Source of the DNA: Roseibium alexandrii DFL-11
GTDB taxonomy: Bacteria > Pseudomonadota > Alphaproteobacteria > Rhizobiales > Stappiaceae
Assembly: GCF_000158095.2 (NCBI RefSeq)
Contig: NZ_CM011002.1
Coordinates: forward strand, 1,441,228 to 1,505,227
DNA length: 64,000 bases
Reading direction: 5' to 3'
A model generated the notes under the pieces. The model was not told the origin of the DNA. It was given only the letters and a program-made list of their open reading frames with translations, and searched no databases. Shown here piece by piece: positions 1 to 64,000 of this stretch; the first letter of the stretch is position 1, and each line of letters begins with the position of its first letter. The translations under genes were made by a program, and so were the position numbers.

Positions 1-729
1 CTTGAAAACCAACAGATCGTCCAGACGTTCGACGTCGCCTTCCACTTCGATGTAAAGCGCAAGCAGACCCTGGATCTCATCGCCCAAGAGATTGCCGTCC
101 TTGTCTGCCATCAGGAAAAAACTGCGGCCCTCGACCGGACCGGTAGAGACAAAGACCGGCGGGATACCTCCGGTGATGCAGAGATCAGCACAGGCCTTGT
201 GGGCAAGCCCCTGCCCCGGCCGCATGGCACCGGCATAGCATTTGCCGTCGCAGATCTCTCCGGCGAGTTTCCAGCGCCCCAATGGCACGGCGTCGCTTGG
301 AGTGAAGTTGCCCGCGCCATCTTCCGTTGCCTCCACGTTGCCGACCTGGATCATGGTGAGATCACCCCGGTTGACAGGAACGCCGCGCAAGGTGACCGGC
401 GTCCCTGCATTTGCTTCCGCTTGACCGAATACGCCGCGTTTTCCCTGACCGGACAGCATATAGGTCCGCGGTCCGCTCTCCTCGTCGCCAGGCACCCGGA
501 ATACCGGATAGGGCCTCAGTTCCAGCATTCCGGCCTGTTCAAAGCGGTTCCCCCATTGAAATCCGCCATTGCCCGGATCGTTCTGCGTTGAGGAAAGTGC
601 CAGGGCGGCCAGCCCCATGCCACCCACAAAACAAAGCGAAAAGACCAGTGCGAACACGGCTAGCGGTTTTGGAACGGCGTTCAGATAGCCAACGAAAAAA
701 GGCGCATCCTTGGTTTGTTTCCAGCTCAT
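1..729 (-). CDS. Cys-rich membrane-anchored protein, partial (runs off left edge)
   Basis: The frame is open for 243 codons from an ATG at 729 to the window edge, so the C-terminus is missing. The product has one membrane segment near residues 23-45 (AVFALVFSLCFVGGMGLAAL) and then a soluble, probably extracytoplasmic part. Near residues 165-190 it carries a striking motif, CDGKCYAG, then HKACADLC and ITGGIPPVF: four cysteines and a histidine spaced like a metal or redox site. The start overlaps the stop of the upstream Rieske membrane protein (ATGA), which implies translational coupling and a shared job. I do not recognise a named family. Similar Cys/His-GGIPP motifs are, as I recall, found in uncharacterised proteins beside Rieske membrane proteins. 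Role in the electron-transfer operon is inference. Confidence 0.8.
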   Translation of the reverse strand, partial: MSWKQTKDAPFFVGYLNAVPKPLAVFALVFSLCFVGGMGLAALALSSTQNDPGNGGFQWGNRFEQAGMLELRPYPVFRVPGDEESGPRTYMLSGQGKRGVFGQAEANAGTPVTLRGVPVNRGDLTMIQVGNVEATEDGAGNFTPSDAVPLGRWKLAGEICDGKCYAGAMRPGQGLAHKACADLCITGGIPPVFVSTGPVEGRSFFLMADKDGNLLGDEIQGLLALYIEVEGDVERLDDLLVFK

Positions 730-1793
730 GCGCCCTCTCCCAGTCTGACCGGTTCAACATGAGTTCCGGGCGGTAAGGCCTTCGGATCCAAGAGCACCGT
801 TGATCCAATCAATTTCAGCCGGTAGGTCGAAATCTTCTCGGTAAATGGTTCCGGAGCGCGCCCGTCAGCGAGGTTGTACTGATACCCATGCCACGGGCAG
901 GTAATGCAGCCCCACAGGACCTTTCCCTCCCCGAGCGGCCCGTTCTGGTGAGCACAGGCATTGGTGATCGCCGACAGCTTGCCGTCATACTTGAAGATAG
1001 CAACACGCTCGTCGTCATCCAGCGTCACCACCTTGGCGCAATCCTCATCGATCTCATCTACTTCGCCGGCAACGACCCAGCCTGCGTTCTGCAGCGAGGC
1101 CTTGGCCGTTGCCTCGCCACGCTCGCGCGCTGCTTCCATCCGCCCGGTCGCAAAGTGGAGACCGCAAACCAGCACAACGCTCGCCGTGACCAGACTTGTC
1201 AGTATCGGATCCCCGGGGCCTTGAAGCGCGCCCAGCGCCACATGCAGCACGACAAAAGCGTACGCGATATAAATCGACATGTGCAGCGCTTTCCACAGTG
1301 GGGCTCCGAGAAAGCTCAGCCAGAAATCGTGGCTGGTGGCGGCGAGAACGAACAAGATCAGCAGCGCCCCAATGCCCAGCGCCTCGAAGGGAAAGCCGAG
1401 GATCTGGCCGTAACTGGTGTTGGACGACAGCAACGCGACGTATTTGTCCGTTGGCGAGAAATTATAATACCAACCAAGCACATAATTGGCATGGACAGCG
1501 GCAATCCCTGCTGTCAGCACACCGAAGTGCCGCCGATTATAAAGAAGCGGCAGGAAGCGCCGATCGAGCCGGGCGAGCGGTCCGATACACAGGATGACGG
1601 TGAGCATCAAGAACGCGCAGCTGCCAAAGGCGCGCATGCGCAACGTCGCCCCGTCAATCGGTTTGGTGACATCCTCAAATGCCGGGGCATAGCGGATAAA
1701 GACGTAAAGGTAGAGAGCGACCGCGATCAGCAGAACGGCGTCATAAACCAGCTTGTTCCTGTTCCAAAGAACCGGGGTGTATTGAACACTCAT
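726..1793 (-). CDS. Ferric-reductase-like membrane domain fused to Rieske [2Fe-2S] domain
   Basis: A 355-residue protein. The N-terminal two thirds hold about six membrane helices with histidines inside or next to helices (AAVHANYV, SHDFW, ALHMSIY, VVLHVALG), as expected for a b-heme-binding ferric-reductase-like domain. The C-terminal domain is a Rieske cluster: C280-A-H282 followed by C299-P-W-H302. The ATG at 1793 was chosen because GGAGGGG lies just upstream and the previous gene ends in an ATGA overlap; a longer frame to 1928 is not needed. This should move electrons between the membrane (quinone or heme) and a soluble Rieske partner. It sits between two tiny membrane proteins and the Cys-rich protein, all translationally coupled. 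The physiological donor and acceptor are unknown. Confidence 0.88.
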   Translation of the reverse strand: MSVQYTPVLWNRNKLVYDAVLLIAVALYLYVFIRYAPAFEDVTKPIDGATLRMRAFGSCAFLMLTVILCIGPLARLDRRFLPLLYNRRHFGVLTAGIAAVHANYVLGWYYNFSPTDKYVALLSSNTSYGQILGFPFEALGIGALLILFVLAATSHDFWLSFLGAPLWKALHMSIYIAYAFVVLHVALGALQGPGDPILTSLVTASVVLVCGLHFATGRMEAARERGEATAKASLQNAGWVVAGEVDEIDEDCAKVVTLDDDERVAIFKYDGKLSAITNACAHQNGPLGEGKVLWGCITCPWHGYQYNLADGRAPEPFTEKISTYRLKLIGSTVLLDPKALPPGTHVEPVRLGEGA

Positions 1794-1963
1794 TGGTTCC
1801 CCTCCCCGGTTGCCGCCGCATTTGCGGGCGCTTCTATCAGGATTGCCGGCCGATCCGCTGGCGGGGTTTGCCGCAAGGCAAGAACGGTGAAGAAAGCCAG
1901 AGGCAGTGCGATACCCAGCACTGTCCAAATCCGGGCGTGAGCGGTTCGGTGGGCCCGTTTCAT
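1790..1963 (-). CDS. Small single-pass membrane protein (57 aa)
   Basis: Starts at the ATG at 1963 inside the ATGA overlap with the gene before it, and its own stop overlaps the start of the Rieske membrane protein in the same way. A single hydrophobic helix (about residues 13-29, WTVLGIALPLAFFTVLAL) follows a basic N-terminus, and the tail is Pro/Ala-rich. No family recognised. The double 4-bp overlap shows it is a genuine operon member; it may be an accessory subunit of the membrane Rieske complex. Confidence 0.7.
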   Translation of the reverse strand: MKRAHRTAHARIWTVLGIALPLAFFTVLALRQTPPADRPAILIEAPANAAATGEGNQ

Positions 1964-2181
1964 GGTTTGTGCCCCTTCGTTCTTTCCAGAACCGCCCAGC
2001 GGTAAAGCACCAGCGGCCAAATGAGGCAGATACCGGGGATCAAGAGCGGGCGGAAGGCATAGGACCCGTTGGCCGATGGCTCTATCCGGTCAATGCCAAT
2101 CACCAAGAACAAAGCCGTAACGATCCCACCTGCATAGAGATAATAGCGGCCCAGTTCGATCAGAAATTCTGCTGTCTGCAA
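1960..2181 (-). CDS. Small two-helix membrane protein (73 aa)
   Basis: Two predicted membrane helices: YLYAGGIVTALFLVIGI near residues 14-30 and LIPGICLIWPLVLYRWAVL near residues 47-65. The likely start is a TTG at 2181 preceded by GGGGGAG, only 10 bases after the stop of the ThDP enzyme gene. The 3' end overlaps the next gene by ATGA. It resembles small membrane subunits that sit beside cytochrome b-type modules, but no family is recognised. Operon position is the main evidence that it is real. Confidence 0.7.
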   Translation of the reverse strand: MQTAEFLIELGRYYLYAGGIVTALFLVIGIDRIEPSANGSYAFRPLLIPGICLIWPLVLYRWAVLERTKGHKP

Positions 2182-2191
2182 TGCTCTCCCC

Positions 2192-4168
2192 CTATACCAG
2201 ATCCGCGTCGGTCACGATCTCAACAAGTGACGGACCATCATGGGCAATCGCCTCTGCGATAGCACTGTGCAGTTCTCCGGCTTCCGTGACACGATGACCA
2301 TGCCCACCGCACAAACGAGCAAAAGCGGCAAAGGACGGGTTGGTGAGGCTTGTCTCCCAGACCGGCCACTCGCCCGACCGCTGTTCCTTGGAGATCTTAC
2401 CGAGTTCAGAGTTGTTGAGAAGGATGTGCGTGATGTTCATGCCGTATTTCACGGCCGTGGTGAACTCCATCGCATACTGGCCGAACCCGCCGTCGCCAGA
2501 GATCGAGATGACCTTGCGGCCCCTGTATTCCTCAAAGTCCTGTGTAGCACACCAGGCGCCCAGCGCTGCCGGCAGACTGAAACCGATCGAACCAAGATAT
2601 CCGGACATCAGGATGCGTTGGCCACGTGGCTCAAAATACCGGCCGAAGGAATAGGTGTTGTTGCCCACATCCACCGGAATGATCGCATCTTCCGGGCACA
2701 GCTCCGTCAGCGCCTTGAAGACGGCGGCCGAGTGGATCCCCCCTGTCCGCTCTTCCGAAAGGCGTCTTTCCTTTTCTTCGCGCCAAATGGCCCAGCGTTC
2801 CGCAACTTCCGCTTTTTGATCCGGTGCATCCGCGGGCCGTTTAACCTGTCCCAGCACAGCGTCGCAGAAGGTTCCAATCTCTCCCCAGACAGGCAGCGTG
2901 ACGGGATGGAACTTGCCGAGCTGCATCCGCTCGAAGTCCACCTGTATGATCGGCTTGTAGGGTGCGATTCCTGTGTGATTTGAAAACGAGGACCCGAGAG
3001 AGACAATCAGATCCGCTTCGTTCATGAACCAGCTGGCAATAGGTGTGCCTGATCGGCCAAGGACACCGGCGGACAAGGGATGGGTATCCGGAATGAGGCC
3101 CTTACCCTTGAATGTTGTCAGCACCGGCGCATCCATCTTTTCGGCAAGCGCAATGACCTTGTCCCGCACATCCTTCGCCCCGTAACCAAGCACGATGGCC
3201 GGACGCTTGGCGCCATTGATCAGTTTGAGAGCTTCCTCTAGGTCTTCGGACGACGGCGTGACTTCAATCCGGCTCAACCGGCCTTGCGGATGTCCGGCCT
3301 CCTTGGCGCTGGGCAGGGTCTGCACATCATCCGGGAATATCAGGTTGGCAACATCGCGCTCAACCAGTGCCGTTTTCAGCGCCAGGGACATCAGCTCGGC
3401 ATGCTTGGAGGTGCTAAGAACCGGTTGCGAAAATCTTGATACGGACTCAAATGCGGACTTCAGATCAATATCCTGAAAGGCACCCGGTCCGAAAACCTGC
3501 GTTTGCACCTGTCCTGTCAAAGCGAGCACAGGCGCCCGGTCCACCTTGGCGTCCCACAGGCCGGTCAGAAGATTGGTGGCTCCGGGTCCCGCAATCGTCA
3601 GACAGGCGGCGGGTTTGCCCGTCAACTTGCCATAGGCGGAGGCGGCAAAGGCGGCAGCGCCTTCGTGCCGGATCCCGATATAGCCGAGCTTGCCCTTGTT
3701 CACTTGACGCCGGATGGCATCGGCAAGCCCGAGGTTCGAGTGACCGACCATTCCGAAGATGCGCTTCACGCCCCAGTTGACCATGGTCTCGGCCATAACA
3801 TCGGTCACGGTGCGTTCATGCTCCGGCTCTGGATCAAGTCCCACGAAAATCTCGCCGCTTTCGACCTTGAGAGGATAAAGCTCCTGTCCGCTGTCTTCGT
3901 GTCCGCCGGGCGGCTTTCCGGTCAGCGGGTCGAAATCCCACCCGTGCCAGGGACAGCGGATCCAGCACTTGCCATCCGCGCCCTTCTCAATGGAGCCTTC
4001 TCCGAGGGGCCCACGCTGATGCGGGCAGTGGTTTTCCATGGCCGCCCACTGACCATCGAAGTGAGACAGGCAAATGGAAGTGGTGCGCGCCGTAACCGTC
4101 TTGACCCGCCCCTCCGGCAAATCATCCACATGACCGACCTTGATCCAGTCGAGATTTTGAGCGTCCAT
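2192..4168 (-). CDS. Rieske domain fused to ThDP-dependent enzyme (pyruvate oxidase/acetolactate synthase type)
   Basis: 658 residues. Residues 1-115 form a Rieske domain with C48-P-H50 and C72-P-W-H75. Residues 120-658 are a complete thiamine-diphosphate enzyme of the acetolactate synthase/pyruvate oxidase type: catalytic Glu169 in RHEGAAAFAAS, a central nucleotide-binding domain, and the ThDP/Mg motif GDG at 558 ending with NN at 585-586. The ATG at 4168 has AGGGAGG upstream; the frame extends to 4225 but without support. Such enzymes decarboxylate 2-oxo acids and, in the oxidase branch, pass electrons from an enzyme-bound flavin to a quinone. A fused Rieske cluster suggests electrons go to or come from the membrane Rieske protein encoded downstream. 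Substrate is unknown. Confidence 0.9.
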   Translation of the reverse strand: MDAQNLDWIKVGHVDDLPEGRVKTVTARTTSICLSHFDGQWAAMENHCPHQRGPLGEGSIEKGADGKCWIRCPWHGWDFDPLTGKPPGGHEDSGQELYPLKVESGEIFVGLDPEPEHERTVTDVMAETMVNWGVKRIFGMVGHSNLGLADAIRRQVNKGKLGYIGIRHEGAAAFAASAYGKLTGKPAACLTIAGPGATNLLTGLWDAKVDRAPVLALTGQVQTQVFGPGAFQDIDLKSAFESVSRFSQPVLSTSKHAELMSLALKTALVERDVANLIFPDDVQTLPSAKEAGHPQGRLSRIEVTPSSEDLEEALKLINGAKRPAIVLGYGAKDVRDKVIALAEKMDAPVLTTFKGKGLIPDTHPLSAGVLGRSGTPIASWFMNEADLIVSLGSSFSNHTGIAPYKPIIQVDFERMQLGKFHPVTLPVWGEIGTFCDAVLGQVKRPADAPDQKAEVAERWAIWREEKERRLSEERTGGIHSAAVFKALTELCPEDAIIPVDVGNNTYSFGRYFEPRGQRILMSGYLGSIGFSLPAALGAWCATQDFEEYRGRKVISISGDGGFGQYAMEFTTAVKYGMNITHILLNNSELGKISKEQRSGEWPVWETSLTNPSFAAFARLCGGHGHRVTEAGELHSAIAEAIAHDGPSLVEIVTDADLV

Positions 4169-4199
4169 TAATTCCTCCCTCAAAACTGATCGGCCCGGA

Positions 4200-5816
4200 T
4201 CAGGCCACACCACCGTAAGTAACACCCGACAGGTTCGCCATTTCCCGTCTCCACGTTGTGAGATCGTGCTGATTGAACTGGTTCAAATGCGAATAGCCGC
4301 AGGCCCGCGCCATCACCTGCATCAGCTCAACCGATGCTTCGAAGAAGTTGGCGAGTTGGCGGGCGGATTTCTCGATCACAAGCCGGTTTACCAGATGCGG
4401 TTTCTGGGTCGCGATCCCGACAGGGCAATTGTTGGTATGACAGGCGCGCATGGCGATGCAGCCGATTGCTTGCATTGCGGCGTTGGAAACGGCAATCGCA
4501 TCCGCGCCCAGCGCCATCGCTTTCACGAAATCCGCCGGCTTCCGGAGGCCTCCGGTAATCACCAGCGAAACATCATTCCGGCCCACCTTGTCGAGATGCC
4601 GACGGGCCCGCGCCAGCGCCGGGATTGTCGGCACGGAAATATTGTCCCGGAAAATGATCGGCGCAGCTCCAGTGCCCCCGCCGCGGCCATCCAGGATGAT
4701 GTAATCAACCCCAATCTCCAGAGCCGCATCGATGTCTTTTTCGATATGCTGTGCGGAGAGCTTGTAGCCAATCGGAATGCCACCTGTCCGGCTACGCACC
4801 TCATCGGCGAAATCCCGGACTTGTTCGCAAACGGTCCAGTCGGGGAAGCGCGGCGGCGAGATCGCCGATTCCCCTTCATTCAGCCCCCGCACCTCGGCAA
4901 TCTTGCCCTGCACCTTGGACCCCGGCAAATGGCCGCCGGTTCCGGTCTTGGCGCCCTGGCCTCCCTTGAAGTGGAATGCCTGGACCTTATTCAGCTTCTC
5001 CCAGTCGAACCCGAACCGTCCGGAGGCCAGCTCATAGAAATAGCGCGAGCAAGCTTGCTGTTCTTCCGGCAACATTCCGCCTTCACCGGAACAGATGCCG
5101 GTTCCAGCAAGCTCCGCACCCCGCGCAAGCGCGATCTTTGCCGGTTCGGACAAGGCGCCGAAGCTCATGTCCGAGACAAAAAGCGGGATCTTCAGGTGAA
5201 GCGGCTTTTGCGCATTCGGCCCGATGACAACATCTGTTCCGACCGGATCATCATCGAGCAGCGGGAAGCGCTGCAATTGTGCCGTCAGGATCTGGATGTC
5301 GTCCCAATCCGGCAGCTCCACACGCGGTACACCCATCGCGTCCACCACGCCGTGATGACCGGTCTTGGAAAGACCGTGTTTGGCATACCCCTGAATGAGT
5401 TTGGTATAGGGCTCTTCCTCAGTGCCATGAGATGTATCGGCGTAAAGCCCGAGATAGTCATCCCGCTGGAACGGCTGCGGATTGTCTTTGGCCCAAGCTG
5501 CGATCTCCTCCGCATCCACCCGCACTTCATCGCTTTCGACCCAGCTGGTGAATTTCTTCAAGACTTCCGAATTGTTGTATTCAGAAACGCCCGTATCAAT
5601 GCGGTAGTCCCAGTAGTGAACGCCGCAAATAAGGTTGTCTCCATCCACATAGCCGTCGGACATCAGCGCCCCGCGGTGAAGACACCGCCCGTACATCACT
5701 GACACCGTCTCATCAAAGCGAACGACCACCAGATCGACATCTTCAACGAGCGCGTACTGTGGATCCCGGTCCGGCAATTCACTCCATTTGGCGACGGCGC
5801 GTGCTTTCATTTTCAT
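4200..5816 (-). CDS. Rieske domain fused to FMN-binding glutamate synthase-like domain
   Basis: 538 residues. The N-terminal ~100 residues are a Rieske domain (C45-L-H47 and C64-G-V-H67). The rest matches the FMN-binding central domain of glutamate synthase: a conserved glycine-rich segment (GRGGGTGAAP) and cysteines C453, C459 and C464 in CIAMRACHTNNC, the spacing that holds the 3Fe-4S cluster in GltS. It lacks the class II glutaminase domain, so it cannot hydrolyse glutamine by itself. It is the first gene of the operon, 31 bases before the Rieske-ThDP gene, and is transcribed away from bchE. Likely an FMN/Fe-S oxidoreductase fed by Rieske electron transfer; whether it makes glutamate is uncertain. 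Confidence 0.9.
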   Translation of the reverse strand: MKMKARAVAKWSELPDRDPQYALVEDVDLVVVRFDETVSVMYGRCLHRGALMSDGYVDGDNLICGVHYWDYRIDTGVSEYNNSEVLKKFTSWVESDEVRVDAEEIAAWAKDNPQPFQRDDYLGLYADTSHGTEEEPYTKLIQGYAKHGLSKTGHHGVVDAMGVPRVELPDWDDIQILTAQLQRFPLLDDDPVGTDVVIGPNAQKPLHLKIPLFVSDMSFGALSEPAKIALARGAELAGTGICSGEGGMLPEEQQACSRYFYELASGRFGFDWEKLNKVQAFHFKGGQGAKTGTGGHLPGSKVQGKIAEVRGLNEGESAISPPRFPDWTVCEQVRDFADEVRSRTGGIPIGYKLSAQHIEKDIDAALEIGVDYIILDGRGGGTGAAPIIFRDNISVPTIPALARARRHLDKVGRNDVSLVITGGLRKPADFVKAMALGADAIAVSNAAMQAIGCIAMRACHTNNCPVGIATQKPHLVNRLVIEKSARQLANFFEASVELMQVMARACGYSHLNQFNQHDLTTWRREMANLSGVTYGGVA

Positions 5817-6199
5817 TCCCCAGCTAGTGGCACAGCGTTTGTTCTACTGGGCCTTGGCGTTTTATGGTTGCTTCAAAACAGTCAGTAATTGATTGCGGAC
5901 TGTCGTCCTTACATCTCCTGTCTCCATGATCAGCATGTGCTGAAGGCGCGCCTTGGAAAATGAGCGAGCAATAGATGGTTTGCCTGCAGGATTAGGTCTG
6001 GAAAGCCCTGCAGTCTCAAATCATAAGCAGATGACAGTGCCGTGTGGCAATCGTGAAATACCGCAAGGGAAGATAATTGAGCTGCGAGCCGCCCTGCCGC
6101 TCAACCTGAAAAAATACGCAATTCGCCCGATTGATCTGCGTCATTTTTCTGAGACGATGCATGTGTCAACTTTAATTGACACATTTGAGAGGTGATCCC
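5817..6199. other. Divergent intergenic region between Rieske operon and bchE
   Basis: 383 bases that must hold promoters for both the leftward Rieske operon and rightward bchE. The PpsR-type site at 6164-6181 is the only clear element. A TTG-started open frame of 80 codons (5953-6195) has no ribosome site and no recognisable product, so I do not call it. Confidence 0.6.
6164..6181. promoter_or_regulatory. PpsR/CrtJ-type operator TGT-N12-ACA
   Basis: TGTCAACTTTAATTGACA is a TGT-N12-ACA site with 6-bp inverted arms (TGTCAA/TTGACA). It lies 18 bases before the bchE ATG. In purple phototrophs PpsR/CrtJ represses bch, crt and puc genes from such sites under oxygen or light. Position and match are direct observations; regulation of this gene is inference. 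Confidence 0.8.
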
Positions 6200-7857
6200 A
6201 TGCGCATCCTGTTTGTTCATCCAAACTACCACTCTGGTGGGCGCGGAAATCGCCGGGAGCTGGCCTTCCTGCCTGGGTCGCCTACCTCTCGGGGAGCCTC
6301 AAAAAAGGCAGGCTTTGACGACTTCATTTCGTCGATGCCATGACAAATGACCTTTCAGACGAGGAAATCGCCTCAGAGATCCGACGGATTTCACCGGATG
6401 TCATTGGGGTTACCTCCATCACCCCGTCGATTTACGCCGCCGAACGCATCCTTGAAATCGCAAGAGACGAGCACCCGCATGCGGTTCGGGTCCTCGGCGG
6501 TGTCCACGCCACCTTCATGTACAAGCAGGTTTTGAGCGAAGCGCCTTGGGTGGATGTCATCGTACGCGGCGAAGGCGAAGAAATCGTCATTGAGCTGATG
6601 CGGGCAATCGACGAAGAGCGGTGGCCGGAAGACCGCAGAACGATCAAGGGCATTGCTTTCAAGGAAGACAATCAGATCGTTGCGACCCATGCGGCCGCGA
6701 CCGTGAAGGATCTTGACGCGATCGAGCCGGACTGGAACATCCTGGAATGGAACAAATACACCTATGTTCCGCTGGGCACCCGCGTTGCCATCCCGAACTT
6801 TGCCCGGGGATGCCCGTTCACTTGCTCCTTTTGTTCTCAGTGGAAGTTTTGGCGCGATTACCGGGTGCGCGATCCCAAGAAGGTTGTCGATGAAATCGAA
6901 AAGCTGGTCACCGAGCACAATGTCGGCTTTTTCATCCTTGCCGACGAAGAGCCCACCATCAACCGCAAGAAGTTCGTTGAATTCTGCAACGAGCTGATCG
7001 CACGCGGGCTGCCGGACAGAATCAAGTGGGGCATCAACACCCGCGTGACCGACATCATGCGCGACAAGGACCTCTTGCCGCTCTACCGCGAGGCCGGTCT
7101 GGTGCATGTGAGCCTTGGAACGGAAGCAGCGGCGCAGCTCAAACTCGACCAATTCAACAAGGAAACCAAGGTCAACGACAACAAGGAAGCCATCCGGCTT
7201 CTGCGGGAGGCCGACATCTTCGTCGAAGCCCAGTTCATTGTCGGGCTCGACAATGAAACCGAGGAAACCTTGGAAGAAACCTACAAGATGGCGTGGGACT
7301 GGCAGCCGGACCTTGCCAACTGGGCCATGTATACGCCCTGGCCGTTCACACCGCTCTTCCAGGAAATCCGAGATCAGGTCGAGGTGTTCGATTTTTCAAA
7401 ATACAACTTCGTCACACCAATCATGAAGCCCAAAGCCATGACACGCGGCGAACTCTTGAATGGCGTCATGAAGAACTACCGGCGCTTCTACATGCAAAAG
7501 GCTTTGTTCCACTACCCGTGGCGCGGTACAGGCTTTCGCCGGCGCTATCTGCTGGGCTGCCTGAAAGCCTTCCTGAAGGCCGGGTTCGCCCGCACGTTCT
7601 ACGATCTTGGCAAGGCAGGCTACTGGGGGCCGCAGTCCAAGGACAAGGTGCATTTCGACTTCGATGAGAACCGCACATTGGCAGAAGCCCAGGTGGCGGA
7701 TTGGGAATCGGCGGCCGATCGTGCCGCGCGGGCAGCCGAGCGCCGCGAAGCTCTGCGGCTACAGGGCAAGGAACGGGCGTCAGAGCGCAAGAAAGCCTCA
7801 GCCGCGGCAGCGCTTGCCTGCGGTGGCAGCACTGAACAAATGGCGGAGAACGCCTGA
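6200..7857 (+). pseudogene. bchE: Anaerobic Mg-protoporphyrin IX monomethyl ester cyclase, 5' end frameshifted
   Basis: BchE forms the isocyclic ring E of bacteriochlorophyll without oxygen, using a B12-binding domain and a radical-SAM domain. The long frame (6340-7857, 505 codons) contains the end of the B12-type domain and the [4Fe-4S] motif GCPFTCSFC, cysteines at 158, 162 and 165 of that frame. The true N-terminus begins at the ATG at 6200 (MRILFVHPNYHSGG, preceded by GAGAGGTG), but the next 125 bases need four single-base corrections to read as BchE: extra G near 6238-6241, extra T near 6264, extra A in the run at 6301-6306, and one missing base near 6322. The rest is intact. It is followed one base later by bchJ. 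Either real decay or sequencing errors in short repeats. Confidence 0.88.
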
Positions 7858-7858
7858 C

Positions 7859-8452
7859 ATGGACCGGCAGAGCCTTCAGGCCGATGGCATGATCGGCCCG
7901 AATGCCTTGACCCAATTCCGCTCCCCCTTGGAAAAACGGGGCGGCCAGGACCTTTTCGAAACGCTCTTGCAGGACGCCCGCATCGCGAGCCTTCCAGATA
8001 TGAGCGGCCTGATACCTGAAGGCCCGGTGGCGCGTTTTCACAAGACCATGCGGGCCACCCTGCCCGATCTTTCAGCGGAGATATCCAGGGCCGCCGGTGT
8101 TGGAACGGCCGACTATGTCTTGAAACACCGGATCCCCGGTCTGGCGCAAACGCTTTTGCAAGTGCTCCCAGCAAGCGTCTCAAAACATCTCTTGGCAAAC
8201 GCCATTTCAAAAAACGCCTGGACCTTTGCAGGCTCCGGACATTTCGAAATCGCAGGACTCACACCCCTCATCTTTATCCTGAAAGACAACCCGCTGATCG
8301 CCGGAGAACACGCCGGTCGTCCGATTTGCCACTGGCATGTGGCTGTTTTCGAACGGTTGTTCCAGGAACTGATCGGCTCGCATGTCCGTGTTACAGAGAC
8401 CGATTGCGGGGCCTGCGGGGCGGACGCCTGCCGGTTTGAGTTCAATATCTAG
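7859..8452 (+). CDS. bchJ: BchJ, 4-vinyl-reductase-domain bacteriochlorophyll protein
   Basis: 197 residues with the 4VR (V4R) fold at the C-terminus: a His/Trp-containing core (GRPICHWHV) and the Cys cluster DCGACGADACRFEF that is typical of this family and may bind a metal. BchJ was once proposed to reduce the 8-vinyl group of protochlorophyllide; later work favours a role in substrate supply to that step. It starts one base after the bchE stop, so the two are co-transcribed under the PpsR-type site. The bchE-bchJ order is the one usual in purple bacteria. No other photosynthesis gene is in the window, so the pair is at the end of, or outside, the main cluster. Confidence 0.9.
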   Translation: MDRQSLQADGMIGPNALTQFRSPLEKRGGQDLFETLLQDARIASLPDMSGLIPEGPVARFHKTMRATLPDLSAEISRAAGVGTADYVLKHRIPGLAQTLLQVLPASVSKHLLANAISKNAWTFAGSGHFEIAGLTPLIFILKDNPLIAGEHAGRPICHWHVAVFERLFQELIGSHVRVTETDCGACGADACRFEFNI

Positions 8453-8484
8453 AAATGGGTAACACCGGACTGGATCTGGTCGGC

Positions 8485-9234
8485 TCAGTTCGCGGCCCCG
8501 GTGCCTTCAATCGCTGCAAATCGCACACGGGCATCCGGCGCAGACCGCTTGTCCGCGATTTCCAGAATGAGCTTCTTGCGCACAGCCGCTGCGAACGTGT
8601 CCGCGCTGTCGGCCGTCACCACAAAGGATCCAGGACCACCGATGATCTCGGAGAAAAACCGGTCTTCCAGATTGTAAGACACCGGACGGCCGGAACAGTG
8701 ACGGCACAATACCGCAAGACCATTTATGACGATGCCGGAATTCACAACAGCGTCTCTGGCCTCAGTGATGCTTGGCCCGTTCCAGTTGTTGGCGCTGTCC
8801 GCCGACAAGTCGATCACCCGCCGCAATCCCTTGTATTCATTGGTGTCGATCAGCTCCTTGCCCTTTAGGAGCGCTGCCCCAATCGCATTGCGGCCAAACG
8901 CCTGACGGGGCGGTGCCATCAAACGCTCTGCAAAGAGCTGCGCGGACTGCGGTCCGTCGATCACCATCCAGTCGACCACGACGTCCTGGGAAAACATGTC
9001 CGCCCATTCGACATAGGTGATGGCGATCTTGCCATAAGCGTTGTCGGCAATGGCGTTCAGGACCTGCGGGTCAGTTATCGCTTCGGCATAGCCCTGGCGC
9101 TGGAACCTGATTTCCGCGTCGTCAATCGACCCCGTCGCGTCTGCCAGAAGCACAAGTTCCAGATCAAGTTCCTCGGACGCAGCAGACACAATCAATCCCT
9201 GCAACAAGACAACTATGATCACAATTATCCGCAT
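8485..9234 (-). CDS. Secreted DUF1194 (von Willebrand A-like) protein
   Basis: 249 residues with a signal peptide (MRIIVIIVVLLQGLIVSAAS). The mature part begins with LVLLADATGSID, a MIDAS-like D-x-T-x-S variant, as in DUF1194 proteins that adopt a von Willebrand A fold. A GGAGG lies directly against the ATG at 9243, so the ATG at 9234, nine bases after it, is the better start. It has two cysteines close together (CRHC). Function is unknown; such domains usually bind proteins through a metal. It is convergent with bchJ and 32 bases from its stop. Confidence 0.85.
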   Translation of the reverse strand: MRIIVIIVVLLQGLIVSAASEELDLELVLLADATGSIDDAEIRFQRQGYAEAITDPQVLNAIADNAYGKIAITYVEWADMFSQDVVVDWMVIDGPQSAQLFAERLMAPPRQAFGRNAIGAALLKGKELIDTNEYKGLRRVIDLSADSANNWNGPSITEARDAVVNSGIVINGLAVLCRHCSGRPVSYNLEDRFFSEIIGGPGSFVVTADSADTFAAAVRKKLILEIADKRSAPDARVRFAAIEGTGAAN

Positions 9235-9847
9235 GGTCTGCATCCTCCGCTACAACTCAGAAGATAGCTAGTGCCTGCTACCGGATCAGAAAGGGAGGCG
9301 AATAACATTTGTGCAGGTCCACCGGCCTTGTTCCGTTCAGGGGAATATCGGTCGCTCTCCCGCATCACGCACAAACAAGCCTTTTCTCAGCGTCTTACTG
9401 CGGCTGCGGATTTATACTTGTCAGAATTAATCGGCACTGGCCGTAATAAATCGGCACCAGAAAGTCTTAGCCGGGATTATCCGGGAATATGCAGGATTTC
9501 GCGGTTTTGATTTTTCAAGAGCAGCGGAACCAAACTCCGCTTGCTGGAAGAGTGCGCGGCTGCCCCGCTTAAAACCCAAATTTTCGAAAACAATTGATCC
9601 AAATAAGAACAAGCTGCTCTTTTTGCCTTGATCATTGCCGCCGTACCTTACGCGCTGACCTTTCTATCGATTGGAACCTTTACCCTTGGCTCCGGGCGGT
9701 CAATGTTGAGTGTTGGAATTCAGAGAGATCACTGGCGATTTTCTTAGATTGGTGTGCTTTGAAATTGTCGAGGAAAGCAATACCGTAACCTTTGCCTCTT
9801 GTGATCATCATCGCCGGTTGCCACGGCCAGCCAATCTGGAAGCGTTT
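9235..9847. other. Non-coding stretch with two short phased repeats
   Basis: About 610 bases with no convincing gene. Two copies of AATCGGCAC begin at 9429 and 9449, 20 bases apart, and shortly after there is a tandem 10-mer CCGGGATTAT CCGGGAATAT (9471-9490). Both spacings are whole helical turns, which suits a protein-binding region for the downstream cytochrome or the divergent DUF1194 gene, but no known site is matched. Confidence 0.4.
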
Positions 9848-11800
9848 ATGAAGTTCATTCCCATTCTGGCTACAACGCTTGTCTCGCTCTTTTGGCCACT
9901 TGCGCCTCTAACAGCGCAAACGCCGGCACATCCCGACTACGCAGGCAGCCAGACATGTGTTGGATGCCATGAAGCAGAGGCTGAATCCTGGGCAACGTCT
10001 CATCATGCAAAAGCATGGATGGAGCCTTCTGAAACAACCGTCGACGGTGATTTTGGGGGCGTTGAATTCGCGCACCGGGGGCGAACGACCCGGTTCTTTC
10101 AAAAGGATGGAGAGTACTTCATTGAAACGACCGACTTTCCTGACGGACCCACAACACTAAAGGTGGTGGGTGTCGGTGGCATATATCCGCTCCAGCAATA
10201 CCTGATCGAAACCAAGCCGGGACGCCTGCAATCCCTTGACATCGCCTGGGATCAGGACCTGAAGACCTGGTATCACATCTATGAGGGTCAGGAGCTGAAA
10301 CCGGAAGACGGCTTTCACTGGAGCGGACCTTACAAGAATTGGAATGCCCGCTGCGCCGAGTGCCACGCAACCGGATTTGAAAAAAACTATGATCCGCGCG
10401 AGCGCCGCTATTCAAGTATGCAGGCGGAAATCGGTGTCGGCTGCGAAGCCTGCCACGGACCGGGCGAGGCTCATGTCACTTGGGCAGAACATCAAGGTGG
10501 AGCGAGCAAGAGCCCGTTCCCGGGTCTAGGACCAACCGGCTTGATGGTGGCCTTTAGCGAAAACAACGCCGAAACAGAAATCCAGCAATGTGCCGGGTGC
10601 CATTCCCGCCGGGAAGCCTTTGAGGACGGGAATCCGCTCCCAGGGACACCTTTCCACGATGCCTATCGGCTGGCGCTTTTGCGGAACGGTCTTTATCACG
10701 CCGACGGGCAAATCCTGGATGAGGTCTATGTCTATGGCTCGTTCCTCCAGTCCAAAATGTATGACAAGGGGGTGCGTTGCTCCAACTGCCACGAGCCGCA
10801 CAGCGGAGCGCTGCGCGCGCAAGGCAATGCCATCTGCACCCAATGCCATTCAGAGGCTGGCAACACGCGCTTTCCGAGCTTGACGCTGAAGGTCTATGAC
10901 GACCCATCTCATCACTTCCATGAAACAGATACTGCGGACGCTCAATGTGTGTCCTGCCACATGATCGAGCGCACCTATATGGGGATCGATGAACGCCGGG
11001 ATCACTCGTTCCGTGTTCCGCGCCCGGATCTCTCCGCCGCGATCGGGACGCCAAATGCCTGCAACGATTGTCATACAGAAAAAACGCCGGATTGGGCGTC
11101 AACAGAGCTCCAAACGCGCTTTCCGGACAGCCCGCACCGCGGCCCCCATTTTGGCGAAGTCTTTCACGCAGCAAGAAACGGAGCTTCCGGGATCGGGCCC
11201 GATCTTCTCCAAATTGCCCACCATGCCGCATTTCCAGCAATCGTGCGGGCATCGGCGCTTGACTTGTTGAGTACCAGTGATGGCTCGGACCTGTCCGGTA
11301 AAACGGATACCCTTCTTGAAGATGATAGTCCGATTGTTCGGGCCGCAGCGCTGAAACTGCTCCAGAGGTTGCCACCTCAAGCCCGATTGGTTCCGGTGCT
11401 GAAGGCCTTGGACGATCCATCAAAGGCCGTTCGGATCGAGGCCGCCCGCCAACTACTCGGGCTGCAAACCGCCCGTTTGCCGGAAAATTCACTTGCAAGC
11501 GCCCGATCGGCGTCCAAAGAATGGCAAGCAGCGCTTGCCAACAAGACCGATTTCCCGGAAACGCATATGGTCATCGGTGGGACCAGCCTCGCAATGCGCA
11601 ACTGGCCGGCAGCAATTGCTGCCTTTACAGAGGTCACACGCCTAGATCCGCAATTGGTCCAAGCGTGGGTTTTTCTTGTCCGGCTCAATCTCGCGCTTCA
11701 AAATCCGGCTGCGGCCGAGCTTGCCCTTCAGAAGGCGCTGCTTGCCAACCCGGAGGCGCAAGAATTGCGCGCGTTGCGTGAAAATTCAATTTTGCAGTAG
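9848..11800 (+). CDS. Secreted octaheme c-type cytochrome with HEAT and TPR segments
   Basis: 650 residues. A signal peptide (cleavage after PLTAQ) is followed by eight CxxCH heme motifs: CVGCH, CAECH, CEACH, CAGCH, CSNCH, CTQCH, CVSCH and CNDCH, all before about residue 410. The spacing resembles the cytochrome c554/multiheme family. From about residue 440 the chain becomes alpha-helical HEAT-like repeats (DDSPIVRAAALKLLQRL, DDPSKAVRIEAARQLLGL) and ends in TPR-like helices. It acts in the periplasm, probably as an electron-transfer or reductase subunit. No partner oxidoreductase is adjacent, so it appears to stand alone. The ATG at 9848 gives a proper signal peptide and has GGAAG upstream. 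Confidence 0.9.
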   Translation: MKFIPILATTLVSLFWPLAPLTAQTPAHPDYAGSQTCVGCHEAEAESWATSHHAKAWMEPSETTVDGDFGGVEFAHRGRTTRFFQKDGEYFIETTDFPDGPTTLKVVGVGGIYPLQQYLIETKPGRLQSLDIAWDQDLKTWYHIYEGQELKPEDGFHWSGPYKNWNARCAECHATGFEKNYDPRERRYSSMQAEIGVGCEACHGPGEAHVTWAEHQGGASKSPFPGLGPTGLMVAFSENNAETEIQQCAGCHSRREAFEDGNPLPGTPFHDAYRLALLRNGLYHADGQILDEVYVYGSFLQSKMYDKGVRCSNCHEPHSGALRAQGNAICTQCHSEAGNTRFPSLTLKVYDDPSHHFHETDTADAQCVSCHMIERTYMGIDERRDHSFRVPRPDLSAAIGTPNACNDCHTEKTPDWASTELQTRFPDSPHRGPHFGEVFHAARNGASGIGPDLLQIAHHAAFPAIVRASALDLLSTSDGSDLSGKTDTLLEDDSPIVRAAALKLLQRLPPQARLVPVLKALDDPSKAVRIEAARQLLGLQTARLPENSLASARSASKEWQAALANKTDFPETHMVIGGTSLAMRNWPAAIAAFTEVTRLDPQLVQAWVFLVRLNLALQNPAAAELALQKALLANPEAQELRALRENSILQ

Positions 11801-12017
11801 GAGTTCAGCTGGAAGGTACCAAGGTCGCACAAGTCGTCATGGGCCCGTTGTCCAAAACCGGTTAGCCGGCCCAGTGGAAAAACACCAAGTCCTACATAAA
11901 GTCTCACGTTATTCTGGACGTCGCGAGGCTTATCATTTTCACAAAGCGACAAAGAACAATGCTACAACGACGGCAATAAGATAAGCGACCAAGTGTGTGA
12001 GTGTATCAGGCGGCTTG

Positions 12018-13260
12018 ATGAGATTTTTGTTTGTGCTCGCGGTTTCAATTGTCGTTGCGTCCTGTGCTCCAAACCGGCCGCCTGCCCTACCCACAGATTA
12101 TTCGGATTCGGTAATGCCGTGGGGTGTGGTTGATATCGATGCGGATCCGCCCGCTGTTGTTCTTCCTGGCCGGCGGATAAACAGCTTGCCAAGCAGCGCA
12201 TCGGTTGTGAAGGATCTGCGGCGTGGCCGGTCAGGCTCGTATGAATATCCTGTTCTCTCGATTTCCGGCGGCGGATCCCACGGTGCCTGGGGCGCAGGCT
12301 TTCTGAAAGGTTGGTCTGAGACCGGGACGCGCCCTGATTTTCGGGTCGTGACAGCAATGTCGGTTGGCGCTCTCTTGGCAACACCTGCCTTTTCTCGGGC
12401 CTGAATACGATCGGATCCTCACGCGTTTTTTTGTCGAAGGCAAACAGTCTGAGTTTTACCGGGTCGGGCCGGGAACCATCATCGGCGGCTTGCTGGGTAG
12501 CGGGCACTTTGCAGACAACACACCCGGGCTCAAACTCCTAAACGAACTGCTAGACGACACAGTAATTGACGCCGTCGCCAGGGAGTATCGCAACGGACGC
12601 CGGCTGTATGTTTCGACCGCAAATTTCGATAACAATCGCTGGACACTCTGGGATTTGGGTGCGATTGCCGCGTCTGGGGAACCGGATCGTTATCACCGTT
12701 ACCGGCAAGTGATCCTTGCTGCAATTGCATTGCCTGCTGCGTTCCCACCTGTCTACTTCCCTGTTGAGGTTGCCGGGAAAACCTACGGGCAGATGCATCT
12801 GGATGCCGGCACGAATTTCGTTTTCTTCGGATCCTTCATGACCGGCACAGATGCCGCTGCACTCGCAGAAGCAAACCTACAAGTTGATGTTGAACCTGTT
12901 GTCTATGCCTTGATGAACACACAGCGGGAGCCAAACTTGGCGGCGAACCCATCAGGTGCGCCTCTCGACCTTGCCGGACGGGCCTACCAGCGGATCGGCC
13001 GATTTGCGTCCTACGCGGCACTGGACCGGCTTTGGGTGTATGCAACCGAAAGGGATGCCGAGGTTCGAATTGCGTATATCCCTGATGACTTGCCGATCCC
13101 ATTTGATGTCTTTGAATTTCCCCAACCGCAAATGTCGGAACTCTTTGACGAGGGACGGCGCGCTGCGGCAGGGTATCCGTTCCTCAACAGGCCACCGGAT
13201 TTGCCGCCGCCGCCGCCGAGTGACACTGAAAAAAGCCATGTAAACGCCAGGGTGAATTGA
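12018..13260 (+). pseudogene. Patatin-like phospholipase lipoprotein, single frameshift
   Basis: Begins with a lipoprotein signal (MRFLFVLAVSIVVASC, Cys16). A glycine-rich oxyanion loop (SISGGGSHGAWGAGF) and the nucleophile segment TAMSVGALLATPAF follow; the first glycine of GxSxG is alanine here. The frame then stops at 12404. Reading resumes one base earlier as FLGPEYDRIL and runs to 13260 with the second catalytic residue in LDAGTNF. Removing one T from the TTTT run at 12390-12393 restores a single frame of about 413 codons. It is an outer-membrane or periplasmic acyl hydrolase by family. One homopolymer indel may be a sequencing error, so the gene may be intact in the cell. Confidence 0.82.
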
Positions 13261-13284
13261 CGGCCTAAATCGTGCCAGGTGGAC

Positions 13285-15975
13285 CTATTTCGGACCGCTG
13301 GCCTTCGGGATAACGCACGGTTTTTCCGAACCTGCATTATCATTCCCAGCGCCCCCTGCCCCAAAGACAGCGCCGAGAATATTCAAAGGCGTTGAAACGA
13401 TTTCAGCGACCGCACGTCCAGCACCCCCGCCGGACAAAACGACGATCTCGGGCCCTGCCAAAGGCCCTCGAACAGCGAATGTTGTTACGATTTCGACCAA
13501 ATCAGGACGCTTTGCCCTCGGAACAAACTCCAGGACGATGGTTCCATTTTTCAAATCGACGGATCCTCCACCAACGATTTGAACATTGTCTGTTTCGATC
13601 ACAATCGACCTGGATGACCCAACACCATTCTTGAACGACATTGGTACCTTGGCACACACAAGTTTGGCCGTCCCATCCCCGTTACCGGAGCCAAACATCC
13701 ATCGGATCAGGCTCATGCCACTCAGGTCAATGATCCGGGAACCGACAGTGCCGCCCCAGACCGATACAGCCGTCTTACCGCTCACCGACTTGATGATTTG
13801 ATCGAAAGAAACGCCAGCACCTTTAATATCATAGCTTGCATAAACACTGCCGGTGACGATGGGATCCAGTCCCAAGTAACTTAGCAATGCCCCAAGCTTC
13901 AACTTTTCGATCCGGCCATCCAGGGAGAAATTTGGAGCCTCCGATTTCAGATCAACATCAAGACTGCTTTCTGCGGAGCCGCCAATAAATTGAAACCGAA
14001 CCGGATCGAGCCGCACCAACCGTTCGCGGTAGGAAAGCTGGGCCTCCAACCCGCTTGCAGCCTCTCCGGCTTCCGCAATGCGATCGACTTGAATGGTCAA
14101 ATCGGCACTCAAGGCATCCATTAAATCAGTATCGATCTCAACCGACACCTCATTGCCTTGGTTGTCTTGCCCTCCAGACAGGAACAACGCTGTACGAACA
14201 GTCCTCTGGATGTCCTTTAGGTGGACAAGCTCAGAGAAAATACCGCCGTTAAGGGCAATATATCCATCGGCCCGCCGGGCACTCAAATCGCCTGATAAAC
14301 GTGTTTCGTCCACGGCCAGTTCGCCTGAAAAACCGACCTCCTCGCTGCCGTAATACGCATGGCCGGTAAAATTTGCTTGCCCTTGTGTAACTGCTTCAAG
14401 ACCCAATCGGTTTCCAAGGCTTGCGATGTCGGGCACATTAACAGCTGCCCGAATGGCTGGATAAATGTCGCCACCTTTCTCAAAATCCTGACGATCCAAA
14501 GCTAACGAAAAGAAGCTGGTCTCTTGCGCTGCAAGTTTCAGGTGCGTCATCGACAAGGTCCCGCTCTCGTCACTCAGCGACAGCGTTCCCTGCAACCGGC
14601 CTAAATCACCCTTTTGATCTGGATCGGGCCAGCCTAGCAGCTGCGCAGTATCCAGATTGAACCGCCCCTCAACATCGATGCCTTGCAACTGAAGTGCGTC
14701 ACGCATGTTGCCGTCAAAGGCATAAACTGGAGGGTCCGATTGTCCGGCAACCACAGACAAACCCAATAGCGCCAATTTGCCTTCCGGGTCCCGCACAATT
14801 CGATCGACCTGAACCGGCCCAATCCTCTGAAGTTCGCCGGACGCCAGGTTGGTCTGGACTGTTAGATCAGCAATAAAGAAGCGCTCCCGGTCTCCTTTGA
14901 TCGCGCCCGAAAACCGTTCAACATCCACCTGGAAAACGGATTGAGGCGCAATGTCTTGAGAACGGCCCGTCTCGACATCGACCGCAAATTCGAGATCCGC
15001 GCCTTCACCGCTGACCATATTTTGGACGGCCCCAGATATTGAGACCGATGCAATGTTCTCAAGCTGCAGGTCAAGCTGGAGTTCGGTCATGGCGAGCGCA
15101 TCGATTGACCCGGCGTGACTGGCGGTCATGGATGCCGTTCCCTCTATCACACGTCTCAGATCCAAAAGGTCAAGCAGGTTACCCAATGACGAAATTGATA
15201 CTTCAAGCTTTGCAGCGACCGCGGCTATGGGCTGACGAAGGTCCAGATCGCCGGACGTGCGCAATTCGCCCCCCGGCAAGCCGATTTGCAAGTCAAAGGG
15301 TCCGGTTTTGCTGCCATCAGCACTGTTGTGCGGATTGGTAAAAACTGCCAACAAAGTTGCCGGCGTATCGTCGACCCGCAGTTTGGCCTCAACGAGCAGG
15401 TCTGAGCGAGACGCGCTTGCCTGTGATGACAGTTTATCGACGACGATCTCGTATCCCCATCCGTTCCCTTTGTCCGGATCTATCAGGACGATGTCTTCCA
15501 AAACGAGGTCTTCCGACATCGGATCTGTGAGCAGACGGGTCGGCAGACCGGCAAAGTTTCCAAGGTTCGAAACAGCGTCATCTTCGGCATTCTCCGGCAA
15601 CTCGCCGGCCAAATATACCGTCACACCACGTAACAGGATCGCCGATGGTTTCGGGTCTCCGGACAAGAGCGCATGAAGCGGGATCTTGACATCAACATGG
15701 TCGATGGCGTGCCATGGGGTTTCATTTGCGGCCGGATCACGGCGCGCGAGCCGGATGTCGCTTGCAGAAAAACCAATCAACGGCCCGAGACCGACCGTCA
15801 CATCACCGCCGATTTCGACTTGTCGTTCAAGAGCTTCGGTCAGGGCATAGGCTGCGACGGCGGTTCGAAGCCCACTTGCAAATGGCGTATACAGAACCGC
15901 TGCGACCAACATGATGCTGATAAAGAACACGAGCAGCCCTGCACCAAGGGTTCGCTTGAGGCTCGGCATCAGCAT
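13285..15975 (-). CDS. AsmA-family envelope protein (paralogue 1)
   Basis: 896 residues with one N-terminal membrane anchor (residues ~11-32, GLLVFFISIMLVAAVLYTPF) and a long beta-rich periplasmic body, ending in an AsmA-like segment with the signature GVGSSRSIVIETDNVQIVGGG and a terminal NDNAGSEKPCVIPKASGPK. AsmA-like proteins span the periplasm and are implicated in phospholipid transfer to the outer membrane. It ends 25 bases from the convergent patatin gene. A paralogue of nearly the same length, with the same ending (KPCVLPKTGGPK), lies at 30198-32843. The start could also be Met3. Confidence 0.9.
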   Translation of the reverse strand: MLMPSLKRTLGAGLLVFFISIMLVAAVLYTPFASGLRTAVAAYALTEALERQVEIGGDVTVGLGPLIGFSASDIRLARRDPAANETPWHAIDHVDVKIPLHALLSGDPKPSAILLRGVTVYLAGELPENAEDDAVSNLGNFAGLPTRLLTDPMSEDLVLEDIVLIDPDKGNGWGYEIVVDKLSSQASASRSDLLVEAKLRVDDTPATLLAVFTNPHNSADGSKTGPFDLQIGLPGGELRTSGDLDLRQPIAAVAAKLEVSISSLGNLLDLLDLRRVIEGTASMTASHAGSIDALAMTELQLDLQLENIASVSISGAVQNMVSGEGADLEFAVDVETGRSQDIAPQSVFQVDVERFSGAIKGDRERFFIADLTVQTNLASGELQRIGPVQVDRIVRDPEGKLALLGLSVVAGQSDPPVYAFDGNMRDALQLQGIDVEGRFNLDTAQLLGWPDPDQKGDLGRLQGTLSLSDESGTLSMTHLKLAAQETSFFSLALDRQDFEKGGDIYPAIRAAVNVPDIASLGNRLGLEAVTQGQANFTGHAYYGSEEVGFSGELAVDETRLSGDLSARRADGYIALNGGIFSELVHLKDIQRTVRTALFLSGGQDNQGNEVSVEIDTDLMDALSADLTIQVDRIAEAGEAASGLEAQLSYRERLVRLDPVRFQFIGGSAESSLDVDLKSEAPNFSLDGRIEKLKLGALLSYLGLDPIVTGSVYASYDIKGAGVSFDQIIKSVSGKTAVSVWGGTVGSRIIDLSGMSLIRWMFGSGNGDGTAKLVCAKVPMSFKNGVGSSRSIVIETDNVQIVGGGSVDLKNGTIVLEFVPRAKRPDLVEIVTTFAVRGPLAGPEIVVLSGGGAGRAVAEIVSTPLNILGAVFGAGGAGNDNAGSEKPCVIPKASGPK

Positions 15976-16017
15976 GGTCGGCGTCCCTGATCCTCAGGCT
16001 TGGTTGCCAAGCCGCGT

Positions 16018-17439
16018 TTACTGTTCGTCCGCCAGTTTCGCACGCGCTTCATCAAACGCTGCAAACTCCTTGAACGCGACATAGTAGGTGTAGATGTTCT
16101 TGACGTATTTTATCGGTTCAACACCCGCTGCCTTGGCAACTTCCCATTCGACGCTGTCGAACCAGGTGTTGGGGTCACTTGCTTTCTTGCGGACCCTGGC
16201 AACACGGTTTGGTCCAGCATTGTAGGACGCAAGAACGAACAGGATCTTTTGGAATTCCGGGATATCTGCGTCGGGAAAGTAGGTGTCTGCAACGAACCGA
16301 TTGTATTTTGCACCTGCCTCTATGTTGCCTTCAAGATCCCGAAAATTCTTGATGTTGACGCTTTTGTCTTTTGCAGTGGATGGCAAGAGCTGCATGATAC
16401 CCACGGCGCCTGCATGGCTTTTGGCATTGTTGTTAAACCGGGATTCCTGGAACGCCTGCGCCGCCAACAGATAAGGGTCAATGTTGTATTTCTTGCCCAT
16501 TTCATCAAAGAGGACCATTAGCTGTTCCAGTTTCTCCTGGTACGCTTCGATCTTCGGGTTCACGATCCTGTTTGTGTCTGAAAAATAGCGTTTCGTCAGA
16601 ATGTTGCCGAGTTCCGTGCCGACTTTCGCAGTTTTCATGAAGCCGTCGACCTCGGCCTTCATTAAGGGACTGTCCTTGCGGATGGCCCAGGCAATCTCTG
16701 CATCTTCTCGCAAAGGGGCGGTCTCGTGCACGACAAGGTTCTTGAAAACCGGTGCCCATAGGGCCGCGGTATAGTCGTCGACGACAGTAGCCTTGATCAA
16801 ACCTGTATCGACCATTTCCAGAAGGTCTTCGTCTTCAAAAAACTCCGAGACTTCGATAATTTCCACTTGCTCAAGATTCTTTGCCGCTAACGCCTCATTC
16901 AATTGCACCAAGCTCTCAAAATAACTGGAAGAGGCCCGGATATGAATTTCCATACCTGCAAAGTCTTCGACAGACGTTGGTTTCTTGTCTTCTACTGCTG
17001 TGACAAGGACTTCGTTCACACCGGTGTGGAGTGGATCTCCAAAGTCGACAGTTTCCAGACGTTCCGGTGTCACCGTTAGGTTGGCAACAACCACGTCGCC
17101 CTTTCCCTCGACCAGATCGGGCAACAAACGATCCCGTCTCGTCGGAATGAGTACGACAGCGATCTTGTCCGTTTCGTTCTTGATGCCCTTGTTGATGTGG
17201 GTGTCAAAGGCGCGCAGAAATTCCACTGCGAGGCCATGTTCCTCGCCATCTGAAATGAAGTAATCCGTTAGGGAATACGAAATGAGTGCACGGACAATCT
17301 TGTCCTGTTTCATCTCGTCAAAATCGCCAAGGAAAGGCTCTTGAACGGCGCGGATCATTTTTTCAGCGCGCTCCAATGCCTGCGCTGGAGCGATGCTTGC
17401 TACGGCAATCATACCTGCAAAGAGACAGCGAAGTATCAT
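16018..17439 (-). CDS. MltF-like lytic transglycosylase with solute-binding domain
   Basis: 473 residues. A signal peptide (to PAQA) precedes a type-3 solute-binding domain (about residues 30-290, with DRLLPDLVEGKGDVVVANLTVTPERL cut here to its core GDVVVANLT) and a C-terminal soluble lytic transglycosylase domain. The latter shows the catalytic Glu in ESRFNNNAKS, the motif GAVGIMQLLPSTA, and ASYNAGPNR. This is the MltF layout: peptidoglycan cleavage controlled by ligand binding, in the periplasm. The ATG at 17439 has GGGAGG upstream and gives a clean signal peptide, unlike the longer frame to 17541. Confidence 0.9.
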   Translation of the reverse strand: MILRCLFAGMIAVASIAPAQALERAEKMIRAVQEPFLGDFDEMKQDKIVRALISYSLTDYFISDGEEHGLAVEFLRAFDTHINKGIKNETDKIAVVLIPTRRDRLLPDLVEGKGDVVVANLTVTPERLETVDFGDPLHTGVNEVLVTAVEDKKPTSVEDFAGMEIHIRASSSYFESLVQLNEALAAKNLEQVEIIEVSEFFEDEDLLEMVDTGLIKATVVDDYTAALWAPVFKNLVVHETAPLREDAEIAWAIRKDSPLMKAEVDGFMKTAKVGTELGNILTKRYFSDTNRIVNPKIEAYQEKLEQLMVLFDEMGKKYNIDPYLLAAQAFQESRFNNNAKSHAGAVGIMQLLPSTAKDKSVNIKNFRDLEGNIEAGAKYNRFVADTYFPDADIPEFQKILFVLASYNAGPNRVARVRKKASDPNTWFDSVEWEVAKAAGVEPIKYVKNIYTYYVAFKEFAAFDEARAKLADEQ

Positions 17440-17495
17440 ATCGTTCCTCCCACAAAGCTTATCCTGCGGACTTCCGTTCAATCGCCGAAGGGTGT

Positions 17496-17816
17496 TTATC
17501 GGCCACCTCGCTGGCGCACACATTCGTAACCGACGACGCAACTCTTGTTGTCTTTTGTTGGCGCTGTAACCGGGATCAGAGCAACTTGTGGATCAACGCA
17601 TTGTTCAACGCTGGCAACGACCTGCTCGAAGGCCTGGTTTCCAGTCTTAAAATTGGCCCGTCCCTGCGATTTCGTGTAATTCTGCGCAGCCTCACATGTC
17701 ATGGAGTTTGTGTCCGGCGCCCGTTGGGCATGGCCGATTGATGGAGGGAGTGCCAGGAATGCAAGCGCTCCAATGACCAGATGAACCCTCAGATCTTCAA
17801 TATTCCAACGGTACAA
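17496..17816 (-). CDS. Small secreted Cys-containing protein, TTG start (106 aa)
   Basis: The frame is open well upstream, but the only well-placed ribosome site (GGAGGA, 8 bases before a TTG at 17816) sets a start that gives a signal peptide (LVIGALAFLALPPSIGHAQ). The mature part is about 75 residues with three cysteines (MTCEAAQ, EQCVDP, KSCVVGYEC has two more), so disulfides are likely. No family recognised. It follows the glycine-zipper and MORN genes in the same direction and precedes the transglycosylase gene. Confidence 0.65.
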   Translation of the reverse strand: MYRWNIEDLRVHLVIGALAFLALPPSIGHAQRAPDTNSMTCEAAQNYTKSQGRANFKTGNQAFEQVVASVEQCVDPQVALIPVTAPTKDNKSCVVGYECVRQRGGR

Positions 17817-17901
17817 GATCGGTGTCCTCCAAATGATAGGTGCCGGGGGCAACGAGCCTTCATGACCTCGCCTGCTTGTGAACAGGACCGAAGCACACGG
17901 G

Positions 17902-18366
17902 TCATCCGCCCCGCATATGATCCAAAAGCGCCTGTGAGGGCTGACCGGTGACCAACAAGCCGTTGGCCTGCTGATAGGCGCTGATGGCCTGAGCCGTCCC
18001 GGGACCCATGCGTCCATCAACAGCGCCCGGATCGTATCCCTTTGCAGCGAGTGCCCCTTGAATCCCGGAAACGAGCGGACTGGACGCGGACACAGGCGCC
18101 GCAGGGCGCCGCAATTCACGTTGTTGACGCTTTTGGTCATTGGCGCCGACGATTGCACCGCCAACGCCGCCCACCAGAGCGCCAACGGCCGCACCGCGGC
18201 CACCTCCAATAATGCCGCCAATGGCAAGCCCGCCAATCCCGCCAATCACGCCACTTTTAAACGGATCGGCCAGTGCAGGCGCAGGCGTGAGCAGCGCCAC
18301 AGATAGGGCACAGACTGCAATATGGAGCCGAGTTACGGAGCGAGTTCTTTGAACGCCGGTTATCAT
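17902..18366 (-). CDS. Glycine-zipper protein with peptidoglycan-binding domain
   Basis: 154 residues: signal peptide (to ALA), a glycine-zipper membrane stretch (GVIGGIGGLAIGGIIGGG and VGALVGGVGGAIVGAN), a Gln/Arg linker, and a C-terminal PG_binding_1 domain (IQGALAAKGYDPGAVDG, then GTAQAISAYQQANGL). Such proteins anchor to the outer membrane and bind peptidoglycan. The start overlaps the stop of the MORN gene by four bases, so the two are translated together. Confidence 0.88.
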   Translation of the reverse strand: MITGVQRTRSVTRLHIAVCALSVALLTPAPALADPFKSGVIGGIGGLAIGGIIGGGRGAAVGALVGGVGGAIVGANDQKRQQRELRRPAAPVSASSPLVSGIQGALAAKGYDPGAVDGRMGPGTAQAISAYQQANGLLVTGQPSQALLDHMRGG

Positions 18367-19196
18367 TGCATCTTCTCCCCGTTTGCCCAGGTTTCAACCG
18401 TCTGGGTGCCGTCGGGCGCTGTGACCAGAACCATGCCGTCCGGTTTTTGATCGACAAACCGTCCCTGGATAGCGGTGCCATCGGGTGTCAGGTAATTGCC
18501 GATACCATTCGGCTTGCCGCCGCTGAATTGCCCGGCATAGATGCCACCGGTGTTGTCCTCATACCGTCCGATACCGTCGGCCAGGCCCGTCTTGAAGCCC
18601 CCTGCATAGAACTCGCCGTTGGCGTGAAGAAGGAGCCCCTCTCCCTCAAAGACACCCGCGGCCAACTCGCCCAGATAGGTTTCCCCATCAACGCCTTTCA
18701 GATAGCCAAATCCGTCTGGCTGCCCAGCTTTGAACGTGCCTTCATAAACGTTGCCGGCAGCATCTGTCAGACTTCCAAACCCGTCCATCGCACCTCCGGT
18801 AAATGTGCCCTGGAACCGATCTCCATTTGCAGAAAGCGTCGATCCGGGGCCCGTTGGTTCACCGTCGATGAACACAGCTTCCAAACGGTCAAACCCTTGC
18901 CCGTCTTCGGCGTTGAATTGCATGATCCCCGGACCATTCAGTTTTCCACCGAGCATCGCGCCGTTGTAGGTGCCAACAAGCGCCCCGTCCTCAACCCAAA
19001 CCAGCGTCCCAATCCCCGATGCCTTGCCATTGGCGCAGGCACCGGACCAGGTGGCGATCACGGTCTCTGTCGGCGTGTCGGACCAAATCTCACAGCCGGT
19101 AACGGGGTCCTGGGCCCAATGGTCTTGTGCGGCTTGCGACAGGCCCGGCAGGGCCATCATTGCAACCGCGGTCATGGAGAAAAGAGTTCTCAGCAT
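18363..19196 (-). CDS. Secreted MORN-repeat protein
   Basis: 277 residues with a signal peptide (to SQA) and about nine MORN repeats of the pattern G-x-Y-x-G-x-F-x-x-G-x-x-x-G-x-G (for example GGFKTGLADGIGRYED and AGQFSGGKPNGIGNY). MORN repeats form an extended beta-hairpin sheet used for protein or lipid contacts. Co-translated with the glycine-zipper gene (ATGA), so it probably belongs to an envelope assembly. No enzymatic domain seen. Confidence 0.9.
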   Translation of the reverse strand: MLRTLFSMTAVAMMALPGLSQAAQDHWAQDPVTGCEIWSDTPTETVIATWSGACANGKASGIGTLVWVEDGALVGTYNGAMLGGKLNGPGIMQFNAEDGQGFDRLEAVFIDGEPTGPGSTLSANGDRFQGTFTGGAMDGFGSLTDAAGNVYEGTFKAGQPDGFGYLKGVDGETYLGELAAGVFEGEGLLLHANGEFYAGGFKTGLADGIGRYEDNTGGIYAGQFSGGKPNGIGNYLTPDGTAIQGRFVDQKPDGMVLVTAPDGTQTVETWANGEKMQ

Positions 19197-19218
19197 CGTT
19201 CCTACCCTCTAAGTCCCG

Positions 19219-19249
19219 AAAAAAACGGCGCCCAGTTTCCAAGGCGCCG
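19219..19249 (-). terminator. Intrinsic terminator after arylsulfatase gene
   Basis: On the minus strand CGGCGCC, a 10-base loop and GGCGCCG form a 7-bp stem followed by a run of seven T. It sits 9 bases after the arylsulfatase stop and before the MORN gene. Confidence 0.8.
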
Positions 19250-19257
19250 CTTCTTCA

Positions 19258-20883
19258 TCAGTTGTTGCCTGCGTTGGCGAGCGCCTGCACTGCGTCGTCG
19301 ACATTGAATTTCGCGGGCTTCTGACGAGGCGGAAACTCCTCAAACGTGGCGATGTAGTCGGAGACGAACTTCTGTGCTGGAACCAGCGCAAAAATCCTCT
19401 TGATCCACCACCGATTGTAGTTGTTTGAATCGGTGTCAGCTCGTTCGTACATGTCCGTGCGAAGATTGAAGATTTTCGGGATACGTAGGGAGACAAAAGG
19501 CTCAGTCCACACGTCAAAGGTTTTTGCACGTTGCTCCTTGAAGACCAGCTTCCAGTCGTCGTAGCGCAGGGCTACCAGTTGACCGCCATCGTTCCAGTAG
19601 AAGAAGGCTTGCCGTCCCCATCCGGCGTCCCTTACGGCATCTTCCGTCAGGATCGGCAGGCTACGAGCCGCTTCTCCGGTCAAATTTGGCAAGAGGTTGA
19701 ACCCGTCGAGGTGCACTTTATATTCTCGGTCGTTCAGCGTCGTTCCGTCCATCAATTTTTGCTTGATGTCAGGATCCCCAGCTGCCGCCATGAGAGTCGG
19801 CACCCAATCGAGGGCAGACGTTGTTGGGTTGATCACCACGCCGTCTGGAATTTGACCTGGCCAACGCACCAGCATGGGTACGCGGTAGCCGCCTTCCCAG
19901 TTGGTATTCTTTTCACCGCGAAACGGGCTCAGACCGCCGTCAGGCCATTCATTGTAATGCGGACCGTTATCGGCTGTGTAGAGAACGATCGTGTTCTCAG
20001 CGATCCCGAGTTCATCGAGAAGGTCGAGCACCTGGCCGACATGACCGTCATGCTCTACCATTCCGTCTGCGAACACGCCAAGACCGGTTACACCTTGGCT
20101 CTCTTCTTTGAGGTGGGTGTAAAAATGCATCCGTGACGTGCTCAGCCAAGTGAACCAGGGCTTGCCGTCTTCTGTGTTCGAGCGAATAAACTCCATCGCC
20201 CGGCCTACGAATTCCTCATCAGCCGTCTTCATGCGCTCCTGCGTCAAAGGGCCGGTGTCTTCACATACCTGCATGCCCATCGGACCAAAGCGGGCATCAT
20301 CTATATCGCTTACCGTATCACTGGCTTTACAATCGAGAACACCGCGCGGGCCAAACTCGGCGCGGAAGGCTGGATCCGAAGGATAATCCGGGTTTTCCGG
20401 CTCTTCTTCCGCGTTCAAGTGATAGAGGTTGCCAAAGAATTCGTCGAACCCGTGGACAGTTGGCAGGAACTCATTGCGGTCCCCCAAGTGGTTTTTGCCG
20501 AACTGCCCGCTCACGTATCCGAGCGGCTTTAGCATCTTTGCGAGTGTTGGGTCTTCCGCTTGCAGACCGATCGATGCGCCCGGGAAGCCAACTTTTGTCA
20601 AGCCCGTTCGGATCGGAGACTGGCCGGTGATAAATGCAGATCTCCCAGCCGTGCAGCTTTGCTCTGCATAGTAGTCGGTAAATAACGCTCCACCGCTTGC
20701 GATGCGGTCGATGTTAGGCGTTTTGTACCCCGCCATGCCGCGGCTGTAGGCACTCACATTGCTGATACCGACATCATCGGCCATGATCATCAAAATGTTT
20801 GGTTTGGTGTCCTGTGCGAGCGCTGGCAGCGCCCCTGGCAGTGCCAGGGCACAGGCCATGGTCAAGTGTTTGAGCGCCTTCAT
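19258..20883 (-). CDS. Periplasmic arylsulfatase
   Basis: 541 residues. A signal peptide (to ALAQ) leads into a sulfatase domain: metal-binding DD at 36-37 (MADDVG), and the formylglycine site SCTAGR with Cys77, which must be oxidised by a formylglycine-generating enzyme before the protein is active. Other sulfatase features are GKNHLGD and YTADNGPH. It hydrolyses sulfate esters in the periplasm. A matching FGE lies at 26112-27035 in the same direction, with an outer-membrane channel and a two-component system between them. The ATG at 20883 gives the signal peptide; the longer frame to 20931 does not. Confidence 0.93.
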   Translation of the reverse strand: MKALKHLTMACALALPGALPALAQDTKPNILMIMADDVGISNVSAYSRGMAGYKTPNIDRIASGGALFTDYYAEQSCTAGRSAFITGQSPIRTGLTKVGFPGASIGLQAEDPTLAKMLKPLGYVSGQFGKNHLGDRNEFLPTVHGFDEFFGNLYHLNAEEEPENPDYPSDPAFRAEFGPRGVLDCKASDTVSDIDDARFGPMGMQVCEDTGPLTQERMKTADEEFVGRAMEFIRSNTEDGKPWFTWLSTSRMHFYTHLKEESQGVTGLGVFADGMVEHDGHVGQVLDLLDELGIAENTIVLYTADNGPHYNEWPDGGLSPFRGEKNTNWEGGYRVPMLVRWPGQIPDGVVINPTTSALDWVPTLMAAAGDPDIKQKLMDGTTLNDREYKVHLDGFNLLPNLTGEAARSLPILTEDAVRDAGWGRQAFFYWNDGGQLVALRYDDWKLVFKEQRAKTFDVWTEPFVSLRIPKIFNLRTDMYERADTDSNNYNRWWIKRIFALVPAQKFVSDYIATFEEFPPRQKPAKFNVDDAVQALANAGNN

Positions 20884-20944
20884 GTTCGGCAACCTCCCTC
20901 TTAGAGAAACAAGAAAACTAAACAGTCGCATTGCCCGATCGGGA

Positions 20945-21757
20945 CTATTTTGGAAACAGGAACTGCACCGTCAGCTTGGCGTACCAATCCGGTGCCGCAT
21001 CGGGCTTGATCACATTGGCAAAGGCACCAGCACGTACGTTCATCGGCTGGTTGCCCATCTTGAAAATCTTTCCGAGACCGCCGCCGGCCGGAACGGTCCA
21101 CATCTGATCTGATGCGGCCTCCCAGTTGGCCGTGATCGGTGGATCTGTAAATGCGTACCAGCCGTCGCCGAAATTGTAGTTCACGAAGGGCTGAACCATG
21201 AACTGATTGACGTCAGCACGCCCGTCCGGCCCGGCGACCGACCAGAGCTGGCGCGCGAGAATTCCGAGCGACCAAGGTTTTGGCTGGGTCAGCACCACGG
21301 CGGTTGGCCCCATTGACAGCTTTGCCGAACCAAGACGCGAATCGGTGGCGGTCGGAAGGGTCACAGATGGACCAACACCCCAGATGAAACGTCCGGCTTC
21401 GGCTGGAGAAACGAATAGAGAATAATTGATGTCCCCAAGACCAAACGCCCGCCCCGAGCCGATCGAATTCGGATTGCCTGGCGTTTGAACGCCGCCCGGT
21501 GCGTCTGCGATCGGTGCAATCACTCGGCTGACGAGGTTCCAGTCGCCAACGGTCACCGGGATCACCGGCTGCACGTTCATGATCCAGGCATTGCCGTTCC
21601 CAGCACCAAAGTCGAACGTGTTCTCAAAAGGAACACTGATCATCGACGCAATCGGATTTTGCGTCTTCGCCGCGAGATCGTCGGATCCGTCTTGCGCCTG
21701 CGCCGTATATGTCAAAAGACACAAGGCCGCAGCCGCTCTCGTCAGTATCTTCAGCAT
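20945..21757 (-). CDS. Outer-membrane transporter-like beta-barrel (paralogue 1)
   Basis: 270 residues: signal peptide (to AQAQ), then a beta-rich chain starting with NPIASMISVPFENTFDFG and ending with an aromatic C-terminal strand (LTVQFLFPK), as expected for an outer-membrane barrel. It resembles the MetA-pathway/'transporter' outer-membrane family. It lies 61 bases before the arylsulfatase and probably passes a sulfated substrate or product. A paralogue with the same N-terminal motif (NPVANLISFPIQSSFDF) occurs at 39273-40079, beside secreted amidohydrolases. Confidence 0.8.
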   Translation of the reverse strand: MLKILTRAAAALCLLTYTAQAQDGSDDLAAKTQNPIASMISVPFENTFDFGAGNGNAWIMNVQPVIPVTVGDWNLVSRVIAPIADAPGGVQTPGNPNSIGSGRAFGLGDINYSLFVSPAEAGRFIWGVGPSVTLPTATDSRLGSAKLSMGPTAVVLTQPKPWSLGILARQLWSVAGPDGRADVNQFMVQPFVNYNFGDGWYAFTDPPITANWEAASDQMWTVPAGGGLGKIFKMGNQPMNVRAGAFANVIKPDAAPDWYAKLTVQFLFPK

Positions 21758-21879
21758 TTGCCCGCCACACCTTGCTATTTGCGCTTCTCGAAGATTGACG
21801 CGGGCGTGCTCCGTTGACTAGCTGTCCTCAGGTGCTACGTAGTTTCTCTCATCTCTGTAATTATAACTTTATCAAAAAC

Positions 21880-22482
21880 TTAGTTTTGCTTGAAGGGAAT
21901 GTACGGTGCCAAATCAAGCAGAGTTTTGGCATCGAGTTTCCGCATTAAACGCGCACGGTGCATTTTCACTGTCCGCTCTGCGATTCCAAGCTTGGCGGCG
22001 ATTTCCTTATTGAGTGCACCCGTCAACATCACGTCGAGGACTTCGTCTTCCCGCGGTGTCAAAAGCGCCAAGTGCGCTCGCAACTTCTCCTCATCAGCGT
22101 TGGACGGCGGCAGGTCCTTTTTTCGCTCCGTCACCGCCCTCTGGATGGCAGCAAAGAGATCATCCTCATCCACTGGCTTCAGCAGGAAATCTGCAGCGCC
22201 GGCCCGCATCGCCTGAACCGACATCGGGACATCGCCGCGACCGGTAAGAAAGACAATCGGAGGTGCGTCTCCGGTCTCATTCAGTTTTGTCTGCAAGCTC
22301 AAGCCGTCCAACTCCGGCATATGGATATCAAGCAACAGACAATCCGGTGTAGCTGTTGCAGGTGCGGCGAGATACTCAGTGGCTGACTGATGCGTGGTCG
22401 TTTGATATCCGGCCGCATCGAGCAATCGGCGCAAGGCCCGGCAGGTGGAGGGATCGTCATCTACAATGCAGACCTTGTACAT
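21880..22482 (-). CDS. FixJ/NarL-type response regulator
   Basis: 200 residues: receiver domain with phospho-acceptor Asp52 (LLLDIHMPELDG), acidic pocket DDD at 8-10 and Lys in LLKPVDEDD, then a LuxR-type helix-turn-helix (LTPREDEVLDVMLTGALNKEIAAKLG split across the output domain). It starts 5 bases after the stop of the histidine kinase gene and is its partner. Target genes are likely the adjacent channel and sulfatase; this is inference from position. Confidence 0.93.
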   Translation of the reverse strand: MYKVCIVDDDPSTCRALRRLLDAAGYQTTTHQSATEYLAAPATATPDCLLLDIHMPELDGLSLQTKLNETGDAPPIVFLTGRGDVPMSVQAMRAGAADFLLKPVDEDDLFAAIQRAVTERKKDLPPSNADEEKLRAHLALLTPREDEVLDVMLTGALNKEIAAKLGIAERTVKMHRARLMRKLDAKTLLDLAPYIPFKQN

Positions 22483-22487
22483 AGGCC

Positions 22488-24317
22488 TCAGACCTCACCC
22501 GGTTCGTCTTGCGACAAAGGTACAGTGAACCGGAAGACAGTGCCCCGGTCAGCCCGGCTGGTAAAGCCAATCTTCCCGCCGTGGCTCTCGATAATTCTTT
22601 TGACTATTGTTAGCCCCATGCCCAATCCGTCTTTCCGGGTTGTAACGCCTGGCTGTAGAATGGCTTTGCGCATGGCCGGGTTAATGCCGGGCCCGTTATC
22701 AATGACATAAACCGCCAGTTTTTTACCTCGAACGCGCCACCGAATTTCGATTTTGGGTTCTTCGGACCCATCATCCATCAGCAAATGTGCTGCGTTGAGG
22801 ATCAAGTTCAAAAACACTTGCTCGATCTGAACCTTGTTGGCTTGCACCATCGGAACAATCCGCATGTCCTCAATGGCCAACGAAATGCCTCGTGTTGTCA
22901 TTTCACTGGAAAGAAGCCTCCGGATATCCTCAATAACCGCAGCCATTGCAACCGGGCACATGGACCCAACCTGGGGCGACAGAAGTTGGCGCAACCCGAT
23001 GATGATGTCCCGGGCTCGCTTGTTGTCATAGATGATATCATCTAGAATTTCCGCGAGATCCTTTATTGGAGTTGGTGAGTTCGGGAGAATTCGGCGGGCG
23101 GCTTGAGCGTTGCTCAAAATACCCGCAAGAGGTTGATTGAGTTCATGTGCTATGCCCGCCGTGATCTCGGCCAATGCCGCTGAGCGATCAAGTTTTTCAA
23201 TCGTTCGCCGTGTTTCGTTGAGATCATTTTCTGTCCTCCGAGCCGCCGTCACATCATCGCAGATCGCCATGAAATCTGTGATCGTTTCGTCATGATCACG
23301 AATCGCCACCAAAGACCAAACGACATCTTTACTTTTCCCCTCCGCGTCGAGCAAAGGATAGTCCGTCCGGGCCCTCGGTCCGACCTGCCTTGCCGTTGAG
23401 ATGCGCGACGCCAACTCGCCCCGGAGCGCAGGGGGAACAAAATTTTCCAATGGCTGGCCAACAACGTCGCAGTCCGCTCGGCCGAGCAAAGAGAGCATGG
23501 ACCGGTTCGCAAAGGTGATGCGCCCCTCTGCCGAAACCCCGATGACCCCGAGATCGACATTGTCAAACAGCGCCTGCCATCGGGATTCGCTTTGCTGAAG
23601 TTGCGTGTGAAGCCTTGCGGCCGATACCGCATCACCGACGATTTCGGATCCGAGAGCGATCGCGATCGCCATGAACGCCCAAGAGATCATATAAGGTGTG
23701 CCAACCATTCCCAGGTCGACAAACACCGTATGAATACCGGCGGCAAGGATGAAAAACAGAACGGGCCCGCCCGTCCGCAACGCATGAAACCGTAGGCCGT
23801 CTCGAAATGCTGCAATCGTGGCCCAGCCTGTAAACATAATTATCAGCAAAGTTGCGACTTCACTGACGATCCGGAATGGGTTGGCAGTGCCCACCGGAGT
23901 GTTGAAGGTCTCACCCCAGAAGGTTGGACGTTTTTGCAAACTTTCGATGGAGCTGAAGGTCAGGTCTCCCGGCAAGAACAAGTTGACGCCAAGACCAATA
24001 ATCCAGAGCACAGTGATGGCACCCGCGAGCCATATGGGGCCGGTTCCAAGCCGCAAACGAACGAACCAGACCATTGGTATGACGAGAAAAAAAACCATCA
24101 CGTTGTTGAGAAGGATGGCTATTTCAAAGACGCGAACGGACGCCGCCTTTGCCATGACAAGTTCGCAGATTGCGCCACCGGCAGCAGACAACGCCATGGT
24201 AGCTGCCAACAAAGGTGCCAGATTGCCCTTGTGTGCCCGCCATAGGACCAGCTGGACGAAAAACACCGTCACGCCGATCGCCGAAACGAAAGACCATGCA
24301 ATCGTAATGAGGCTCAT
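22488..24317 (-). CDS. Membrane PAS sensor histidine kinase
   Basis: 609 residues: about seven membrane helices in the first 225 residues, a PAS domain (about 240-350, LFDNVDLGVIGVSAEGRITF), HisKA with His391 in HELNQPLAGI, and a HATPase domain with N-box (NLILNAAHLL), DNGPGI and GLGMGLTIV. The domain order is that of FixL/DctB-like kinases. It phosphorylates the FixJ-type regulator encoded directly downstream. The membrane part senses an unknown signal. Confidence 0.92.
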   Translation of the reverse strand: MSLITIAWSFVSAIGVTVFFVQLVLWRAHKGNLAPLLAATMALSAAGGAICELVMAKAASVRVFEIAILLNNVMVFFLVIPMVWFVRLRLGTGPIWLAGAITVLWIIGLGVNLFLPGDLTFSSIESLQKRPTFWGETFNTPVGTANPFRIVSEVATLLIIMFTGWATIAAFRDGLRFHALRTGGPVLFFILAAGIHTVFVDLGMVGTPYMISWAFMAIAIALGSEIVGDAVSAARLHTQLQQSESRWQALFDNVDLGVIGVSAEGRITFANRSMLSLLGRADCDVVGQPLENFVPPALRGELASRISTARQVGPRARTDYPLLDAEGKSKDVVWSLVAIRDHDETITDFMAICDDVTAARRTENDLNETRRTIEKLDRSAALAEITAGIAHELNQPLAGILSNAQAARRILPNSPTPIKDLAEILDDIIYDNKRARDIIIGLRQLLSPQVGSMCPVAMAAVIEDIRRLLSSEMTTRGISLAIEDMRIVPMVQANKVQIEQVFLNLILNAAHLLMDDGSEEPKIEIRWRVRGKKLAVYVIDNGPGINPAMRKAILQPGVTTRKDGLGMGLTIVKRIIESHGGKIGFTSRADRGTVFRFTVPLSQDEPGEV

Positions 24318-24689
24318 GTGTCGTGTCTGCTCCTGACCGTTTTTCGAAAACTGCTTATCGCGCGATAGCTAATCACTACATTTCGATGACGATAGGGACA
24401 ATCACTGTTGTCGGCCGGTATGTCTATTTTTGCTGTCATGTCCAATGCTGGTGAACTAAACGGAACTCTGGCAAAAATATGAGTTGCCTGGCATAGGTCC
24501 ACCGCCGATTTGACCGACAAAACTTCCGAAAATTTCGACTAGCAGACATTCGTGACCGAGAAAAAGAATAACGGTCACGGACCGTTGTTTCCCGGATTGC
24601 CGAATTTGCTTTAGCGTCAAAAACCCGGCCCGAAGCGGATGTCCATCGCACGTGCACCGAACGACCGCTTTTTGGGACCAGGAGTTCTG
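24318..24689. other. Intergenic region upstream of the two-component operon
   Basis: 372 bases between the HlyD gene stop and the kinase start. It must hold the kinase promoter. I see no clear operator, terminator hairpin or small gene. Confidence 0.4.
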
Positions 24690-25844
24690 TCAGTTCGGCC
24701 TGACATAGTTGAGCCAGGCATCCATTCGGATCATCACCTTGCGGATCAAATGTGTTGCTCCTGCCGTTTGTGTATAGATCGCAGCGGTCCCGCCGATCCC
24801 GCCGGGCATCTCTGCAAACCCGCCGCCACTGTCGTCTATCTTAAGCACCACGCCCATTGTTTCGTTCGGTCCGTGATGCGGGGAAAGGGAAGGAAGGATT
24901 CCGTTTGGCGGCAACTGGCCCGCTGCGGTGATCCTCACAAGTGACTCCACCTGCGCGGCAAACACCTTGCCAGGAAGGTAGGCAAACGTAACTTCAGCTG
25001 GCTGGTTCGGTTCAATGAACCGGACACGCGTCTGCGGGATGGAGGCAACAACACGGCCGGTTGCCACCGGCGCAAATGCCATCCAGGATCTGAGCGGCAG
25101 GTTGCTGACCCTTTGACCCGGACGCAAGGTCAATGCGAGGACATACCCATCTGCTGGCGCTCTGACGACAGTTTCGCGCAAATCGAACTCCGCCCGGCGG
25201 AGATCTGCTTCAAGGCGCGCAACCGTTGTGTTTTGACCATCGATTTCAGAGGTAAAGGCCAGACGCGCCTGCTCCGCTGTCGCTTCGGCACGGGTCAGCG
25301 AGGCTTCGGACGCAAGATAAGTGAGCCGAAGCTGTTCAACATCGCTTTCCGAAAATGGCGTGCTTTGCCGGCCCAAAGCTGTCGCATTCTCGTTTGCGGT
25401 GCGCAGCCGGTCGAATTCGTCCTTGGCCCGGTCCCGATTTGCCACAGCCTCAGAAACCGACGCTTCGGCAGCCCCAAAACTTGCTTCAAGTTGCGGGACC
25501 GCTTGTTTTGCTTCCGCAAGCGCGGCCCGGCTGCGGGAAACTGCCGCTTCGAACGGTTCTGGATCAATCTTGAAAAGGACCGTCCCTTCTTCCACCAGCA
25601 TCAGGGGTTGAACCGGCACATCGGTCACTTGCCCAGACACGTTGGGTACAATTTCGATGACGGACGTATAGGAGCGGATGGGTCCGCTGGGGGCGCCCCA
25701 TTGCATCGGTATGAACAGAACAACCAGCAGCAAGACCAGCCAGAGAACCGGAGAGGCCTTCCAGAAGGGGGTGAGCCGGATGACACCGGCCTTGATAAGG
25801 CCGAACAGAACAGCGCAATAACAAAGGGTCAGGAAAACAATCAT
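24690..25844 (-). CDS. HlyD-family membrane fusion protein (YiaV/YibH type)
   Basis: 384 residues: two hydrophobic N-terminal segments, a biotinyl-lipoyl-like half (VSGQVTDVPVQPLMLVEEG region, cut to VPVQPLMLVEEG), a coiled-coil hairpin (about 95-210, rich in Ala/Glu/Arg), and the second lipoyl half (VRAPADGYVLALTLRPGQ). Inner-membrane adaptor that usually pairs with a transporter. Its start overlaps the DUF3302 gene by ATGA, the same pairing as E. coli yiaW-yiaV. No ABC or RND partner is near. Confidence 0.9.
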   Translation of the reverse strand: MIVFLTLCYCAVLFGLIKAGVIRLTPFWKASPVLWLVLLLVVLFIPMQWGAPSGPIRSYTSVIEIVPNVSGQVTDVPVQPLMLVEEGTVLFKIDPEPFEAAVSRSRAALAEAKQAVPQLEASFGAAEASVSEAVANRDRAKDEFDRLRTANENATALGRQSTPFSESDVEQLRLTYLASEASLTRAEATAEQARLAFTSEIDGQNTTVARLEADLRRAEFDLRETVVRAPADGYVLALTLRPGQRVSNLPLRSWMAFAPVATGRVVASIPQTRVRFIEPNQPAEVTFAYLPGKVFAAQVESLVRITAAGQLPPNGILPSLSPHHGPNETMGVVLKIDDSGGGFAEMPGGIGGTAAIYTQTAGATHLIRKVMIRMDAWLNYVRPN

Positions 25845-26095
25845 GTGTCGCCCTCCGCACCGCTGTTTCGGGAAGGCTCTTCACCGTCTGTGTAGGCCCA
25901 GATGAAGGCAATTGGCATTAAGAGACCCAGCGTAAGCGCCCCCCAATAGCCGCACATCGTCACGGCCTCCGCGCGCCGGTGCCCACGCCTTTTTGCGATT
26001 TTTCCAGGCCAGACAGCAAGAAACAGCCATCCACCGATCAAGGTTGCCAGCAACACCAGCAGCACGATCAGCGCAAAAATCATGAGAGGATCCAA
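25841..26095 (-). CDS. DUF3302 inner-membrane protein (YiaW type)
   Basis: 84 residues with two membrane helices (IFALIVLLVLLATLIGGWL and YWGALTLGLLMPIAFIW) and a short basic loop. The start is a TTG at 26095, five bases after GGAGG; the first ATG is 12 bases further in and too far from that site. It begins 16 bases after the FGE stop and overlaps the HlyD gene, so FGE, DUF3302 and HlyD form one operon. Function unknown; linked to HlyD partners in other bacteria. Confidence 0.85.
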   Translation of the reverse strand: MDPLMIFALIVLLVLLATLIGGWLFLAVWPGKIAKRRGHRRAEAVTMCGYWGALTLGLLMPIAFIWAYTDGEEPSRNSGAEGDT

Positions 26096-26111
26096 AACTG
26101 CCTCCAGTTAG

Positions 26112-27035
26112 TTAGTTCACACCATCACGCGCGATCCGGAAACCGATGTGATTGGAGCCAAGACTCCGCTCCGCCGGCTGCCGCGCGGAGGGACGGTAAC
26201 GAAAACAGTACGAGGGTGCGCAGAGCCAGGAACCGCCCTTGACCACATGCCGGGCGCCAACAGCCGAATTGGCAAACTGCTCTGCGAGCGTCTTGGACGG
26301 GCCGCCCGGGTTGGTTTGATCCTTGGTCGGATGGCCAGGGATCCACCAGTCGGACACGTATTCCCAGACGTTTCCGGCCATGTCGTATAATCCATACCCG
26401 TTGGACGCATATGAACCGACGGGCGCACTGCCATGATGACCGTCATCTGCGGTGTCGATACTTGGAAAGACGCCCTGCCAGGTGTTTGCCTTCCAGCCTT
26501 CCGATGGATCGTAATCCTCGCCCCAGGAGAACTGGGCACCATCCAGTCCGCCGCGCGCCGCAAACTCCCACTCAGCCTCTGTCGGAAGGCGGCCGCCTGC
26601 CCAGGCCGCATAAGCCTTTGCATCCTCGATCGACACCTGAACGACGGGATGGTCTTCAAGCCCTTCTATCGAGCTTTCGGGACCACGGGGATGCCGCCAT
26701 TGAGCACCCGGGACGTAACGCCACCAAAGATTGATGTCATTCAGCGCAACAGCATCTTTTGGCTGGGCAAACACCATCGAACCGGCCTTCAGAAGGTCCG
26801 GGGGAAGACCCGGGTAGTCCGATTGATCCAGATCCTTCTCGGCCGTCGTTACATAACCGGTCTCTTCCACAAACGCTGCGAACTTTGCGTTTGTCACTTC
26901 CGTCTTTTGAATGGAAAACGGCTGCAAGGTGACCTGGCGGACAGGCGCCTCTTCCCGGTAGTGCTCGCCCGACCCCATTGCGAAGGTTCCACCTTCAAGG
27001 CCCGCAAATCCGTGACTTTCGGCAAGCGCAACCAT
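26112..27035 (-). CDS. Formylglycine-generating enzyme, 5' end cut by IS element
   Basis: 307 residues from the first ATG. It has the full FGE-sulfatase domain: start FAGLEGGTFAMGS, GGRLPTEAEWEFAARGG, YGLYDMAGNVWEYV, and both active-site cysteines, C272 and C277 in GGSWLCAPSYCFRYRP. These are the residues that bind copper and oxidise the sulfatase cysteine. The frame is open upstream of the ATG at 27035 (reads GTPVAASVPIGA) straight into the inverted repeat of the IS3-family element, so the original N-terminus, probably a secretion signal, is missing. Without it the product may stay in the cytoplasm. Natural client: the arylsulfatase at 19258-20883. Confidence 0.88.
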   Translation of the reverse strand: MVALAESHGFAGLEGGTFAMGSGEHYREEAPVRQVTLQPFSIQKTEVTNAKFAAFVEETGYVTTAEKDLDQSDYPGLPPDLLKAGSMVFAQPKDAVALNDINLWWRYVPGAQWRHPRGPESSIEGLEDHPVVQVSIEDAKAYAAWAGGRLPTEAEWEFAARGGLDGAQFSWGEDYDPSEGWKANTWQGVFPSIDTADDGHHGSAPVGSYASNGYGLYDMAGNVWEYVSDWWIPGHPTKDQTNPGGPSKTLAEQFANSAVGARHVVKGGSWLCAPSYCFRYRPSARQPAERSLGSNHIGFRIARDGVN

Positions 27036-27096
27036 TGCTCCAATAGGAACACTGGCCGCAACTGGTGTGCCCCCATTGGGTGGTCCGGATTAATTT

Positions 27097-27948
27097 TTAG
27101 TGCATCGTCGGTCTCTGGTCTATCGGAACGATGCTTTCTGGCGCTGGGGGACGATATCCCAAGGCGCTGTGCGGCCTGACGGTGTTGTAGTGAATGCGCC
27201 ACTTCTCGATAAGGATTTGCGCCTCTCGTAGGCTGTAGAACAGCTCACCGTTTAACAGCTCGTCCCTGAACCGTGCATTGAAGCTTTCGCAGTACCCGTT
27301 CTCCCAGGGCGAACCTGGTTCGATGTAGGCTGCCTTGGCCCCGACGGCGGCGATCCAGTCGCGTACTTTCTCGGCAATAAACTCAGGGCCATTGTCCGAC
27401 CTTATGTATTGCGGAGGACCGCGCAAGATGAACAAATCTGTCAGCGCATCCAGCACGTCCGTGGAGTTGAGCTTACGATCAACGCGGATCATCAGGGCCT
27501 CCCTTGTATATTCATCGATGATGTTGAGCGTCCGATATACTCGGCCATCAGCCGTGCGATCCTGGACAAAGTCGTAGGACCAAACATGGTTTGGGCGCTC
27601 TGGCCTGAGACGCACGCATGACCCGTCATTCAGCCAAAGCCGACCTTTCTTCTTCTGTTTCTGTGGGACTTTCAGCCCTTCGCGCCGCCAGATACGTTCG
27701 ACACGCTTGTGATTCACACTCCAGCCCGCATTGTTCAGCAAACCCGTCACCATGCGATACCCATAGCGCCCATATTTGTCCGCTAATTCGATGATGTCAT
27801 CGGTCAGCCGCTCTTCATCGGCTCGGCCTCGTGGCACCTTACGTTGTGTGGATCGATGCTGACCAAGCGCGCGGCAGGCCCGGCGCTCAGACACGCCCAG
27901 TTCCTGCCGCACATGGCGGATGCATTTACGACGACGCGAAGGGCTCAA
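27097..27948 (-). CDS. IS3-family transposase OrfB (DDE)
   Basis: 283 residues with an HTH_21 region and an rve integrase core: first Asp in WSYDFVQDRT, second in RSDNGPEF and Glu in SPWENGYCESF, giving the D-D-(35)-E signature. It begins at a TTG that overlaps the OrfA stop, so translation probably couples or frameshifts into an OrfAB fusion. The gene looks intact, and the element may be active. Confidence 0.92.
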   Translation of the reverse strand: MSPSRRRKCIRHVRQELGVSERRACRALGQHRSTQRKVPRGRADEERLTDDIIELADKYGRYGYRMVTGLLNNAGWSVNHKRVERIWRREGLKVPQKQKKKGRLWLNDGSCVRLRPERPNHVWSYDFVQDRTADGRVYRTLNIIDEYTREALMIRVDRKLNSTDVLDALTDLFILRGPPQYIRSDNGPEFIAEKVRDWIAAVGAKAAYIEPGSPWENGYCESFNARFRDELLNGELFYSLREAQILIEKWRIHYNTVRPHSALGYRPPAPESIVPIDQRPTMH

Positions 27949-28223
27949 AAGTTTCCCTTCGCTGCTTCGCTCAAGATGAGTTTGTCCAAAGTCAGATCAG
28001 ATACCGCACGTCGAAGCCGCTGGTTCTCTTTCTCCAGTTCTTTCAGTCGCGTGAGCTGTGACCGCTGCATCCCACCATAGAGCTTGCGCCACCGATAGAA
28101 CGTCTGCTGCGTCACGCCGATCTGTCGAACCGCTTCGGCAATCGTTGCGCCTTGTCCTTGCAGCACTTCAACTTGCCGAAGCTTCGATACAATCTCTTCC
28201 GGCTTCTCTCTTTTCCCAGCCAT
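27945..28223 (-). CDS. IS3-family transposase OrfA
   Basis: 92 residues: a helix-turn-helix of the HTH_Tnp_1 type (EEIVSKLRQVEVLQG, TIAEAVRQIGVTQQTFYRW) followed by a leucine-zipper-like helix (LTRLKELEKENQRLRRAV). It recognises the element's ends. The 3' end overlaps OrfB. Confidence 0.92.
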   Translation of the reverse strand: MAGKREKPEEIVSKLRQVEVLQGQGATIAEAVRQIGVTQQTFYRWRKLYGGMQRSQLTRLKELEKENQRLRRAVSDLTLDKLILSEAAKGNF

Positions 28224-28282
28224 CGCTGATCCTCCAATTTGTGGGATAATCTATCCCAGTTGGTGGACCACTTTCAGGGGGC

Positions 28283-28632
28283 TAATCCACAACCGCGCGG
28301 CTTTTAGAGCGTTCCACGTATGGCTGCAGCCAAAGAGCCTGCACCATTCCCGGCACATAGAATTGCGCCCATCCGATCCACAAACCACATTTTTTTAGGC
28401 ACAGTGACGGCAATGTTGGGCGGGAAGCAGCCACTTTTTGCGATCTCGACGAATAACCGAATGGGAGCAAATTTCCGACGAAGCAAGCGTCGAAGCGCTC
28501 GGGTTGCCCAGTCTATCCGATCGACCCGAGTTTTAGGTCGCATAAGCAGGCCCAGTCTATCCAGCACCATCCCATTTCACGAAACAATTAATGTTACTAC
28601 GCTAGGCATTCACCGTTGCAGGAGGCGAGACG
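28283..28632. other. Flank of the IS element, no gene recognised
   Basis: 350 bases between the IS and the next small gene. I looked here for the missing 5' end of the FGE gene on the minus strand; none of the three frames gives a signal peptide joining GTPVAASVPIGA. An 88-codon minus-strand frame (28304-28570) has no recognisable product. Confidence 0.5.
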
Positions 28633-28920
28633 ATGCAGGCGTTGCGCAATATTCTCGCAAACATGGTTGAGCAGCTGGAAAACTGGGCGCTTGGCCTGGA
28701 CGGCAGCGCACTCGGTCTCAGTGCACTGCTCTTGCTTGCGATGTTTCTGCTCCGCAATAGCCTGACTGGAGCGGCGGTCTGGCTCCTCGCCTTTGTTTGC
28801 CGGCACATCCGGATATCTCTCAATGAGGTTGTCACATGCGCGATCCGGCCGGCAATTCAGGCTCTCGTCCTTCGCATACCCGACCATGACCGTCATTCCG
28901 GAGAGATCCGGAAAAGGTGA
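28633..28920 (+). CDS. Small membrane protein (95 aa)
   Basis: ATG at 28633 behind GCAGGAGG. One or two membrane helices (LGLSALLLLAMFLLRNSLTGAAVW cut to LGLSALLLLAMFLL and GAAVWLLAFVC) follow an amphipathic N-terminal helix. The last 13 residues are charged. It converges on the DUF4105 gene. No family recognised; the antisense frame of 141 codons is likely a shadow. Confidence 0.55.
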   Translation: MQALRNILANMVEQLENWALGLDGSALGLSALLLLAMFLLRNSLTGAAVWLLAFVCRHIRISLNEVVTCAIRPAIQALVLRIPDHDRHSGEIRKR

Positions 28921-28978
28921 AAGCTGATCGCCCAAAACGGGCGCCCGAGCATCTGCGCTTCCATCGCGACGCTTCCTG

Positions 28979-29980
28979 TCATGGCGCTCCGATTTTCGAC
29001 CGGAAGTGGTCGCTCCATTCATTTGACGTCGCGAATTCCCAGGGCGGGCGGACGCCGTTTACGAGTTTTTGCCGGATGACGAGTTGTTCTGTCGGCACGG
29101 ATGAATCGACAAGCCCCAGCTCCTGAAACAGGCCTACCGACGCCCCGGGCACCCAGCGCCGCAGATCGTACCACGGCACAACCTTTTCAAGCCTCGGCAT
29201 AAGGTTCAGCAAGGTGGTGAAACAGCTCTCCGAAATCGTGGAATAGAACTGAGGCTGCTCTTGGAGGCTGCTCGCAAATTCGAGCAGCCTGCGCAAATAG
29301 GCCCTGATTTCGGCATCTGACCGCGTGATCTCGAACACATATAGATCGTTTGGCGGAACATGGGCCAGACGTTTCCAAAAGAGATCGCGTTCTGTGCCCA
29401 GAACAGCGTAGAGCTGATCATGCCGGAAAAAACCCGCCAGCGGATCGAACTTGTCCCAGCTCGTTCGGCGTGCCTCGAATGAGACGGCCAGATGGTCTCC
29501 GTCGGCAAACTCAAAACTGGTCATCACGTGAACGGTTGCCAGCGAGTTGCCAAAGGGTTGGAGCACGAATTGGGCGCCGACAAGGTCTGCAAGATCAAAG
29601 CTTCTGGTGATCCATCGTGGCTCCGCCGGTGCACCGATCGGATGCACCGCGTCCCGAAAGTTGGTGATAGTCACACGGCTTCCGTCAAAGGCAACGCCAG
29701 CGACCTTTGCATGTAGAGGGACAAATGTCTGCGGATAGGGTGTCTTACCCGCATAGGCAATAAAGAAGACCGCCAGGGCAATGATCGATACGCTTCGCCG
29801 CCAAATACCCCTGTCACCCGGCAGGAACCAGGCAATTGCAATAACCGGCGTGATGAAGATCGCAAGCCCGATGCGAACGGCGTCGGGCCAGCCCAGCCAG
29901 TAATAGCTCGCCGCACTCGCATAAAGGGCTGCAAGCAGCACACTTAGCCCGAGCATGACCCGAAAGAGCGTTGCAAACAC
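28979..29980 (-). CDS. DUF4105 (Lnb N-terminal-like) membrane protein
   Basis: 333 residues: three N-terminal membrane helices in the first 100 residues, then a periplasmic domain matching DUF4105, with conserved VHPIGAPAEPRW, a His in ATVHVMTSFEFADG, and YSTISESCFTTLLN, where the Cys is the expected nucleophile of this papain-like fold. Related domains act on periplasmic lipoproteins or lipids, but the reaction is not settled. Complete and in good frame. Confidence 0.85.
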   Translation of the reverse strand: MFATLFRVMLGLSVLLAALYASAASYYWLGWPDAVRIGLAIFITPVIAIAWFLPGDRGIWRRSVSIIALAVFFIAYAGKTPYPQTFVPLHAKVAGVAFDGSRVTITNFRDAVHPIGAPAEPRWITRSFDLADLVGAQFVLQPFGNSLATVHVMTSFEFADGDHLAVSFEARRTSWDKFDPLAGFFRHDQLYAVLGTERDLFWKRLAHVPPNDLYVFEITRSDAEIRAYLRRLLEFASSLQEQPQFYSTISESCFTTLLNLMPRLEKVVPWYDLRRWVPGASVGLFQELGLVDSSVPTEQLVIRQKLVNGVRPPWEFATSNEWSDHFRSKIGAP

Positions 29981-30197
29981 GTTTCCCCAATCCCTTCATT
30001 AGGTGTCAATCTAGCCAGCGCGACTTACAGTCTTTTGACCGCCAACCGGCACGGCTAACACTTTTGCCTCGTCCAAGCTGTCACAGGCTCGAGCAGTCCA
30101 AAAATTACCTGCCTCGCTTAACAATAGGAACACGGTCCTGCTTCGATTTGATAGGCTTCATTCGAGCACGAACACAACGGGACAGATGGCGTGACGT

Positions 30198-32843
30198 ATG
30201 GCTACCGGGCTACCAAAGCGTAAATACCTCACGATCATTGGCTTTTTCGGTGTTGCTGTCCTGCTTGCAGGGGCTGTTCTTTTCACACGGCCGGGGCTTC
30301 CCGCAAGGCAAGCTGTGGTTGAACGCATTTTGGCCGAAAAACTTGGGCAGCCGGTCGATGTCCGAGGGAACGTATCGCTTGACCTCGGGAACGCGATCGG
30401 CATTTCGATTTCCGAGGCGTATTTCGCCTCTTATAACGGTGAAGATGCTTCTGCCGATCGCCGCGCATTTGAGCAAATTGCCTTCGACGCTCCATATGGC
30501 CTTTTGCTGGGGCAAACCGGAGGCGTCTCAAATTTTGAAATCTCCGGTATTTCTTTCGATTTTGCGCGCTCTGCACAACCCCTATCAGAAGAAGAGACAG
30601 GATTCCCGGAAACGCTGGTCACAGGGCTGCTCGCAAACCCGTTTTACGAGAATATCAAATTTGCGAACGCTGCCTTCACCTATAGCGACGCGGAAAACGG
30701 CTGGAATGAAAAGATATTCATCGAAGAGCTGAAGGTGGAAACGCCTGACTCCCGGGAAGCTTCGTCGCTGACCATGCGCGCTTTTTTGAACGAAACCCCC
30801 ATGACCTTGAGCGGCAGCATCCGAAAGTCCGTCACCACGGATGCTTTGCTGAAGGCAGATGTCGCCCTCCACACAACCAGCCCAGCCTTCTCGGCTTCCC
30901 TTACGGGCGTTGCTGATTATTCAAACCCGATCGCGCAATTCGACGGATTGGTGACGACCGAGACCAATTCGCTTGACGCTTTGCTCTCGGCATTCAACAT
31001 CGAGAGCGCTATCGAGGCGACGGGCGCATACAAAGCCAAGCTTAAAGGGCCGGTCAACGAACTCCGGCAAAACGACTTGACGCTGAGCCTGAACGCCGCG
31101 TCGGGAACCCGTCTCACCGTTATGGGAGACGTTGTTCCGGCGGCAAAGGACGAAGCGATCGACCTGACCTTTTCCGTCGACCTCGGTCCTCCGCCGGATC
31201 AGGACACCGACGCGGCCCTCGCGCTCAGCTTGACGGGTGTGGCAGGACGCCTGCGCGGATCCTTTCAACAGGTTGAATTGCTGGACGGCAAGATCAAGAC
31301 AAGCGCCGCTATCCTTGATCTTGATGAAATCGGCCCGATTTCGGCCGAAAGGATCGTCAAGAACGCCGATGGCACGGTTGGATTGATCGGATTGGCGATA
31401 AAGAACGGGCCAAGAGATGCCCCCAATCTTGCCCTTTCCGGGGAAATTGGAGACCTTGTCGATCTCAGACAAATACAACTCACCGGAACCTATGCTTTCC
31501 CGACCACCAGCCTTTTTGTGCCTGTGGGGCAATCGGGGGAGGATCTGGGCACCCTCACCGGAAGCCTTTCCCTGGACAATTTCAATGGCCAATTCGGATT
31601 GAAGGATCTGACCGGGCAAGTGTCCGGAACGGATCTGTTTGCCCTCACCTATGAACTTTCGGTGCCGGAGTTCCGGCGCATCGATGAGCTTGCTTTTGAA
31701 GTCTCTTTTTCCGTGCCTGATTTTCCGCCGTTTTTGTCCGCGATAGGCGGGCCAGACAGACCCGGCCTCCAGCCGGTCGATTTCAACGGACGCGTGTCAT
31801 TGTCCGATAGTGTCCTGGCCATGAGCGGGGACATGATCTCGGGCAAGTCTCAATTGAAAGCAGATCTTTCCCTGAGCGAACCGGACACCGCCGGCAACTG
31901 GCTCCTCGGCGGGACGATTGTCTCCGACAAGCTCGATTTTACCGACTTTCAAGGCCCGGTAGAACTTGCAGGAAACGGCATATCCTTCAAAAAACCCGAT
32001 GTGGAAATCACAGTCCCAATTGAGAAAACCCTTCGGGCGGAACTCGACCTTCTGATCAAGCAGCTCGTCTCAGGAGGCAAGAAGGCAGGCGATGTCAAAG
32101 GCAAACTGACCTATGAAAAGAACCGGATCGCGCTTGCACCGCTGTCTCTTTCCTATCTTGGCGGCACCATCAACGGCGACTTCGGCGCGGATCTTTCCAG
32201 CGCGCCGGTCAACCTCTCCGCCAGCGGGCGGGTTGAGAAATTCAGGTTCGGCCAGTTGCTGAGGGAACTGGGCCAGGCGACGGATTTCAACAGCACTGCC
32301 TATCTGAGCTTCGATGTTTCCGGATCAGGCGCTTCAGCGCGCACTCTCGGCAAGACGCTCTCCGGAAAGGTCTCCGGCTCGCTCTGGGGTGGTGTGCTGC
32401 CTAACCGCCTCCTTGATCTCTCTGGGCTCAATCTGGTCACCTGGCTCTCGACCGGCGGCAGCGGGAAGACCTCGAAACTGGTCTGCGCCGTGTTGCCGTT
32501 CCAGTTCAAGAACGGCACAGCCACGACTGAGACGCTCATTCTGGAAACCGAGGATGTTCAAGTCGTCGGCTCGGGACAGGTCAATCTGAAGGCCGATACC
32601 CTGAAACTCGGTTTCCTGCCACGCCCGAAACGCAAACAACTGGTCGAAATCGTCTCTCCCTTCGAGCTGGAGGGACCGATCGGCAAACCGAAACTCACCG
32701 TCAGGGATGCCGGTGCCGGCCGCGCCATCGGCGAGGTGCTCTCCATGCCGCTCAGCCTGCTGGGCAAGATCTTTCAGGGAACCGGCCCGGTCGATGAAAC
32801 CGCGAAACCTTGCGTTCTGCCAAAAACGGGTGGCCCGAAATGA
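30198..32843 (+). CDS. AsmA-family envelope protein (paralogue 2)
   Basis: 881 residues. N-terminal anchor (IIGFFGVAVLLAGAVLFT), a long beta-rich periplasmic body, and an AsmA-like C-terminus with GTATTETLILETEDVQVVG and the ending KPCVLPKTGGPK. It shares architecture, length and terminal motif with the protein at 13285-15975, so the two are paralogues in one window. Likely bridges inner and outer membranes for lipid transfer. The ATG at 30198 has only a weak ribosome site, so the start is less certain. Confidence 0.9.
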   Translation: MATGLPKRKYLTIIGFFGVAVLLAGAVLFTRPGLPARQAVVERILAEKLGQPVDVRGNVSLDLGNAIGISISEAYFASYNGEDASADRRAFEQIAFDAPYGLLLGQTGGVSNFEISGISFDFARSAQPLSEEETGFPETLVTGLLANPFYENIKFANAAFTYSDAENGWNEKIFIEELKVETPDSREASSLTMRAFLNETPMTLSGSIRKSVTTDALLKADVALHTTSPAFSASLTGVADYSNPIAQFDGLVTTETNSLDALLSAFNIESAIEATGAYKAKLKGPVNELRQNDLTLSLNAASGTRLTVMGDVVPAAKDEAIDLTFSVDLGPPPDQDTDAALALSLTGVAGRLRGSFQQVELLDGKIKTSAAILDLDEIGPISAERIVKNADGTVGLIGLAIKNGPRDAPNLALSGEIGDLVDLRQIQLTGTYAFPTTSLFVPVGQSGEDLGTLTGSLSLDNFNGQFGLKDLTGQVSGTDLFALTYELSVPEFRRIDELAFEVSFSVPDFPPFLSAIGGPDRPGLQPVDFNGRVSLSDSVLAMSGDMISGKSQLKADLSLSEPDTAGNWLLGGTIVSDKLDFTDFQGPVELAGNGISFKKPDVEITVPIEKTLRAELDLLIKQLVSGGKKAGDVKGKLTYEKNRIALAPLSLSYLGGTINGDFGADLSSAPVNLSASGRVEKFRFGQLLRELGQATDFNSTAYLSFDVSGSGASARTLGKTLSGKVSGSLWGGVLPNRLLDLSGLNLVTWLSTGGSGKTSKLVCAVLPFQFKNGTATTETLILETEDVQVVGSGQVNLKADTLKLGFLPRPKRKQLVEIVSPFELEGPIGKPKLTVRDAGAGRAIGEVLSMPLSLLGKIFQGTGPVDETAKPCVLPKTGGPK

Positions 32844-32888
32844 TGCCACGCCCCCCCCAACAGGCCCCTCATGGACAGTGTCCAGTTG

Positions 32889-33089
32889 CTACGTCCGGTC
32901 CTTCCTGTTTTTGCGGGCCTCCAGCAATACCAGGACCAGGTTGAGTGCGCCAAAGATCAGAATTGCGCCAAAGACAAGCGCGCCAAATCTCTTCGGGTCG
33001 ATCCCCACGGGCACATTGAGCACCATGACGATCATGCCCAGGAGAGCCGCGAGAAAAATAGCTGCAACAAGGGAATCCCTGGTGTTCAT
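32889..33089 (-). CDS. Small two-helix membrane protein (66 aa)
   Basis: ATG at 33089 with TGGAGG six bases upstream. Two membrane helices (LVAAIFLAALLGMIVMVL and ALVFGAILIFGALNLVLVLL) separated by a short loop, and a basic tail. It follows the DUF3299 remnant by 13 bases and may belong to the same transcript as the metal permease fusion. No family recognised. Confidence 0.65.
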   Translation of the reverse strand: MNTRDSLVAAIFLAALLGMIVMVLNVPVGIDPKRFGALVFGAILIFGALNLVLVLLEARKNRKDRT

Positions 33090-33102
33090 CGATGCCTCCA
33101 GG

Positions 33103-33303
33103 TCAGTTCGAATAAGGTTCGACAGAAGAAGCCTCGATCACATAGCCGGCTTCGACTTTGCCTTGCCCGTCTGAATAAGTCACCGTTGAATGTCTCGTCT
33201 CCGCCTCGACATCGCCGCTGACCCAGATGGGGTGGAATTCACGGATGTGTGCCCATAGTTCGGCTATTTCGGAACGGTCGATTGAACAAGTTGCAGTCCT
33301 TGC
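33103..33303 (-). pseudogene. DUF3299 C-terminal remnant without a start codon
   Basis: An open stretch of 66 codons ending at the TGA at 33103-33105. It reads FHPIWVSGDVEAE, then TYSDGQGKVEAGYVIEASS. It aligns without gaps to the DUF3299 part of the neighbouring fusion protein (FTPVRLEGRLTH, then VDGTRRIPASYAME): P, G, DG, A, Y and E fall in the same columns. There is no ATG, GTG or TTG before the conserved part, and its 5' side overlaps the end of the permease gene. It looks like the tail of a second DUF3299 gene whose front was lost. Confidence 0.65.
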
Positions 33304-34835
33304 TCAGGCCTCTCCCCGGGATCGTACATCGCCGTCCCTGCAAAGAGTGTGGCACCTATCAGAAGCACGCAAGCTGCCGCCGCGATCCGCGCACCGGCCT
33401 CAAAACGGAACCGCCGCTGTGGGTTTGTCGCAACGCGCGTTTCAGCCCAGTTGCGCCCCCAGATCGCAGCAACGCCGATGGCCGACATAGTAACCGCCAT
33501 GCCCGCAGAGATAGCCAGAACCATCATGATTGCCGGGATCAGCAGATCATTTGCAAGACCGAAGAGCATGACGATCAAAGCACCGGTGCACGGCACGATG
33601 CCAACAGCAGCCGCGATCCACTTGCCGCCGCGGGCCGTGTTTTGCGCAGCAGAGCAGGCCGCGCAGCCGGCATGGGCGTGATCATCGTGATGATGATGAT
33701 GGTGGTGGGTGTCACCTGCCATTTCGGTCGTTCGGCGGACCCGGACGGCGGCGAGCGAACGCCAGAGCATGACCGCACCGATGGCAACGATCAGCGCATA
33801 GCTCGCCATTCGGATCATGCGATAGTCCGAAGGTGCCGCGCCGGTCGCCTGTCTTACCGCGAAATCGAGCAGGAACACGATCACAATCGCAGACAAAACG
33901 TGCATTACGGCGATCTGAACCCCCATGGCGACTCCGCGGCGCAAGCTGCCGCCCGCCCCAATAAAGTAGGAAATGACAACGGCCTTGCCATGCCCGGGCC
34001 CCAGCGTGTGCAGTGCGCCATAGGCGAAGGCAATCAGCAGCGCGAGGCCGACAGTGCCCGCAGACCGGCCTTGTTCCATGTTCGTCATCGCTGCGGTGAA
34101 GACATTCGTGATCTTGGCCTGTGCCGCCGCGAACCACGACAGATCGGCAGCCGCCGTCTCAGAGGCAACGATCTCGCCCGGTGTTCCGCCGATAGTGGCT
34201 TGCTCCATCGCATAGGATGCTGGAATGCGACGCGTGCCATCGACAAGAAATAGATCGTATTCCGACGGGCGATGCGTGAGGCGCCCCTCGAGACGGACCG
34301 GCGTGAACATGCCAGTCACCTCGAAACCTTCGGGGTAGTTAACATGGACAATCTGGTTTGGGGCCGGCGGAGGCGTGTGTATGCAAGCCCCAACCCAGGG
34401 CACCAGCAGGAACTCGACAATCATCCCGCCCTCCGCACGCAGCGGCAAAACGTACCCGTCCATGATGATAGTCTTGTCGAGATGCGTCGTGGTGACGCCG
34501 AGCGTCTCATTCTCTCGCCGCTGCATGATAATTTCGCGCTGCGTAAACAGATGCTCGATGTCGAGGCCTGCTTCCTCAAGCCGAAGCCGCGCGGCTTTTG
34601 CCGCTTCGGCCAGATCTGTGTCAAAGTTACCCGCGGCGTCGGCCAAGTCGGCACGGAGTACAGTGCGCAGATCAGAGATCTGTTTGGAGGGCATCTCGGC
34701 GAACGGATCGTCATAGGGTTCAACCGTCGGTGCCAGTGAGGACCAAGTGGCCAATTGCCCCGCCGCAGCCGGCGGAGCGATTGGTGTGATCAGAATAGCA
34801 ATCACCGTGGCCAAAACAGCGCTGACAAGTCTCAT
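33264..34835 (-). CDS. DUF3299 domain fused to NicO/RcnA-type metal permease
   Basis: 523 residues. Signal peptide (to AAAG), then a DUF3299 domain (about 75-215, TIIMDGYVLPLRAEGG, EFLLVPWVGACIHTPPPAPNQ), the fold found beside metal ABC systems. From about 255 a nickel/cobalt efflux-type permease: LLIAFAYGALHTLGPGHGKAVV holds the conserved HTLGPGHGK motif, with several helices, a His/Asp-rich loop (THHHHHHHDDHAHAGC) and VPCTGALIVMLFGL. This joins a secreted lipocalin-like or metal-binding module to a permease in one chain. Metal identity is inferred from the family (Ni, Co or Zn). It ends 1 base before the amidohydrolase gene upstream, in the same direction. Confidence 0.88.
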   Translation of the reverse strand: MRLVSAVLATVIAILITPIAPPAAAGQLATWSSLAPTVEPYDDPFAEMPSKQISDLRTVLRADLADAAGNFDTDLAEAAKAARLRLEEAGLDIEHLFTQREIIMQRRENETLGVTTTHLDKTIIMDGYVLPLRAEGGMIVEFLLVPWVGACIHTPPPAPNQIVHVNYPEGFEVTGMFTPVRLEGRLTHRPSEYDLFLVDGTRRIPASYAMEQATIGGTPGEIVASETAAADLSWFAAAQAKITNVFTAAMTNMEQGRSAGTVGLALLIAFAYGALHTLGPGHGKAVVISYFIGAGGSLRRGVAMGVQIAVMHVLSAIVIVFLLDFAVRQATGAAPSDYRMIRMASYALIVAIGAVMLWRSLAAVRVRRTTEMAGDTHHHHHHHDDHAHAGCAACSAAQNTARGGKWIAAAVGIVPCTGALIVMLFGLANDLLIPAIMMVLAISAGMAVTMSAIGVAAIWGRNWAETRVATNPQRRFRFEAGARIAAAACVLLIGATLFAGTAMYDPGERPEQGLQLVQSTVPK

Positions 34836-34836
34836 C

Positions 34837-36174
34837 TCAGTTCTCCAGCGTGTTCTTGTAAATCTTGCCGTCCTTCATGATGATCTTGAGGTTGTCGGTG
34901 TCGGTCACCGCGTCCAGCGTCTCCAGAGGATTGCCGTCGACCAACAGGATGTCCGCATAAGCACCTTCCTCGATCACTCCAATCGGACCGTCTGGATACG
35001 GGTTCTTCATACCGCTCATCGCGAGAAGTCCCGTCACGTTGCCGGTGGCCATCTTCAGGATCTCGCCTGGCTCGAACCAGGGCAGGAGCCGTTCCATCTG
35101 CTTGATCTGATCCGAGGGGTCAGGGAGGTTGAACATGTCCGTGCCGTAGGTGACCTTCAGGTCCGGGATTTCCTTGGCCATCTGGTACATCTCGGCGGTA
35201 GCCTTGCAGACAATCGCCAGTTTTTCGTTCGAGAAATCGTCGAGCTGGGGCTCGTTGCAGACGGTAAAGGGCTGCGTGCTTAGATAGACCCCTTCTGCAG
35301 CCATCCGCTCCAGTGTTGCCTTGTCGAGAAGTTGACCGTGGCCGACATCCTTGATCCCGGCGTCGATTGCACGATTGATGGATTCCGGCGTGTAGGCGTG
35401 CATAGTCACATAGGTACCAAAGTCGGCAGCGGCATCCGCTGCGGCCTTCATCTCTTCGAAAGTGTATTGGGTCGACAGGAGCGGATCGGTGGGCGAGGCA
35501 TAGCCTCCACCGGCCGCAATCTTGATCTGTGACGCTCCGAGCCGCAGGTTTTCCCGCACCGCCGAAAGCACCTGTGGAACACCATCGGCAAGGAAGCTAT
35601 AGCCGAGACGGTCAGAGGTCGGTTCGGTACCGGAGAAGACGCGGTGTGTATCGGACCTGGCGCGGAAATCGTAGTGACCGGACGTCTGGCCGACAAAACG
35701 ACCAGACGGGTAGATCCGCGGCCCCGGCACGAGGCCTTCGTCGATCGCTGCCGCAAGCGCAAACACGTTGCCGCCCATGTCGCGCACCGTGGTTACACCG
35801 CGCATCAGCATGTCTTCGGCATCAACCGTCGACCGGATGAAGGCATAACCTGGATGGTCGTTAAACAACCGCGCCACGGGAATCGACACCATCGACATAT
35901 GCGTGTGCGTATCCATCAGCCCGGGCATCAGCGTGTACCCGTCACCGTCGATCACCTGCCCACCGGCCACGGCTATGTCGTCGGCGGTAATCTGCGTGAT
36001 CTTGTTGCCGGTGACCACAACGTTGACGTCTTGCCTCAGTTCCAGCGTCACCCCATCGAACACGTCGACATTAGTGAACAGAATCGGACCATCCGACGTG
36101 CCGCCCTGCGCAAAAGCCACCCCAGTGGCGCAGGCAAGCACGCCAGCAACGGCGGTGCAAATTAAGGTCTTCAT
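34837..36174 (-). CDS. Secreted metal-dependent amidohydrolase (paralogue 1)
   Basis: 445 residues with signal peptide (to AFAQ). Amidohydrolase fold: MPGLMDTHTHMSM (metal His-x-His), TVRDMGG, ASQIKIAAGGG, VTMHAYT, DVGHGQLLD, YGTDMFN (metal Asp). Resembles the imidazolonepropionase/prolidase branch that cleaves N-acyl amino acids or Xaa-Pro peptides. Its stop is one base from the start region of the metal-permease fusion, suggesting one transcript and a possible metal-supply link. Sister gene immediately upstream at 36252. Confidence 0.9.
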   Translation of the reverse strand: MKTLICTAVAGVLACATGVAFAQGGTSDGPILFTNVDVFDGVTLELRQDVNVVVTGNKITQITADDIAVAGGQVIDGDGYTLMPGLMDTHTHMSMVSIPVARLFNDHPGYAFIRSTVDAEDMLMRGVTTVRDMGGNVFALAAAIDEGLVPGPRIYPSGRFVGQTSGHYDFRARSDTHRVFSGTEPTSDRLGYSFLADGVPQVLSAVRENLRLGASQIKIAAGGGYASPTDPLLSTQYTFEEMKAAADAAADFGTYVTMHAYTPESINRAIDAGIKDVGHGQLLDKATLERMAAEGVYLSTQPFTVCNEPQLDDFSNEKLAIVCKATAEMYQMAKEIPDLKVTYGTDMFNLPDPSDQIKQMERLLPWFEPGEILKMATGNVTGLLAMSGMKNPYPDGPIGVIEEGAYADILLVDGNPLETLDAVTDTDNLKIIMKDGKIYKNTLEN

Positions 36175-36251
36175 GGGGTCTCCTCCTAGGATTTTTCGTA
36201 TCATAGAGTATTAACCGCCCTCACAACCGGACAGCCAGATCTGTTCAAGCC

Positions 36252-37595
36252 TTAGGGAAGCGTGTTCTTGTAGATTTTGCCATCCTTCATGATGATCTTG
36301 ATATTGTCGCGGTTCGTGACCTTTTTGATATCCTCCAGCGGATTGCCCTCCACGAGCAGAAGATCTGCCAATGCGTCTTCCTCGACACGGCCCAGCACAC
36401 CGGGATAAGGATTGCGCGGACCAGACAACTGCAGCAGTTCGGTGGCGTTGCCGGTAGACATCTTCAGAATTTCGTAAGGCGTGAACCAGTCAAGCAGACG
36501 CTCCATCTGTTCGACTTCCTCGCTGACACCGATGCCAGGACCCGGGCTGATGAAGATGTCGGTGCCATGCACAACTTTCAGGTCTGGCAGTTCCTTGATC
36601 CATTCATAAACCTGACCGGTGCCCTGACAGACGATTGCCTGCTTTGCATTCTGCGCTTCGGTGAGCCCGGCTTCACTACAGATCGTAAAGGGTTGGATGC
36701 TCAGCCAGACGCCTTCGGCAGCCATGCGCTCCAGTGTGGGACGGTCCAGAAGCTGGCCGTGCTCGATCGACTTCACGCCGCCGTCGATCGCCTGGTTGAC
36801 CGCGCGGGTCGTGTAGCCATGGACGGTCACGTAGGTGCCCCAGTTCTCAGCCGCTGCAACGGCCGCCTGAATTTCCTCCAGCAGGAACTGTGTCGTGTCG
36901 AGCGGATCGTTGATCCCGCTGACCGAGCCACCGATAGCCAGCTTGACTTGTGAGGCGCCCAGACGAAGTTGTTCGCGCGTCGCGGCCAGTATCTGCGGGA
37001 CCCCGTCAACCTGCGCCCCGTGGCCCTTTTGGTCCGACACAGGGCGTGCGCCGCCGAACATTGGGTTATCCTGCGCAGGCAGCCGGAAATCGCCGTGCCC
37101 GCTGGTCTGCGAGATCATGGCACCGGACGGATAGACCCGCGGTCCGGGAATAGAGCCGTCATCGATCGCCCGCTTCAGGCCAAAGACGTCCCCCGCCATG
37201 TCGCGTACAGTCGTGACACCGTTCATCAAAGTATCACGCGCCATAAGCGTGCTCTGGATAGTGGTGTAGCTCTGTCGCTGGAACAGGATCTCGGGGAAGG
37301 TGACGCCGGAGAACATCAGGTGGGTGTGACTGTCGATGATACCGGGCATCAGCGTATGGTCCGTGCCGTCGATCACCCGTCCGCCCGCAACTACGAGCTC
37401 CTCTGACGAGATCGCCGAGATCTTGTTGCCAGTCACAACGACGTTGACATCTTCCATCAGCGCTTCATTCACGCCGTCGAAGACATCGACATTGGTGAAC
37501 AGGATCGGGCTGTCCGGCGTCGTATTTTGGGCGGTTGCAGCGCTGGCTGCGCAGACGAGGGCGCCGCCAATTACTGTGGAAAGCATTTTTTTCAT
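36252..37595 (-). CDS. Secreted metal-dependent amidohydrolase (paralogue 2)
   Basis: 447 residues with signal peptide (to ATAQ). Same fold and order of motifs as its neighbour: MPGIIDSHTHLMF, TVRDMAGD, ASQVKLAIGGS, VTVHGYT, SIEHGQLLD, HGTDIFI; the last residues (IIMKDGKIYKNTLP) match too. The pair arose by tandem duplication. The ATG at 37595 gives the signal peptide; the longer frame to 37730 does not. Periplasmic; substrate unknown. Confidence 0.9.
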   Translation of the reverse strand: MKKMLSTVIGGALVCAASAATAQNTTPDSPILFTNVDVFDGVNEALMEDVNVVVTGNKISAISSEELVVAGGRVIDGTDHTLMPGIIDSHTHLMFSGVTFPEILFQRQSYTTIQSTLMARDTLMNGVTTVRDMAGDVFGLKRAIDDGSIPGPRVYPSGAMISQTSGHGDFRLPAQDNPMFGGARPVSDQKGHGAQVDGVPQILAATREQLRLGASQVKLAIGGSVSGINDPLDTTQFLLEEIQAAVAAAENWGTYVTVHGYTTRAVNQAIDGGVKSIEHGQLLDRPTLERMAAEGVWLSIQPFTICSEAGLTEAQNAKQAIVCQGTGQVYEWIKELPDLKVVHGTDIFISPGPGIGVSEEVEQMERLLDWFTPYEILKMSTGNATELLQLSGPRNPYPGVLGRVEEDALADLLLVEGNPLEDIKKVTNRDNIKIIMKDGKIYKNTLP

Positions 37596-37689
37596 CGATG
37601 GGGCCTTTCTCCATTTTATTCTTGAAAAATTGAGACAGCTAGCGCGAACGAACGCAGGTCGCTCCCTCAGCAGGCAGATCCAAAGACCA

Positions 37690-39234
37690 TCATTGCACAA
37701 CTGGATTGCGGATCGCGACACCAGCATCAACGCGCTGGACCACGGAGTTGTCGACCACGACCTGACCGTTGACTATGACGAAAGGGATGCCGGTAGAGGG
37801 CAGCGAATTCTCGCCGATCTTCGCAGTGGCGTTGTCCGTCACGGTCTCGGGGTCGAAGATGGTGATGTCGGCCGCCGAGCCTTCCTGCAGGCGTCCGCGG
37901 ATCTTCATCTGGGGCACGTGGTCCTCGAGGAAGACCGCGGGCTGATAAGTCATCTTCGACAGCGCGGTCATAAGCGAGATGCCGTCGTTCTCGCGCGCCA
38001 TCCGAAGGATACGCGCATGGGTGCCGGCGCCGCGGGCGTGGCCGTTGCCTGCGCCGTAGGGCTTGTCCCAGTCGCCAGTGTAGCCGTCCTCGAAGAGATA
38101 CGGCATCGCGTCCGAGCCGACGATTGTCGTCGGGCGCGAGAATGCCTCGTCGATATACTCCTGCTTCATCGTGTACATCAGCAGGCCCGTCGTGGGTGCC
38201 TCGGTGCGCAGCCGGTCGAACTCTTCGTCGGTCAGGGACTGCCCGGTTTCGGTGACGACGTAGTCGGACGCCGTGACGCCAAGCCGGTCCTGATAGCCGG
38301 GTCGGTTGTAGTCGGCGTCGACATAGGTTCCGGCGTATTGGTAGGGGTAGAATTCCCCGATGACGTTCTGGCCCTGCGCCTGCGCCGCCTCGATCAGATC
38401 GAGGCACTTGCCGGTCAGGCCGAGGCAGTTGCTGGGGACGTGATGCATCAGCATCGGGACGTCCTGGGTCCGGGCAACGGTCAGCATTTCCTCGAGCCCG
38501 AGGTACCCGCTGGGCGGGATCTGCGACAGATAGCGGACGTGAACCGTGATCGGGACATCATACTTCTTCGCCAGCCCGGTAACGGCCATCACCTCAGGCG
38601 AACCCACTACTGTATAGTATCCCAGCGGGTAGGAGATGCCGATCGCGCCCCGCTTCAGGCCGTTCTCGACGGCTTCCAGGATGAGCGGCTCATCCATCGG
38701 GTCGTAGACCTTGGTCTTGAACAGTGCACCGTCCTGCATCGCAGCGCCGAGCGCACCATTGTAAATCGGGCTGCGTCCGGGATCGACGCCGTCGAGTACC
38801 GCGATTCGTGAGAAGGCGTGCGAGGCCGACGTGCCGTAGTTCAGGATTGCGGTTTCGTTCTCCCAGTAGGCGTAGAAGTCATCAACTCCGTGAGCGCCGA
38901 GTTCGAGATCGAGCGGGGTCGTGACGCCGTCCCGCGCATAAAGCCGGAAGGCGTAAGGCTCCTGCCCGTGGCTGTGATAGTCGATGAAACCCGGGGCCAC
39001 GACATGGCCGGTGGCGTCGATCACCCGAGCACCTTCCAGCGCCTCGGTCGAGATTTCCGTGATAAAGCCGTTGTTGATGCCGACATTGGCAATCTGGTCG
39101 AAGCCCGTATCCGGATCCATCACCCGGCCGTTTTCAATCACGATATCGAAAGACTGGGCCAAGGCGGGAAGGTCTGCACAAGTGACGGACAATGCCAATG
39201 CGGCCAAGAAAGTCGTGTTTTTCACTACCTGCAT
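37690..39234 (-). CDS. Secreted N-acyl-D-amino-acid deacylase-like amidohydrolase
   Basis: 514 residues: signal peptide (to ALAQ), then APGFIDYHSHGQE, GAIGISYPLGYY, VPITVHVRYLS, MLMHHVPSNCLG, TIVGSDAMPY and a C-terminal GRLQEGSAADITIFDPETV, all features of the D-aminoacylase/N-acyl-D-Glu deacylase branch. It starts with CAGGAGG upstream. With the two sister hydrolases, the channel upstream and the AraC gene it forms a set for uptake and breakdown of an acylated or D-amino-acid compound; the substrate is not known. Confidence 0.9.
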   Translation of the reverse strand: MQVVKNTTFLAALALSVTCADLPALAQSFDIVIENGRVMDPDTGFDQIANVGINNGFITEISTEALEGARVIDATGHVVAPGFIDYHSHGQEPYAFRLYARDGVTTPLDLELGAHGVDDFYAYWENETAILNYGTSASHAFSRIAVLDGVDPGRSPIYNGALGAAMQDGALFKTKVYDPMDEPLILEAVENGLKRGAIGISYPLGYYTVVGSPEVMAVTGLAKKYDVPITVHVRYLSQIPPSGYLGLEEMLTVARTQDVPMLMHHVPSNCLGLTGKCLDLIEAAQAQGQNVIGEFYPYQYAGTYVDADYNRPGYQDRLGVTASDYVVTETGQSLTDEEFDRLRTEAPTTGLLMYTMKQEYIDEAFSRPTTIVGSDAMPYLFEDGYTGDWDKPYGAGNGHARGAGTHARILRMARENDGISLMTALSKMTYQPAVFLEDHVPQMKIRGRLQEGSAADITIFDPETVTDNATAKIGENSLPSTGIPFVIVNGQVVVDNSVVQRVDAGVAIRNPVVQ

Positions 39235-39272
39235 TTTTGTTCCTCCTGTTCCGGATTACGGCCGGTGAATAT

Positions 39273-40079
39273 CTATTTGGTTGGAAAGACGAAGGTTGCG
39301 GTCAGGCCGAAACCGAGGCCCTCGGGGCTGGAGTCCGTTTCAGCGGCCCAATACCGCGCCCGGCCTTGCAACTGCACGAGCTGATCACCGACACTGAGGA
39401 GTTTGGAGACCCCCACATTGACCGGGCCACTCAGTTCACTCTCGGCCCAATTGTAGGTCAGCTCCGAGTTAATCGAAAAGGTCCAGGCATCCGACGTTGT
39501 GTAGGCAACGAATGGCTGCAGGAAAGTCGCGTTCAGGTCCGGCGCGTTGCTGCGTGTTTCAACAGCGCCCCACAGGTGATTTGCAAGACCGCCATAGGTC
39601 CATGGACCTTTTTGAAAAAGTACGACCCCGGTTGGACCGAACCCCAAGGTTCCCGCGCCCAGATATTCATCTGTCGAGGTCGGAATGGCCGCTATCGGAC
39701 CAGCTCCAACAATCAAGTTTCCCAAAGATGTCGGCATCGGCGCGGCGGGGGATAAAAACAGACTTTGAGCTGTGTCGCTCAGGCCGAACTGTGCTCCTTG
39801 GCCTGGAATAACGCCATTCTGGTAAACAACAGGAACGATTGTCCGGCTGATCAGGTTCCAGTCTGCATTCAAGCTGAACGGAACAACAGGCTGGATGTTG
39901 GTTGTCGCGCGCCAACCGTCATTGGGCCCGACACGAAAATCGAAACTGCTCTGGATCGGAAAACTAATCAGATTGGCGACCGGGTTGTTCAGCTGTTTTG
40001 CCACATCTTCGTCTGCCATTGACGGGCCCGTCGCAAGGGCAAATACCGCGCCCGCAAGAATAAGGTGTTTGAAGTACAT
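39273..40079 (-). CDS. Outer-membrane transporter-like beta-barrel (paralogue 2)
   Basis: 268 residues with signal peptide (to SMA) and a beta-rich chain ending in an aromatic strand (LTATFVFPTK). It shares the N-terminal pattern N-P-[VI]-A-x-[LM]-I-S-[FV]-P with the barrel beside the arylsulfatase. First gene of the leftward amidohydrolase group, 38 bases from the D-aminoacylase-like gene. A 17-bp palindrome lies 30 bases upstream of its start. The likely job is passage of the hydrolases' substrate. Confidence 0.82.
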   Translation of the reverse strand: MYFKHLILAGAVFALATGPSMADEDVAKQLNNPVANLISFPIQSSFDFRVGPNDGWRATTNIQPVVPFSLNADWNLISRTIVPVVYQNGVIPGQGAQFGLSDTAQSLFLSPAAPMPTSLGNLIVGAGPIAAIPTSTDEYLGAGTLGFGPTGVVLFQKGPWTYGGLANHLWGAVETRSNAPDLNATFLQPFVAYTTSDAWTFSINSELTYNWAESELSGPVNVGVSKLLSVGDQLVQLQGRARYWAAETDSSPEGLGFGLTATFVFPTK

Positions 40080-40108
40080 TATATCTTCCCTTGCTTCGAA
40101 GCTATTCG

Positions 40109-40125
40109 AGCCCAATAATTGGGCT
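40109..40125. promoter_or_regulatory. 17-bp perfect palindrome, operator candidate
   Basis: AGCCCAAT-A-ATTGGGCT: two 8-bp arms around one base, 30 bases before the ATG of the channel gene. Its position suits a repressor of the channel-amidohydrolase operon. It does not look like an AraC direct-repeat site, so the binder may be a dimeric regulator encoded elsewhere. Confidence 0.6.
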
Positions 40126-40786
40126 AATGCAATACTACCTTGGACAGCATCCCACTTCCCGGGCCGCCCAGACCGAGGCAGTCACTGGAAAACTCATCAG
40201 GCCGGCAGTGGAACCTGATAACGGCTGTGACACCTCCGGTTTTTCCTGCCGGTATCCTGCGCAGCTGCAACGGCGATCCACAGTGAGCAAAACGGTATCA
40301 ATGACCAAGCCAGTTCTGCGCCGAGAGTGTCGTGCCATTTGAAAGCATCTCCATGCCGCTCATCACCCGAACCGGAAGCTGCCGCTAAGTCAGCCTTCCA
40401 CGACTCGATTGATTTGTTTCAACGACGCAAATTGCATCACGCAGTCTTTTGGGCAAGTCGTCTCGCAGGCCCAAAGCAAAACCGTCAGCTACAAAAAGCT
40501 CGACTCCAAAACAAATCAACAAATAAAAGCACAATAAAAAATCTGATTTATTTTATTTTTCGAATATTACTGTTTATTATTTTCGCTTTTACAAAATCTA
40601 AATAATATTAACTCATCGAATAAATCTACTTTTCCCGAAATTTTGATAACATGCTGATTGCCGCAATAAAAACGCGACAAGACTGTAATAAAGGCCTAAT
40701 TTTCTCGGCACGTTTTTGAACTAATACTATGGGAAAATCGAGGCCCGATTCCTCCGCCTCTACGCAAATTGACAGAGGAGCGCTCC
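40126..40786. other. Intergenic region with AT-rich island (about 40480-40730)
   Basis: Roughly 660 bases with no gene. From about 40480 to 40730 the sequence turns strongly AT-rich (long A/T runs), in sharp contrast with the GC-rich surroundings, and so could be curved DNA bound by an H-NS-like silencer such as Ros/MucR. A 92-codon frame (40327-40605) reaches into it but its composition is that of low-complexity DNA, not a protein. Confidence 0.6.
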
Positions 40787-41779
40787 ATGACCGGACGAGA
40801 GAACGCCAGCACAAACAGAGGTTTGACCTCCCAGTGGATTGAGGATCAGCGCCTCGTACAACATTCAGCGAAAATGCCCATTTTGCATGAGCGGGTCGTA
40901 CAGCTTGAACCTGGCAAGGATGCCTTGAAATACATTCTGGCCACGGGTCGCGAGTCGGTCATCATCCGAATCTCGACATTACCGCTCGTCACGGCGGAAA
41001 GACTGACCTCGCCAGACTGGATCACGATAATCTATCCGCTGAGTTGGGCGCGGGAGTATTTGCTGAATGGCCATGAATGCGAGACAGGGCATCTTTATCT
41101 GTTCCAGGGGCCGAATGGGTTCATATCTTCCGCGCGCCAGCGCGACTCCATCACCATTGGCCTGCGCCGCCAACGCCTCATCGCGACCTGTGCAAGCCTG
41201 CTGGGCGTCGATACCGAGGATATTGCCCTGGATGACGCCGTGGTGAAACTGCCCGCAGCCATAGATCAATTCTTCCGGCAGAGCCTTTGCAAGGTGCTTT
41301 CGACACCGGATTACACCACACGGCAATACGGCCAAGTCACAATGCCGGCAGCCCTTGAAGCCGATCTTTATGCGATGATCGCCGGTGTGCTGGCGCCTTG
41401 CGTGTTCCCCGAACTCAAGGGACGCATGGGTCAAAGGTCTTCTTTGAAGTCATTGCGCTGCGTGTCGGAGTTTATAGATCTGAACGGCTGCGCCAATCTG
41501 AGCACCGCCGATCTGTGCCGGGTGGCAAAGTTAGAATACTCTCGGCTGCATGCCGTCTTTGACGAGGTGCTTGGCACCTCCCCTTACAAATATCTCCAGA
41601 GCGCGAGATTGAGCGAGGCAAGAAGACTGCTCCTCGATGATCGCAATCCGCCAAAAAGCATCAAGGACGTGGCGCTTTCTCTGGGCTATATGAAAAGTGG
41701 GCGCTTTGCGGAACAGTACCGAGATATGTTTGATGAGCTGCCGAGCGAAACAATGGCGCGGGCAAACCAGACCAGATAA
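40787..41779 (+). CDS. AraC-family transcriptional regulator
   Basis: 330 residues. The C-terminal ~100 residues hold the two AraC helix-turn-helix motifs (LSTADLCRVAKLEYSRLHAVF and SIKDVALSLGYMKSGRFAEQY, the longer ones shown in part), with the usual GTSPYKYLQSARL linker. The N-terminal half is a sensing domain similar to QseD/'AraC-binding-like' regulators. ATG at 40787 has GAGGAG upstream. Divergent from the channel-amidohydrolase genes, so it likely controls them. Confidence 0.9.
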   Translation: MTGRENASTNRGLTSQWIEDQRLVQHSAKMPILHERVVQLEPGKDALKYILATGRESVIIRISTLPLVTAERLTSPDWITIIYPLSWAREYLLNGHECETGHLYLFQGPNGFISSARQRDSITIGLRRQRLIATCASLLGVDTEDIALDDAVVKLPAAIDQFFRQSLCKVLSTPDYTTRQYGQVTMPAALEADLYAMIAGVLAPCVFPELKGRMGQRSSLKSLRCVSEFIDLNGCANLSTADLCRVAKLEYSRLHAVFDEVLGTSPYKYLQSARLSEARRLLLDDRNPPKSIKDVALSLGYMKSGRFAEQYRDMFDELPSETMARANQTR

Positions 41780-41837
41780 ACAAACGGCCCCGGCTCGTTT
41801 CCCCTTGGAGCCTGGTGCCGGAACGGAGATCCCAAAC

Positions 41838-42182
41838 GTGTTTGCTTTTGCGACGAGTGTCATTCGCCTCATCAGGGCAATCCTGAAATCCTGGCATGTT
41901 CCAAGGTTCAAGACAGGTCTCGCGCTTGCAGTCCTGATCCTGTTCTCAGGTACACTGTTCTACCGTCAGGTGGAAGGCTGGTCCTGGGTGGATTCGCTCT
42001 ATTTCTGCGCGGTGACCGTTTCCACGGTCGGCAGCGCCGACTTCGCTCCCCGGACCGACTTCGGCAAAATGTTCACGGTGCTCTACATTTTCGTCGGTGT
42101 CGGGGTGTTCATCAACCTGTTCATGCAATTCGCCCGGGCCTTGCTCCATATCGAGAAGCAGGAAGACAAAGGACAACACTGA
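41838..42182 (+). CDS. Two-helix ion channel protein with variant filter
   Basis: 114 residues from a GTG at 41838 with GGAG upstream. Outer helix (LALAVLILFSGTLFY), pore helix and filter (SLYFCAVTVSTVGSADF), inner helix (LYIFVGVGVFINLFMQF): the Ion_trans_2 layout of simple tetrameric K+ channels. The filter reads TVGSAD where the K+ signature is TVGYGD, so Tyr is Ser and the second Gly is Ala (about residues 62-67). No RCK domain. It may conduct differently or be a non-canonical channel. Confidence 0.82.
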   Translation: MFAFATSVIRLIRAILKSWHVPRFKTGLALAVLILFSGTLFYRQVEGWSWVDSLYFCAVTVSTVGSADFAPRTDFGKMFTVLYIFVGVGVFINLFMQFARALLHIEKQEDKGQH

Positions 42183-42253
42183 TATTTCATGGCGTCGCGC
42201 TTCCTTGTCCACAACGATGACGCCTCACACTCGCCCGCGTTTAGAAAGAAGGC

Positions 42254-43513
42254 TCAAGGCGCTCCCGCCGGACGTCCAGCGCCCCGGAAAACGGTAATCG
42301 GGAGATTGGCTAGGCCCTGAATGACATTGGCAGCCTGGTTCGGCGGCGCCGAACTCGCCTCCAGGCTGTCACCGGCCTCAAGGCGCTCCCCGATCAATTT
42401 GACGACGCCCGGTGCTTCCGCAAATTTTGTGTGATGGATACTCGACTTGTCCTTGACCTGACTGAGATCAACCACGGTGACGCCCAGGCCTGCCAGCCGT
42501 TCGGGATCAGCATCGCCGACACGGTTCACGCCGCCGGCCAGATAGCGCGATATACCCAACGCCTTGTCATTGCTGGCAATCAGAACATAGACGCCTTCCC
42601 GGCCTTCAGGGGTAGCGCGCAGCTGTTCTTCAAACACATCAATATCGATGTCGGGAGAGGCGAGGATGATGTTTCGGATCTTGTGGCGGGAATTTAGTCT
42701 CCCCTGCAGGGCCGCCTGTCTGATGGCTTCCATGGTCAGGAAATTGCCCATCGAGTGCGCGACAATATCAACACCGGCAGGCGACGCCGCCAAAAGCAGG
42801 TCGCCTGCGGCAATCAGCCGGTCACGGGCCGCAAGAGCGCTGTTGAGGTCATAGACATAATCAAAGGTCGAGCCTTTCGAGGGCCAGCTGAACACCACCG
42901 GCACGCCGGTGAACCCGGTGTCATTGACAAACTGTGCCGCCCTCAGAACCGCATCCGTCAAGGTGGTGTTGAACCCGTGAACGAAGACCAGAATATCACG
43001 GGCTTGGCCGCGCCTTCCTTTGAGGTTGATTCTCAGGTCCGCCACGAACTGCGAAGAGCCGCTAAAGACTTTCGGGTCCACGATGGTAAACGTGTCTTTT
43101 GGATCCGGAGGCAGCCTGGTGGGGCGCTCGATTTCTCCGGTCTCATGATTGGGCGGGATGGTCACCCGGACTTTCGCAAGATTGAGATTGGGGCTTCTAT
43201 CGCCGGAAAAAAGCAGGGCCGGGTCTGTCGCCATCTCCCGGCTGGTCATGATGTAGATGTCCCGTTGAACGAGACCCGGCACCGCAGCGTCAAATGCCGC
43301 AGATGTGCTCAACCCGATAATCGCGGCCGGAGGGCCTGCACAGGCGGCCAGCAAGAAACCGGCGAGAGCCAAACAGACCAGCCTGCCACCCCCCGCATAT
43401 TGCTGGTTATGAAATCTGATAAACGCATCTCGCCAAGAACGTTTCAGCGACCCTGACCTTCCGATTGGGCGTGGCAAGACGATCCAGCCCAAGGCATCCG
43501 CGACCAAGTTCAT
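42254..43513 (-). CDS. DUF900 alpha/beta hydrolase lipoprotein
   Basis: 419 residues. After a charged N-terminus lies a lipobox (LAGFLLAACAG). The hydrolase core has DILVFVHGFNTT (oxyanion), VVFSWPSKG, and the nucleophile elbow VDIVAHSMGN (Ser), with Asp in SPDIDID and His near SSIHHTKF. DUF900 hydrolases are esterase-like enzymes of unknown substrate. The upstream Met may be too early: a start nearer the lipobox would be more usual, but no better ribosome site was seen. Confidence 0.85.
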   Translation of the reverse strand: MNLVADALGWIVLPRPIGRSGSLKRSWRDAFIRFHNQQYAGGGRLVCLALAGFLLAACAGPPAAIIGLSTSAAFDAAVPGLVQRDIYIMTSREMATDPALLFSGDRSPNLNLAKVRVTIPPNHETGEIERPTRLPPDPKDTFTIVDPKVFSGSSQFVADLRINLKGRRGQARDILVFVHGFNTTLTDAVLRAAQFVNDTGFTGVPVVFSWPSKGSTFDYVYDLNSALAARDRLIAAGDLLLAASPAGVDIVAHSMGNFLTMEAIRQAALQGRLNSRHKIRNIILASPDIDIDVFEEQLRATPEGREGVYVLIASNDKALGISRYLAGGVNRVGDADPERLAGLGVTVVDLSQVKDKSSIHHTKFAEAPGVVKLIGERLEAGDSLEASSAPPNQAANVIQGLANLPITVFRGAGRPAGAP

Positions 43514-43520
43514 CTGCGCT

Positions 43521-44942
43521 CTAAAAATCCAGCTGCAAGCGGGTACCGATCACAAACGCGTCGTCTGCTGCCGGGTTTGCGGAATTGATATACTGGACAT
43601 TCAGCGAGGTCCGCGCAGCCGGAGTCCAGGCCACATTGTAGTAGGCTTCGATCGCGTGCTCGAACCGATCGATGCTGACCCCTACCGCCGACAGATCGGA
43701 CCTCAGGTCATCCGAGAAATGGGTTCCGGCCCAGCCAATGCCCCAATTGTCGTCGGCCCGGCCAAACAAACCGCCAAAGCCGCCAATGCCCAGACTATAG
43801 AACTGATCGATGACATTGCGACCTTCTGGTGCGATGCCGAACCGGCCGAACAGGCCGATCCCGACCGGAAGCCCGTCGCTGCGCTTCACACTCTCATCCG
43901 CCCAGACATACTGGGATGCGGTTAGGGTTAAAGCATAATTGCCTGTGCGCGTTGCCGCTGGGACCTGTCCTGTCAGGACTTCAAAAAGGTACCGCTCATC
44001 GATATCATACCGCAGCGGATCCTTGGACGTGTAGCCGGCAAGCGCATTGTAGTTCCCAGGCAAATTGCCAAATTTCGGTGTCCATGTGGCGGCGACTCCA
44101 TAGGTCATCGTGTCGAAACCGAAATCCTCAAAACCGGGTGTCACTGCATTGGTATTGTTGGAGGTCACCACGCCGGTGACACTTAAGTCTTCGGTGATTT
44201 GCTTGATCACCGCACCGCCCAAGGACGTGTAAGGCACAAATGCACCGAGAATCGGGTTGTTGTTCAATCCTACATAAAGAAACTGGCTGCGTTCGTTATT
44301 CGCAAAAAGGTTGGTATCGGCAAGCCCTGTGAAATTCACTTTACCGGCCAGAACACTGAACCCGGCAGGAAGCGCCTGAACCGCGTATAGTTCAGACAGC
44401 GCGAGTGCGGACGGCTCTGCAGGCATGATGGAATCGCTGTTGAGCGGCAGGACAGCGCCGGTTCCGGTCACGGTTTTTCCCCAATTGCCCTCCAGATGAC
44501 TGACGATAAGACCGCCGGACCACAATCCGGCCCGTCCGGTGTCGAGCACCGCCCACAAGTCAGCCGATCCATAATAGCGCGCGCCATCGCTAGTCCCGTT
44601 TGCGCTGCCCTGAACCACCTGCGTGACACCGGCATCCACCACCAGGCCATTTTCAGCAGCCTGTGTCCGCAGACCGCCCAAACTGCCGAACAGATACTGC
44701 CGGTCAAGCAGCCGCCCATCAACCGTTGCCGGATCCATGTTCGGATCACCGTAGAATTTCGGCATGCGCTTCAGACCATAATAGACGGCCGGGGCAACAT
44801 CCAGAATCGAGATGAATTCTTTTTCAGTGGCTTCAGTGCCGTCCGCCGACTGTCCGAAGGCAAATGGCGAACCGACCAGAATCGCTCCTGTGATCAGCGT
44901 GATGCCACGCAGTTGTGATCCCAAAAGACCCATCATCAACAA
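43521..44942 (-). CDS. OprB-type carbohydrate porin
   Basis: 473 residues with a signal peptide (to FAFG) and a beta-barrel ending in Phe (GTRLQLDF). Motifs fit the OprB family: repeated aromatic strands, DNWGIGWAGTHFSD and RFEHAIEAYYNVAWTP. Outer-membrane channel for sugars or other small solutes. It lies 7 bases from the DUF900 start in the same direction, so the two may be co-transcribed. First Met could be 44942 or 44936. Confidence 0.88.
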   Translation of the reverse strand: MLMMGLLGSQLRGITLITGAILVGSPFAFGQSADGTEATEKEFISILDVAPAVYYGLKRMPKFYGDPNMDPATVDGRLLDRQYLFGSLGGLRTQAAENGLVVDAGVTQVVQGSANGTSDGARYYGSADLWAVLDTGRAGLWSGGLIVSHLEGNWGKTVTGTGAVLPLNSDSIMPAEPSALALSELYAVQALPAGFSVLAGKVNFTGLADTNLFANNERSQFLYVGLNNNPILGAFVPYTSLGGAVIKQITEDLSVTGVVTSNNTNAVTPGFEDFGFDTMTYGVAATWTPKFGNLPGNYNALAGYTSKDPLRYDIDERYLFEVLTGQVPAATRTGNYALTLTASQYVWADESVKRSDGLPVGIGLFGRFGIAPEGRNVIDQFYSLGIGGFGGLFGRADDNWGIGWAGTHFSDDLRSDLSAVGVSIDRFEHAIEAYYNVAWTPAARTSLNVQYINSANPAADDAFVIGTRLQLDF

Positions 44943-45708
44943 ACTCCCTGTAACCTGTCAGTCTGGTGCGGCCCCAGGCCAACCAGCTTTGAATCCCTTA
45001 ACGATAACGCTACACCGGGGGGAGACGTGAAGCTATTCCTGCACCGAAATCGGGCCTCGTTTTTTTCAAGGCGTTGCAGAGGATCAACACCAACATGCAA
45101 TTTTACCGAGACTTTTGACACCAGTAACGCTTCCTGGTCAGCGTTTCCGGCAACAGTCATGTGAGCGGCACGCTGACCGATGGAGCAAACACCGCAGCAG
45201 CAGCCGAACTGAAATTCCTGGCAATCCTGCCCCCCCAACCTGCTGATAATTCCGGTGATCGAAAAAACACTGTCATGCGGCCGCCTACTGCCGTAGCTTA
45301 GTTATTACGTACCGCCTGTGGCCGGTCAACAGCCGACGCGGGCGGGAGTCGCAGAGGCGTATAAAAGCGGATAAATTGGGCCTTGATTTATCCCCGGCCG
45401 GACACCATCCCAGTTCCAAGAAGATCGTTGGTCCGCGAGCGCAGAACGGACGGTTGTTCAAGACCTGCAACGACCCTCTTCGATTCCAACTTTTTGGGTC
45501 GGGATACAAAGACCCGAATGACTGAATTTTGGCGCATGGCGGACCTTGCACCTGAACGCAGCAAAAGCCTGCTTCCCGCCCTTCCTGTGAATTCGCTGGA
45601 TTTCGAAAGGACGTCGGATTTGCAGCCGCGATCATTTCGGCATGCGCAAAGTGAACCGTCCAAGATGGAGTCAGTTCGAGACATGCCCGGTTTGGGTAAA
45701 TTTTGCCC
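44943..45708. other. Intergenic region bounding the Mu-like element
   Basis: 766 bases with no convincing gene. GGTCCGC occurs at 45430 and its complement at 45539; the same heptamer recurs beyond the other end of the transposon genes (48603, 48614, 48715, 48727), so this stretch may contain the left end of the element. Confidence 0.4.
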
Positions 45709-46473
45709 CTATCCGACCAATAATTTCAGATCCCGTTTGCTGCCATAGATGGTCAGGAATGCAGCCTTCAGATGGTGCAGATTGATGCCGCTGGATTGGC
45801 TCTTCAGCTTTTCAGCAAAGACCAGAAGCCGCGCCAGATCCCGTACTGACGTCTGACCGCCAAAGCGAGCAAGTGCCTGATAAGCCTCTGCGCCCTCCAC
45901 ATTATAGTCCACAGCGATATCCCGGCAGTCTTCTTCCAGTGGCACACCCAGTTCGATGCGAAATCCCAAGCGGCTGACGATCTGGTCCGAAGCAGAATCG
46001 TGAATCCGAGTTCTGGCAAGGCGCTTGTCGTTGCCGCTCAACACCAGTGCGCAATCGGCCTCTTCATGAATGCGTAAGAGTTCACGAAACGCCGATAGAT
46101 CCAGATTTTGCACTTCATCAACAATCAGGATACGTCTGGAGCTATATCCCTCATAAAGGCGCGCTACAGCTGTATCGCTGAGGTCCTTCACAAACCGATA
46201 GGATGTAGCGAAGCCAGTCGCCTCAATGATCATCTTTAGCATGCCTTTGACTGTCTTATCTGCATGCCCAACCTCACAATAATAGGCGTTCAGTTTCCGA
46301 GCATGGTGCCGCAAGGCTGTGGATTTGCCCATGCCCGGCTTGGAACTGATGAGCACCGGATATTTCGAGATTTCCTTGGCAATATCCATGGCTTTTCTGA
46401 TTTCCCGGCTCGCCGAGATATCAACAAAGCGAAAAGCACCAGCCTCCTCCTCTTTCAATGCCTCGCTCATCAA
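45709..46473 (-). CDS. Mu B-like transposition ATPase
   Basis: 254 residues of AAA type: Walker A ISSKPGMGKST, Walker B RILIVDEVQNLD, sensor LVLSGNDKRL, and a C-terminal helical domain. This family (MuB/TniB) captures target DNA for the transposase. Its start overlaps the transposase stop by ATGA, as in Mu-like elements. The ATPase frame is intact although the transposase is not. Confidence 0.9.
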   Translation of the reverse strand: MMSEALKEEEAGAFRFVDISASREIRKAMDIAKEISKYPVLISSKPGMGKSTALRHHARKLNAYYCEVGHADKTVKGMLKMIIEATGFATSYRFVKDLSDTAVARLYEGYSSRRILIVDEVQNLDLSAFRELLRIHEEADCALVLSGNDKRLARTRIHDSASDQIVSRLGFRIELGVPLEEDCRDIAVDYNVEGAEAYQALARFGGQTSVRDLARLLVFAEKLKSQSSGINLHHLKAAFLTIYGSKRDLKLLVG

Positions 46474-48113
46474 GTCCTCCCGATTTTGCGGATGAAGACA
46501 TCCCGCGCTGCGGCGATCTCACGACGATCGCGTTCGTCTTCGCTCTCAGAACAAGGGTCCCCATGTTCCGGACGAAGAACCCGTTGATGTTCCAGCTCTT
46601 GCGTAACGGTAAGTGTGCCTCTCGGCACATTTGGAACCACTTCAGGGGCACGTTTCGCGAGCTTGACCAACTCCGCTCCAATATCGATGTCTGGTGCTGA
46701 CCGGTCTGCATTTCGAAGCGCCTTGTTCCGACGCGTGTTTCGTTCGGCCAAGCGTCTCGCGCCACGCGGATCGAAAAAGGCAAATTCTTCCTCCGGATGA
46801 GCAATCCCGAGCAATTACCCGTCCGGTTTTGTTGGTCGAAGAGCGTTGTAGCCGTGATACTGTGGGATATGGACTGCGATCGTGTCATGGAACCAGACGT
46901 CCAGTTCGTCGCAACTCCACCTCCGGCCACCGACTGGGATGCCGTGTTGCCTGACCTTGCGGGTTTCGGGTTTGGTGAAGACGGTGTTCAACCGATCCGG
47001 GTCGATGACCGTGGCCGCCCAGCCTTGCCGAACGTGCGCCTCAAATCTCTGCCTGGGTGATAATCCCTCAAGCGCACCCGATTGCGGCATGACTTCATAG
47101 GCCCTTAAAAGCCCATTCAAAACATTCTTAAAGGCGTAAAAATCACCTGCGAACGGCGTCGGCAGCCTTCCAAGTGCCGTACGCTTGGGGTTCATTCGGT
47201 CATCACCAATGTACCCCGGGCAGGTCTTCAGGAATTGCTGCTAAAAATGACCAAACCAGGCTTCGATCGGTTTGGCGGAGGCATTATAGGGCAGCGCCCG
47301 GATGACCCTTGATTTTCCTGGCTCCCCAACGATTGGCACCAGCAATTGCATCGCATCGTCGAGAAAGTCGGCAAAAAGGTATTCCTTGCCATTGTCGCAA
47401 TAAAGCGTCTTGGGCAAACCGAAGGCGGAATGCTGTGCCATAGCGACAAAGGCCTCGATCACATCGGCATTGCGTACCCCGCCTTTTGTCTCAAGGAAGA
47501 CCAGTTCACACCAGACACGGCGGGTCGCAATATCCATGAACCCGAGCAGCTTTGGTGTACCGGTCGTGCCGTTCTTGCGTTTGAGCAGGACGTTGACGTG
47601 ATGGACGTCCATTACGACGCAGTCCATTGGCTGCATCCCTGTGATCACTCGCTTCACGTGCGGCCGATCATCATCACTCGCCTTGCGATCCTTCTTGTGG
47701 CGATAGACTTTCTTCAAATGCTGTTCTGAGCGGATCAATGCCCGCGGCACCTTGCATATCCGGTCCGATTCCGCGGGCGTCTCCAGACGGATACCGTTGG
47801 CGACTGTCACCGTCTTCAAATACTCATTGGCCAGCACAGCGACAGTCTTTCCAGTCGCGCCGCCCTTGATCAGCCCCCTCACCTGCTGGCGCAAACCGTC
47901 AGCAATTTCGGCCTTGGCATTATCATCCAACCTAACGGATACGGCCCAATCCCATTCGCGGGCGATAAAACAACGTGACTTGCCACGGTCAGAGCGTTTT
48001 GTGCGTTTTAGGCCGACTGGTCCCACAGCTTCATAGAGCTTAATCCAAGTATAGATTGTTCGCCGTTTCAGAACGATAGTCTTTCCAGACCAATCGATAG
48101 AGTATAATTGGCT
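46470..48113 (-). pseudogene. Mu A-like DDE transposase with two in-frame stops
   Basis: One continuous frame of about 548 codons, broken only by TAG at 47241-47243 and TAA at 46815-46817; there is no frameshift. It carries the rve core: first Asp in CVVMDVHHVN, second in LYCDNGKEY, Glu in AKPIEAWFGHF. The TAG falls right after that Glu and reads as GHF-stop-QQFLKT, where homologues have an acidic residue. The C-terminal half (MuB-contact region) continues to 46470. The N-terminal DNA-binding domain is missing or too short: the open frame only begins at 48113 behind a TAG. Inactive unless suppressed. Confidence 0.85.
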
Positions 48114-48212
48114 CTAAAACTCAAAACAGATTTGGGCTTACATTAATACTTTGAGGCATCGAACAAGACTGTTTCATCATGGAAAGCAAGAAACTCGATT
48201 CCGCTTGAGTTT

Positions 48213-48614
48213 TTGTTGCAGGCCTGTGCCGGAGCTGGAGAAAAGATAGATTACTTTCTCTTTGGAGAGGCATTACAGCGACAACAGTCCGAATTGATTG
48301 AAACTGCCATCGATGATTTCCGAATAATGACCATGAAGCTAACTGGCGAACGGATCCTCATCGAGATCCTGGAACAGCACGCCCCAGAAGCGCTTGCGTT
48401 CATGGAGGCGAAGGAAATGCAAAAAGAAGGTGAAACCATCGGACTGGCGATGTTGATATTTGCTGAATTCATCGAACGAGAGAAAAAGGCATTTGTGGAC
48501 AGCGGGCGCATGACCAACAAAGAATTCAAAGATTACATTCGAAATGTGGACCGATATGACCTCCCGTACTTTGCACGGGCGATCAAACACCGAAACAAAA
48601 AGGGTCCGCAATAG
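48213..48614 (+). CDS. Possible element-borne regulator fragment (133 aa)
   Basis: Divergent from the transposase, where Mu-like elements keep their repressor. The frame begins LQACAGAGEKIDYFLFGEAL, a typical end of an XRE-type HTH region in which the DNA-binding part has been lost; the remainder is helical and acidic (MKLTGERILIEILEQ, FIEREKKAFVDSG). An upstream ATG at 48179 stops after nine codons (SA-stop) in another frame, so the 5' half is degraded. Function cannot be assigned beyond 'probable regulator remnant'. Confidence 0.5.
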   Translation: MLQACAGAGEKIDYFLFGEALQRQQSELIETAIDDFRIMTMKLTGERILIEILEQHAPEALAFMEAKEMQKEGETIGLAMLIFAEFIEREKKAFVDSGRMTNKEFKDYIRNVDRYDLPYFARAIKHRNKKGPQ

Positions 48615-48739
48615 GTCCGCAGTCGAACACTCCTGGACCGGAAGCATCTAACATCGAGGAAAATTCTCTATTTGTTTTCAATACGTTCCACGTTTAATTT
48701 GCATTGGCCGATATTGCGGACCCTACGGTCCGCAGTCGA
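48603..48739. repeat. GGTCCGC repeats and palindrome, probable transposon end
   Basis: GGTCCGCAGTCGA occurs at 48614-48626 and again at 48727-48739, and a shorter copy GGTCCGCA at 48603. The last copy is half of the hairpin TGCGGACC-CTAC-GGTCCGCA (48715-48734). Clustered copies at both flanks of the Mu-like genes fit transposase-binding sites, but the ends are not proven. Confidence 0.5.
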
Positions 48740-48845
48740 TGATCACTCAACCTTTTGAAAACAAACCGCACTTTGAACTCTGCTGCCATTTATTTACGGC
48801 CAGACAAACCGCTGCCCGTGCCGTTTAATTCTAACAGCTACAGCA

Positions 48846-48860
48846 GAACAGTAAGAGAAC
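48846..48860. promoter_or_regulatory. SOS box 1 (LexA site)
   Basis: GAACAGTAAGAGAAC, that is GAAC-N7-GAAC, the reverse-strand form of the alphaproteobacterial SOS box GTTC-N7-GTTC. It lies 28 bases before a second identical-type box and about 100 bases before the lexA ATG. Confidence 0.88.
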
Positions 48861-48873
48861 GTTTACCCTTGCA

Positions 48874-48888
48874 GAACACAATGAGAAC
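48874..48888. promoter_or_regulatory. SOS box 2 (LexA site)
   Basis: GAACACAATGAGAAC, GAAC-N7-GAAC, 70 bases before the lexA start. Start-to-start distance to the first box is 28 bases, so the two lie on a similar helical face within about a third of a turn; LexA dimers could occupy both to repress their own gene. Confidence 0.9.
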
Positions 48889-48958
48889 AGGTAGCATGTT
48901 CTTGATTTGTACTGAGCGATTCTCAGACAAAACCAAACTCAGGGCGAGGAACCGCAGT

Positions 48959-49672
48959 ATGCTGACGCGTAAGCAGTACGAACTGCTCATGTTCATTCAC
49001 GAAAGACTGAAGGAAACCGGCGTCCCGCCGTCTTTCGATGAAATGAAAGATGCTTTGGACCTCCGCTCCAAATCCGGCATCCACCGGCTGATCACAGCCC
49101 TGGAAGAACGTGGCTTCATACGCCGGCTTCCCAACAGAGCCCGCGCCATGGAAGTTGTCCGCTTGCCGGATTCGATCGCGCCGGGTCTGGGTGCGCCGCG
49201 TCCAAGAGGCAGCTTCTCTCCAGAAGTGATCGAAGGATCTCTCGGCAAACCGGCACCGGCTCCAGCACCCGCGCCGGAACCTGTTGCAGCATCGACGGAA
49301 ATCCCGGTCATGGGACGGATTGCGGCCGGTGTTCCGATCGAGGCGATCCAGACCCACAGCCACTCCATCAGCGTCCCGCCAGAACTTCTCGGCAAAGGGG
49401 AACATTACGCTCTGGAAGTGCGCGGAGATTCGATGATCGAGGCTGGCATTTTGGACGGGGACACCGTCCTGATCCGCCGGACGGAAAGCGCCGATAGCGG
49501 CGACATCGTCGTGGCCCTTGTGGACGACGAGGAAGCAACGCTCAAGCGGCTGCGCAAGAAAGGCCCATCGATCGCGCTTGAGGCCGCCAATCCGGCCTAC
49601 GAGACCCGTATTTTCGGACCGGGCCGTGTCCGTGTGCAAGGTAAACTTGTTTCTCTATTCCGCCGGTACTGA
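48959..49672 (+). CDS. lexA: LexA SOS repressor
   Basis: 237 residues. N-terminal winged helix (residues 1-65), a Pro/Ala-rich linker ([15 protein letters not shown], about 98-112), then the S24 peptidase: autocleavage site Ala123-Gly124 in GRIAAGVP, Ser158 in GDSMIEAG and Lys196 in EATLKRL. RecA-promoted self-cleavage releases the SOS regulon. Two SOS boxes upstream show autoregulation. The ATG at 48959 matches the family N-terminus ([10 protein letters not shown]); the longer frame from 48755 would run through both operators. Followed by convergent comEC, then gltX-gltA, the usual alphaproteobacterial block. Confidence 0.97.
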
Positions 49673-49741
49673 GGCGTCTATACTGGCAGGCATCTTCAAG
49701 AGTTGCCCGCTGCTTCGGTTTTGTAAGTAGTCCCGAGTGGT

Positions 49742-52147
49742 TTAATCAGCTGATGCGCGCAAGCTGGCGCGCGTGACCGTTCCTTGCTTGTGCCACGGCC
49801 GCGGAGGCGCTGGTTTTGCGTACTCGACTGATTGTATTTGGGTTTGGCAAACGACTGCGTTGGCAGTTTTAGCCGGTGCCGGTGTAGTTTGCGGATGCAT
49901 TACTTGGGCTAGCGCCTCACTTCTTCTTTGAACCGCAGCTTCTATTCTCGCCCCCTTTTTGACCAGCGGGCCCTTCGTTGGGGAGCCTGTTCGACAGACT
50001 TGTTCCAGCCAGATGGAGACAGCGCCGCGCGCCTTTCTGATTTCCCGGTCGAACACTTCGGCTGCGCGGCATACTTCTGGCGCGACCATATCGGTCACGA
50101 TCATATCGGCCTTTTGACAGTCATAAAAAAAGGCGTCCCGGGTTTTGGGCAGCGCGATGTGGATCGGCACGTGCTCAACACCAACTACTCCCCGCGCTGC
50201 AAACGCCCGGACAACACAGCCTGAAGGGTCACAAGAGCGCTGATCATCTTTCATCTTGCGCGATTTAATCGCTTCAGCTGACACTCCTTCCCTTTCGAAC
50301 CAAGTCTCTACGGAAAAAGAACTTCTCGCGCTGGACATCTGTAAACTTCCCTCAAAATCCCGCGCGGCCAATTGAGGCCCGGTTGCCGGAATGTAAATAT
50401 CTGGCGGGCGCGATATTATCGCAAGCGCAATTCCGATAGACGCAAGACCCAAACAGATCATCCGGAAGCGGCCTGGAGCGAGCAGCAAACCCAAAAAGCC
50501 TGCCAACAAAACAGCGGCAGACAGGCCGGTCAAACTGCCCATCCGGCCAAAGTCAGGCGCAATTTGTTCTGTGAACTCGGCTATCCGAATCAGCACCGCC
50601 AGACCGGCGCTCATGATCTTGAGTGGGATTGCCGCCAAACCGAACGGCATCAGGACCAGTGCGACCACGCCCATTGGCATTACGATGATCGAAAAAACCG
50701 GCATTCCCAGCATGTTACCAACCAGTCCGAAGGGCGCGATCCGGGAAAAATGGTACGCACCGACAATGCCGGTTGCGATCCCGGCGACGAGTGCCGTCAC
50801 GAACAAACCGGTGGCCCATTTTAGTGCACCGGACAAGAACCAAAAGGGCCCGTTTGCTGATGGGATGAAAATCCTGCGTCTCTTTTGATGCGACCGCCAC
50901 AGATCATAAACGGCGACCAGTGCGATCACGGCCGCAAACGACATCTGAAAACCTGGATAAAACAGGCGTTCCGGCGCGAGCAGAAGTAAAAACAGGCCGG
51001 CGATTGCGACCGATCGCAGCGTCAATCCCCGGCGTCCGGTCATGATCCCCAAAAAGACCAGCGCGATCATAATGAAGGATCTTTGGGTAGCGACCGATGC
51101 CCCGGACAGCAGAAGATAAAAAGCTGCCGCGACGAGGGCGAGAACCGCTGAGACCTTATGGATTGGCCAGCGCAGCGCAAGGCCCGGGATGAGTGCCAAG
51201 GTGCCAAGACACACAGCATAAGCACCGCCTGCAAAGAGCGCCATATGCAGGCCAGAAATCGCCAGTATATGCGCAAGGCCCGCAGCCCGAAGGCTCTCTT
51301 CGGTCTTTTCATCTATACCGCCGCGGTCCCCCACCAAGAGTGCTACCGCAAGAGCAGTTTCCGGGCCTTCCGGCAAAAGCGCCGAAATCCGCGCCGCCAG
51401 GTGCTGGCGGAGCCCATTAACATGGCGAACGAGCAGAAGGACCTGAGATGGCGCAGGTCCCTGGACGATCTCAGGAGCTCCGTAACTGAAGCCGCTTGCG
51501 CCAATGCCGTCAAAATAGGCGCGGAAGGAAAAGTCATATCCGCCCGGCACCACAGGGCCCATGGGCGGAAACAAGCGGGCCCGGACTTTGATCCAGTCGC
51601 CGGGTGCAATGCCCGCATCTGCCGGAATGCGCAACCGGACCCGGTTTGCAAACCGCGCGTCGGTATTGGCTCTGGCATCAACTTCACTGAGGCGGACCAC
51701 AACGCGCTTGCCGGACCGGGTTTCCTGCACCTTCAAGACTTCACCGCGCAACAGAACTGTCATCGGCTCCGCCAGCCGGGGCGCGTCCACTGCAGCTGTT
51801 CGGAGTGTTGCAGTGCTGAGCCCTGCCAAAAGGGCGAGCAAAAGGATCAAAATTCGCGGCAGGCCCATTCGGATGGCATGGGAGCCCGCGAAACCAGCTG
51901 ATAAAACGAATAGCACGCCAAGAACCGGCCAACTCGGCTCGTCAGGCAACAAGCTGTAGAGAAAAATACCGGCGCTGAAGGAAAATCCGGTCCACAGAAG
52001 ACCCTGCTTTTGCCAAAACTGCTCCCAATCGTCCGCCGTTCCCGCCCAACCGGCGCGCTGATCAATTGGCCGGTCTTTGCGTTCTCTCCGGGCTCTCAGA
52101 AACGCGATCCAGGGCGATGCGTCGGTGGGCCTGCGGCTGTTATCCAT
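49742..52147 (-). CDS. comEC: ComEC/Rec2-family DNA-uptake membrane protein
   Basis: About 801 residues from the ATG at 52147 (the frame opens to 52273, where only TTG or GTG starts exist, so the start is uncertain). Features: N-terminal DUF4131 region with an OB-like fold, then the competence domain with many helices, including LAHILAISGLHMALFAGGA and GASVATQRSFIMI. The C-terminal part lacks the HxHxDH motif of the beta-lactamase-like nuclease domain and ends in a Pro/Ala-rich tail. Likely the inner-membrane channel for single-stranded DNA. Divergent from gltX. Confidence 0.9.
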   Translation of the reverse strand: MDNSRRPTDASPWIAFLRARRERKDRPIDQRAGWAGTADDWEQFWQKQGLLWTGFSFSAGIFLYSLLPDEPSWPVLGVLFVLSAGFAGSHAIRMGLPRILILLLALLAGLSTATLRTAAVDAPRLAEPMTVLLRGEVLKVQETRSGKRVVVRLSEVDARANTDARFANRVRLRIPADAGIAPGDWIKVRARLFPPMGPVVPGGYDFSFRAYFDGIGASGFSYGAPEIVQGPAPSQVLLLVRHVNGLRQHLAARISALLPEGPETALAVALLVGDRGGIDEKTEESLRAAGLAHILAISGLHMALFAGGAYAVCLGTLALIPGLALRWPIHKVSAVLALVAAAFYLLLSGASVATQRSFIMIALVFLGIMTGRRGLTLRSVAIAGLFLLLLAPERLFYPGFQMSFAAVIALVAVYDLWRSHQKRRRIFIPSANGPFWFLSGALKWATGLFVTALVAGIATGIVGAYHFSRIAPFGLVGNMLGMPVFSIIVMPMGVVALVLMPFGLAAIPLKIMSAGLAVLIRIAEFTEQIAPDFGRMGSLTGLSAAVLLAGFLGLLLAPGRFRMICLGLASIGIALAIISRPPDIYIPATGPQLAARDFEGSLQMSSARSSFSVETWFEREGVSAEAIKSRKMKDDQRSCDPSGCVVRAFAARGVVGVEHVPIHIALPKTRDAFFYDCQKADMIVTDMVAPEVCRAAEVFDREIRKARGAVSIWLEQVCRTGSPTKGPLVKKGARIEAAVQRRSEALAQVMHPQTTPAPAKTANAVVCQTQIQSVEYAKPAPPRPWHKQGTVTRASLRASAD

Positions 52148-52371
52148 GTTTGACGATAAAACTGAAAGGTCACTAACGGGAGCGCCGGGGACACCCCGGT
52201 TGTCATCATCGGCGTCTGGTTTCACCTCCCGTACCACCCGCGCTCCTTCTGCCGGGTTTGACGATCGCAGCAAAGCCTATTTTGCCTCAGGCTTGCCTAT
52301 GCTAAGACCGCGCCACTATCCGTCAGGCGCAGATCCGCGCCTCATTCTGACAGAGACTTTCAAAAAGCACC

Positions 52372-53796
52372 ATGGCACAAGATATCGTCACGCGTTTCGC
52401 CCCATCCCCGACCGGATTTCTTCATATTGGCGGTGCCCGCACCGCACTCTTCAACTGGCTGTTCGCCAAGCATCACGGCGGCAAGATGCTGCTGCGCATC
52501 GAAGACACAGACCGGGCCCGCTCCACACAAGAAGCGGTCGATGCGCTGATGGATGGTCTTTCGTGGCTGGGCCTTGATTGGGACGGCGAACCGATCTCCC
52601 AGTTCTCCCGCGTGGCACGCCACGAGGAAGTTGTTGACCAGATGCTGGAAAACGGCACGGCCTACCGCTGTTATTCCACGCCGGAAGAAGTGGATGCGAT
52701 GCGCGAAAAGGCGCGCGCAGAAGGCAGGCCGCCACGTTATGACGGCACCTGGCGCGACAAGGATGCGTCCGAAGCGCCCGAAGGCATTGATCCGGTGATC
52801 CGGCTGAAAGCCCCGCAAGACGGTGAAACTGTCGTGGACGACATGGTTCAAGGCCGTGTGGTGATCCCGAACAAGGATCTTGATGACTTTGTCCTCCTGC
52901 GCTCCGACGGCACGCCGACATACATGCTGGCCGTGGTTGTCGACGATCACGACATGGGCATCACGCATATCATCCGCGGCGTCGACCATCTTACCAACGC
53001 GGCCCGGCAGACGTTGATTTTTGATGCCAACGGCTGGGACGTGCCGAAAATGGCGCATATTCCGCTGATCCACGGACCGGACGGTGCCAAACTTTCCAAG
53101 CGCCATGGCGCGACGGGCGCCGAAGCCTACCGGGCCCTCGGCTATCTGCCGCAAGCCATGCGCAACTACCTCGCCCGCCTCGGCTGGAGCCATGGCGATG
53201 AAGAGATCATGTCGCTTGAGGACATGGTCAAATGGTTCGGCATGGATGCCGTTGGTCAGTCGGCAGCGCGCTTCGATTTCAAGAAGCTGGAAAATCTCAA
53301 TGGCCATTACATGCGCGCAACCGACGACGCTGAGCTGCTTGAGCATTGGAAGGTCTATCTAGCCCATGCGGGCGATGGGGCGGCGGTCTTGGAATGGATG
53401 TCGGACGCGGCCAATGCCCAGACGGCTCTGACGGCCCTTCCCGGCCTGAAGGAACGCGCAAAGACACTTGTCGAACTGACCGACAGCGCGTCCTACCTTT
53501 GGCGCCAGCGTCCTCTCGAAAATGACGAGAAGGCGATCAAGATCCTCACAGATGACGCCCGGGCGGTTCTGGGCGATCTGAACGGCGTGCTTTCTGGCGT
53601 TGCTGACTGGCAAGCGGAACCGCTGGAGGCGGCTGTCAAAGCCTATGCGGAAGACAAGGATGTGAAACTCGGCAAAGTCGCCCAGCCACTGCGCGCTGCG
53701 TTGACCGGCCGGGGCACTTCCCCTGGCATTTATGACGTTCTGATTGCGCTCGGCCGGGACGAATCCCTGGCCCGGATTGCCGATCAGGCTGCCTGA
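52372..53796 (+). CDS. gltX: Glutamate-tRNA ligase
   Basis: 474 residues. Class I synthetase: HIGH-type motif FLHIGG at residues 17-21 after FAPSPTG, KMSKS-type motif KLSKR near residue 239, and an alpha-helical C-terminal anticodon-binding domain. It attaches glutamate to tRNA-Glu, and in many alphaproteobacteria also to tRNA-Gln. Upstream of gltA, with 233 bases between, and divergent from comEC, as usual in the group. Confidence 0.97.
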
Positions 53797-54029
53797 CACA
53801 GCATTGACCATTGTTCCGGCGCATATTGCTGCAGTGCGCCGGAACATAAGCAAACCGCAACATGTAGGTCTTTGACCAAAGCGTTATACGCTGCTGCTTG
53901 CGGCAGTGCGGCAAATGGGCTAGGCAAGACGCGACCATTCCTCCAGCACAGTCTGGCCGCCTCATTTGGGTCTTGCATCCAAGGCCCGTGGCTCGGCAGT
54001 GCAAGGGTAACAAATAGGGGGTTTTCTGA

Positions 54030-55322
54030 ATGGCCGACAACAACGCCAAGCTCAACGTCGGTGGCAACGACCACGATTTCGACGTCCTTGACGGATCCAT
54101 CGGACCGTCGGTTGTGAACATCTCGTCCCTTTACAAGGACACGGGCATGTTCACCTACGACCCGGGCTTTACCTCAACCGCATCGTGCGAATCCAAAATC
54201 ACCTACATCGATGGTGACGAAGGCACGCTGCTGTATCGCGGGTATCCGATCGAACAGCTCGCCGACCATGGTGACTTCCTGGAATCCTGCTATCTGCTGC
54301 TCTATGGCGAGCTGCCGACCAAGACGCAGAAAGACGATTTCGTCACCCGTGTGACCTATCATACGATGATCCACGAACAGATGAACCGGTTCTATTCCGG
54401 TTTCCGCCGCGACGCCCACCCGATGGCGATCCTCTGCGGCACCGTCGGCGCCCTGTCAGCATTCTATCATGACAGCACCGACATTTCCGATCCGCATCAG
54501 CGGATGGTCGCATCCCTGCGCATGATCGCGAAACTGCCGACCATGGCTGCGATGGCCTACAAGTACCACGTCGGTCAGCCGTTCGTTTATCCGCGCAACG
54601 ATCTCGGCTACGCAGCGAACTTCCTGCACATGTGCTTTGCTGTTCCGTGTGAAGAGTACAAGGTAAACCCGGTTCTGGCGCGCGCCATGGATCGTATCTT
54701 CATCTTGCACGCCGATCACGAGCAGAACGCCTCCACATCCACCGTGCGTCTTGCCGGTTCTTCCGGTGCGAACCCGTTCGCATGTATTGCAGCAGGCATT
54801 GCCTGTCTCTGGGGCCCGGCACACGGCGGCGCCAACGAAGCGGCGCTGAACATGCTTTCCGAAATCGGTTCTGTTGACCGCATTCCGGAGTTTGTTGCCC
54901 GCGCGAAAGACAAGAACGATCCGTTCCGTCTCATGGGCTTCGGTCACCGGGTCTACAAGAACTACGATCCGCGCGCCAAGATCATGCAGAAGACCTGCCA
55001 CGAGGTTCTCGGCGAACTCGGCATCAAGGACGATCCGCTCCTCGACATTGCGATGGAACTGGAAAAGATCGCCCTGAACGATCCGTATTTCGTCGAGAAG
55101 AAGCTTTATCCGAACATCGACTTCTACTCCGGCATCACGCTGCGCGCGCTCGGATTCCCGACCACAATGTTCACCGTGCTGTTCGCGCTTGCGCGGACCG
55201 TCGGCTGGATCGCCCAGTGGAAGGAAATGGTGGAAGATCCGTCCCAGCGTATCGGCCGCCCGCGTCAGCTCTACACAGGTGCCTCCAAGCGTGACTACGT
55301 ACCGATCGATCAGCGCCGCTGA
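54030..55322 (+). CDS. gltA: Citrate synthase
   Basis: 430 residues of the type II, hexameric, NADH-sensitive kind found in Gram-negatives. Motifs include [14 protein letters not shown] near the N-terminus, the His in [11 protein letters not shown], and [14 protein letters not shown]; the catalytic Asp lies in the C-terminal region before [11 protein letters not shown]. It condenses oxaloacetate with acetyl-CoA in the TCA cycle. An intrinsic terminator follows 23 bases after the stop. Confidence 0.97.
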
Positions 55323-55345
55323 TTGGTTCAGGCACTGACCAGACC

Positions 55346-55375
55346 AAAGCCCCGGATCACAGATCCGGGGCTTTT
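55346..55375 (+). terminator. Intrinsic terminator after gltA
   Basis: AAAGCCCCGGATC-ACA-GATCCGGGGCTTT: a perfect 13-bp stem with a 3-base loop, followed by TTTT. Strong rightward terminator; the A/T flanks also make it work leftward. Confidence 0.95.
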
Positions 55376-55522
55376 CTTGTTTCTGGGGGGAGATGACGCC
55401 TCTCAGAAAAACTCACGCTCTCGCATCTCCGGTCTGATCTACCTAAAAACACTTACGCAGTTGCCACAGCTTGTTCGCGTAACAACAGCATGTTGTGATT
55501 TTCCTGGGATGGAGGACCGTAA

Positions 55523-55834
55523 ATGCAAGATCACAGGTCAAAAAGGTCACGTACGCCACATGAGGACGTACTGGTCGAAGATCTGGTCCCGCGTATCGCG
55601 CAGGAGCTTCATAAACGGTTTGCGGCCAGGCTTGCGGCAAAACCTGAGAGCCAACACAAGTCGGTGTTGCGATCGGAAGATACTCGGCGACCACGCAATA
55701 ACCGGGCACACCGCCATGTGCCGGTCTATATTCCTCTCTCAAACCCTAGCGACTACTGCGAACGGTATCAGTGCGCCCCGCTGCCGTTCAACTTGTTTCA
55801 CGGGAATGCTACGCCGCCCGCAGGCATTCGATAG
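55523..55834 (+). CDS. Hypothetical small basic protein (103 aa)
   Basis: ATG at 55523 with GGAGG seven bases upstream. The first ~50 residues read like a helical protein (EDVLVEDLVPRIAQELHKRF), whereas the last 50 are Arg/Pro-rich with no clear structure. No family recognised. It fills most of the gap between the gltA terminator and the convergent UspA gene; the start signal is the main support. Confidence 0.4.
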   Translation: MQDHRSKRSRTPHEDVLVEDLVPRIAQELHKRFAARLAAKPESQHKSVLRSEDTRRPRNNRAHRHVPVYIPLSNPSDYCERYQCAPLPFNLFHGNATPPAGIR

Positions 55835-55881
55835 GCCCTCAACCGGCCAACTCGAGACCCGGCGGCAATACCCTCTCGATT

Positions 55882-56865
55882 TCAGGGCGTCAGCAATGGG
55901 CTGACAAACCCTTCAGGTTTCACGGCGAGCACCGGACACTTGAGGCTGTTGATGATGTTCTCAGCCGTGTTGCCAATGAAAACGCCACTGAGCCCTGTCC
56001 GGGCGACCGTTCCCATCACCACGAGATCCGCATTTTGTAGGTTACTCTGTATTTCAATCACGCGTTCCACCGCACCGCGGACCAGAAGCGGCCGTAAAAC
56101 CACGTTCGGACTTGCCAATCGCCGGCGCATTGTTTTGAGCAACCGGCGCATGGTTTCTTCGCGGATTTTCACTGTCTCCCGCACGTAGTCATTGGCTGCC
56201 TTGCGCGCATCCCCGGTGTCTGAAAAAGCCCAGACCATGCCCTCGCCAACCGCGTCCCATGCATGAAGCACGATGATTTCTGACCCGTGCGCATGCGCAA
56301 CACGCGCCGCAGCTTCGACAACGCGCTGGTTCAAGAGTTCCAAAGTGTCCGGTTCCGCCGCATCCCAGTTGTCCAAATCCACCGCAGCGATAACCCGGCG
56401 TGGCACCGGCTCAGCGGTCCCGGACTGCAACCAGACCGCACAGGGACATTTGCGCAATAGATGCTGGTCGTTGCTTGCATGAAGGAAACCACTGATGCCG
56501 GTCAACGGCTCGGCTGCTTTCACCACAAAATCACATCCCGTTTCACCGACATGCCTGATGATGCTCAGATACGCTTTTCCGACAACAATCCGAGGTTCAA
56601 TCACTTGATCCGGCAGAACCCTTTTCAGGTTCTCAGTCGCGCCCCCCCGCGCACGGGTCACCATCTCTTCAATAATCGCGTCTTTGTCGCGTCCGGCCAG
56701 CCGGGCGATAATCGCAATGTCCTGCGGTGGTTCCACGCAAGCGATCACCTCTAAACCGGCCTTATGCGCCTTTGCCAACTCGGCCGCGCTCTTAAGTGCA
56801 ATCTGCGTATCAGTGTCATCGATTACGGCAAGTATCTTTTTTGGACACCCCAGCTCACCAATCAT
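55882..56865 (-). CDS. Universal stress protein, tandem UspA domains
   Basis: 327 residues made of two UspA-like domains. The second ends with the ATP-binding pattern GTVARTGLSGVFIGNTAEN (G-2x-G-9x-G-[ST]-type) and the usual CPVLAVKPEGF. UspE-like arrangement. Start overlaps the stop of the antiporter gene by ATGA, so it may report on ion or energy state with that protein. Cytoplasmic. Confidence 0.92.
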   Translation of the reverse strand: MIGELGCPKKILAVIDDTDTQIALKSAAELAKAHKAGLEVIACVEPPQDIAIIARLAGRDKDAIIEEMVTRARGGATENLKRVLPDQVIEPRIVVGKAYLSIIRHVGETGCDFVVKAAEPLTGISGFLHASNDQHLLRKCPCAVWLQSGTAEPVPRRVIAAVDLDNWDAAEPDTLELLNQRVVEAAARVAHAHGSEIIVLHAWDAVGEGMVWAFSDTGDARKAANDYVRETVKIREETMRRLLKTMRRRLASPNVVLRPLLVRGAVERVIEIQSNLQNADLVVMGTVARTGLSGVFIGNTAENIINSLKCPVLAVKPEGFVSPLLTP

Positions 56866-58586
56866 GCCGGCAGTTCCTTTTGACCTTCAGGATCTTGCAG
56901 ACCGGGCAAAGAGGGAGCCGCGCGCCCGGCTATCATGTTTGCGGCGGCATAAGCTGCGTCACGGTACGGCATCATGACGATGTCAGCGTTTATCTTTGAG
57001 AGAGCCTCAGCAGTGACTTCACGGTGGGCGGCAACCGCAACACGTCCTTCAAACCCAAGATCACGGGCAGCTTTCAGCAAAGCAAAGCGCGGGTCATCAT
57101 GTGTAAGGCCGGTGTCGTGTTCCGGGACCGCCATCACGAGCCATTCCGCATTGCCAAGTGGAAGATGAGCAAGAAACTCCGGATCTGTCGCATCCCCAAA
57201 CAACACGTCATAGCCAAGCGTCCGGGCATTCCTGACAGCACCAGGGCTGAAATCCACACCAAGAATCCGTTTGCCATCCTCTTTCAATGCGTTGGCAATC
57301 CCGAGCCCGTACCGGCCCAGACCAAACAGGATCACGTCATAGGGCTTTGCAGACACGTTGCTGCCCTCGGGTTCGGCTGCCGTGTTGCGCCGTTCGAAGA
57401 TCCCAAGGAACGGTTCGAGCGCGGCATAGAGCTGATGCGAGAACGTGATCATGTAGGTCGATGCTGCGATTGTGACCAGCCCGACAAGTGTCACCAGGCC
57501 AAGCGCACGTTCATCCACGTGGCCGATCGTCAGCCCCATTGCCATGAAGATCAGAGAAAACTCGCTGATTTGCGCAACCGTCAAGCCGGCAAGAAACCCT
57601 GTCCGCTTGCGGTACCCCATGGCCCCCATGATCGCCAGAACGATCAAAGGGTTGCCAATCAGAACGAACAAGGAGAGCACGATGGCAGGGCCCACACTCG
57701 CGCCGAGGACCGACAGGTGCAGAGAAGCGCCGAGGGCGATAAAGAAGAACAGCAACAAAAAGTCACGAAGGCTGGCAAGACGCGCCGAAATTGCCTCGCG
57801 AAACGGTGTCGATGCCAGTGAGACACCGGCCAGCAGACCGCCCAGCTCCTTGCCAAATCCGAGGTAGTGACCGACCGCCGCAAGCAATGCCGCCCAGCCA
57901 ATGGCAAACGAAACCAGCAGTTCCGGCGCAGTGGACAGTTTTTCAACGAGCGGATTGGCGACAAAGCGGATGAAGACCGCGACGAACACCAGCGTCGCCA
58001 ATCCGTAGCCGAAGACTCGCAAAACATCGGCAAATGCACTGTCGCTGCCGCTCGCACTGCCGACACCAATCGCTGAAAGCGTGATCATGGCAACGACAAC
58101 AACGACATCCTGAACGATCAGGAAACCAAGGGCGATCCGGCCGTGCAGCGCGTCGATCTCACGCTTGTCCGACAACAGCTTCACAATGATGATTGTGGAC
58201 GAAAAAGTCAGCGCGATGGCAACATAGATCGCGGTGGTTGGTGTCATGCCAAGCGCGAGCGCGATCAGGAACCCGAAGACGGTCGTGAACAGGACCTGCC
58301 CCAATCCGGTCACCAGTGCGACCGGACCGAGAGTTCGGACAAGATTGTAGTCAAGTTTCAGTCCGACGAGAAACAAGAGGACCGCAATTCCAAGCTCCGC
58401 CAGCAGATCGATCTGGGCGTCCGACTGCGCAATTCCGAGAACCGAAGGACCGGCGAGGATGCCAACGGCGATAAAGCTGACGATCAGGGGCTGCCGCAAC
58501 AGCAGCCCCACAAAACCGACACTTGCTGCAAGAACGAGCAGAGCTGCTATCTCATAGAAGATATAGCCCTCAATCGCCGCTGCCAT
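56862..58586 (-). CDS. CPA2-family cation:proton antiporter with TrkA-N domain (KefB type)
   Basis: 574 residues. About 12 membrane helices (1-390), including the antiporter segments FIAVGILAGPSVLGI and GFLIVQDVVVVVAMI, then a Rossmann TrkA-N/RCK domain (about 415-560, VILFGLGRYGLGIANAL) that binds NAD(H) or a similar ligand. Exports K+ in exchange for protons. Co-translated with the UspA gene. No glutathione-partner (KefG/F) gene nearby. Confidence 0.92.
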   Translation of the reverse strand: MAAAIEGYIFYEIAALLVLAASVGFVGLLLRQPLIVSFIAVGILAGPSVLGIAQSDAQIDLLAELGIAVLLFLVGLKLDYNLVRTLGPVALVTGLGQVLFTTVFGFLIALALGMTPTTAIYVAIALTFSSTIIIVKLLSDKREIDALHGRIALGFLIVQDVVVVVAMITLSAIGVGSASGSDSAFADVLRVFGYGLATLVFVAVFIRFVANPLVEKLSTAPELLVSFAIGWAALLAAVGHYLGFGKELGGLLAGVSLASTPFREAISARLASLRDFLLLFFFIALGASLHLSVLGASVGPAIVLSLFVLIGNPLIVLAIMGAMGYRKRTGFLAGLTVAQISEFSLIFMAMGLTIGHVDERALGLVTLVGLVTIAASTYMITFSHQLYAALEPFLGIFERRNTAAEPEGSNVSAKPYDVILFGLGRYGLGIANALKEDGKRILGVDFSPGAVRNARTLGYDVLFGDATDPEFLAHLPLGNAEWLVMAVPEHDTGLTHDDPRFALLKAARDLGFEGRVAVAAHREVTAEALSKINADIVMMPYRDAAYAAANMIAGRAAPSLPGLQDPEGQKELPA

Positions 58587-58614
58587 GACTAAAATCCTCT
58601 CTGTTTGCTGCCGG

Positions 58615-59634
58615 TTACAACGTCATCACAATGCGGCCGTCGATTTTGCCCAGCTCCATCCGGCCAAAGATGTCATTGATGTTGTCGAGTGACTCTGTGG
58701 CGTAATGCGACGCAACTTTTCCCTCTGCGGCAAATGCAAAGCTTTCAGCGAGATCCGCCCGTGTTCCAACGATCGAGCCCCGGATGGTTTTCCGGTTGAG
58801 AACAACGTCAAAAATGTTAAGCGGGAAATCGCCGGGCGGCAGGCCGACAAGGCTCATGGTTCCGCCGGGAGCCAACATGCCGACCGCTTGGGCAAAAGCG
58901 GAATTCGAGACGGCCGTTACCAGCACACCATCTGCGCCGCCCAATCGGGTGAGCTCCTCTATTGGGTCTTGTGTCCTAGCATTGATTGTAATTTCGGCGC
59001 CCAAATCAGAGGCAAGCTTCAGCTTGTGATCAGCAACGTCCACGGCAATGACATGCAGCCCCATTGCCTTGGCGTATTGAACCGCGAGGTGCCCCAACCC
59101 ACCGACACCGGATATGACGACGCTCTTCCCAGGGCGAAGGTCACATTCCTTCAGGCCTTTATAGACCGTGACGCCCGCGCACAGGATCGGCGCTGCCGGC
59201 GCGAAATCGACCCCGTCCGGAATATGCCCGACATAGGCCGGATCAGCTTCGACATACTCGGCGAACCCGCCATTGACTGTGTATCCGGTGTACTGCGGAT
59301 CGGTCCGGCAAAGGGTTTCCCAACCGGTTATGCATGAGTTGCAGTGGCCGCAAGCATGATGAAGCCAGGGCACCCCAACACGGTCGCCCTCCTTAACAGA
59401 CGTGACACCGCGCCCGACCTCGGCAACGTAGCCGACACCTTCATGGCCCGGAATGAAGGGCGGTTCAGGCCTGACGGGCCAATCGCCCTTGGCGGCATGG
59501 AGGTCGGTATGGCACACACCGCTGGCTTCGATCTTGACCACGATGTGACCTTCACGCGCGCCTGGCTTTTCGACCTCTCTGATTTCCAGTGGCTTGCCAA
59601 ATCCTGTGACCACTGCAGCTTTCATTTTGGGCAT
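58615..59634 (-). CDS. adhP: Zinc-dependent alcohol dehydrogenase (AdhP type)
   Basis: 339 residues. Catalytic zinc site: Cys in SGVCHTDLHAA and GHEGVGYVAEVG; structural zinc cysteines in HACGHCNSCITGWETLC; NAD-binding GVGGLGHLAVQYAK. Oxidises primary alcohols to aldehydes, or the reverse, in the cytoplasm. The ATG at 59634 has GAGGAC upstream and matches the family start (MPKMKAAVVTGF); the longer frame to 59754 is unsupported. Confidence 0.94.
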   Translation of the reverse strand: MPKMKAAVVTGFGKPLEIREVEKPGAREGHIVVKIEASGVCHTDLHAAKGDWPVRPEPPFIPGHEGVGYVAEVGRGVTSVKEGDRVGVPWLHHACGHCNSCITGWETLCRTDPQYTGYTVNGGFAEYVEADPAYVGHIPDGVDFAPAAPILCAGVTVYKGLKECDLRPGKSVVISGVGGLGHLAVQYAKAMGLHVIAVDVADHKLKLASDLGAEITINARTQDPIEELTRLGGADGVLVTAVSNSAFAQAVGMLAPGGTMSLVGLPPGDFPLNIFDVVLNRKTIRGSIVGTRADLAESFAFAAEGKVASHYATESLDNINDIFGRMELGKIDGRIVMTL

Positions 59635-59828
59635 TGCTTGTCCTCGTGATTTTGAGTGGAAGTTTTTGCGTGCCTTCTGCGCGCACGTTCTCAAGTGCGT
59701 GCGCCTTTGGTTCGCGCGTTTTTTTTCATTCGTCTGTGTGTTTGCGCCAGACAATCAGCGGGCAGTATTCGATGTTCCCTGACCAAACAGACTGTGCAGC
59801 AGTAACGAAATGCACGGGCCCAACGGGC

Positions 59829-60020
59829 TTATTTCCAGCTGGGCGCTCTGGTCGCGTGTTCGTTCACAAAGGCCTCTAGGTCTTTGACCGCCACTCGAAA
59901 CTCCCGGCCGAGCTTCACGGCCCGCAGTTCCTCTTGATGGATCCAGGTCCGCACCGTTGGTTCCCGCACCTTCAGGAGTTCGGCAATTTCATGCGTTGTC
60001 AGAAAAGGTTTGCTCAGCAT
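59829..60020 (-). CDS. Small excisionase/MerR-fold DNA-binding protein (63 aa)
   Basis: A complete one-domain helix-turn-helix protein: LTTHEIAELLKVREPTVRTW, then a wing (LRAVKLGREFRV) and a short last helix (VKDLEAFVNEH). Same size class and fold as BldC, Xis and similar small regulators that bind direct repeats side by side. Upstream of its start lies a set of CTCAA repeats every 10 bases (60059-60113), which may be its own operator. Not linked to an integrase in this window. Confidence 0.88.
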   Translation of the reverse strand: MLSKPFLTTHEIAELLKVREPTVRTWIHQEELRAVKLGREFRVAVKDLEAFVNEHATRAPSWK

Positions 60021-60058
60021 TTTCGGCTCCGGTGTGTGGTCACCGTATCTACAGGTGG

Positions 60059-60113
60059 CTCAAGAGCCATTGATTCTTGTCAAACACTCTCAACAATTCT
60101 CAAAAGTGCTCAA
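60059..60113. promoter_or_regulatory. 10-bp-phased CTCAA direct repeats, operator candidate
   Basis: CTCAA starts at 60059, 60089, 60099 and 60109, with GTCAA at 60079: every start falls on the same 10-base register, so all lie on one face of the helix. The 60059 copy is inside GGCTCAAGAGCC. The array is 39 to 93 bases upstream of the small HTH gene and about 170 bases before the divergent 60281 gene. Confidence 0.7.
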
Positions 60114-60280
60114 ACGACATCAGGACGACTCACATTCCAGGAGAAAAGACCGATTGGCAGGCCAATAGATGGCATACAACCCGACCAAAAATTAATTTCA
60201 TTTAATTGGTAACGTTATTGCCGACTTCCCATCTCCAAGGTGTCTTTGGATGACCCCGTCAATTTCTGGAGGAGAGAAGT

Positions 60281-60823
60281 ATGTTGAAACCTGTTGTTAT
60301 CGCCGCTGCTGCCGCACTCGCAGCCACTGCCGTTTCTGCTTCCGCGGCGACAAAGACTTCTGCTGAACTGACGGAAAAGGAGGTCACTGTGCTGAAGACC
60401 GCCTGGGGCGAAGGCATCGTCGAGATCGGCAAGGTACATACGGATGGCGGGGATTATAGAGCGGCGGCAACAAACCATATCGAGCAATTTTATGCTTACG
60501 GCGACCGTCCGGTTCTCTTCAAGCCAACGCTCGCCAGTGAAGATCAGTTCCGGGGAGACTTTGACGCAGCCCTCTCCTACTTTGTGGGTGGCGATATCTC
60601 AGAGGACAATGGCTTTGCGATCGCGCCTTATACCAATGTCCGATGGGAGCCAGAGGGTATGGTGATCAACGGCGAAACAGCCATGACCATGGGTAACTAT
60701 TACTTCATGACCACCGACGGCACAGAAGTGAAAGTTGAATACACCTTTGGTGTTGAGCGCATGGAAGATGGCGATCTGAAGATCGTGCTCCACCATTCAT
60801 CTGTCCCTTTTCCACCAAGCTGA
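60281..60823 (+). CDS. Secreted SnoaL-like protein of unknown function
   Basis: 180 residues: signal peptide (to SASA), then about 155 residues with an alpha-beta layout of the SnoaL/NTF2-like or CaMKII-association type (ALSYFVGGDISEDNGF, TNVRWEPEGMVINGETAM, MGNYYFMTTDGTEVKVEYTF shown in part). Such domains form a conical pocket; no catalytic residues can be assigned. GGAGGAG is close upstream. Preceded by the repeat array and followed by a hairpin. Confidence 0.8.
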   Translation: MLKPVVIAAAAALAATAVSASAATKTSAELTEKEVTVLKTAWGEGIVEIGKVHTDGGDYRAAATNHIEQFYAYGDRPVLFKPTLASEDQFRGDFDAALSYFVGGDISEDNGFAIAPYTNVRWEPEGMVINGETAMTMGNYYFMTTDGTEVKVEYTFGVERMEDGDLKIVLHHSSVPFPPS

Positions 60824-61199
60824 GTGCTGCAAAGGACCATGTAACTCTCTGGGAGGCGTTGGTGGTTCGCCACAGCCTCCCAACGTGTTTTCAAACCCAG
60901 TCCTCACACTGTCCAGCCTAATCATGATGTACACACACGGGTTCGCAATAACGGAACAAAACCAGACAATCTTTGTATTCTATTGACGTAATGACGGCCG
61001 GAAGCGTCACCGGTTTGAAATCTAAATCTGCATAGATTTGTCGGGCATTGACCGTCCCCGGAACCCGGAGGACCGCTCTGCCAGATCGTCGCTTTTATTA
61101 CTCAAGGGCTGCAGCTATAGTCACTACTACTCAAACGAGTAGCAGCCGAGAAATTCTCAGCCAAGACCGAAAACGGTCGCTAGCCAGGAGGAGCCGTCA
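60824..61199. other. Intergenic region: hairpins and phoX leader
   Basis: Starts with GGGAGGC...GCCTCCC (60851-60881) enclosing GTGG-TTCG-CCAC, a two-part stem that probably ends the 60281 transcript. Later a small hairpin, CTACTC-AAAC-GAGTAG (61127-61142), sits in the phoX leader about 45 bases before the ribosome site. No clear Pho box seen. Confidence 0.5.
60851..60881 (+). terminator. Probable terminator after 60281 gene
   Basis: GGGAGGC (60851-60857) pairs with GCCTCCC (60875-60881), and inside it GTGG-TTCG-CCAC pairs again. A short T-rich stretch (GTGTTTTC) follows. Moderately convincing, since the T run is interrupted. Confidence 0.55.
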
Positions 61200-63092
61200 A
61201 TGGCCGATATCGATACCAGAGACTTGTCGTTCGATGAATTCGACGAGGTCATAAGCCCGCGCCCGGAAGAAAACGACTTTGACCGGATCGTTGAATCTGC
61301 GATCAGCCGCCGTGGCTTTCTGGGCGGCGTTCTCGCGTTTGGCAGCTTTACCGCGCTTGGCACGAGCTTGGTACCGACCGGTGCAAAAGCCTCGGATGGC
61401 CGCTTTGCCTTTACCCAGATCCCGACTTCGACAGCGGACGACGTGATTGTCCCGGAAGGCTACAAATCGGAAATGCTGGTTCGGTGGGGCGATCCCTTGT
61501 GGTCCGATGTTCCCGAGTTTGATGATTCGACCCGCGGCACGGCGGACAGCCAGGCCCGCGCGTTCGGCGACAACACGGACGGCATGGACGTGTTCTCCCA
61601 TGACGGCAAAACGCTTCTCGTCGTCAACAACGAGTACACCAACCGCGACATCATCGCTCTAAGCGCTGAAGACAAGCGCATCATGGCGGAAGACGACATT
61701 GCCAAGGGCATGATGGCCCACGGCATCTCCGTTGTTGAAATCGCCAATGACGGTGGTACCTGGAAAATCGTCAAGGACAGCCCGTACAACCGCCGCATCA
61801 CGCCGCAAAGCGAGATGGAGCTGACCGGACCAGCCGCAGGCCATGACTTGATGAAGACCGAAGCCGATCCGACCGGCACCAAGTCTCTCGGCACCTGGAA
61901 CAACTGCGGCAACGGCGTCACCCCATGGGGCACGTACCTGACCTGCGAAGAAAACTTCAACGGTTATTTTTCCGCTCCGGAAAATCCGGACCGCGAAGTA
62001 TCTCCGGAACTTGCTCGGTATGGCGTGTCAGCAACGGACTGGGGTTACAACTGGGCCGTAATCGAAGATCGTTACGATGTCTCCAAGCATCCGAATGAGC
62101 CGAACCGCGCCGGTTATGTTGTCGAGATCGATCCGACCGACCCGACCTCCACACCGAAAAAACGCACTGCTCTTGGCCGTTTCAAGCACGAAAACGCCGA
62201 AGCCGTGGTCAACAATGACGGCCGCATTGTCGTTTACATGGGCGATGATGAACGCGGGGAGTTTGTCTACCGTTACGTTTCGAACGGCGTTTACGCGCCG
62301 GGTGCTCCGACCGACGAACTCCTAAACGACGGTATTCTGTATGTTGCCAAGTTCAGCGACAACGGCACTGGGGCATGGGTGGCCCTCACCCCGGAAACGA
62401 CAGGCATGGATCAGGCTGAAATCCATATCCATACACGCCAGGCAGGTTCCAAGGTCGGCGCGACCACCATGGACCGTCCGGAGTGGATTTCCGCCAATCC
62501 GAAGGCACCGGAAATCTACTGCTGCCTGACCAACAACAAGAAACGTGGCGTCAAGCCGAATGCCGGCGGCGACGACACATCCGTCAACGGTCCGAACCCG
62601 CGCGAGAAGAACAACTACGGTCAGATCGTCCGTTGGCGTCCGGATGGCGGCGACCATACGGCTCCTGGTTTCACCTGGGATCTTTATGTTCTTGCGGGCA
62701 ACCCGACCGTCCATTCCGATGCCTATGCCGGTTCCGCGAACATCAACGAAGAGAACATGTTCAACTCGCCGGACGGGCTGGCTTTCGACTCCAACGGCCT
62801 GGTCTGGATCCAGACGGATGGCAACTACAAGAACGAAGGCGATTTCGCCGGCCAAGGCAACAACCAGATGCTCGCCGGCGACCCGGTTACCGGTGAGATC
62901 CGCCGCTTCATGGTTGGTCCGAACGAGTGTGAAATCACCGGTCTGACCTGGAGCCCGGACCGCCGAACCATGTTTGTCGGCATCCAGCACCCTGGCGAGC
63001 GTGGCAACAGCCACTGGCCGGCTGGCGGCGCATCCGTTCCGCGGTCCGCGATCATCGCAGTGACCCGGGAAGATGGCGGCCTCGTCGGCTAA
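61200..63092 (+). CDS. phoX: PhoX-type secreted phosphatase (Tat substrate)
   Basis: 630 residues. Twin-arginine signal SRRGFLGG (about 37-44) followed by a hydrophobic core. The rest is a DUF839/PhoX beta-propeller: NNEYTNRD, CEENFNGYF, GRFKHENAE, DERGEFVYRYVS and NSPDGLAFDSNG, residues that in PhoX hold the Fe/Ca cofactor. It releases phosphate from organic esters in the periplasm, important under phosphate limitation. AGGAGG precedes the ATG. A strong terminator follows. Confidence 0.93.
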   Translation: MADIDTRDLSFDEFDEVISPRPEENDFDRIVESAISRRGFLGGVLAFGSFTALGTSLVPTGAKASDGRFAFTQIPTSTADDVIVPEGYKSEMLVRWGDPLWSDVPEFDDSTRGTADSQARAFGDNTDGMDVFSHDGKTLLVVNNEYTNRDIIALSAEDKRIMAEDDIAKGMMAHGISVVEIANDGGTWKIVKDSPYNRRITPQSEMELTGPAAGHDLMKTEADPTGTKSLGTWNNCGNGVTPWGTYLTCEENFNGYFSAPENPDREVSPELARYGVSATDWGYNWAVIEDRYDVSKHPNEPNRAGYVVEIDPTDPTSTPKKRTALGRFKHENAEAVVNNDGRIVVYMGDDERGEFVYRYVSNGVYAPGAPTDELLNDGILYVAKFSDNGTGAWVALTPETTGMDQAEIHIHTRQAGSKVGATTMDRPEWISANPKAPEIYCCLTNNKKRGVKPNAGGDDTSVNGPNPREKNNYGQIVRWRPDGGDHTAPGFTWDLYVLAGNPTVHSDAYAGSANINEENMFNSPDGLAFDSNGLVWIQTDGNYKNEGDFAGQGNNQMLAGDPVTGEIRRFMVGPNECEITGLTWSPDRRTMFVGIQHPGERGNSHWPAGGASVPRSAIIAVTREDGGLVG

Positions 63093-63112
63093 CGCGTTTC
63101 CCTGGAGCAGAA

Positions 63113-63144
63113 ACAAAAAAGGGCGCCAATCGGCGCCCTTTTCT
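63113..63144. terminator. Bidirectional terminator between phoX and PfpI gene
   Basis: AAAAAA-GGGCGCC-AATC-GGCGCCC-TTTT: 7-bp stem, 4-base loop, A run on one side and T run on the other, located between two convergent genes. Confidence 0.93.
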
Positions 63145-63163
63145 ATTGCCAACTATTGTTTGG

Positions 63164-63859
63164 TCATCCGAGCTTCGCGAGGATTTTTTCCGCTACAGCC
63201 TCAGAACTTGCCGGGTTCTGGCCGGTAATCAGATTGCCGTCTTCAACGGCAAATGAGGACCAGCTGGCCACGCTTTCATATACGCCACCTTTTGCCTTCA
63301 ACTCGTCTTCGAGCAGGAACGGCACTACGTTGGTGAGCCCCACAGCCTCTTCTTCATCATTGGTGAAACCGGCGACCTTGCGGCCCTTGACGAGTGGCGC
63401 GCCGTCCGGTGTTTTGGCGTTCAGCAAAACTGCCGGAGCGTGACAAACAGCCCCAACCGGCTTGCCTGAATTGAAGAAGGTTTCGATCAGGCCAATTGAG
63501 GTTGTGTCATAAGTCAGATCCCAAAGCGGACCGTGACCACCTGGGTAAAAGATCGCGTCGTAATCCGCGGCGTTCACATCATCCAGCTTCAATGTATTCG
63601 CCAGGATCTGTTGGGTTTCCGGATCAGCGTCAAAGCGGCGTGTTGCTTCGGTTGCAGCGGATGGATCGGAACTTTTCGGATCGATTGGCGGCTGGCCACC
63701 TTTTGGCGAAGCAAGCGTGATACTCGCGCCCTCATCCTTGAAGACATAATAAGGGGCGGCAAATTCTTCGACCCAGAAGCCGGTTTTCTGACCGGTGTCG
63801 CCAAGATCTTCATGGCTGGTCAGAACAATCAGAACTTTTTTGTCAGATACTTGCGGCAT
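63164..63859 (-). CDS. DJ-1/PfpI-family class I glutamine amidotransferase-like protein
   Basis: 231 residues. Catalytic Cys in GAVCHAPAVLLNAK, upstream FYPGGHGPLWDL, and a Glu in FWVEEFAAPYY, the set seen in the larger DJ-1 proteins (Hsp31/glyoxalase III-like). Such proteins remove methylglyoxal or act as stress chaperones. Start MPQVSDKK at 63859 is supported by the family length. Convergent with phoX. Confidence 0.9.
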   Translation of the reverse strand: MPQVSDKKVLIVLTSHEDLGDTGQKTGFWVEEFAAPYYVFKDEGASITLASPKGGQPPIDPKSSDPSAATEATRRFDADPETQQILANTLKLDDVNAADYDAIFYPGGHGPLWDLTYDTTSIGLIETFFNSGKPVGAVCHAPAVLLNAKTPDGAPLVKGRKVAGFTNDEEEAVGLTNVVPFLLEDELKAKGGVYESVASWSSFAVEDGNLITGQNPASSEAVAEKILAKLG

Positions 63860-64000
63860 CGAAATTCTCCGTTTTCAAAATTGGACGGACCATCTGTCCG
63901 GCGTGACCTTGATTTAATTTGCTCACCAAGTGATACCAATGGCAAATTAATTGGCTGTAATGTCAAAATATTTGATACGTAAATGAGAGCTGGTCCGCAT

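Follow-up and report, generated by a model that had tools for sequence, protein, structure and literature searches.

A candidate modular electron relay in Roseibium alexandrii DFL-11: two Rieske-fused enzymes encoded beside a Rieske-bearing heme membrane protein

Gene content of the operon

The window analysed is a stretch of 64,000 nucleotides from Roseibium alexandrii DFL-11. Within positions 1–5816, six co-directional genes are found on the minus strand, encoding three complete Rieske domains and joined by three ATGA overlaps (Table 1). The overlaps, read on the coding strand, lie at 1960–1963, 1790–1793 and 726–729, among the last four genes, as had been described in an earlier note made on this DNA. 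The three Rieske motifs (CxH...CxxH) pointed out in that note were confirmed in Gs, Th and Fr both by their ligand residues and by Pfam, where PF00355 scores above the cut-off in each (44.9, 62.4, and 57.3 bits, respectively). At E ≤0.001 this family has seven matches in the 5.46-Mb genome, three of which belong to the operon. The domain make-up proposed for the enzymes and the membrane protein was also borne out by Pfam, with Glu_synthase in Gs, TPP_enzyme in Th and Ferric_reduct in Fr.

Fr recurs at 48–97% identity, with its neighbours unchanged, in dozens of genomes, so the gene set is not a product of chance. Promoter and terminator matches were near the level of shuffled sequence, and no relative indicating a viral origin was found in one scan of viral contigs.

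Table 1. Genes of the operon and ligand stretches of the three Rieske domains.
Feature	Position	Strand	Description
Gs	5816-4200	-	538 aa; N-terminal Rieske and FMN/3Fe-4S glutamate-synthase-type domain
Th	4168-2192	-	658 aa; N-terminal Rieske and three-domain ThDP enzyme of the pyruvate-oxidase/acetolactate-synthase group
s73	2181-1960	-	73 aa, TTG start; small membrane protein, two TM
s57	1963-1790	-	57 aa; small membrane protein, one TM
Fr	1793-726	-	355 aa; six-TM ferric-reductase-domain protein with C-terminal Rieske
Cy	729..1, continuing 32 bases past the window edge	-	253 aa in full
s82	L008:11951-12199, outside the window		Seventh gene, 82 aa; 4-bp overlap with Cy
Rieske ligands of Gs	5616..5684	-	C45-x-H47 ... 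C64-xx-H67
Rieske ligands of Th	3944..4027	-	C48-x-H50 ... C72-xx-H75
Rieske ligands of Fr	888..956	-	C280-x-H282 ... C299-xx-H302

The Rieske-fused enzymes

The Glu_synthase domain of Gs is matched with 307 bits, and its FMN-barrel region and 3Fe-4S cysteines, which it has in common with GltB and with stand-alone FMN glutamate-synthase-like proteins, align with 7mfm and 1ea0. Conservation was assessed in an alignment of 45 Rieske-type rows, in which the window's protein is counted twice and two rows (L043 and L093) represent one genome. The cysteines C453, C459, and C464 are kept in 45, 44, and 45 of these rows and the Rieske ligands C45, H47, C64, and H67 in 45, 45, 44, and 44. Gs differs from GltB in its N-terminal Rieske domain and in its lack of the class II glutaminase (amidotransferase) domain; neither this domain nor the NADPH-dependent beta-subunit domain was found by Pfam in Gs or in the other operon proteins scanned. 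A further difference concerns presumed substrate ligands. K290 (44/45 rows) and R310 (45/45) align with a Lys and an Arg of Azospirillum GltS, and His296 (45/45) sits at the position of its Gln978, the three GltS residues being, as we take their roles and numbering, ligands of 2-oxoglutarate. The change from Gln to His suggests an altered substrate for Gs.

Th possesses three TPP_enzyme domains, its best PDB match being 3eya (234.9 bits), and by sequence it has the ThDP pyruvate-oxidase fold in common with PoxB and other pyruvate oxidases; Glu169 and Glu595 are shared with PoxB. It differs from PoxB in carrying an N-terminal Rieske domain, the ligands of which are present in 41 of 42 rows (the remaining row is cut at a contig end), and in Lys591, which replaces the Phe of PoxB, likewise in 41 of 42 rows. 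The match stops at residue 527 of the 572 in PoxB, and only five more residues of Th follow, so that the C-terminal membrane-binding tail is also lacking. Hydropathy predicted no TM segment in either Gs or Th.

The membrane proteins

The four His residues of Fr are placed by the structure model in TM3 (H89 and H101) and TM5 (H171 and H184), five of the six modelled helices also being located by hydropathy. Together with the four Rieske ligands, they are kept without exception in all 94 distinct sequences. The FRD superfamily, which includes MsrQ/YedZ and NOX, is defined by a TM heme domain with two His each in TM3 and TM5 (PMC3591440), and this arrangement is found in all 94 Fr sequences. Unlike NOX and the long ferric reductases, Fr has its C-terminal Rieske domain in place of an FAD/NAD(P)H domain; Pfam gave Rieske families at this end of the protein and no FAD- or NAD(P)H-binding domain. 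A Rieske-bearing FRD architecture was already listed in a survey of 2013 as model M4 (PMC3591440). However, the legend of M4 also gives an FMN domain, for which Fr shows no Pfam match, and the survey's passages on M4 describe no operon with Rieske enzymes (PMC3591440). At least 8000 homologues of Fr were scored, their length being judged on 120 of them. On five Rhizobium plasmids, Fr is present at 53–56% identity.

Against MsrQ, Fr scores 32.4 bits, below the cut-off of 130, and no MsrP-type molybdopterin domain is present in the six operon proteins scanned (Cy in part). On both counts, the operon as scanned differs from an MsrPQ system.

The model of the Fr Rieske domain resembles dioxygenase ferredoxins (Foldseek E 2.5e-7), and its matches include the carbazole-dioxygenase ferredoxin of 2de5, a solved ferredoxin–oxygenase transfer complex in which the oxygenase side of the contact is presumably also a Rieske. 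Systems such as carbazole 1,9a-dioxygenase accordingly offer a precedent for transfer through a domain of this type, although neither an oxygenase alpha subunit with mononuclear iron nor a ferredoxin reductase domain was detected by Pfam in the six operon proteins. Judging from hydropathy and charge (positive-inside rule), the Rieske domain of Fr is probably cytoplasmic.

Cy has one N-terminal TM helix followed by two beta domains, with C164, H177, C180, and C184 invariant, and from hydropathy and charge it is probably anchored and periplasmic. Among distinct loci with enough flank to be testable, s73 is found with Fr at all of 93, and Cy is found with it at 90 of 92. The two loci without Cy (L054 and L055) are from one genus and have a Rieske-FMN reductase fusion directly after Fr; a full-length reductase like that of L055 occurs only in G216 and G382 among 18 Fr genomes. 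In some relatives a single protein has both s73- and s57-like parts, a fusion which is frequent.

Linkage and co-occurrence across genomes

Genomes were scored with up to five Fr, three Gs, and three Th candidates each, Gs and Th under strict E-value limits. Full-length Fr was found in 18 of 385 genomes and Rieske-type Gs in ten, eight of which have Fr (Fisher p 2e-10, uncorrected for phylogeny). One exception, G074 (67% complete), lacks Fr although its Gs is clearly of the Rieske type. G346 (94% complete, 6% contaminated) has no full-length Fr, and its Gs is cut at the N-terminus by a contig end, the remaining linker looking Rieske-type. Th occurs in 15 genomes, eight of them without full-length Fr; Gs and Th are both absent from 10 of the 18 genomes with Fr.

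At the level of loci, nine gene orders were seen over 97 loci, eight of these orders among loci with full flanks. Of the 76 distinct loci with full flanks, 39 have Gs and/or Th next to the core of Fr, s73, and Cy, in eight arrangements, and the other 37 have the core with neither enzyme nearby. With the 80 named loci chosen as the best of at least 590 relatives, the sample leans to close relatives. When mapped on the best tree of Fr (75 rows, built by a quick method), the label of a nearby Gs requires 10 changes or more, indicating that the linkage has been gained or lost repeatedly. In five supported independent pairs differing in their Gs neighbourhood, Th followed Gs in an average of 3.0 and went against it in none, a comparison that is not significant (median p 0.25).

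The neighbourhood search for co-occurrence, which the earlier note had proposed, has a divided outcome: the enzymes are linked to the Rieske cytochrome in several arrangements and genomes, and the core also stands alone in 37 of 76 loci. A strict obligate six-gene pathway was rejected on this last count. The loci with the core alone, together with the 10 of 18 genomes, point to a different job or partner for the core there. Clustering of same-strand neighbours gave no third constant enzyme partner.

These same core-only loci, nearly half of the distinct ones, would fit a core that is an independent, periplasm-directed system, either MsrQ-like or a metal-reducing conduit to Cy, with the Rieske enzymes as co-regulated neighbours or as one input among several, without direct Rieske contact. 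FRD proteins normally move electrons outward, and the match of Fr to MsrQ, albeit below the cut-off, could be read in the same direction. We nevertheless consider such an independent core quite unlikely, as the repeated linkage is to Rieske-fused enzymes specifically and as CDGSH replaces or supplements Rieske in many of their relatives without Fr.

A number of other genes occur near these loci in limited lineages. Among 49 loci with Gs, 14 have a Na+/H+-exchanger gene immediately upstream of it. Core loci (94 in total) have OpgC-like genes nearby in seven cases, a gene which we take to be phytoene-synthase-like in six (NCBIfam gave no name), a Rieske-less ThDP gene with at least 38% identity to a Rhizobium one in five, and a SPASM protein in two.

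Exchange of the N-terminal iron–sulfur modules

Six close relatives of Gs (67–74% identical) are encoded in genomes without full-length Fr. Four of them carry a pair of CDGSH motifs in place of a Rieske, one has a Rieske and one is cut. The seven complete Th proteins from genomes without full-length Fr all keep the Rieske domain, five having a CDGSH pair before it. In two genomes without Fr (L142 and L143), Th has a Rieske and no CDGSH, from which it follows that Th can do without Fr. In settings with Fr, none of the 42 Gs and none of the 32 Th proteins has a CDGSH module. This swap, tracking the absence of Fr, suggests that the N-terminal cluster of Gs and Th serves as a docking plug. An association of CDGSH with Glu_synthase, Fer4_19, and Rieske domains was reported in a survey of 2018 (PMC5859297); its passages on CDGSH make no link to Fr and describe no exchange with Rieske on close enzyme relatives, and its main text does not contain the word thiamine (PMC5859297).

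Could the Rieske domains of the enzymes instead be redox sensors or structural modules regulating Gs and Th, their linkage to Fr reflecting shared regulation? The eight of 15 Th genomes without full-length Fr, in which all seven proteins with an intact N-terminus retain the Rieske, are consistent with this; yet exchange for, or extension by, CDGSH and Fer4_19 clusters is not obviously expected of a sensor, and we hold this to be the most improbable of the alternatives.

A more general interpretation of the swap, put forward only tentatively, is that interchangeable Fe–S plugs are carried by unrelated enzymes. FMN, ThDP, and FMN-reductase enzymes of Alphaproteobacteria would each bear a His-ligated 2Fe-2S plug, a Rieske leading to a single transmembrane bis-heme bus of Fr, s73, and Cy and a CDGSH or CDGSH-Fer4_19-CDGSH module steering close relatives of the catalytic domains to a soluble carrier. 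In this operon, Gs and Th might then be consecutive steps, oxidative deamination by Gs being followed by oxidative decarboxylation by Th, both discharging into the same bus.

A proposed electron relay

Gene content, domains, cofactor ligands, recurrent linkage, and the Fe–S swap with absence of Fr can be read from the sequences themselves, and the folds and topology of the operon proteins are predicted. From these we propose, with a probability of about 0.52, that the operon is a modular electron relay in which the Rieske domains of Gs and Th dock on the Fr Rieske of a membrane conduit. This conduit would be made up of Fr with s73, s57, Cy, and s82, and would comprise a cytoplasmic Rieske, a membrane-spanning pair of b-type hemes and, on the periplasmic side, a Cys/His protein. 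The cytoplasmic Gs and Th would exchange single electrons with Fr through their docked N-terminal Rieske domains. Gs may oxidise an amino-acid-like substrate by way of its FMN and 3Fe-4S cluster, Th may oxidatively decarboxylate a 2-oxo acid, and the electrons would exit via Fr, with the quinone pool or Cy as the putative acceptor.

A Rieske relay from a membrane donor to the two enzymes had been suggested in the earlier note. Linkage, co-occurrence and the ferredoxin-like Rieske of Fr agree with that suggestion, and Rieske-to-Rieske transfer between the enzymes and Fr is likely. On the other hand, the genes do not form one fixed pathway, and we think flow from the enzymes to the membrane likelier than flow from a membrane donor. 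Were the flow reversed, quinol or the periplasm would be the electron source of the core, and the Rieske domains would pass the electrons on to the enzymes, with Gs working reductively and the relay replacing NADPH or ferredoxin. The retention in Gs of the FMN region and 3Fe-4S cysteines of glutamate synthase where the NADPH subunit domain is absent would be explained in this way, as would the alignment of K290 and R310 with the presumed 2-oxoglutarate ligands, the third of which is His296 in Gs. However, quinol is a weak reductant for a reductive glutamate-synthase-like reaction, the pyruvate-oxidase-type chemistry of Th yields electrons, and the substitution of His for Gln in Gs hints at a changed substrate. 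We regard reverse flow as unlikely.

In line with the view that no pathway of this make-up has been described, no description of the operon or pathway was found in the full-text literature, a coverage outside which subscription papers and preprints lie. If the proposed relay is right, it would represent an unrecognised entry of cytoplasmic oxidations into the membrane electron chain, in which Rieske-to-Rieske contacts, common to unrelated enzymes, would take the place of NADH, ferredoxin or direct quinone reduction. The swap of Rieske and CDGSH on close enzyme relatives would then offer a natural experiment on partner choice by redox domains, and a role would be assigned to the large unnamed family of Fr.

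Organization of the operon

The six co-directional genes reported in the earlier note lie in the positions given there and are tightly spaced, with 31 bases separating the genes of the Rieske glutamate-synthase-like enzyme (Gs, 538 aa) and the Rieske-ThDP enzyme (Th, 658 aa) and 10 bases separating Th from the small membrane protein s73. The 4-bp ATGA overlaps that it described were also read in the sequence, at s73/s57 (s57 being the second small membrane protein), s57/Fr and Fr/Cy, where Fr is the ferric-reductase-like membrane protein with a C-terminal Rieske domain (355 aa) and Cy the anchored Cys/His protein, which has 253 aa when completed beyond the window edge. Outside the window, Cy is followed with a 4-bp overlap by s82, an 82-aa protein with two transmembrane (TM) helices. 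The three Rieske domains (Gs, Th and Fr) each scored above the Pfam cut-off, accounting for three of the seven PF00355 matches in the genome. Among the matches listed, the closest named relatives were from Roseibium/Labrenzia.

Coordinates of the operon and of other genes observed near it or near the core at other loci
Feature	Sequence	Position	Strand	Match
Six-gene operon	window	1-5816	-	
BchE-like gene	window	6176-7857	+	anaerobic Mg-protoporphyrin cyclase, 757.7 bits
DUF1194 protein	window	8485-9243	-	DUF1194, 239 bits
Multiheme c-type cytochrome	window	9710-11800	+	HEAT and TPR stretches
SPASM protein	L049	5445-6524		
SPASM protein	L052	7975-9069		

The multiheme cytochrome lies near both the operon and the BchE-like gene. 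The frame of the latter is broken near its start in the window and is single and long at the related loci L058 and L063 (551 and 559 aa), the interruption being either a sequencing error or a real break. A DUF1194-like start, recognized by eye, also adjoins the operon at these two loci.

Conserved membrane core

A search of 385 genomes of the class identified full-length Fr at ≥48% identity in 18, including that of the window. The neighborhoods of these genomes were combined with the best 80 of 590 named loci, a sample biased to close relatives, giving 98 loci; L092 had no full-length Fr frame, and three genome repeats among the remaining 97 left 94 distinct Fr proteins. Where enough flanking sequence was present, s73 was found beside Fr at 93 of 93 loci and Cy at 90 of 92. 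The two loci without Cy (L054 and L055, of one genus) carry a Rieske-FMN reductase fusion directly 3′ of Fr. A long s73 (≥100 aa) abuts Fr at 33 of the 93 loci, and six examples inspected by eye look like joined s73 and s57.

Copies of the core (Fr, s73 and Cy) also occur on Rhizobium plasmids (L162, L163), where TPR, ThDP-binding, OpgC and CoA-transferase genes form a divergent block, and similar blocks lie near L040, L079 and L080. The SPASM proteins of L049 and L052 are encoded just 5′ of s73, with a 4-bp overlap in L049, and have a radical-SAM-like CxxxCxxC start (motif by eye).

Residues H89, H101, H171 and H184 of Fr and its Rieske ligands C280, H282, C299 and H302 are invariant in all 94 distinct sequences. 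The structural model of Fr (pLDDT 81) has six TM helices, five of which were detected by hydropathy alone. Its four heme histidines sit in TM3 and TM5, in agreement with the definition of the ferric reductase domain (FRD) superfamily in PMC3591440. The charge distribution suggests that the N-terminus and the C-terminal Rieske domain are cytoplasmic. The best structural matches of this domain were dioxygenase ferredoxins, 2de5, a solved ferredoxin-oxygenase transfer complex, being among the matches listed.

The structure of Cy was predicted from the sequence of its L058 homolog, which is 94% identical (pLDDT 85). This model shows one TM helix at the N-terminus and a pair of beta domains, of which the first is OB-like. 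Residues D161, K163, C164, H177, C180 and C184 are invariant (28/28), and Cy may plausibly have a metal or cluster site; the model is least certain at residues 166-169, adjoining a conserved cysteine.

Association of Gs and Th with the core

Rieske-type Gs was found in 10 of the 385 genomes, eight of which have Fr, and Th in 15, seven of which have Fr; the 18 Fr genomes include eight with Gs, seven with Th and ten with neither (the Fisher tests of co-occurrence were uncorrected for relatedness). The two genomes with Gs in which no Fr was found are G074 (67% complete) and G346 (94% complete, 6% contaminated); the Gs of G346 is cut by a contig end ahead of the Rieske domain but retains a linker characteristic of Rieske-type Gs. 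The enzymes of G009, G143, G123 and G227 are encoded away from the core.

At 76 distinct loci with ≥4.5 kb upstream and ≥3 kb downstream, the core was accompanied by both enzymes at 25, Gs only at 12, Th only at 2 and neither at 37. Gene orders across the 97 loci, duplicates included, were Gs-Th-core (11), Gs-core (10), Gs-core-Th (8), core-Gs (3), Th divergent from Gs-core (3), core-Gs-Th (3), core-Th (2) and two further orders with one locus each. The best tree, built from 75 Fr proteins, requires at least 10 changes of the Gs label, and supported branches alone force five for the no-enzyme label and seven for Gs-and-Th. An independent-pairs test of Gs versus Th neighborhood was not significant.

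At 14 of 49 Gs loci (L046, L059-L062, L064-L066, L071, L072, L128, L154, L160 and L161) Gs is preceded by a Na_H_Exchanger gene, with a gap of 15-76 bp or an overlap of 4 bp, also where Gs stands apart from the core; this may reflect a link to ions or ammonium.

Exchange of iron-sulfur modules

Six close Gs relatives from genomes without full-length Fr were compared. Four, 68-70% identical across the catalytic part, have no Rieske domain and two CDGSH motifs at the start; the others were the Rieske-bearing Gs of G074 and the cut one of G346. Among complete Th proteins from genomes without Fr, five of seven have CDGSH pairs ahead of the Rieske domain, the motifs of a pair standing about 145-150 residues apart in four, two of which were scanned and gave the Pfam order CDGSH-Fer4_19-CDGSH-Rieske-ThDP; the remaining two (L142, L143) have Rieske only. 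In Fr-bearing settings CDGSH was absent from all 42 Gs (38 plus L154, L156, L160 and L161) and from all 32 Th (30 plus L155 and L157), one Gs (L116) having no Rieske motif within the frame found. Most simply, these patterns would mean that the cluster at the N-terminus serves as an electron plug whose type tracks the available partner, with exceptions.

Enzyme chemistry and proposed electron flow

Gs retains the three cysteines that bind the 3Fe-4S cluster in glutamate synthase. In an alignment read by hand, its K290, R310 and His296 correspond to Lys972, Arg992 and Gln978 of Azospirillum GltS, which are 2-oxoglutarate ligands in that enzyme. Th shares Glu169 and Glu595 with PoxB, but the position of a Phe in PoxB is taken by Lys591 in 41 of 42 Th rows; this lysine might suit a substrate whose side chain is negatively charged. 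By textbook potentials, electron transfer from Gs and Th oxidations through a dioxygenase-type Rieske center to quinone is downhill, and for this reason we favor outward electron flow over the inward direction proposed in the earlier note.

Relation to described systems

The literature search found no account of the operon, and the available portions of PMC5676040, PMC10715153 and PMC5449189 hold no description of the proposed relay system. PMC3591440 already lists an FRD architecture with Rieske and, per its legend, FMN, and PMC5859297 lists CDGSH together with Glu_synthase, Fer4_19 or Rieske. From comparative sequence analysis and structure prediction, on which the whole analysis is based, the system is filed as a putative FRD electron conduit in which Rieske would replace the flavin domain, and this predicted Fr-based conduit adjoins Rieske-fused enzymes in many genomes.
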